Under the pieces are notes generated by a model, which made no database searches, had not been told where the DNA came from, and saw only the letters and a program-made list of their open reading frames with translations. The translations under genes and the position numbers were made by a program. A stretch of 20,513 nt of DNA from a virus: the IMG/VR virus record IMGVR_UViG_3300007537_000440, positions 1-20,513 of that record, one strand, 5' to 3'. Shown here one piece after another: positions 1 to 20,513 of this stretch. Positions within the stretch are counted from its first letter, which is position 1. Each line of letters opens with the position of its first letter.

Positions 1-383
1 AAAAGAATTTGTACAGTGATCCAATCAAATTCAAGTCTTGTGTGACCAACAAATGAACCTTGTTGAATTGTGTGCTTGTTTCCGTATTCCAAGAGATTAT
101 AAATGCATTGAAACCAAGCGTCTGGAATATCTACGGCATTAATAAGAACAGGGTGTAAATCAATCATTTCTTCTTCCTCGTGTATGTTGTCGATGATTTC
201 TTGATTCGGAGATACTTGTATAAATCCATGTTTTTCAAGTGCAACTAAAACACTCTCTACTTCTTCAAACCCGACAGGATATTGCATAGATGATGTTTCT
301 GCCACGATATCATTCAAAAACTCAAAACCATATCGCCAACCACCTTTTTTGTCTTCTTTGTTTGCCATAGGAATTTGTTTCAT
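1..383 (-). CDS. Thymidylate synthase-like protein, 3' end cut by window edge
   Basis: An open frame starts with ATG at 383 and runs off the left edge, giving about 127 residues. The start overlaps the upstream stop as ATGA and has GGAG five bases before it. The first 85 or so residues are unfamiliar and include an acidic stretch (HEEEE). The later part, INAVDIPDAWFQCIYNLLE followed by GSFVGHTRLEFDW, resembles the N-terminal region of phage thymidylate synthase-like (ThyA family) proteins, where a DAW segment and a G-x-x-x-x-x-RLEFD segment come before the catalytic domain. The catalytic cysteine would lie outside the window. This family methylates (or hydroxymethylates) dUMP or dCMP. The role fits the dCTP deaminase at 5609-6106. 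The assignment rests on pattern memory of the family; the N-terminal extension has no function I can name. Confidence 0.55.
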   Translation of the reverse strand, partial: MKQIPMANKEDKKGGWRYGFEFLNDIVAETSSMQYPVGFEEVESVLVALEKHGFIQVSPNQEIIDNIHEEEEMIDLHPVLINAVDIPDAWFQCIYNLLEYGNKHTIQQGSFVGHTRLEFDWITVQIL

Positions 384-745
384 CTTTTCTCCTCTGTATG
401 ATATCCATCATCTGTACGACGAAAGTGTTTATTAGGATGTAACCCCTCTTCGAATTCAAGTAAACACATATTCGCCATATCAACTAAATACTCAGTATTT
501 CCAGTTTGCTCATATAGTTTCGATCTGTCTCTTATGTCTTTCATGCGATTAAACTGTTTTTTACTCAAAGCATTGAGCAAACCGTATCTAAAAGCTCCAA
601 GTAAAAGTCCATCCCTCATCAGTCTTTCGAAACGAGGACTCCACTCAGTCTTTCTCAGAATATTCAGATCAGGAATTTTATTTTTCTCAATAACACCCGC
701 GTTTAATAATAAGTGATCTCTTATACGCTGTGTAACAGTTTTCAT
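380..745 (-). CDS. Conserved small phage protein of unknown function
   Basis: This is a 121-residue soluble protein. It starts with ATG at 745, overlapping the upstream stop (ATGA), and its own stop overlaps the next start in the same way, so translation is tightly coupled. It contains the segments EWSPRFERLMRDGLLLGAFRYG and, near the C-terminus, TGNTEYLVDMANMCLLEFEE followed by HPNKHFRRTDDGYHTE. I recognise this combination (a helical body, a 'TGN-EHLVD-AN-C' helix and an HPN-HF-DDG tail) as a small family that recurs in phages and bacteria. I know of no established function for it. No signal peptide, membrane span or catalytic motif is evident. Confidence 0.7.
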   Translation of the reverse strand: MKTVTQRIRDHLLLNAGVIEKNKIPDLNILRKTEWSPRFERLMRDGLLLGAFRYGLLNALSKKQFNRMKDIRDRSKLYEQTGNTEYLVDMANMCLLEFEEGLHPNKHFRRTDDGYHTEEKR

Positions 746-1140
746 TTCTTTTTCTTTCTTCTTCTACGTTTCATGCGCGATTCGAAACTATTAATACCTT
801 CAGAAATCAACCATGTCACTGCTTCTCCTTTTTCAAGATCCATAAATTTCATAAATTTTAAAACATCTTTGTACAATTCCATGATTTCTTCATGATTAAA
901 GAACGTTGGATCAGCACATAAAAGAGTTTTGCTATAGTGCTTGTTTCTACATGTAGCGCACATATCAACGGACACAACTTTTTCATCACAGCCCCACATG
1001 CATTTTGTTGTTTTCTTTTTTTGTCTTTCTTTTTTTTCTTCTGAAGTTAAAGATTTTTGAAATCTTTCTTCTGCTGCTTCATCATATAATCGTTGCCTTT
1101 CAATTGGATCATCGATTTTGTCAATGTTTTTTTCATCCAT
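742..1140 (-). CDS. Zinc-binding-like small protein with polybasic tail
   Basis: This 132-residue protein starts with ATG at 1140, just after the stop of the Rad50 C-terminal half. It has an acidic and charged N-terminus and then a cysteine cluster: C47, C51, C61, C64 and C75, with CxxxC followed by CxxC as in small zinc ribbons. A helical region follows, and the tail is almost purely Arg/Lys (residues 122-132). The cluster suggests a structural zinc and the tail suggests nucleic-acid binding; both are inferences. The stop overlaps the next start as ATGA. The family is not recognised. Confidence 0.7.
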   Translation of the reverse strand: MDEKNIDKIDDPIERQRLYDEAAEERFQKSLTSEEKKERQKKKTTKCMWGCDEKVVSVDMCATCRNKHYSKTLLCADPTFFNHEEIMELYKDVLKFMKFMDLEKGEAVTWLISEGINSFESRMKRRRRKKKK

Positions 1141-1141
1141 T

Positions 1142-1738
1142 TCATACCACCCTCCCGTTTTCTATTTCGAAAACCTTATCAGCTTGTTGTGTGATTTCTG
1201 GAATATGGGTGTTTATGAGCATTTGAACACCAAACTCTTCGGACAATAATTTCAGCATGTCAACTGCTCTTGATAATAATTGTTTGTTTTCTCTGTTACT
1301 GAGATTCTTGAAGGGCTCATCCAATACAAGAATTGGAGCATCATTTTCAAGCCTCCAATAAGCCATTCGTATAGCAAATGACGCAACATCAACAACACCA
1401 CCACCAACTCCGTAATTAGGTTTAAGTAATCTGTTTCCGCTTTTAAACCAGAGATCACACTCAGTTTTATTTCTGCGTTCAACAAAATCCATTACAAATT
1501 CATAGGGATCGTCAAACACAGTTTCAAAAGCTTTTGTAACAAGATCAGAGAAATGATACTCAAGACTCTTCTGAGTCTTTTTTGCTGCTACTTGGAATAT
1601 CGAACGCGCGTCTTCCGCAGATTGCTTTTCCTTTAAGCACTCATCAAGTCTTTCTTGGTAGTTGCTCAGTTCTTCTTGCAGAACTTCACGCTCAGTTTTT
1701 AATCTTTCTATGCGTTTACTGAATTCCATTTTTTGCAT
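1142..1738 (-). CDS. Rad50/SbcC-like ATPase, C-terminal half (gp46-like)
   Basis: This encodes the C-terminal half of an SMC-type ATPase whose N-terminal half is a separate gene at 2871-3941. A short coiled coil leads into the signature motif (GVGGGVVDVASF, the place of the LSGGE-type loop), Walker B with its glutamate (PILVLDEPF), the D-loop region (NLSNRENKQ) and the H-loop (INTH). It contains no CxxC hook. It should pair with the N-terminal half to form the ATP-binding head that works with Mre11 (1975-2874) at DNA ends. The start is uncertain: ATG at 1738 is given (198 residues); a TTG at 1765 would add nine residues. Both have weak ribosome binding sites and both lie inside the end of the upstream coiled-coil gene in a different frame, so translation may depend on reinitiation. 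Confidence 0.85.
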   Translation of the reverse strand: MQKMEFSKRIERLKTEREVLQEELSNYQERLDECLKEKQSAEDARSIFQVAAKKTQKSLEYHFSDLVTKAFETVFDDPYEFVMDFVERRNKTECDLWFKSGNRLLKPNYGVGGGVVDVASFAIRMAYWRLENDAPILVLDEPFKNLSNRENKQLLSRAVDMLKLLSEEFGVQMLINTHIPEITQQADKVFEIENGRVV

Positions 1739-1982
1739 TTTCAATCTCGTCAAGTTTTTTGCCAATTTTTTCCGAAAGTTCTTCGATCTTGTTCTCCAGC
1801 TTTGTAATTTTCATTTGTGTTTTTTCGTTTAATGCTTGGAGTTGTTTTTGATCAGAGGTTCCGAAGTTTTCTTTTGCGTCTTGCTTTACGTTTGAAAATT
1901 GTCCACGGGCTTCACTCAATTCATCCCTGAGTTTTTCATAACGATCTTTCAATTCTTGATACTCTTCTAATAAGTCAGTCAT
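1716..1982 (-). CDS. Short coiled-coil protein, candidate second arm of split Rad50
   Basis: This 88-residue protein is almost entirely predicted coiled coil, with heptad-like Leu/Ile spacing (KITKLENKIEELSEKIGKKL). It has no cysteines. ATG at 1982 has a strong GAGGAGG site upstream and overlaps the end of mre11 by 8 bases. Its 3' end overlaps the Rad50 C-terminal half in another frame. In a one-piece Rad50 this is the position of the returning coil between the zinc hook and the C-terminal ATPase half, so it may act as a separate piece of that arm or fuse to it by frameshifting (+1). That role is inferred from position and composition only. Confidence 0.75.
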   Translation of the reverse strand: MTDLLEEYQELKDRYEKLRDELSEARGQFSNVKQDAKENFGTSDQKQLQALNEKTQMKITKLENKIEELSEKIGKKLDEIENAKNGIQ

Positions 1983-2874
1983 TCAGCAAAGCCTCCTCAA
2001 TGAGTTCTTTTGTTCGTTTTTTTACTCTTCTCTTGCTCTTGAGCACTGTGTTTATGTTCTGTCTGTAATCGAGTTCTCCTTCAAAATCAGATTTTAATCC
2101 TTCAGCAAACTCATTCTTTCTTTTTTCGCTTGCTTTTTGTATTTTTACTTCTTCCTCTTTTAAAACTTCTTTTGATTCGGCAATTGTATAATAATGTTTT
2201 TCTATATCCTGCGTTTCAGTATCATAAATACAGAAGAAAGGTTTATGATTCTTTTGGTCAATGTTCATACGTCCAATGCTGCCGCAGTTGATTACTTTAT
2301 CGCGTGTGAATCCTTTATGATTATCGCCGCACACAAACAGATCGTACTTATATTTTTTTGGAAGCTTCCTTGCTTGAACATAATCAGATTGTCCTGGCCA
2401 GAGTTTCTTTCCATTTATTATCATTTTATGCATCACGGCAATATTACATGATTTGCTTTCGTATTTTCGTGGATCAGAAAGTTTCACGTTCCAACCAAAT
2501 CCGTGCAAAAATACTTTACCACCTATATGAGTTCCTTTCGAACTGATTTCTTGAATGTAACCACCTGTCACAAGTATTTGAAATGGAACATCCCGTACTT
2601 CAAGATTATGAAACTTTACATCATGCTGCCCGGGTATTGTGTAGATAGGAATCTCATATTTGTCCAAGAAAAGCATCACATCATATAGAAGGGAGTATGG
2701 ATCACGTCCATAATTATTGAAGAGGTCTCCTGGCTGGATGACAGCATCACATTTTTTCTCAAATAATGAAAATGCTTCTGTCAATTTTTGGAATTGAACA
2801 CCATAGTAATCATCCGATCTGTTAATTGGATTTGTGTGACGGATATGAAGGTCGCCAAGAATGCCTATTTTCAT
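1975..2874 (-). CDS. Mre11/SbcD-like nuclease (gp47-like)
   Basis: This 299-residue protein carries the calcineurin-type metallophosphoesterase motifs in order: GDLHIRH near residue 7 (Asp8, His10), QPGDLFNN, PGQHD, AVMHK and CGDNHKG. In the family these bind two Mn ions and give 3'-5' exonuclease and endonuclease activity at DNA ends together with Rad50. The usual GNHD motif reads GQHD here, and the last motif reads GDNH rather than GHxH. I believe similar changes occur in phage relatives, but I cannot verify that here. A charged helical C-terminus follows. The gene sits between the two halves of Rad50. ATG at 2874 overlaps the upstream stop (ATGA). Likely role: recombination and processing of phage DNA ends. 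Confidence 0.9.
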   Translation of the reverse strand: MKIGILGDLHIRHTNPINRSDDYYGVQFQKLTEAFSLFEKKCDAVIQPGDLFNNYGRDPYSLLYDVMLFLDKYEIPIYTIPGQHDVKFHNLEVRDVPFQILVTGGYIQEISSKGTHIGGKVFLHGFGWNVKLSDPRKYESKSCNIAVMHKMIINGKKLWPGQSDYVQARKLPKKYKYDLFVCGDNHKGFTRDKVINCGSIGRMNIDQKNHKPFFCIYDTETQDIEKHYYTIAESKEVLKEEEVKIQKASEKRKNEFAEGLKSDFEGELDYRQNINTVLKSKRRVKKRTKELIEEALLND

Positions 2875-3941
2875 GCTGTCTCCTCACACTCTTCGAAGGG
2901 ACGTTCGCAGAGAGGACAAACTTCAAGTTTGCTTTTCATTTTTCCAAAATCACGTTCAATTTTTTCAAACGCTTTCTTTGTCTTTGTGAGCTTCTTTTCT
3001 GTTTTAGATAGTCTCTCTATCGTCTTTTCAATTTTTTCTTGCTCCAGCCTCAAATCCTTTAGCGAGACAGCTTCTTTATCAAAATCATTCATCAACTTTT
3101 CAAGCTGTTTTTGATTTTTTGAGTAGACATCGATTTTGGATTTTATATTTGAAAGTGTTTTTTCTGTTCTGGATATTTCTTTGTGCTTTGTTTTTTCTGT
3201 ATCAACATCAATCAAAATTTCATCAAACTTCTCAAACAATTCACCAACATTGTCTATTTTTGATTGTATATTGAGCAGAGTTACCATTGAATCCAGTTTT
3301 GCTATTAGTGTATCTATTTCTTTGAGCTTATTATCAAGTGCTTCAAGCTCTTCCTGGTGTTTTTCATACTGAGCGTGCAGTTCTTCAACTTCTTTTAAAG
3401 GTGCGTAAACTTTGAGTTGTTGGTCTTTTGTTTTGATTTCTTGATTCAAGTGTTTTTCTTCACTTGATTGTTTCCGGATTACACTATTAATGTATTTTAA
3501 ACTCGAATCAATTTGATCCAGACCCGTCATATTGTTTAGTTTCTTTGCCACATCGCTTGAGTTGAGGCTTAACAAGAACGGAGGATCAAACTGCATTTGA
3601 ATGTTTGTGGAATTAAAAGGTACGATCTGTTTCACTTCTTGTGGAACATCTGTTCTTGTTGCATCAAAAAAAGAATTATCTATCTTGTAGCTGTTTCGTT
3701 TTTTATTCCGGATTCTTTGTATTTTATGATTGTCTGTTTTTGCTGTGACTGAACAAGATTTAGCACCTTCTTTAATAAAGTCTTGTCCTGACGGGCGATT
3801 AAAAAATAACCAATATAATGCTCGTGCAATTGATGATTTGCCCTGATCACTGTCTCCTATGAACACATTTATTCCCGGAGACAATTCAAAACCACTGTCC
3901 TTGTGAATCTGAAAATTTTCAAGATGTATGCTTTTTAACAT
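2871..3941 (-). CDS. Rad50/SbcC-like ATPase, N-terminal half ending at zinc hook
   Basis: This 356-residue protein begins with the Rad50 N-terminal fold (MLKSIHLENFQIH) and Walker A at residues 28-37 (IGDSDQGKSS, with Asp-Gln where GxNGxGKS is usual). A long coiled coil follows, and it ends a few residues after a zinc-hook CxxC (CPLC, Cys342 and Cys345). The protein therefore stops just where a full Rad50 would turn back at the hook; the rest of the molecule is supplied by genes at 1716-1982 and 1142-1738. ATG at 3941 overlaps the preceding stop as TAATG. Known for the family: ATP-driven DNA end binding with Mre11. Inferred: two such halves could dimerise through the hook. Confidence 0.9.
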   Translation of the reverse strand: MLKSIHLENFQIHKDSGFELSPGINVFIGDSDQGKSSIARALYWLFFNRPSGQDFIKEGAKSCSVTAKTDNHKIQRIRNKKRNSYKIDNSFFDATRTDVPQEVKQIVPFNSTNIQMQFDPPFLLSLNSSDVAKKLNNMTGLDQIDSSLKYINSVIRKQSSEEKHLNQEIKTKDQQLKVYAPLKEVEELHAQYEKHQEELEALDNKLKEIDTLIAKLDSMVTLLNIQSKIDNVGELFEKFDEILIDVDTEKTKHKEISRTEKTLSNIKSKIDVYSKNQKQLEKLMNDFDKEAVSLKDLRLEQEKIEKTIERLSKTEKKLTKTKKAFEKIERDFGKMKSKLEVCPLCERPFEECEETA

Positions 3942-4117
3942 TACAACACCATATGATTTCTTTTGTAGTGCATATAAAGATTATAGAGTCTTTCTCCTTT
4001 TCGTATGAAAGAAATGCTATCAAGATTTTTTAGGAGATCAATTCCAGTTTTTTCCTCATACTTTTTAAAAGCATCTTCGATTTCTTTTTTCAGCGTTTCT
4101 TTTGGTTCTGCATTCAT
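3941..4117 (-). CDS. Small charged hypothetical protein (58 aa)
   Basis: ATG at 4117 overlaps the upstream stop (ATGA), follows the purine-rich AAGGAAG, and the TAA overlaps the next ATG (TAATG). The translation starts MNAEPKETLKKEIEDAF and ends with LYMHYKRNHMVL. It is helical and charged, with no cysteine and no membrane span. The coupling on both sides is the main evidence that it is real. No family is recognised. By position it is translated immediately before the Rad50 N-terminal half. Confidence 0.65.
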   Translation of the reverse strand: MNAEPKETLKKEIEDAFKKYEEKTGIDLLKNLDSISFIRKGERLYNLYMHYKRNHMVL

Positions 4118-4230
4118 TTTCTATTACTTCCTTTTCCTTTGCTTCTTGTTGGTTTGCACCCCCCGCGACCTTGATTTGATCGTTGTCCTTTGCCGCTGCC
4201 GTCACGTTTTGGAGTTCCTTTTGTTGACAT
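4114..4230 (-). CDS. Small Gly/Lys/Arg-rich basic peptide (38 aa)
   Basis: ATG at 4230 follows a strong AAAGGAG site that lies in the last codons of the upstream gene. The product starts MSTKGTPKRDGSGKGQ and is made mainly of Gly, Lys, Arg, Ser and Thr with a single Cys. It looks disordered and nucleic-acid binding. Its local base composition is more GC-rich than its neighbours, owing to the glycine and arginine codons. Its stop overlaps the next start (ATGA). Similar short 'GTPxRDGSG' peptides occur in other phages, to my recollection, without known function. Confidence 0.6.
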   Translation of the reverse strand: MSTKGTPKRDGSGKGQRSNQGRGGCKPTRSKGKGSNRK

Positions 4231-4233
4231 GTT

Positions 4234-4497
4234 TTACATCTCCTTTAATGGATACCAATACTGGATTTTTTGAATGTCATACATTTTTGGATCCATAATT
4301 GCGTGTTGTCTTGCTACATAAGCAACATGAATATTCCAACCTATTATAGAACCCCACACAAGTATTTTTTCATGGGTGTCTGGAGGAAGCTCAGTTGAGG
4401 TTGAGATCATGTGCTTAAACTCTGGAGCTTCTTGAATAGTTTCAGTTTTTTTCTTGCGTTTTCTCTTCTTTTTCTTTTTATGTACATCAAAACCCAT
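4234..4497 (-). CDS. Small protein with polybasic head and DUF551-like C-terminus
   Basis: This is an 87-residue protein. Residues 6-17 are nearly all Lys/Arg. The rest contains ELPPDTHEKILVWG and ends QYWYPLKEM, which resembles the DUF551 pattern (a 'LP-x-x-x-x-VLVW' segment and a terminal 'WMPLPE') found in many phage and prophage small proteins. No function is established for that family. ATG at 4497 comes two bases after the stop of the HD-domain gene. The polybasic head may be a DNA-binding addition, as in several neighbours. Confidence 0.65.
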   Translation of the reverse strand: MGFDVHKKKKKRKRKKKTETIQEAPEFKHMISTSTELPPDTHEKILVWGSIIGWNIHVAYVARQHAIMDPKMYDIQKIQYWYPLKEM

Positions 4498-4499
4498 TT

Positions 4500-5024
4500 T
4501 TAATCCTGACCGATACCAAGATTTTGTGCTCGTGCTAAAAATAATTCTTTTGCTTTTTCTGGATCATAGCAAGGAAGAAAATTAATACACAGAGGTTTTA
4601 CATGAGACATCTCCCATTCACTTGTATCAAATCCAAGCAAATTTCCCTCGGTTAAGCACAATCTCGTATCATATTCCCACACATCTTCTGAAACAGGCCA
4701 TTGCAAACGGAATTTTTCAAATACCTTTTCCAGAATATTACGCTCAATTTGTTCTAATAAAAATGTCTTTATACGGATAAATTGTTTTATAGGTCTTGTT
4801 ATATCTCCAATATATGCTTCTGCCGCATCATGCATTAATCCTTCAGCATCAGCAAAATAAGATACATAAACTGAGTGTTCAGCTATTGAATAGAATTGTT
4901 TGCAATGTCCATTGAATCGGCACTGATTTGCAAGAGAGTGTGCAATGTCAATCAGGTGTATTTGTTCTTTCTTTGGACTAAATACATCAAATTTTTCTCC
5001 AGTGTAAGTCATTATCCAACTCAT
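4500..5024 (-). CDS. HD-domain phosphohydrolase
   Basis: This 174-residue protein starts MSWIMTYTGEKFDVFSPK. It shows the HD-superfamily pattern: RFNGHCKQFYSIAEHSVYVS (His50), then LMHDAAEAYIGD with the His-Asp pair at 65-66, followed by a conserved-looking DITRP. A later Asp in WEYDTRL could complete the metal site. Members of this phage and bacterial family are predicted metal-dependent phosphohydrolases related to YfbR 5'-nucleotidases; deoxynucleotide substrate use is inferred. The gene is coupled to the nuclease upstream by an ATGA overlap and lies close to dCTP deaminase, in keeping with a role in nucleotide pools. Confidence 0.85.
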   Translation of the reverse strand: MSWIMTYTGEKFDVFSPKKEQIHLIDIAHSLANQCRFNGHCKQFYSIAEHSVYVSYFADAEGLMHDAAEAYIGDITRPIKQFIRIKTFLLEQIERNILEKVFEKFRLQWPVSEDVWEYDTRLCLTEGNLLGFDTSEWEMSHVKPLCINFLPCYDPEKAKELFLARAQNLGIGQD

Positions 5025-5608
5025 TTTTTACGCCTTTTCTTCTTGTTATAATTTATAAAGTATGAGGGTTTACACCATTTTAAAAAAAGACCAAAATTCA
5101 ATGCAATGAAATTTCTTTTGATATATTCAGAAGTCGTCATGCTGATTGTAAATCCTTCATATCTTCCAAATACATCTTCAAGCAACCAAAATAATTCTTC
5201 GGGCAAGACGATTATTTTTTGTCGTTTATCACGCTTCGCAATGATTACTGGATAGGTGTTTGCTGTTTCTGCATCTTCAACTACCTGCTCAACAAACGTT
5301 TCAAATATCTGCTTTGTTCTTTGTTCTTGATTCCATTGTTTTGGAGGATGATCTAGTACATCAAGAAAAGACCAGTTCTTATATCCACGTTTCATTTCAA
5401 TGGTTGTTATATTTGTTAGAGGAAGTCCTATTGGATCTGTAGCTTTTAAATCTCCGTAAGCTCCGAAAGTTTTCTTTCCTTTTCGTGATCTGCCTTTTGC
5501 TCTTGAACCACTGTCATGCCGCCAGAAGATATCATCTCTTTTACCGTTGCTCCACCATAATGAAAGTTCAGTACAGATTTCACGTTCAAAAGTGCTTCCT
5601 TTAGCCAT
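5021..5608 (-). CDS. PD-(D/E)XK nuclease, Holliday-junction-resolvase-like
   Basis: This 195-residue protein opens with AKGSTFEREICTELSLWW, then GAYGDLKATDP and TIEMKRGYKNWSF. Together these give the PD-(D/E)XK active-site pattern: a helix glutamate, an Asp in GD, and E-x-K. A basic RAKGRSRKGKK loop sits between the first two motifs and the tail is KKKRRKK. The arrangement matches a phage and bacterial family of small nucleases related to archaeal-type Holliday junction resolvases; the exact substrate is not shown by the sequence. ATG at 5608 directly follows the stop of the dCTP deaminase gene (TAAATG). Confidence 0.8.
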   Translation of the reverse strand: MAKGSTFEREICTELSLWWSNGKRDDIFWRHDSGSRAKGRSRKGKKTFGAYGDLKATDPIGLPLTNITTIEMKRGYKNWSFLDVLDHPPKQWNQEQRTKQIFETFVEQVVEDAETANTYPVIIAKRDKRQKIIVLPEELFWLLEDVFGRYEGFTISMTTSEYIKRNFIALNFGLFLKWCKPSYFINYNKKKRRKK

Positions 5609-6106
5609 TTATTTCTTCTCCCACATCCAAGGAGGGGTTGCTCCTATTTGTCCTTGATAATGTCCTGTTTTGTCATAGGTTTTCTTAGGTATATAAGCAT
5701 CAAACAATACGAGTTGTACAATTGGTTCGTATTTGTATAGTGTTTGCTCAAAAGGCCAATGATTGATTAACTCCAAAGTTATTTGTCCCTCAAATCCTGG
5801 ATCAATAAAACCCGCATTAAGATGTTCAATTCCTTTTCTTGCTGTTGTTGATTTTAAAGAAATGTATGCTGCGTGATGCTTAGGCATTTTAATTCGCTCA
5901 TATGTATGCATTAGAACGAATTGTCCAGCTTTCAATTTTAAACCTTCATCTCTGATTTGATAAGGTCTTGACCAGTTTTCAGTGAAAGGAATTCTGTATA
6001 TTTCTCCAAGACACAAATCAATAGATGATGGATTAACATTCTTTGGTTCAAATGGAATGATAAAGGAAGTTGATAGTGATAAAAATCTCTGATCGTTACA
6101 AATCAT
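5609..6106 (-). CDS. dcd: dCTP deaminase / dUTPase-fold enzyme
   Basis: This 165-residue protein has the trimeric dUTPase/Dcd fold signature: NPSSIDLCLG, then SLKSTTARKGIEHLNAGFID continuing PGFEGQITLELIN, and a C-terminal Y-Q-G-Q-I-G. The Glu in ITLE corresponds to the catalytic Glu138 of E. coli Dcd and the Arg in TARKG to Arg115. The position of E. coli Arg126 appears to be Phe (AGFID), so the substrate (dCTP, dUTP or both) is not certain. The product would feed the thymidylate synthase-like enzyme at the left edge. ATG at 6106 has GGAAG upstream and follows a hairpin-rich non-coding stretch. Confidence 0.85.
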   Translation of the reverse strand: MICNDQRFLSLSTSFIIPFEPKNVNPSSIDLCLGEIYRIPFTENWSRPYQIRDEGLKLKAGQFVLMHTYERIKMPKHHAAYISLKSTTARKGIEHLNAGFIDPGFEGQITLELINHWPFEQTLYKYEPIVQLVLFDAYIPKKTYDKTGHYQGQIGATPPWMWEKK

Positions 6107-6236
6107 TTTTCTTCCACAGTCTTTGACTTAGATTAATGATTGGATGAAGGTGCTTGTCAGTGATTCAAAACAAACACCTTCATCCGCTTCAGGAACAAAC
6201 AGTCATCAGTAGAAACTAGATGACGGAGGGAACTGC
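6107..6236 (-). promoter_or_regulatory. Non-coding stretch with two hairpins
   Basis: No gene fits these 130 bases. They hold a long inverted repeat with arms at 6142-6157 and 6170-6185: 16 pairs, one of them G-U as RNA, around a 12-base loop. A second hairpin lies at 6202-6224, with six pairs, a bulged A, three more pairs and an AGAA loop. Neither is followed by a U-tract on either strand, so intrinsic termination is not supported. Possible roles are an RNA processing or stabilising element between two operon segments, or a protein-binding site ahead of dcd. Confidence 0.6.
6142..6185. repeat. 16-bp inverted repeat (hairpin)
   Basis: The left arm is GGATGAAGGTGCTTGT and the right arm ACAAACACCTTCATCC, separated by 12 bases. 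Eleven outer pairs are perfect, followed by one G-U/T-G position and four more pairs. It is symmetrical enough to fold on either strand. Confidence 0.85.
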
Positions 6237-6461
6237 TTACTTCTTAAAGTGCTCAACAGAATACTTACGAAAATCCTTGAACATCTTGGTCAGATCACTT
6301 GATGCTTTACGTGCTCGTTTAGCGGACGCGGCAACCTTAATGGACTTCTCAAGATCCTCTTTCATTTCATCCATCTTCTCATTGATCTCGTCAATAAATT
6401 TCTGAGTCAACGGAGATTCCGGCTCGGGCGCCTTTTCTGCTGCTTTCTTCTTCTTTGCCAT
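6237..6461 (-). CDS. Histone H1-like protein, Hc1 type
   Basis: This 74-residue basic protein starts with ATG at 6461, chosen because AAAGGAG lies nine bases upstream; a longer in-frame opening to 6545 only overlaps the exonuclease gene. After a MAKKKKAAEKAPEPESPL head comes a helical region (FIDEINEKMDEMKEDLEKS) and then AASAKRARKASSDLTKMF with FRKYSVEHFKK. The pattern of a charged helix, 'AA-x-R-x-R-K-x-S-x-x-L', and 'FR-x-x-S' matches the Hc1 histone H1-like family known from Chlamydia and Bacteroidetes. The likely role is packaging or masking DNA, of the phage or host. The ribosome binding site lies in the last codons of the exonuclease gene, so the two are coupled. Confidence 0.75.
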   Translation of the reverse strand: MAKKKKAAEKAPEPESPLTQKFIDEINEKMDEMKEDLEKSIKVAASAKRARKASSDLTKMFKDFRKYSVEHFKK

Positions 6462-6466
6462 TTTGA

Positions 6467-7321
6467 TTAGCTCCTTTCGAATAATGAACGTATTTTTTCT
6501 TTCTTGTCTTCCTGTCTGAATGAGTTCATTCCGAACTGTCTGCACAGTCTCAAAAACTCAGCCATTTTAAATCCATCATTTTTAAGACTTACTTCTTTTG
6601 TTCCTTTAAACGGGAGCACAACAAGCTCCTTATTTCTCTCTATCACCTCCTCGCTATTCTTTATCTTTTCATACGTTTTATGCGTTCGTTTGAGTTCGCC
6701 ACGTATATATTTTATAGCTGTTTTTTCTCCAACATTCTCAATCCCCGGCACATTATCAGAGGAACAACCAGCTATTTGCTTTACCAATCCCCAATTTTTT
6801 GGGTTAATTCCATATTCTTTTTCAAATTTTTCTTCGGTTGTTACAGCGTCTTTTGCAGGATTATAAATCTTACAATGATTGAGAAGTTGAAGCAGATCAT
6901 CATCTGCGGTGATGATATATTTTTCTTGATCATCATAATTTTTGGAGAATACATATTGTGCTAACAAATCATCAGATTCATAGCCTTTTTGAAGGAAGTT
7001 ATTATTGAATCCAATTTGTGGAAGTATTTTTCGACGAAGTTGTGTGAATTGAGCGAATGCAATTTTCCATTCAAGTTCTTCTTCTTCGGTTAGATTCTGT
7101 CTGCGCTTTTCTTTGTATGTTGGTAGAATCTCTTTTCTTTTACTGTGTTTGCTATCCCAAAAGAACACAAACTGATCAGGATCAATTTTCTCCGCTATTT
7201 TAATAAGCTGATTGAAAAAACCAAATACAACGCCAGTTCTTGTTCCTTCGTGAGCAAAATGTCCTGTAGTCAACTTCGCTCTATAGCAAAGAAAATTACT
7301 GTCTATCAATGCAACTCTCAT
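6467..7321 (-). CDS. 5'-3' exonuclease / flap endonuclease (PolA N-domain type)
   Basis: This 284-residue protein has the FEN/5'-exonuclease motifs: VALIDSNFLCYRA at the N-terminus, FFWDSKHSKRKE with YKEKRR, GYESDDLLA, TADDDLLQLL, and GCSSDNVPGIENVGEKTA (the helix-hairpin-helix region with metal-binding aspartates). This is the job done by the N-terminal domain of bacterial DNA polymerase I or by phage T4 RNase H: removal of RNA primers and flaps. Here it is a stand-alone gene, in keeping with a polymerase that is also broken into separate domains. ATG at 7321 overlaps the methyltransferase stop (ATGA). Confidence 0.92.
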   Translation of the reverse strand: MRVALIDSNFLCYRAKLTTGHFAHEGTRTGVVFGFFNQLIKIAEKIDPDQFVFFWDSKHSKRKEILPTYKEKRRQNLTEEEELEWKIAFAQFTQLRRKILPQIGFNNNFLQKGYESDDLLAQYVFSKNYDDQEKYIITADDDLLQLLNHCKIYNPAKDAVTTEEKFEKEYGINPKNWGLVKQIAGCSSDNVPGIENVGEKTAIKYIRGELKRTHKTYEKIKNSEEVIERNKELVVLPFKGTKEVSLKNDGFKMAEFLRLCRQFGMNSFRQEDKKEKIRSLFERS

Positions 7322-7815
7322 GATGTTTTCCCATTAGAAAAAGACATTATAAGATTTGTGCCCTTTTCAGAATAGCTTGCTGCTTTTAATCCCACTTTTG
7401 CTGCTTTCTTTTTCAGCAACTGCTTGTCAAAACCATTGTAATGAAAATTTTCTTTATATCCCTGCCCACCATACAGTTTCTTTACAACTTTTTCAGTTGG
7501 TAACTCTCCAGTAAAATACTTGTAAGCAATATCAAGAAGATTTGGCACTCTGATCTCAATGATGCAGAATGGTTTTAATACTCTTGTCCACTCATATAAC
7601 AAAGATTCTGCCGCACAAATAGGAAAGTGTTCAAGAATATCGCTTGCAAGCACATATTCAAAAGTATTGTTTATAAATGGAAGTCTCTCTGCATCACCTA
7701 TCACATTGACACCAATAGTCTCTCGGATATCGTAGTTAATGCATTTGATCTCATCAGAAGGATAGTGTTCGTAAATTCTTTTACCACTTCCTATATTAAG
7801 ACAGAATCTATTCAA
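7318..7815 (-). CDS. Class I SAM-dependent methyltransferase
   Basis: This 165-residue protein uses a TTG start at 7815 inside the end of the recombinase gene, with AAAGGA about ten bases upstream. It shows a SAM-binding motif I (CLNIGSGKR), an acidic motif II region (INYDIRE), GDAERLPF and the post-motif LASDILEHF, as in Methyltransf_11-type small-molecule or protein methyltransferases. No DPPY or Cys active site of a DNA methylase is present, so the substrate is open. It lies between two DNA-metabolism genes. Confidence 0.8.
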   Translation of the reverse strand: MNRFCLNIGSGKRIYEHYPSDEIKCINYDIRETIGVNVIGDAERLPFINNTFEYVLASDILEHFPICAAESLLYEWTRVLKPFCIIEIRVPNLLDIAYKYFTGELPTEKVVKKLYGGQGYKENFHYNGFDKQLLKKKAAKVGLKAASYSEKGTNLIMSFSNGKTS

Positions 7816-10183
7816 ACTTCTTTTTCCTTTTCAGTTTGAGTTCTTCTTCAAAATCATTCCAACATGCACCGACCATTTCTTTTAATTCATTTTCAAGATT
7901 ATTATCCTCAATGTGAGAAACCAGTTTTTGTTTTGATCCCTCAAAATCGAGTTCTGGAACTTCGTACGTGTTTTTCTTCTTCTTTAAAACACCCATTGAA
8001 TCGAGATAAGCGACACAGGATTTGATGTCATCAACTCCATAATCATAATAAATAGGAAACGTTGCTTCTCTGCGTTTGCCTGTCTGACGATTCTTTTCAA
8101 TTTTCGCCATTGAATTGACACCGATCATCGTGTCTTTTGATTTCTCTTTCTTTCCAAGAGCTAACCAAATTTCATGCCATGAATAAAACTTTAGTGCTTT
8201 GCCACCGCTTCGAGTCTTCTTGGAGAAAGACATCATACTTAGATTATCTCTGGTTTGTGATATGATTATGACTATAGAGTTTGTCTTCTTGATATCAATG
8301 TTGATGTCGGATAGTAATTGACTTGCTATTCTTGCTTTAGCAGTTCCGTAGCTTCCTTTAGAAGCAGTATCTTTTTTCCATGCTTTGTACATCTCATCAA
8401 TATGCTTTTGATCTTCTTCAGAAGTAACGGAATCAAATGAATCAAGGATATAAATAAAGGGTTTGTCCCCTTTTAGCGCATCTTTTATATGCATGTGAAA
8501 ATCTTGAACAGTGACAGAGCTAATCGGTTCTTTGTTCTCATCATATCTTGGCGCTTCAAGACGTTTTACAAGTTTCTTTCCAAAAAGCTTTTCCTTATCA
8601 AAATCTTCACCACACTCAGCATCATCAAAGATCAGTTTATAATCATCAAAATCTGATAACTGAGCGACTTCAGCAAAACATGTGAGTGCAAGGATTGTGT
8701 TGTGACTAACAAATCCATTGCTCCAAAATAAATGGGTTTCTGGTATATGAAAGTCATACACTATTGTTTCTTCTTCTTTTTCTTCTCGCTGAAATATTTT
8801 ATCAAAATGATAATCAGAATTTAAAAGACTTTTATAAAACGACATGTTTATTGGAAAATCAGAAAAAGAGACTATGAATTTTTCAATCATCTCCCACGAC
8901 GCGTTTGAACAGCCTCCAAATTTAAATCTGGGAAATCTTTTTTTATGTTTTGTACAAATTCCATTTTTTTTCCATCCCACTTTTCTTCTTGCTAATCTTA
9001 TATCTTTTTTCATTTTATTAACTAAATTGGGGACAGTATCATAATCACTTTTGCGTTTTCTACTTTTTTTAGGAAGATCATATTTTAAACTTCCTATGAT
9101 TTCTAGATATTTATTTATGTCTTCTCCGTATATAGACACAGACCAATACGAATGATCATGATAATTTGTTCCGTCAAAGGCTCCAATTTTCTCTTTTCTG
9201 GAAGACAGAATACCTAGATTAAGAAGCATTAATTGAACTTGCATTGAAAGTTCTTTTGAAGAAGTATAGTAAGAAATACCCCTATCAGAAGCCCATCCAT
9301 CACAATCAATCAATGCTTTTAAAAAATGCACTTGTATTTCCTTGCTTCCCGATAAAATACAGTCAGGAACATATTTATTTCTTGCAGTAATATTTGATTT
9401 TGTATTGAACAAAGACATCATTACAGCAGATAGATGGACGCTGCTGATTGTGTTTATTTTACTGAAATGCAGCCCAAAAACAGAACATATTTTATTAATT
9501 CTATCTTGAACATATGGTTTTGTGTTTGGAATGGCTATTGATCGTGGCTTATCTCCTACAATAAAAGAACCGTCAGCTACAATATAGCCCATAAGTTCAG
9601 CTACATTTTTATCCATGTATTTTGGAAGGTTTGCTGTTATTACATTTGTTGTATCTATTTTTACTTTTGGTATTTTTGTTTTTTTATTTGAGAAGTGATG
9701 AACTCCTTTTGCAATAACAGCAATATCATCCACTTCAACATCTTTTAATTTTTTCATTTCAAATTCAAAAGACATGAAATTATAAACCATAATAGGATGG
9801 CATTCTGTACCTTCAATCTCAAATCCGTGTCTTGTTTTTATTTTTATTGTTTTTTGTACTTCTTCTTTCCAGAAATGTGATGTGGTTTCTTTTGTGCTTT
9901 TATCGACTGCAACAGTATCCACATATTCTGAAAGTCCTAAAGCTTTTTCTTCCCCAATATTGTCTATTTTTGAAAGTCCGTTTGAATTTAGCACATATGC
10001 ATTTTTTACACACTTTCCGGCTGAACTGTCACCTATGAGATTAACTATTCTTCCTTTTCTAAAACCACCGAAAGGATTGTCAGCAAGAGCGCAGTTTAAA
10101 AGTGTGCTGCCTGTTGGGATTAATGAGTCGTATGGATTTTCTCTTTTGTTTGAAGAGCGTTTCTTCTTTCGGCGTGAGGTCAT
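7808..10183 (-). CDS. RecA/UvsX-like recombinase precursor with in-frame intein
   Basis: This 791-residue precursor is interrupted inside the P-loop. The N-extein (residues 1-57) ends GDSSAGK and the C-extein (496-791) starts TILALTCF, so splicing restores GDSSAGKT and a 353-residue recombinase. The C-extein has an acidic DDAECGEDFD segment, Walker B (FIYILDSFDS), a GSYGTAKARIASQLL loop and the VIIISQTRDNL segment typical of RecA-family proteins. A highly basic N-terminus (MTSRRKKKRSSNKR) and tail (KRKKKFE) may aid DNA binding. Expected role: strand exchange and recombination-dependent replication with the gp32-like SSB. ATG at 10183 directly follows the lipoprotein stop. Confidence 0.92.
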   Translation of the reverse strand: MTSRRKKKRSSNKRENPYDSLIPTGSTLLNCALADNPFGGFRKGRIVNLIGDSSAGKCVKNAYVLNSNGLSKIDNIGEEKALGLSEYVDTVAVDKSTKETTSHFWKEEVQKTIKIKTRHGFEIEGTECHPIMVYNFMSFEFEMKKLKDVEVDDIAVIAKGVHHFSNKKTKIPKVKIDTTNVITANLPKYMDKNVAELMGYIVADGSFIVGDKPRSIAIPNTKPYVQDRINKICSVFGLHFSKINTISSVHLSAVMMSLFNTKSNITARNKYVPDCILSGSKEIQVHFLKALIDCDGWASDRGISYYTSSKELSMQVQLMLLNLGILSSRKEKIGAFDGTNYHDHSYWSVSIYGEDINKYLEIIGSLKYDLPKKSRKRKSDYDTVPNLVNKMKKDIRLARRKVGWKKNGICTKHKKRFPRFKFGGCSNASWEMIEKFIVSFSDFPINMSFYKSLLNSDYHFDKIFQREEKEEETIVYDFHIPETHLFWSNGFVSHNTILALTCFAEVAQLSDFDDYKLIFDDAECGEDFDKEKLFGKKLVKRLEAPRYDENKEPISSVTVQDFHMHIKDALKGDKPFIYILDSFDSVTSEEDQKHIDEMYKAWKKDTASKGSYGTAKARIASQLLSDINIDIKKTNSIVIIISQTRDNLSMMSFSKKTRSGGKALKFYSWHEIWLALGKKEKSKDTMIGVNSMAKIEKNRQTGKRREATFPIYYDYGVDDIKSCVAYLDSMGVLKKKKNTYEVPELDFEGSKQKLVSHIEDNNLENELKEMVGACWNDFEEELKLKRKKKFE
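8699..10012 (-). mobile_element. Intein with LAGLIDADG homing endonuclease in recombinase P-loop
   Basis: This is a 438-codon in-frame insertion. It begins with Cys58 (CVKNAYVLNSNGLSKI, block A), has a block B GTECHPI, and ends FVSHN before a Thr as first extein residue. The His-Asn end and nucleophile are therefore all present. The endonuclease part has two LAGLIDADG-like helices, AELMGYIVADG and FLKALIDCDG, both keeping the acidic residue. It should be competent for splicing and homing. Insertion between GK and T of Walker A is a classic intein site in RecA-type ATPases. Confidence 0.93.
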
Positions 10184-10441
10184 TTATTTTTTCTCCGACT
10201 CTTTCTTTTGTTCTTCTTTTTTTGTTGTCTTGGTATTTACTGTTGGAATAGTATACTTATATTTTTTACCATCAACTTTGAACATGTGTGTTACATCCTG
10301 CCGAAGAATAACTGTGCCGTCTTTTTTCTCCGCTACCTTATTCCAGTTTGCTTCTGAAAACCTCACAACATTTTCTTGTGTCGCAGCACATCCAATTGTA
10401 AGAACAGAAACCAAAAGTAAAAACAAAGATATTTTATACAT
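10184..10441 (-). CDS. Small predicted lipoprotein
   Basis: This 85-residue protein starts MYKISLFLLLVSVLTIGCAA: a Lys, a hydrophobic stretch, and then a cysteine preceded by T-I-G, a near-lipobox with Leu at -4. After the cysteine come about 45 ordinary residues and a Lys/Glu-rich tail. It is likely exported and lipid-anchored. A lipoprotein inside a phage replication operon might act in superinfection exclusion or envelope modification, but nothing in the sequence proves that. GGAGG lies eight bases before ATG, and a promoter-like sequence lies about 30 bases further upstream. Confidence 0.75.
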   Translation of the reverse strand: MYKISLFLLLVSVLTIGCAATQENVVRFSEANWNKVAEKKDGTVILRQDVTHMFKVDGKKYKYTIPTVNTKTTKKEEQKKESEKK

Positions 10442-10471
10442 TATCTAACCTCCAAAACGTACTCGTCCAAA

Positions 10472-10500
10472 TTTATATTTTTTTCACTAATCTCGTGCAA
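10472..10500 (-). promoter_or_regulatory. Possible sigma-70-type promoter before the lipoprotein gene
   Basis: Reading on the minus strand, TTGCAC (10500-10495) is followed after exactly 17 bases by TATAAA (10477-10472). The -10 box matches five of six consensus bases and the -35 only three, but the spacing is ideal. It lies just after the structured RNA and would restart transcription for the lipoprotein and recombinase genes. Confidence 0.4.
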
Positions 10501-10514
10501 TCTTCATATAAAAA

Positions 10515-10696
10515 TGCGTCTCCTTGCCAGGTCGCTCGGTTGCCGATGTCTGCGTCTGTAGCTGGTACCTAGTCTCCGGAAGCGTCGCCAGCTTCACCGC
10601 GCCCTTATCCCTCCCACGAAATCTTAGCAGGGAGAGAGTTTGAAACCCCGGCATAAAACGTCCTCTTAACGAACCGCCCTCGCTGAAGGAGACGCA
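10515..10696 (-). ncRNA. GC-rich structured RNA candidate, unidentified
   Basis: About 180 non-coding bases stand out as GC-rich in an AT-rich region. The ends form a perfect 11-bp helix (10515-10525 with 10686-10696; TGCGTCTCCTT as read at the 5' end of the RNA). Inside are AGCTGG/CCAGCT (10560-10565 with 10588-10593), an 8-bp UCUCUCCC/GGGAGGGA helix with one G-U pair (10608-10615 with 10630-10637) and a small UCGG-CAA-CCGA hairpin. After the closing helix, the minus strand runs into TTTTTATAT, terminator-like. No long open frame crosses it. It does not look like tRNA, tmRNA or RNase P RNA. The minus strand is preferred because all genes read that way. Function is unknown. Confidence 0.65.
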
Positions 10697-10707
10697 CCCC
10701 CTATAAA

Positions 10708-11793
10708 CTATTCATCATCGTTTTCATCATCTGATTCACTTGCTTCCTGACAATCAGCCCATTTTTCACAGTCGCCACACTCGTCGTATTCATCGACATC
10801 TTCTCCAAAAGTATGTCCATAGGGACACTCATTTGCAGCAACTTTTTTCTTATCGTTTTTCTTGGAAGAAGACTTCTTACTCGATTTCTTAGATTTTGAT
10901 TTCTTCGGCTTCTCTTCTTCCTCGTCCTCATCATCATCTTCTTCATCCTCATCATCTTTTTTCTTGGATTTTTTGGAAGATTTCTTGCTTGATTTCTTGT
11001 TCTTCTTTTTTGACGAAGACTTCTTTGGTTTTTCTTCTTCTTCCTCATCATCAGAGGATTTCTCTTCCTCTTCCTCTTCTTCCTCTTCGTCGAGATCGTA
11101 CAATGCTTTTTGCAATGTTTTGTAATCCTGAATTACCATTAAACTATCCAAATCAAAAACATCGTCAAGAATGTCCTCTTCGTAATCCTCTCGATCATCA
11201 AATTCTATCTTTCGGGTTTCAAAAAATTCATTACTTCCAAATTTCTTTTTTCTGAATGAAACTGAAACTGTCTTACCACTTTCAAGCTCCGCAAAACCAC
11301 CAAGATCGTCATCACCCTCATTAATTTCTTCATCTAATGCTTTTCCAAACAAATGATAACTGTATTCAAAAAGCTGAACGCCTTTGTCTTGATCATCAAG
11401 ATTGATGATATTATAAAGTTCCCGTTCTTTTGCTTTGATGTTTTTAGCGAGGTCAACGTCGTTGTCATCATCACTATTAAACAATTCTTTTACATGTTCG
11501 CAAATTGGACAGGGTTTCTTTATTGTTTTTGGACAAATAAAAGCGTTACTATCATTACCAATTCCGTAATGAACAAAGAATGTACGTTGATACCAAAGCT
11601 CTCCCTTATCAACTTCAGGGTGTGTTGTGACTGATACTTGATAGGGCAAGAAGTCTAAATTATATGTACCCTTTTTTGGTTTAAATCGTTCTGTACCTTC
11701 TGGAAGATTTAAATAAGAACTTCCACCCCTATTCATGTTGCGTTCCGCTTTCTTCTTTGCTCTGTCCTTCATTGAGCCTTTACCTTTGGCCAT
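10708..11793 (-). CDS. gp32-like single-stranded DNA-binding protein with long charged tail
   Basis: This is a 361-residue protein. The core (about residues 40-225) has ERFKPKKGTYNLDFLPYQV, then ICPKTIKKPCPICEH (C87, C95, C98 and H100, a zinc site as in T4 gp32), and an OB-fold-like body (YHLFGKAL, GKTVSVSFRKKKFG). From residue 234 on it alternates Glu/Asp-rich and Lys/Ser-rich blocks, followed by a second zinc-like cluster (C323, H326, C339, C342, C348) and an acidic end. An acidic C-terminus in this family recruits partner proteins. GGAGGAACTG precedes ATG at 11793, which overlaps the membrane protein gene by 14 bases. It likely coats ssDNA for the polymerase and recombinase here. Confidence 0.85.
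   Translation of the reverse strand: MAKGKGSMKDRAKKKAERNMNRGGSSYLNLPEGTERFKPKKGTYNLDFLPYQVSVTTHPEVDKGELWYQRTFFVHYGIGNDSNAFICPKTIKKPCPICEHVKELFNSDDDNDVDLAKNIKAKERELYNIINLDDQDKGVQLFEYSYHLFGKALDEEINEGDDDLGGFAELESGKTVSVSFRKKKFGSNEFFETRKIEFDDREDYEEDILDDVFDLDSLMVIQDYKTLQKALYDLDEEEEEEEEEKSSDDEEEEEKPKKSSSKKKNKKSSKKSSKKSKKKDDEDEEDDDEDEEEEKPKKSKSKKSSKKSSSKKNDKKKVAANECPYGHTFGEDVDEYDECGDCEKWADCQEASESDDENDDE
10840..11092 (-). repeat. Low-complexity repeated charged blocks in the SSB tail
   Basis: Two related units, each Glu-rich, then EEEEKPKKS and a Lys/Ser-rich run (near residues 251-279 and 291-317), look like an internal duplication of roughly 40 codons. The repeats are in-frame. They also create long Arg- or Ser-rich openings in other frames that are not genes. 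Confidence 0.6.
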
Positions 11794-11974
11794 CAGTTCC
11801 TCCTTCTGAAGTTTTATAAATACGCTCCAACTTTGTAAGATAGCTTATTTTGCTATCATTTACAGCCTCTAAAATTTGCAAAGTTGTCATACGAACAATA
11901 AAAGGAAAGACAATCCCACCAACTATTATTGCATAAAGAGTCCATCCTAATAAATACCAAACATTAACTTCCAT
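11780..11974 (-). CDS. Small single-span membrane protein
   Basis: This 64-residue protein begins MEVNVWYLLGWTLYAII continuing into a hydrophobic segment to about residue 27, followed by a soluble helical tail (TKLERIYKTSEGG). Three ATG codons stand in a row; the last, at 11974, is chosen because AAAGG then falls six bases upstream. The start lies inside the end of the coiled-coil gene and the end overlaps the SSB start, so it is coupled to both. No family is recognised. A membrane peptide next to SSB could tether replication to the membrane, but that is a guess. Confidence 0.65.
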   Translation of the reverse strand: MEVNVWYLLGWTLYAIIVGGIVFPFIVRMTTLQILEAVNDSKISYLTKLERIYKTSEGGTDGQR

Positions 11975-12521
11975 CATCATCCTTTCGCATTCTTTTTCGT
12001 ATTTTACCCTTGGCTGTTTTTTGTGTTTTCTCCTTCTCTTGTTTTCTACGCTGATATTCTGTAGGTAAATCTCTTGGAACAACTGGAGTTGAAAAATACT
12101 GCTGTCCAAGAAGCCTTACCAAGTTTTCAAGTGCCGTCTTTTTCTCCTGCATCGTATTCACACAAGTAAAAAGCATGTTCACTTCTTCAAGAGCTGTGTT
12201 GTATTCTTCACATGCTTCAAAGTATTTCTCCAAAAGCTTTTTATGATCATCGCTTGCAAGTATTGCTGCTTTCACTGAACTTTCAGTTACTTTGTCCAAC
12301 TCAAAAGAATTGGGATCTCTTCTGATGTCCAATTCCAGTTCTGATTTTAATGTATCCAATTCTTTTTTCTTGCGCTCAACAAGTAGTTTTTTATCTTCTC
12401 GGTTAGAGATTGCCTCATTCAAGGCGGATGAATATTTATAAAACAGATTTGATTGATCGAGCCATTCAACATCAAGCTGATCTGGATCAATCTGTTTATC
12501 CAACTCTATGTCTTCGATCAT
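11964..12521 (-). CDS. Coiled-coil phage protein, possible recombination mediator
   Basis: This 185-residue protein opens with acidic residues and DVEWLDQSNLFYKYSSALNEA, then a long helical part with ELDIRRDPNSFELDKVTESS, ALENLVRLLGQQYFSTPVVP near residue 130-155, and a basic tail. The order 'WLDQ-N-FYKY', 'R-x-x-P-x-x-x-x-LDKVTE' and 'LENLV-L-GQ-YFS-P' is one I recall from many phage replication clusters, sometimes annotated as a UvsY-like recombination mediator. That annotation is not proven by anything here. Its place beside SSB and near the recombinase fits. ATG at 12521 overlaps the upstream stop (ATGA). Confidence 0.75.
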   Translation of the reverse strand: MIEDIELDKQIDPDQLDVEWLDQSNLFYKYSSALNEAISNREDKKLLVERKKKELDTLKSELELDIRRDPNSFELDKVTESSVKAAILASDDHKKLLEKYFEACEEYNTALEEVNMLFTCVNTMQEKKTALENLVRLLGQQYFSTPVVPRDLPTEYQRRKQEKEKTQKTAKGKIRKRMRKDDDGS

Positions 12522-12958
12522 AAACTAATTTCCTTAATTGCTTTATTGGCGAGATCATACATTTCAAATTTATCGAGGTGTCTGTCGAAGTGTCTGTTGA
12601 GTCTTTTTACTGACACAAGTAGATCATTTAGCGCAACACGCTTTGCACCTTTTAAATGATCCCGTACATCAGAGACTGTTCCAGATATTAGGGAGGTCAT
12701 AACAACAATATCAGGATATCTTCCAGTAATATTATTTTCTATGTGCTTAAAGTTGTCATGAATTTTTTGGACTTCTTTAGAACTGAGTTGATCTTTCCAA
12801 AACTGTATAGCCCTGTCAGTTTTTTTATTTGTGATATCTATTAACTCCATGACGGTTTTATTACGTTTCTTATGCTTATAATAATCTGATATAAGTTCCA
12901 AAACGCCCTTTGTCATGCCCAATGATAACAATACTCTTCTGGTTGCCCTACTAGCCAA
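12518..12958 (-). CDS. Hypothetical helical protein
   Basis: This 146-residue protein uses a TTG start at 12958, well supported by GAGGAGGAG five to ten bases upstream. It is rich in Lys, Asp, His and Leu and appears all-helical, with segments such as TDRAIQFWKDQLSSKEVQK and HFDRHLDKFEMYDLANKAI. There is no signal peptide, membrane span or catalytic motif. It is the first gene after the promoter-like element in the 12959-13055 gap and is coupled by ATGA overlap to the putative mediator gene. No family recognised. Confidence 0.75.
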   Translation of the reverse strand: MASRATRRVLLSLGMTKGVLELISDYYKHKKRNKTVMELIDITNKKTDRAIQFWKDQLSSKEVQKIHDNFKHIENNITGRYPDIVVMTSLISGTVSDVRDHLKGAKRVALNDLLVSVKRLNRHFDRHLDKFEMYDLANKAIKEISL

Positions 12959-13015
12959 TTTCTCCTCCTCACTTTTATTAAAATATGTGATCAGATACTA
13001 ATGCTTAGTTCAATT

Positions 13016-13047
13016 ATTAATATAGCGTTCGCATTCAGAAAGAAGAC
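13016..13047 (-). promoter_or_regulatory. Promoter-like element, copy 2
   Basis: In the gap after the clamp loader stop, the minus strand carries TTTTGTCT and then, 18 bases after TGTCT, the 10-mer CTATATTAAT (13025-13016). The same two blocks stand at the same distance from the stop codon at 19016-19047. Repetition in two intergenic gaps, each just before a downstream transcription segment, suggests a phage promoter. No good -35 box with 17-base spacing was found. Confidence 0.45.
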
Positions 13048-13055
13048 AAAATTTT

Positions 13056-14000
13056 TTATTCTCTAAGTTTTTCGTAAGCTTCGTAGGCGTTTCTGACAAG
13101 CTCATTCTTTGCATCAATACTATAATAAGGGGTGCTAAAAGCATTTAAAACAATCTGACCCCCCTCATCCCCGTTTAAAAGTACGGAAGCAAAGTATGAT
13201 CGTATTGTACGGCGGGTGACTTCTGGATCATCAGACAATTCTTTTAAAATAGAAGCAAGTTTTTTCCAATCTTGTCCATCCATTATTGCCCTACACAAAG
13301 CAATTGCTCTCTCACGCTTCTCTGCTTCTTGTTTTGCAGCATCAAGCATGTCTTCAGTTTCCAAGTGCATAATTTTTTCAAGAATCTTTATAGCATCTCT
13401 TGGATGTCCAAGTGAATCCCTTGCGATTTGCAGCGCAACTTTTTTCTCAAGCTCTATTTCTTCATTTTCAGCTATAGACTGTAACAGAGAGTAAATCTGT
13501 TTGTCTGATAGTGTTTGTACTTGATACTGAACGCATCTGCTTTTCACAGTATCAAGAATCTTTTTTGGATCAGTTGTGCATAGAAAAAAATAGACATGAG
13601 AAGGAGGCTCTTCAAGTGCTTTGAGTAGTCCGTCCTGTCCTTGAGGTGACAGACGATGACAATTATGCACAGCAACATCTTCAGCAAAATATGACGGATG
13701 CTTTTCAACCTCCAGATCATAAAATTCTATAAATCCTTTACTTCTTTCTTGATCTCCAATAATACTTTTGAAAGGTCGTTCATTATTTCGTTGTTTGTAA
13801 ATCTCAATACTTTCCAATCTAATTGTTTTAGTTTGTCCTCTTTCTTTTTGTCTTTTTTCTTCTGTTTTTTTGTGTTGTGCCCCTTTCCATCTATTTCTAT
13901 AGCTACTTTGAGTTTTGGGTTGCCAATGTCTACTTTGTAATTTGTTGGGTATTCTTTCTCTCGTTTTTCGCGTAGAGGAATAGGGTATTCTGGCTGCCAT
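13056..14000 (-). CDS. Clamp loader ATPase, C-terminal part with C-terminal intein half
   Basis: The last 201 residues (13056-13661) are the C-extein, starting CHRLSPQGQDGLLKALEEPP, with the sensor-1 TTDPK and the SRC motif (VKSRCVQYQV) of DnaX/RFC-type loaders. Just before it is a C-terminal intein half: EFYDLEVEKHPSYFAEDVAV ending HN before Cys+1. The start shown, ATG at 14000, is the only ATG in this frame after the amber at 14238, but it has no ribosome binding site, and most of residues 1-75 overlap the homing endonuclease gene. A start nearer 13760, entry by frameshift, or readthrough from the N-terminal part are alternatives. Splicing with the N-terminal part would give a 323-residue loader that opens the sliding clamp. 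Confidence 0.85.
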   Translation of the reverse strand: MAARIPYSSTRKTRERIPNKLQSRHWQPKTQSSYRNRWKGAQHKKTEEKRQKERGQTKTIRLESIEIYKQRNNERPFKSIIGDQERSKGFIEFYDLEVEKHPSYFAEDVAVHNCHRLSPQGQDGLLKALEEPPSHVYFFLCTTDPKKILDTVKSRCVQYQVQTLSDKQIYSLLQSIAENEEIELEKKVALQIARDSLGHPRDAIKILEKIMHLETEDMLDAAKQEAEKRERAIALCRAIMDGQDWKKLASILKELSDDPEVTRRTIRSYFASVLLNGDEGGQIVLNAFSTPYYSIDAKNELVRNAYEAYEKLRE

Positions 14001-14521
14001 CCCAAAGCAGAAGACAAGATTTTTTGAGGAACAGTCAATTTGCCATTTCCACCCCTCTGACCTAAGAAAACGTTCAATGTACCATTTATACGTTTTGTTT
14101 CTCTTGCTTTTTTGATGCTTTTTGGATTGTTCATAGGGTTGTTTTTCTTCATTCGCAAAGAATTTTGCAAGCGTAAATTTGGACGTCTGTTTGCTGTTGT
14201 AACTGCTTCTGATATTCTTTGCCTTGTTTCTTTGCTTCTATTTTGTCCCGTTCGTGTTTTCCCTGCTAATTTGTTTCCACAAATCTTTGAACAAGTAATC
14301 ACATGATTTGATTTTTTTCGCGTGAAGATTTTTCCGCAAACAGGACATTTTCTTTTTTCTGAAAGTCCTTGTCCAATTTTCCAAGCTTTTAATTTTCCTG
14401 AACAACTTTTTGAGCAGGTGTTTCTTTTTTTGAATCTCTTGATTGTTTCGTTCTCTCGTCTTTTTAATTTTTCTCCACAAACCAAACAGTATTTTTTTCT
14501 TATTCTTCGTAATTTTTTCAT
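13727..14521 (-). CDS. Free-standing EDxHD (Vsr-like) homing endonuclease inside the intein
   Basis: This 264-residue protein starts with ATG at 14521 behind a clear GGAGG six bases upstream, in a different frame from the clamp loader. Two zinc-finger-like modules come first: YCLVCGEKL with TCSKSCSGK, then KCPVCGKIF with TCSKICGNK. A basic helical region with NUMOD-like RQRISEAVTTANRRPN follows. The C-terminal nuclease domain has AIEIDGKGHN, KKEDKLKQLDWKVLRF and NNEI, matching the E-D-x-H-D pattern of Vsr/DUF559-related homing endonucleases. It likely cuts the intein-free clamp loader allele to spread the element. Confidence 0.85.
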   Translation of the reverse strand: MKKLRRIRKKYCLVCGEKLKRRENETIKRFKKRNTCSKSCSGKLKAWKIGQGLSEKRKCPVCGKIFTRKKSNHVITCSKICGNKLAGKTRTGQNRSKETRQRISEAVTTANRRPNLRLQNSLRMKKNNPMNNPKSIKKARETKRINGTLNVFLGQRGGNGKLTVPQKILSSALGWQPEYPIPLREKREKEYPTNYKVDIGNPKLKVAIEIDGKGHNTKKQKKKDKKKEDKLKQLDWKVLRFTNNEIMNDLSKVLLEIKKEVKDL

Positions 14522-15197
14522 TCTTGTCCTCCAATGCAAAAGTTTTGTTTTGCAACATATCATCATTGAAGGACAAGATCAAGTCATCTTTTGTAAGATT
14601 TATTGCTTCTACTTCTCCGTTTTGTGTATAAAATACATGTTCTTTTGTTGTGAATAAATAATTGCCATTTGAAAAATTTAATTTTACGATTCTATCAAGA
14701 GATACTTTATTGCAAAAAACATGTTGTACTTTGTCCACTCCATTTAAAGAGTAAACTAAATCTCCTACTTTAAAATCTTTTATTTTTTTATTTCCATATG
14801 GTGTTTTTATTTTTGTATCGGAATGAAAACACTCATCCATGATATAAACTTTTGAAGAGCCTCCGAAAGGTTTTGTTGTCATTTTTCTTCTAATTTCACG
14901 AACAAGATCAATGCCCGTAAAATCAGCGATATCAATTTCTTTGAGATCATATGGGGAGCAATTTAATTCCGAAGCAAAGATACGCGCAAGTGATGTTTTT
15001 CCGCTTCCAAAGGGTCCGCTAAATAGAACTGCGTGAGGAATGCTGTTTTTCTTTAATACTTGTTTCAAACTCTTCTTTAGAAGAGCATTTCCAAAAAATT
15101 CATCAATATTCTTTGGTCTGTATTTTTTTGTAAGATCGAGTTCGTTTGGTATTTCTTTTTCTTCTTCGATCTTCTTTCTTTTTCTTTTAGCGGACAT
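14238..15197 (-). CDS. Clamp loader ATPase, N-terminal part with N-terminal intein half
   Basis: Residues 1-122 are the N-extein: a basic head (MSAKRKRKKIEEEKE), LTKKYRPKNIDEFFGN as in RFC/DnaX loaders, Walker A (SGPFGSGKTSLARIF, residues 60-74) and the first part of Walker B (KVYIMDE). From Cys123 the intein N-half runs to about residue 210 (FKVGDLVYSLNG, TTKEHVFY). The last 100 or so residues are Lys/Arg-rich, overlap the endonuclease gene out of frame and end at TAG 14238. ATG at 15197 follows the stop of a small membrane protein gene whose end supplies GGAGA. There is no DnaX zinc finger. Confidence 0.88.
   Translation of the reverse strand: MSAKRKRKKIEEEKEIPNELDLTKKYRPKNIDEFFGNALLKKSLKQVLKKNSIPHAVLFSGPFGSGKTSLARIFASELNCSPYDLKEIDIADFTGIDLVREIRRKMTTKPFGGSSKVYIMDECFHSDTKIKTPYGNKKIKDFKVGDLVYSLNGVDKVQHVFCNKVSLDRIVKLNFSNGNYLFTTKEHVFYTQNGEVEAINLTKDDLILSFNDDMLQNKTFALEDKNEKITKNKKKILFGLWRKIKKTRERNNQEIQKKKHLLKKLFRKIKSLENWTRTFRKKKMSCLRKNLHAKKIKSCDYLFKDLWKQISRENTNGTK
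14528..14532 (-). promoter_or_regulatory. Ribosome binding site of the nested endonuclease
   Basis: GGAGG, six bases before ATG 14521. It lies within the clamp loader/intein reading frame and shows the endonuclease is translated independently rather than by in-frame fusion. Confidence 0.85.
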
Positions 15198-15200
15198 AAA

Positions 15201-15347
15201 TTAATCTCCAAACGGATAAACAAGCAATGCAAACAATGAATAAAAAAGAGCAAAAGTGACTGGCCACTGAACATCTGTTAGCATAAATGATGATGCAGCA
15301 GTAGCCCAAATCAGCGACAGACTTGAATTCCAAAAATTAAGCCTCAT
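15201..15347 (-). CDS. Small two-span membrane protein (48 aa)
   Basis: ATG at 15347 has GGAG six bases upstream. The translation begins MRLNFWNSSLSLIWATAASS and has two hydrophobic stretches (about residues 10-22 and 29-45) with a short VQWP turn between, ending VYPFGD. Its last codons contain the ribosome binding site of the clamp loader gene. Not recognised. Its coupling between polymerase and loader genes suggests it is really expressed. Confidence 0.65.
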   Translation of the reverse strand: MRLNFWNSSLSLIWATAASSFMLTDVQWPVTFALFYSLFALLVYPFGD

Positions 15348-15357
15348 TTATTTCTCC

Positions 15358-15435
15358 TCAGTAAAATGATTCCAAATACAATCCCCACGCGACAAGACTA
15401 AAAAACAACGTAACGCTATATACGATAGCAATCAT
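15358..15435 (-). CDS. 25-residue membrane peptide
   Basis: ATG at 15435 is preceded by AAAGGAGGTGATC (15449-15437), an exact complement of the 3' end of 16S rRNA, with a six-base spacer from AGGAGG. The peptide starts MIAIVYSVTLFFSLVAWG and is essentially one transmembrane helix. Its stop overlaps the ribosome binding region of the next small membrane protein. The exceptional translation signal is the main argument that it is a gene; function unknown. Confidence 0.6.
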   Translation of the reverse strand: MIAIVYSVTLFFSLVAWGLYLESFY

Positions 15436-15436
15436 A

Positions 15437-15449
15437 GATCACCTCCTTT
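15437..15449 (-). promoter_or_regulatory. Full-length Shine-Dalgarno sequence
   Basis: Thirteen bases match the complement of the 16S rRNA tail (anti-Shine-Dalgarno and flanks). It overlaps the polymerase stop codon by one base and serves the 25-residue membrane peptide. Confidence 0.8.
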
Positions 15450-16861
15450 CAATGAATGTATTCAAGAATTGTGTTTGTTTGGTTCCAATTACCATTTAAT
15501 TCAGAACAATCTACTTCAAGTTCCAAGGGTGTAATAATAAAATCCCAATGATCTTTTATCTCATGACACATGACCTGTTTCATAAGATCAAGAAAAGGAT
15601 TAAGTTCATCTTTTGGAACATCAGCAATAATCGAGTCGTGAATTTGAGATATTAATTTAGCCTTCATTTTATACTTCTTTAGCAGATAATTAAGTCTGAT
15701 GATACTCCAAAGTAAACAATGAAAGCATGCAGATTGGATTGGATAGTTCACAGCATCATTTTTTGTCATAACCCCTTGAAAAGTGAAACCGCTTAAAGAT
15801 GTAAGATAGCCGTGATTAATATACCATTGATATTGTGTGTCTTTCCATTTCCTATATACTGGAAAACTTTCATACCACATATGTTTTTCTACTTGCTGCA
15901 CATGCTTCTCAAACTGTTTGTAGTTCTTGATTCCTTGATCTATTAAATGCTGCCCAGCAGTTTTTTCGTTTGATAATTGTAAACCCTGATCTGCTTTTAT
16001 TTTTCTGCCTTTTAATTCAGCCCAGTTCCAAAGACTCACGGCATTATTTCTATAATAATCACCATAAAACTGTGGAAAAGTGAAACCATTCTTAGTGCCT
16101 TTTCTTAACTGTTTGTCGCCTTTTGTATGCAGATCATAATTCTTGAACCTGAATATTTGGGACATAAAATCTGCGTGCATGTCAGCAGTTTCAGGATTTC
16201 TCAAATAACCAAGCATGGTAGGATCATGATGATACCATGATGATCCCTTAATTTCCACACCACCATAGTCACCTTCTATAAAATACGAATTTTCTCGTGC
16301 AATGAATGCTCTGCGAACATATTTTCCTGCTTCTGGATCACGTACAGGCATGTTCTGTGCGTTTGGAAGTTGTGATGAGGATCTGAAAGTGCGGGCAGTG
16401 TTTAGATTATACATTGGATGTAAGAAACCATCACACGTTTCAGACAGTAAATTTTTTATGTACGTGGATTTTATTTTAGACAGTTTTCTATATTGAATAA
16501 GATCGTCAGTAAACGAGAGTCCAAGAGCTTCAAGAGCTTCACGATCTGCTGCTGGTCTTGGATTCTCTTCATTGTCTGTGTATTTTAATGGTTTATATCC
16601 AAACTCATTGAAAAGGATATCAACAATCTGATCAGTTGAATCCAAATTAAATTTGGATTTATATTTCTTTCTCCATTCTTTGATTTCTTTATGATTTTCT
16701 ACATCACGTTTCTTTTGCTTGATCTTTTTCCCAAGTTCTTTATAGACTTGCTTGCAATAATCAACATCGATTCGGATACCGTTCATCTGCATATCGGACA
16801 ATGCTAAAACACCGTCATGCAATAACTGATATCCTTCTTTATTATAAGGAACTGATTGCAT
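15449..16861 (-). CDS. Family A DNA polymerase, polymerase domain only
   Basis: This 470-residue protein begins at the thumb/palm region (LSDMQMNGIRIDVDYCKQ) and has TARTFRSSSQLPNAQNMPVR, motif A EGDYGGVEIKG (Asp198, Glu203), motif B RKGTKNGFTFPQFYGDYY (Lys257, Tyr266) and motif C SQIHDSIIADV (Asp409). Compared with E. coli PolI, Gln708 is replaced by Gly, motif B is one residue longer, and the Glu after the motif C Asp is Ser. It has neither the 5'-3' nor the 3'-5' exonuclease domain; these are on separate genes (6467-7321 and 16861-18195). ATG overlaps the upstream stop as TAATG, so polymerase and proofreading protein are made together and may associate. Confidence 0.93.
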   Translation of the reverse strand: MQSVPYNKEGYQLLHDGVLALSDMQMNGIRIDVDYCKQVYKELGKKIKQKKRDVENHKEIKEWRKKYKSKFNLDSTDQIVDILFNEFGYKPLKYTDNEENPRPAADREALEALGLSFTDDLIQYRKLSKIKSTYIKNLLSETCDGFLHPMYNLNTARTFRSSSQLPNAQNMPVRDPEAGKYVRRAFIARENSYFIEGDYGGVEIKGSSWYHHDPTMLGYLRNPETADMHADFMSQIFRFKNYDLHTKGDKQLRKGTKNGFTFPQFYGDYYRNNAVSLWNWAELKGRKIKADQGLQLSNEKTAGQHLIDQGIKNYKQFEKHVQQVEKHMWYESFPVYRKWKDTQYQWYINHGYLTSLSGFTFQGVMTKNDAVNYPIQSACFHCLLWSIIRLNYLLKKYKMKAKLISQIHDSIIADVPKDELNPFLDLMKQVMCHEIKDHWDFIITPLELEVDCSELNGNWNQTNTILEYIH

Positions 16862-18195
16862 TATTTTTTCTTCTTTTTCCTTTTGGTTTTGACAGGTCTT
16901 TGCTCTTTACGAATTGCTTTAACTTGCGGACAGAAATCAAGTCCAGATTTTCCCTCGTATAAATGTGAGTAATCGATCCCGATAATATCCATTTGAACAA
17001 GTCCGAGTCTAAACTCTGTCATCGAGTCCATACCGTTGTAGATCAAAAGTTCTTTTAAATCGATTTCGTCAGCATCATTTAAATCATTTCCACCCTTACT
17101 ATTTTTTAAGAGCTTTTTTAAATGACGATCATATGGAGGGATTCCAAAATAAGCATAATTTTGATAATCAAGACTTGTAATTCCTTTTCTGTTATCTACA
17201 AAATGTGCGCCGATTGTTGTGTCATAGAAAAGACCGTTTAGAGGAACTCCTACTTTTACGTGCGTCCAATCTCTCTCGTATTTCATGTTCGCACAGATTT
17301 TCTTAATTCGTGGAGTAGATAAATAATGTGTTAAAACGTCAACAAATTCAAAGTCGTCCATAAACATAGGAAACGCAGCAGCATGATCTGGTCCATAACT
17401 AATAGAACACGTCTTTATTTTTTGTTCTGTGCGTTGTGGCTTTAATCCAGTCGTTTCATAATCAAAGGCGGTGAGTGTTATGTTGTTGTTAAAGAGATTG
17501 CGTATCCATTGCGTAGCTTCATCAGGGTGCTTTATGATTTCTATCTTACTCTCTTCATTCTCATCAAAAGAAGGAAGCGGAACATCAAGCATTTTGATTG
17601 CGTGTTTGAGATCATCTTTGAAAAGTCTTTCAACAACTTCTGGTGATGAATCACGCATAACATAACTTGGATGAAATGTGGGGCAAATCCAAGCATTATA
17701 TTCTCTATCTGGAATAACTGTGCCTCTCCATTTTGTGATGCCCCCTACTTTTTCCTGAAATCTTGGCTTGATCAAAGATTCTACAGCACAATCTCCAAGT
17801 GCGATTATTACATGAGGTTGAAATTCTTTTATTGTCTTAAGTAGATTTGGATGGCACGCATCAATTTCTTTTGTTTTGGGTTTTCTGTTCTTTGATGGTC
17901 TGCAATTAATAGCGTTTGTTTTCAAACAAGCATTCAGTTCTATTCCTAATTTTCTGAGTATTTTGGAATAGAACTGTCCTGCTTGCCCAATCAATTGCTC
18001 ATTCTTCAAATCCTCGTTCTTTCCCGGAGCCTCAGCCACATGGAGTATCTTAATCTCTCCACGTCCTGTAGGCTGCATCTTAGGACTCTTGCATTGTTTA
18101 TACAATTTGCAAGAACCACAGTGAGCAATTGAATTGTTTGTTTTGCTAATTTTTTTGGATCGTACTTGTGATGATTTGAAAAAACCTTTGGTCAT
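16861..18195 (-). CDS. Uracil-DNA glycosylase (family 4-like) fused to 3'-5' exonuclease domain
   Basis: In this 444-residue protein, residues 20-205 resemble an iron-sulfur uracil-DNA glycosylase: CGSC (26, 29), HVAEAPGKNED, IGQAGQFYSKIL, NCRP (98), a fourth Cys at 114 and a TFHPSYVMR motif. These four Cys are the expected 4Fe-4S ligands. Residues 235-405 are a DEDD exonuclease as in PolA: TAFDYETTG (Asp245, Glu247), CANMKYERDW (Asp309) and YNGMDS (Tyr386, Asp390). The end is polybasic. The protein would combine uracil removal or sensing with proofreading for the polymerase encoded next. ATG at 18195 has GAGGT upstream. Confidence 0.9.
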   Translation of the reverse strand: MTKGFFKSSQVRSKKISKTNNSIAHCGSCKLYKQCKSPKMQPTGRGEIKILHVAEAPGKNEDLKNEQLIGQAGQFYSKILRKLGIELNACLKTNAINCRPSKNRKPKTKEIDACHPNLLKTIKEFQPHVIIALGDCAVESLIKPRFQEKVGGITKWRGTVIPDREYNAWICPTFHPSYVMRDSSPEVVERLFKDDLKHAIKMLDVPLPSFDENEESKIEIIKHPDEATQWIRNLFNNNITLTAFDYETTGLKPQRTEQKIKTCSISYGPDHAAAFPMFMDDFEFVDVLTHYLSTPRIKKICANMKYERDWTHVKVGVPLNGLFYDTTIGAHFVDNRKGITSLDYQNYAYFGIPPYDRHLKKLLKNSKGGNDLNDADEIDLKELLIYNGMDSMTEFRLGLVQMDIIGIDYSHLYEGKSGLDFCPQVKAIRKEQRPVKTKRKKKKK

Positions 18196-18207
18196 AGAAG
18201 GTGAACC

Positions 18208-18384
18208 TCAAGTTTGGATATTAAAAACTTTTTTCATGGTTCTATCAGAGATTGGTTTGACCACGTTTACATCAAAGTCTTTGTCTGCATGATCAGCGAG
18301 TGTGTTTTTAATATTCTCTTGAGCTTGTGCTACGGGGAAATCATCTGGAAGTTCTGTCTTGACAATAAAATATTGACGTTTCAT
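18208..18384 (-). CDS. Small hypothetical protein (58 aa)
   Basis: ATG at 18384 overlaps the upstream stop (ATGA) and has GAAGGAG four bases before it. The translation starts MKRQYFIVKTELPDDFPVAQ and ends VFNIQT. It is a mixed alpha/beta-looking soluble peptide with no cysteines. No family recognised. It is translated just before the glycosylase-exonuclease. Confidence 0.7.
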   Translation of the reverse strand: MKRQYFIVKTELPDDFPVAQAQENIKNTLADHADKDFDVNVVKPISDRTMKKVFNIQT

Positions 18385-18596
18385 TTGTTCTCCTTCTCAA
18401 GCTGTGTTTTTAAACTATCACTAATTCTACAAGCAGAATCATATGTCGGTATTAAACGATCCAGTTTCTTTCTTTTCTTTCTGTTTCTGCTTCCTGTTGC
18501 AACGAATCTACAATACTTTGAGCAGTAATTTTTGACAACAACTCTCGGGTGCTGGAACTTATTTTTGCATCCTATTCTTGCGCATTCGCTTATCAT
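18381..18596 (-). CDS. Small zinc-finger-like protein
   Basis: This is a 71-residue protein. ATG at 18596 has AGGAG five bases upstream. The N-terminus has a C-x4-C...C-x3-C arrangement (C5, C10, C25, C29; ECARIGCKNKF and NYCSKYCR), followed by an Arg/Lys run (GSRNRKKRKKLDR) and a helical tail. The zinc site is inferred from cysteine spacing. Probably a nucleic-acid binding protein; family unknown. Similar CSKxC patterns occur in the nested homing endonuclease. Confidence 0.7.
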   Translation of the reverse strand: MISECARIGCKNKFQHPRVVVKNYCSKYCRFVATGSRNRKKRKKLDRLIPTYDSACRISDSLKTQLEKENK

Positions 18597-18604
18597 ATTA
18601 TCTC

Positions 18605-18781
18605 CTAATCATTTTCTTCGTCGTCGTTTTCTATTTTCGTTATTTGTGCTATGAACCTTCTTAGTTCTCCTTCTGTGTTGTGTGCTGTTCGTGACGCTTT
18701 CCGTAGACTTTCTTCTGCGTCGAGCAGGCTTTGATACAAACTCCTCAGTTTTTTTCTTTCTTCTTCGCTTTGGTTTTTCAT
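18605..18781 (-). CDS. Possible nested coiled-coil protein (58 aa), alternative frame
   Basis: ATG at 18781 has AGAGGA about eight bases upstream and opens a frame overlapping the tail of the gene at 18609-18974. It encodes a charged helical peptide beginning MKNQSEEERKKLRSLYQSLL and ending acidic (ENDDEEND). It may be a separate gene, the product of a frameshift in the upstream gene, or a chance opening in a purine-rich region. Confidence 0.35.
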   Translation of the reverse strand: MKNQSEEERKKLRSLYQSLLDAEESLRKASRTAHNTEGELRRFIAQITKIENDDEEND

Positions 18782-18974
18782 TCTCCAAATCCTCTCGCAT
18801 TCGGACTGCTTCTTGATATTGTCTGCATTTCTTTCTCTGCTTGCATCTACGACTATCACAAACAGAGACCTCAAAACGCTGTCCAAACTTTTCACAACCA
18901 ATATAAATCCTACCTGTCTCTTCTATCAAACGTGGAATTGTGCTTACTCTGTATTGCGTAGATTTTTTGGACAT
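18609..18974 (-). CDS. Small Cys-containing protein with long polybasic tail
   Basis: This 121-residue protein starts with ATG at 18974. Residues 1-55 include GRIYIGCEKFGQRFEVSVC and RRCKQRKKCRQYQEA, three to four cysteines that could bind zinc. From residue 69 the sequence is dominated by Arg, Lys, Ser and Thr, ending RKRRRRK, as in a disordered DNA- or RNA-binding tail. The tail region is also open in another frame (18605-18781). The ribosome binding site is weak (GAGAG). It is the first gene after the promoter-like element at 19016-19047. Not recognised. Confidence 0.65.
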   Translation of the reverse strand: MSKKSTQYRVSTIPRLIEETGRIYIGCEKFGQRFEVSVCDSRRCKQRKKCRQYQEAVRMREDLENEKPKRRRKKKTEEFVSKPARRRRKSTESVTNSTQHRRRTKKVHSTNNENRKRRRRK

Positions 18975-19015
18975 AAAAATCTCATGCTCTCTGTTAAGAG
19001 TTGTTTGTTCTATTA

Positions 19016-19047
19016 ATTAATATAGTTTTTAGTCGTGAAAAAGAGAC
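19016..19047 (-). promoter_or_regulatory. Promoter-like element, copy 1
   Basis: In the gap after the sliding clamp stop, the minus strand has CTCTGTCT and, 18 bases after TGTCT, CTATATTAAT (19025-19016). Both blocks lie at the same distance from the preceding TAA as at 13016-13047; by hand alignment about 25 of 40 bases agree. Likely a phage promoter or other shared intergenic signal. Confidence 0.45.
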
Positions 19048-19055
19048 AGAGTTTT

Positions 19056-20093
19056 TTAATCGTCGTCGTTTTCTGAATCGTTGTCGAGCTTTATGAGATG
19101 TACTGAGCTGTCATCTTCAAACATCAAGATGTCATCAATTATTTGGACTTCATTTGACATGGAGAGGATATCACGTAGGAAATCGGAGTTGATTGTAAAT
19201 TCTATGCTTGGTCCTTTGTATTTTGTTTTCTCCCGTTCTTTAATCCAGCCAGAATCGTTTTGTGCTGAGAGTACGAGTTTCTTTTCCTTTAGATTGACGT
19301 GGACATTTTTTTCGTTCGAAACCTCATCTTTACTAAAGACATCGACACGATCAAGTACGGTAGAAATCTGTTCCGGAAGCTCTACTTTGTCTCCCTTTTT
19401 ATTTGGAACAAAATCATCGAGATCAACATACTCTTCATTGTACAAGCGACTGGAAAGTATTACGTCTTCATCGGTTTTAAAATGTGCCCATGAATCATCA
19501 GTCATGAATCCAATAATTCTTTCTTTGACAATGCTCTCCAAGTTCTTTGCAGAGATAAGAACATCCAAGTCCTCGTTTTCAAATTCTTTTCCAAGATTAC
19601 AACGTGTGATACGATCATTATCACAGGATTCGATATAGTTGTTCGTGAAGTGAACGCATGTGAGAAGATCATCACTCAGATTTTTACTCGCGGTCAAACA
19701 AGCAAGACGGACAAGCTGACTGAATTCTTTTGGAACGTTCGTGAACTCTTCTGGAATTTCAATCTCATCAATCGGAAGCTTGATTTCTGAATCGAGTTTT
19801 ATTCCGGTGTCGAACTTCTTTCCCTTGATTCTCAGTTCGTCATCGGTAGTCCAGATTTTGATCTCATCGTCTTTGGTTTTGTTCAATAGTTTTAACAGAG
19901 CTTCGGCTTCTACTGCTCCATCTAATTCAAGATCGATTGTTGTTGATGCTGCAATTTCATCATTGTATGTGAATACTTTACCATCACTAAAGACAAATGA
20001 TTTGCTCTGCTCAATCAGTTCTTTGTTTGCGAGTCCTGCGCCCACGCTTTCCAAGATGTTTATCAGATTTATTCTTTTGATTGTTTGTGTCAT
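19056..20093 (-). CDS. DNA sliding clamp (beta-clamp-like)
   Basis: This 345-residue protein has the three-domain clamp pattern. It contains FVFSDGKVFTYNDEIAAST near residue 32-50, repeated beta-rich segments (ELDGAVEAEALLKLLNK; DEIKIWTTDDELRIKGKKFD) and a central LTCVHFTNNYIESCDNDRI, in the position of the clamp 'DG-x-R-L' segment. The end is acidic. It should encircle DNA and be loaded by the intein-interrupted clamp loader at 13056-15197 to hold the PolA-type polymerase. ATG at 20093 has AAGGAAAG upstream; the gene follows the methylase by nine bases. Clamp families diverge strongly, so the call relies on the domain pattern and on the loader in the same operon. Confidence 0.75.
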   Translation of the reverse strand: MTQTIKRINLINILESVGAGLANKELIEQSKSFVFSDGKVFTYNDEIAASTTIDLELDGAVEAEALLKLLNKTKDDEIKIWTTDDELRIKGKKFDTGIKLDSEIKLPIDEIEIPEEFTNVPKEFSQLVRLACLTASKNLSDDLLTCVHFTNNYIESCDNDRITRCNLGKEFENEDLDVLISAKNLESIVKERIIGFMTDDSWAHFKTDEDVILSSRLYNEEYVDLDDFVPNKKGDKVELPEQISTVLDRVDVFSKDEVSNEKNVHVNLKEKKLVLSAQNDSGWIKEREKTKYKGPSIEFTINSDFLRDILSMSNEVQIIDDILMFEDDSSVHLIKLDNDSENDDD

Positions 20094-20102
20094 TCTCTTT
20101 CC

Positions 20103-20513
20103 TTATCTTATAAAGCCTTTTTTTTGTTTCACTAAACAATATGGACTGAACCAAATTCTTTCTTTTTTCCCATTTTCTTTGGCTTGTGTTTGGGATTTCG
20201 CTCCATAACCACCACTTGTTTCCCATTTCATTACATACCAGTTATCAGGCATGTCGTGTTCATCATCATAACCACATAAGGCTATACGAAATAATGGATT
20301 ATCTCCGTTTGTCAAACACCATTCTCTCACTTTATCTGATATGGTGAGATCGTCACTTGAATATTCCATTTTTCTATCAACAGCATAAGGAGGATCGAAG
20401 AAAACTCCAGTTACACCATGGGATATGGTCGGTACTTCGCCCAAAACTCTTGACCAATCTCCACAACACACCCGCACATTACGCAACCTTTGTGCTATTT
20501 TTTCAAAATAATA
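20103..20513 (-). CDS. DNA adenine methylase, D12 class-like, 5' end cut by window edge
   Basis: The frame is open to the right edge (reading YYFEKIAQRLRNVRVCCGDW and on), so the true start lies outside; a TTG at 20486 is internal. It has the DPPY motif (VFFDPPYAVDRKMEYS), then TISDKVREWC, FRIALCGYDDEH and WETSGGYG, which match the C-terminal half of a common phage N6-adenine methyltransferase family related to Dam. It would modify phage DNA, perhaps against restriction. Motif I (FxGxG) would be in the missing part. Confidence 0.85.
   Translation of the reverse strand, partial: YYFEKIAQRLRNVRVCCGDWSRVLGEVPTISHGVTGVFFDPPYAVDRKMEYSSDDLTISDKVREWCLTNGDNPLFRIALCGYDDEHDMPDNWYVMKWETSGGYGAKSQTQAKENGKKERIWFSPYCLVKQKKGFIR

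Follow-up and report, generated by a model that had tools for sequence, protein, structure and literature searches.

A GC-rich insert in the loop of a putative terminator hairpin behind the ssb gene of an uncultivated virus

The stretch of DNA analysed here (20,513 nucleotides; hereafter the window) is a 20.5-kb record of an uncultivated virus whose replication and recombination genes all lie on the minus strand. These genes encode a sliding clamp, a split family A DNA polymerase, a clamp loader, a single-stranded DNA-binding protein (SSB), an intein-bearing recombinase, an exonuclease, and a dCTP deaminase. The ssb gene (10708..11793, minus strand) encodes a phage single-stranded DNA-binding protein of 361 amino acids matching PHROG 1192 single strand DNA binding protein (E 3e-15); against cultured phages, the protein gave nothing beyond one distant partial match. 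Its long tail (window 10708-11100, minus strand) is rich in Lys, Ser, Asp, and Glu and terminates in the cysteine-rich motif CPYGHTFGEDVDEYDECGDCEKWADC. Downstream of ssb lies an 85-amino acid gene with a lipoprotein-like N-terminus (10184..10441, minus strand), for which family searches gave no significant match, and the next gene but one after ssb encodes a RecA/UvsX-like recombinase with a LAGLIDADG intein (7808..10183, minus strand). Between the ssb stop codon (10708-10710, minus strand) and the start of the lipoprotein-like gene (10441) is a 266-nt gap holding a GC-rich segment, in agreement with the location given by an initial annotation of this DNA. Elsewhere in the window, an intein-like segment and an HNH/DUF559-like nuclease frame interrupt the clamp loader gene (13056-15197), with the pieces in overlapping frames. 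The family A DNA polymerase is divided into two genes (15449-18195), and the start of the upstream one (16861-18195) appears, from its sequence, to resemble a candidate uracil-DNA glycosylase region.

On the minus strand, the strand of the genes, the GC-rich segment spans 192 nt (10701-10510) and is laid out as GGGGGUGCGUCUCCUU, 160 nt, and AAGGAGACGCAUUUUU. The 5' arm, GGGGGUGCGUCUCCUU (10686..10701), starts 6 nt past the ssb stop codon and is separated by the GC-rich insert (10526..10685) from the 3' arm, AAGGAGACGCAUUUUU (10510..10525). The initial annotation had described a perfect 11-bp closing helix and a U-rich 3' end, and both are present. The helix consists of 11 Watson-Crick pairs (10515-10525/10686-10696), with pair probabilities of about 0.99 in this core, and reaches 16 bp when the G-U pairs possible on the minus strand are included. 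The last five bases of the 3' arm (10514-10510) form a short UUUUU run, followed by AUAUG, that overlaps the outer G-U pairs of the helix and is present on the minus-strand transcript only. Shuffling the segment 20,000 times produced a perfect 11-bp helix joining the ends in 3 cases, but the ends had been picked to fit the helix. Three further perfect 11-bp inverted repeats (within 300 nt) are carried by the window.

The GC island in this AT-rich genome, also reported in the initial annotation, is real: the insert has a GC content of 58.8%, compared with 35.5% for the window. Its place is ordinary, and its size is unusual. Exceptional internal structure was not confirmed. Folding energy gave z scores of -2.4 for the whole 209-nt stretch and -1.8 for the 192-nt segment, and the interior without the closing helix gave z = +0.59 (p = 0.71) on the minus strand and z = +1.34 on the plus strand. 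When the real arms were kept and the insert was shuffled, the sequence folded equally well (p = 0.64). Because the interior without its helix is comparable to shuffled sequence and shuffled inserts fold just as well, the folding signal lies in the arms and not in the interior, which is no more structured than its composition predicts. The tRNA-like loop of one relative (L105, described below) also has a z score of about +1, so free energy alone is insufficient to exclude a structured RNA in the insert.

The insert matched no recognisable RNA class, as the initial annotation had stated. Rfam searches of the window gave no matches at the gathering cut-off and two chance-level matches (E 5.9) at permissive thresholds. 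ARAGORN called no tRNA or tmRNA, tRNA and tmRNA covariance models gave no match up to E 10, and neither a T-arm motif nor a D-arm was found. BLASTN of the segment against phages and plasmids returned chance matches only or none. A covariance model built from the single sequence, which is a weak probe for distant relatives, matched nothing but the window in searches of 41 and 91 sources, which contained the window, and of 34 whole records. Two exact-pattern scans of viral contigs, with patterns taken from the insert and the arms, returned nothing, and no second copy of the segment is present within the window.

We then turned to the same site in related genomes. Queries with the SSB and the recombinase yielded about 140 loci belonging to related viruses and, in some cases, to bacterial contigs assembled from metagenomes; ssb is followed by the recombinase gene in most of them, and a strong helix often lies within a few dozen nucleotides of the ssb stop. 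No homologue of the insert was found in these loci, as in phages and plasmids. Helices were counted with a simple stacking-energy score in 100 distinct relatives, the window among them, with dinucleotide shuffles and 210 ends of other genes from the same loci as controls. A helix of -20 kcal/mol or stronger starting no more than 30 nt past the ssb stop was found in 49% of the 100 relatives, compared with 4.9% of the shuffles and 5.2% of the 210 gene ends; about half of the relatives are without such a helix. By the same energy criterion, helices with a loop of at least 30 nt occurred in 21% of relatives, 4.2% of shuffles, and 3.8% of other gene ends, and at -24 kcal/mol the corresponding values were 10%, 0.6%, and 1.0%. 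A T-rich tail (at least 5 T in 10) followed 53% of the strong short-loop stems, against a background of 12%, and 35% of the strong long-loop stems (n = 20). Given this 35% and the other 11-bp inverted repeats of the window, some of the long-loop stems are chance pairings or have other roles, and some of those surveyed (for example, in L029 and L046) run into coding sequence of recA and may have no connection with the rest. In a further locus (L039, about 4296-4423), an ordinary ssb terminator is followed by a second element of about 120 nt with a near-perfect 17-bp closing helix (intergenic z -6.3).

The closest kin of the window on the SSB tree, L050, L047, and L049 (70, 73, and 68% identity), form a supported clade with it and carry post-ssb hairpins with loops of 4-6 nt. 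Another near relative, L055, has a short hairpin with a 4-nt loop at the same site, and the somewhat more distant L051 and L053 have loops of 55 and 53 nt. Long loops required 19 changes on the SSB tree for 20 rows, at least 10 of them on supported branches, and their clustering was no greater than with shuffled labels. Because the nearest kin have short loops and large ones turn up in separate parts of the tree, the 160-nt loop is best explained as an older hairpin that was enlarged in this lineage, although short post-ssb hairpins turn over too fast for alignment. The insert would then be younger than the hairpin and may have no function of its own. The suggestion of a structured RNA without known kin is not borne out: no insert homologue was found, the stability of the interior is unremarkable, and in the nearest relatives short hairpins take its place. 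A recognisable new structured-RNA class is therefore not supported by these results.

The closing helix, the U-run, their position, the enrichment of post-ssb helices in relatives, and the short hairpins in the nearest kin lead us to read the segment, with moderate confidence, as the hairpin at the 3' end of the ssb transcript, probably a Rho-independent terminator, whose loop has been stretched by the 160-nt GC-rich insert. The initial annotation had offered a cis-regulatory element or an abundant processed RNA; the first is supported by the terminator-like hairpin of relatives at the same site between ssb and the recombinase gene, and the second is a less likely reading taken up below. The two arms would pair behind RNA polymerase into a helix of 11-16 bp and, together with the U-run, cause the ssb transcript to end or thin out, which would lower downstream expression. 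The terminator, possibly leaky, would in this way keep SSB, which is needed in large amounts, above the downstream recombinase; termination and this excess of SSB are suggested by position and analogy.

The segment has the GC-rich coding-strand helix just past a gene that marks intrinsic terminators, and a U-tract, although short, directly after it. Intrinsic terminators have loops of 3-13 nt with a median of 4 (PMC12207403), whereas the loop here is 160 nt. A loop so far from the median should slow hairpin formation, and therefore termination may be weak, or the hairpin may merely protect the 3' end. A standard terminator scan found no short-loop terminator-like hairpin on the minus strand between ssb and the lipoprotein-like gene. 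In phage T4, gene 32 (ssb) is followed by GGGGACCCTAGAGGTCCCCTTTTTT, a textbook terminator at this place, and a terminator downstream of gene 32 was predicted in five of six T4-like genomes (PMC1524935). The window shares with these a co-directional helix and then a U-run directly after ssb, but the T4 loop is only a few nucleotides long, whereas that of the window is 160 nt and GC-rich and its U-run is shorter.

The post-ssb slot of several relatives holds tRNAs or tRNA-like sequences. In L105 (5034-5138), the Rfam tRNA model scored 36.2 bits (cut-off 29) on a sequence with an enlarged anticodon region, for which ARAGORN makes no call. L059 (4343-4548), another AT-rich genome with a GC-rich island, has a 16-bp helix and U5 around a 174-nt loop containing a tRNA T-arm and pieces resembling a tRNA-Leu D-arm; the kin of L059 are too distant to provide an alignable copy. 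A tRNA-Met follows ssb in L078 (2980-3110), and complete or tRNA-like sequences also occur after ssb in L128 (3500-3730), L089 (5285-5422), and L135 (about 5140-5215). Several of these sequences have enlarged or missing anticodon regions. Like the segment of the window, those of L105, L059, L078, and L135 are GC-rich, of similar size, and in the same slot, and L105 and L059 also share the extended closing helix followed by T; unlike them, the window lacks a T-arm, a D-arm, and a tRNA model match. L056 (3471-3804) encodes a tmRNA upstream of ssb (Rfam 104.8 bits).

Because tRNA-like sequences fill such loops in relatives, a passenger RNA within the terminator is an alternative worth keeping. 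The ssb-terminator loop might, on a speculative view to which we give a small share of belief, be a place where GC-rich RNA genes land repeatedly in this group of viruses, tRNA-like in some members and, in the window, an orphan of about 160-190 nt, co-expressed with ssb and delimited by the terminator arms. Equally doubtful in our judgement is an independent small RNA gene, or a 3'-UTR-derived small RNA, of about 190 nt that is co-transcribed with ssb, ends at the U-run, is released by processing, and functions in trans. In bacteria, small RNAs are released from mRNA 3' ends and end at the terminator of the gene. The segment shares their position and U-rich end, and its GC island, closed ends, and the tRNA or tRNA-like content of the slot in L105, L059, and L078 fit such an RNA; against it, no conserved seed or homologue was found, the interior is no more stable than shuffles, the nearest relatives lack the insert, and the window shows no similarity to tRNA or any other Rfam family.

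An insertion of foreign DNA or a small mobile element, with terminal inverted repeats that form the helix and no role as RNA, would explain the foreign composition, the inverted ends, the TTTATA 6-mer flanking the segment on both sides, and the missing counterpart in the nearest relatives. We consider it improbable, as such a 6-mer comes cheaply in AT-rich DNA, neither the window nor the two exact-pattern scans of viral contigs provided a second copy, and the helices at the same place in relatives would be left unexplained. Far less credible still is a short acquired gene whose GC content reflects its origin. An open frame of 55 codons (10487..10654, minus strand) with a good Shine-Dalgarno sequence (AAGAGGA) lies mostly within the insert and continues through the 3' arm, and a frame this long with a Shine-Dalgarno sequence arose in 0.5% of shuffles, although it was noticed after the fact. 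Its third-position GC is 0.61, compared with 0.23-0.39 in the genes of the window, its codon log-odds are negative, and another frame outscores it on codon usage. It matched no family, its best phage match had E 1, and its message would be cut by the proposed terminator. With codon usage unlike that of the window's genes and no family, the frame is probably not a gene.

Reading the segment as a terminator with a stretched loop gives the conspicuous GC island an ordinary explanation. The comparison also shows that a post-ssb hairpin, as in T4, is widespread in a large group of viruses of which hardly any have been cultivated. Standard finders miss terminators whose loops are so large; if functional, they would be stop signals that have gone unnoticed and might also carry small RNAs. 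A near-perfect 16-bp hairpin without a clear U-run also lies on the minus strand between the dCTP deaminase-like gene and its upstream neighbour (window 6142-6185), and the 181-nt fold around it has a z score of -4.4.

What the first reader, a model, noticed from the sequence alone, without database searches (positions are those of the whole stretch)
13056..15197. Clamp loader interrupted by an intein whose middle overlaps an independently translated EDxHD homing endonuclease in another frame
The two splice halves (Cys123 block A to TTKEH, and YDLEV...VHN before Cys) are in one frame; the endonuclease has its own GGAGG site and ATG at 14521 in a second frame and runs to 13727, overlapping both halves' frame throughout. 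Known 'fractured gene' split inteins carry an EDxHD endonuclease gene between the halves; here the endonuclease lies on top of a nearly continuous intein frame. This could be an intermediate between a contiguous and a split intein, or a new overlapping-gene arrangement.
Basis: partly seen in the sequence, partly recalled or inferred. Interest (0 to 1): 0.92.

Follow-up and report, generated by a model that had tools for sequence, protein, structure and literature searches.

The report
Intein with endonuclease gene hidden out-of-frame
A phage protein-splicing element (intein) carries its gene-spreading endonuclease as a separate gene written on top of it in another reading frame, an arrangement found here in about 80 related elements and kept open by strong selection; in this particular phage copy the intein frame has a single stop codon.

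Summary
In detail: a clamp-loader gene (15197-13056, minus strand) holds an intein whose middle overlaps a DUF559/EDxHD-like endonuclease gene (14521-13727) in the +1 frame. The interpretation needs changing. It is neither a split intein with a gene between the halves nor a one-off, but one member of a widespread class: in 81 distinct nested inteins (viral contigs, bacterial contigs, isolate phages) the endonuclease always lies in the +1 frame of an intein inserted at the DE|CH (Walker B/motif II) site of clamp loaders and helicases. The intein frame is held open: 1 stop seen, 1300 expected; pyrimidine-ending codons at stop-risk sites are T:C 1:1103, against 3242:1383 elsewhere. The endonuclease has an internal ribosome-binding site, and its last ~30 codons also encode a strand of the splicing fold. 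The one stop in all 81 is the window's own TAG (14240-14238); no downstream restart has a ribosome-binding site. The window copy is thus a contiguous nested intein with a recent amber codon or a sequence error; whether it still makes clamp loader is unknown. Splicing, expression and cleavage are inferred. The nearest readable precedent (ShiLan, 2025) lacks a splicing domain; a related 2025 preprint was unreadable.

The parts
14832..15197 (-). Clamp-loader N-extein (122 aa, ends ...IMDE, Walker B)
   Evidence: phrog_5846 clamp loader E=2e-28; SD -6.4 before ATG 15197
14562..14831 (-). Intein N-terminal splicing region (Cys1; block B TTKEH), about 90 residues
   Evidence: Hint_2/Intein_splicing matches; family profile to gp41-1 6qaz E=1.1e-19; AF2 of relative L002: residues 1-80 pLDDT about 96, 81-90 83
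14528..14532 (-). GGAGG, internal Shine-Dalgarno of the endonuclease gene
   Evidence: duplex energy -9.3; family enriched over matched control
13727..14521 (-). Nested homing endonuclease gene (264 aa): zinc-finger-like CxxC pairs, RMKKNNPM segment, DUF559 nuclease domain, +1 frame
   Evidence: PF04480 3.7e-13; AF2 nuclease domain pLDDT about 97; nearest folds 3r3p I-Bth0305I and 3hrl
14238..14240 (-). TAG, the only in-frame stop of the intein frame (intein codon 198)
   Evidence: unique among 81 distinct nested inteins
13727..13819 (-). Dual-coding segment: endonuclease DWKVLRFTN...KDL and intein strand LESIEIYK...GFI
   Evidence: third-position bias over 78 loci, last 50 columns mean G 18.0 vs 5.4 earlier; AF2 strand 291-299 of L002 confident
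13662..13820 (-). Intein C-terminal splicing region (RLESIEIYK...YDLEV...VHN)
   Evidence: IntC profile hit in the IntN frame; Intein_splicing weak match
13056..13661 (-). Clamp-loader C-extein (starts at +1 Cys, CHRLSPQGQ...)
   Evidence: phrog_5846 E=1.4e-35; intein-less homologue L001 reads DEVHKLSQAGQNALLK at the junction

Best explanation
This is a mobile intein with two overprinted products. Ribosomes that start at the loader ATG read one frame and make a loader-intein-loader precursor, whose Hint fold excises the intein (inferred). The roughly 200 residues between the splicing blocks are the shadow of the endonuclease gene, probably a disordered loop. Other ribosomes start at an internal Shine-Dalgarno/ATG in the +1 frame and make a free endonuclease that cuts intein-free DECH-coding sites and spreads the element (inferred). 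The intein frame stays open because every stop it could meet arises from a T-ending endonuclease codon, and T to C there is always silent. The last ~30 endonuclease codons also encode the first strands of the C-terminal splicing region. The window copy belongs to this class but carries one recent amber codon (or sequence error) in the intein frame, of unknown consequence.
For: Class: loci with a full endonuclease plus splicing blocks have the endonuclease at +1 and no stop in the intein frame, while the third frame holds many in most loci. Openness: 1 stop vs 1300 expected in 81 distinct loci; free-standing family members have 17, 21, 33 vs 22.0, 22.3, 26.4 expected. T:C at risk sites 1:1103 vs 3242:1383 elsewhere. 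Internal start: best-start SD median -7.2 vs -3.1 to -1.5 in 200 matched controls; 63% vs 10% at or below -6. Endonuclease frame under purifying selection: e.g. L090/L092 substitutions at codon positions 1/2/3 are 3/1/28. Dual-coded IntC strand modelled confidently in the Hint fold, with the shadow below pLDDT 60. Mobility: empty, mini-intein and nested-endonuclease alleles at one site in Vibrio phage helicases. Only the +1 register works: 79/81 endonucleases would force an unavoidable stop in the other.
Against: No experiment shows splicing, expression or cleavage. The window itself has an in-frame TAG, so its own loader would be truncated unless the stop is an error, is read through, or the halves trans-splice. 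No tRNA (hence no suppressor) lies in the window. About 27-29 of 79 loci lack a strong SD before the best start.
Confidence: 0.87

Rival explanations
1. The window locus is a true split intein caught early: the TAG ends the N piece, the C piece starts at a downstream in-frame codon, and the loader is made by trans-splicing, a step toward gp41-1-like fractured genes.
For: One TAG separates two long open pieces in the same frame; an in-frame ATG at 14000 exists; the closest solved intein is the gp41-1 split intein; splicing residues are intact on both sides.
Against: Restarts at 14000, 13817 and 13670 have SD energies +1.5, +1.8 and -1.0 against -9.3 for the endonuclease. The ATG at 14000 is a by-product of a conserved GW motif in the endonuclease. 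All other 80 distinct relatives are contiguous. Fractured loci look different.
Confidence: 0.15
2. The TAG is a sequencing or assembly error or a minor allele in the metagenome, and the phage has a normal contiguous nested intein.
For: The frame is otherwise clean (1 stop vs 21.6 expected), so any real stop is very young; the T is silent in the endonuclease; a clamp loader is normally essential.
Against: No reads available; the base is compatible with the endonuclease, so nothing in the contig marks it as wrong; no second contig covers the site.
Confidence: 0.45
3. The endonuclease is joined to the intein by programmed frameshifts (+1 in, -1 out), giving an ordinary bifunctional intein.
For: Frame relation is constant, +1 then back.
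Against: Such a model does not need the intein frame open through the endonuclease, yet 1 stop is seen where 1300 are expected; most loci have an SD and ATG just before the first zinc-finger cysteines.
Confidence: 0.04
4. The open overlap is a by-product of purine-rich codon use, without function in the intein frame.
For: The strand is A-rich, which lowers stops.
Against: Locus codon usage is in the null; free-standing relatives show about the expected stops; T avoidance is specific to risk sites.
Confidence: 0.005
5. A group I intron with an endonuclease ORF interrupts the loader.
For: Phage EDxHD-type endonucleases occur in introns (PMC3943268).
Against: No intron RNA family in 13000-15400; intact splicing residues and Hint fold in frame; exact insertion between DE and C codons.
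Confidence: 0.01

Closest known systems
ShiLan and Pacc40 methylase insertions with out-of-frame HNH endonuclease (PMC11855218)
   Same: An endonuclease gene hidden in another frame of an insertion that has no stop in the host frame; mobile, phage.
   Different: No splicing domain; HNH nuclease; no detectable ribosome-binding site; host protein keeps the loop. Here the host frame is an intein, the nuclease is DUF559/EDxHD-like and usually has an SD.
Fractured-gene split inteins such as gp41-1 (Dassa et al. 2009; paper not readable here, described from own knowledge and from gp41-1 loci)
   Same: Phage replication genes, related Hint fold (gp41-1 best hit); a related endonuclease class reported between the halves.
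   Different: There the intein is two genes with stops between and random relative frames; here it is one open frame with the endonuclease on top.
Canonical bifunctional inteins (LAGLIDADG or HNH domain in frame)
   Same: Endonuclease sits between blocks B and F; cis-splicing architecture.
   Different: Endonuclease is in the +1 frame with its own start, never in frame in 81 distinct loci.
I-Bth0305I (3r3p) and DUF559 protein 3hrl
   Same: Nuclease fold.
   Different: I-Bth0305I is intron-encoded and differs at the aligned D and H positions.
Gosselin, Arsenault and Gogarten, bioRxiv 10.1101/2025.01.02.630785, inteins of 'non-canonical architecture'
   Same: Title suggests possible overlap with this class; cited in PMC11855218 for overlapping frames.
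   Different: Could not be read; overlap with this finding unknown.

Membership tests
Intein (class 1) | Cys1, block B TxxH, C-terminal HN followed by Cys/Ser/Thr | tested here: met
   Window CFHSDT, TTKEH, VHN|C; family conservation C1, T6, H66, H344, N345
Intein (class 1) | Hint fold | tested here: met
   Relative L002 model vs gp41-1 6qaz E=2.2e-6, prob 1.00; Intein_splicing in 46/46
Intein (class 1) | Protein splicing | not testable with these tools
   No expression data
Intein (class 1) | Continuous frame from N- to C-extein | tested here: not met
   Window only: one TAG at 14240-14238; met in the other 80 distinct relatives
Fractured-gene split intein | IntN gene ends near the split site | tested here: not met
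   Window frame open 197 residues from Cys1; gp41-1 loci 84-96
Fractured-gene split intein | IntC has its own start | tested here: not met
   No restart with SD
Fractured-gene split intein | Trans-splicing | not testable with these tools
   No expression data
EDxHD homing endonuclease | Restriction-like nuclease fold like I-Bth0305I | tested here: met
   3r3p E=1.1e-3, prob 1.00, TMt 0.62
EDxHD homing endonuclease | Catalytic residue set of the named motif | tested here: inconclusive
   E209, D211, H215, D224 conserved in the family but D211 and H215 are not matched in 3r3p
DUF559 (PF04480) | Profile match above the curated cut-off | tested here: met
   49.7 bits vs 20.6; 49/49 members match at E<=0.01
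Homing endonuclease | Site-specific cleavage of the empty allele | not testable with these tools
   Conserved target GAYGAR|TGYCAY and allelic presence/absence only

The most novel reading that the evidence does not exclude
A previously undescribed, widespread class of mobile intein in which the homing endonuclease is a separate overprinted gene in the +1 frame, with a segment that encodes both the nuclease and the splicing fold; the window's amber copy shows how a single change, silent in the endonuclease, can turn such an intein into two pieces, a possible route to fractured split inteins.
Probability: 0.45. Interest if true: 0.88.

Novelty: new variant of a known kind. Interest (0 to 1): 0.8.

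Why it matters
It shows that an intein and its endonuclease can be uncoupled as proteins yet locked together as DNA. The endonuclease is made free and evolves under its own selection, but it cannot gain a T at a stop-risk site without breaking its host's gene. It gives a clean natural case of overprinting with a simple rule for which frame can work, offers a testable path from contiguous to split inteins, and shows that 40 isolate phage records carry an endonuclease inside a gene called helicase or hypothetical.

Tried and rejected
Group I intron: no RNA family hit. Chance overlap from A-rich codons: rejected by the synonymous null and free-standing controls. Programmed frameshifting: not needed and does not predict the open intein frame. 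Mature fractured gene: the gp41-1 yardstick does not fit. A second contig to check the TAG: none found. A first endonuclease alignment had two rows out of frame and was redone. Papers not held: Dassa 2009, Gorbalenya 1998, the 2025 actinobacteriophage intein preprint. Host labels in the endonuclease tree came from a rough motif rule, so the count of host switches is approximate; Pfam on N-exteins confirms AAA+/clamp-loader and SF2/SNF2 types.

Full report
What is there. On the minus strand a phage clamp-loader gene starts at ATG 15197 and ends at 13056. After ...YIMDE it is interrupted by CFHSDTKI..., a Hint-type N-terminal splicing region, and it resumes after ...YDLEVEKHPSYFAEDVAVHN with CHRLSPQGQ. 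The exteins match phage clamp loaders, and removing 390 codons leaves 323 residues. An intein-less relative, L001, reads DEVHKLSQAGQNALLK straight through. Inside the intein a second gene, ATG 14521 to TAG 13729-13727, lies in the +1 frame and encodes zinc-finger-like cysteine pairs, an RMKKNNPM segment and a DUF559 nuclease domain. The intein frame has exactly one stop in 714 codons, TAG 14240-14238.

It is a class. Relatives found by sequence include L002/L003, with one 649-aa open loader-intein-loader frame and a 218-aa endonuclease nested in +1. A frame-blind search with the endonuclease alignment A2 gave 224 matching stretches in viral contigs (80 loci kept) and 42 genome loci. Every locus with a full-length endonuclease and intein splicing blocks had the endonuclease in +1 and no stop in the intein frame; only the window (and its own copy L089) had one. 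Forty isolate phage records carry it, among them Vibrio phages CP-T1, 24, K391 and 1.027.O, Pseudomonas phage MR14 and Corynebacterium phage phi673; the seven annotated regions opened show one helicase-type, coiled-coil or hypothetical CDS with no endonuclease annotated.

Openness is selected. With the endonuclease protein fixed and codons drawn by locus usage, 81 distinct nested loci should hold 1300 intein-frame stops; they hold one. Three free-standing members of the same family hold 17, 21 and 33, against 22.0, 22.3 and 26.4 expected. Stops arise only when an endonuclease codon ending in T precedes AA, AG or GA. There the T:C ratio is 1:1103, against 3242:1383 at other sites; in the free-standing genes it is 17:7, 21:1 and 33:13. 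T to C in that position is always silent, so +1 nesting can always be kept open. In the other register 79 of 81 endonucleases would force at least one unavoidable stop, mostly from the conserved Met-Lys. This is my explanation for why only +1 is seen; it does not explain why in-frame fusion is absent.

How it is expressed. The best start before the first zinc-finger cysteines has a Shine-Dalgarno energy of median -7.2 kcal/mol, against -3.1 to -1.5 in 200 matched control sets; 63% are at or below -6, against 10%. The window's value is -9.3. Close pairs show purifying selection in the endonuclease and free change in the shadow: L090/L092 differ at codon positions 1/2/3 by 3/1/28, with 4 endonuclease and 28 shadow residues changed.

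Dual coding. Third-position choice is weakly biased over most of the endonuclease (mean G 5.4) but strongly over its last 50 columns (mean G 18.0), e.g. G at the GW glycine in 68 of 78 where 27 were expected, giving Val in the intein. These codons write GWKVLRFTN in one frame and RVESVEIYK in the other. AlphaFold of the L002 intein gives pLDDT about 96 for residues 1-80, 83 for 81-90, below 60 for 91-290, and 81-97 for 291-345 including the strand 291-299. The closest solved fold is gp41-1. The endonuclease model is closest to I-Bth0305I and 3hrl; its E, D, H, D are conserved in the family, but the D and H are not matched in I-Bth0305I, so strict EDxHD membership is left open.

Mobility. Insertions lie at DE|C, or a few residues away, in motif II, with conserved target GAYGAR|TGYCAY, in clamp loaders and SF2/SNF2 helicases. 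At one helicase site Vibrio phages show empty (1.024.O), mini-intein (K389, K459) and nested-endonuclease (K391, 1.088.O, 1.027.O) alleles with near-identical exteins. In the endonuclease tree loader and helicase members form two main clusters with several switches between host types (rough host labels).

The window's stop. Fractured gp41-1 loci end IntN 84-96 residues after Cys1 (fewer where the contig cuts it), have 1 to 60 stops before IntC, and IntC lies in frames 0/1/2 in 26/21/23 loci. The window is unlike them: 197 open residues, same frame, one stop. In-frame restarts have no Shine-Dalgarno. With 21.6 stops expected if unconstrained, a single one means the frame was open until very recently, or that the base is wrong. 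I could not tell which; no other contig covers the site and no tRNA lies in the window.

Novelty. The readable precedent is ShiLan, an out-of-frame HNH gene in a non-splicing insertion without a detectable ribosome-binding site. A 2025 preprint on inteins of 'non-canonical architecture' by the same group is cited there for overlapping frames and could not be read, so priority is uncertain. I rate this a new variant of a known kind.

Noticed in passing
window 7808-10183 (-): RecA/UvsX-like gene with an in-frame LAGLIDADG intein at Walker A (GDSSAGK|C...SHN|T), so the phage carries a second, canonical intein.
   Followed up: no
window 1142-3941 (-): SbcC/gp46-like ATPase appears in pieces (N lobe ending at a zinc hook CPLCERPF at 3941-2871, C lobe 1765-1142) with an SbcD-like nuclease gene between (2874-1975).
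   Followed up: no
L297 (Vibrio phage PS65A.1) 620-3751: Helicase with two inteins: one that looks LAGLIDADG-type at Walker A and a mini-intein without endonuclease at DE|CH.
   Followed up: partly
L294, L296 (Vibrio phages K389, K459): Mini-inteins at the same DE|CH site with a different N-terminal sequence, beside nested-endonuclease alleles in sister phages.
   Followed up: partly
Endonuclease RGGNG motif, window gene 13727-14521 (-) and relatives: Third positions of R and the first G are T-enriched (28 vs 9 and 33 vs 12 expected), giving Trp in the intein frame; no explanation found.
   Followed up: no
L026, L177, L181: Free-standing members of the same endonuclease family without intein blocks, scattered in the tree.
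   Followed up: partly
L085 1240-5013: Fused UDG/exonuclease/DNA polymerase A protein (1257 aa) with what looks like its own in-frame intein, next to the nested-intein clamp loader.
   Followed up: no
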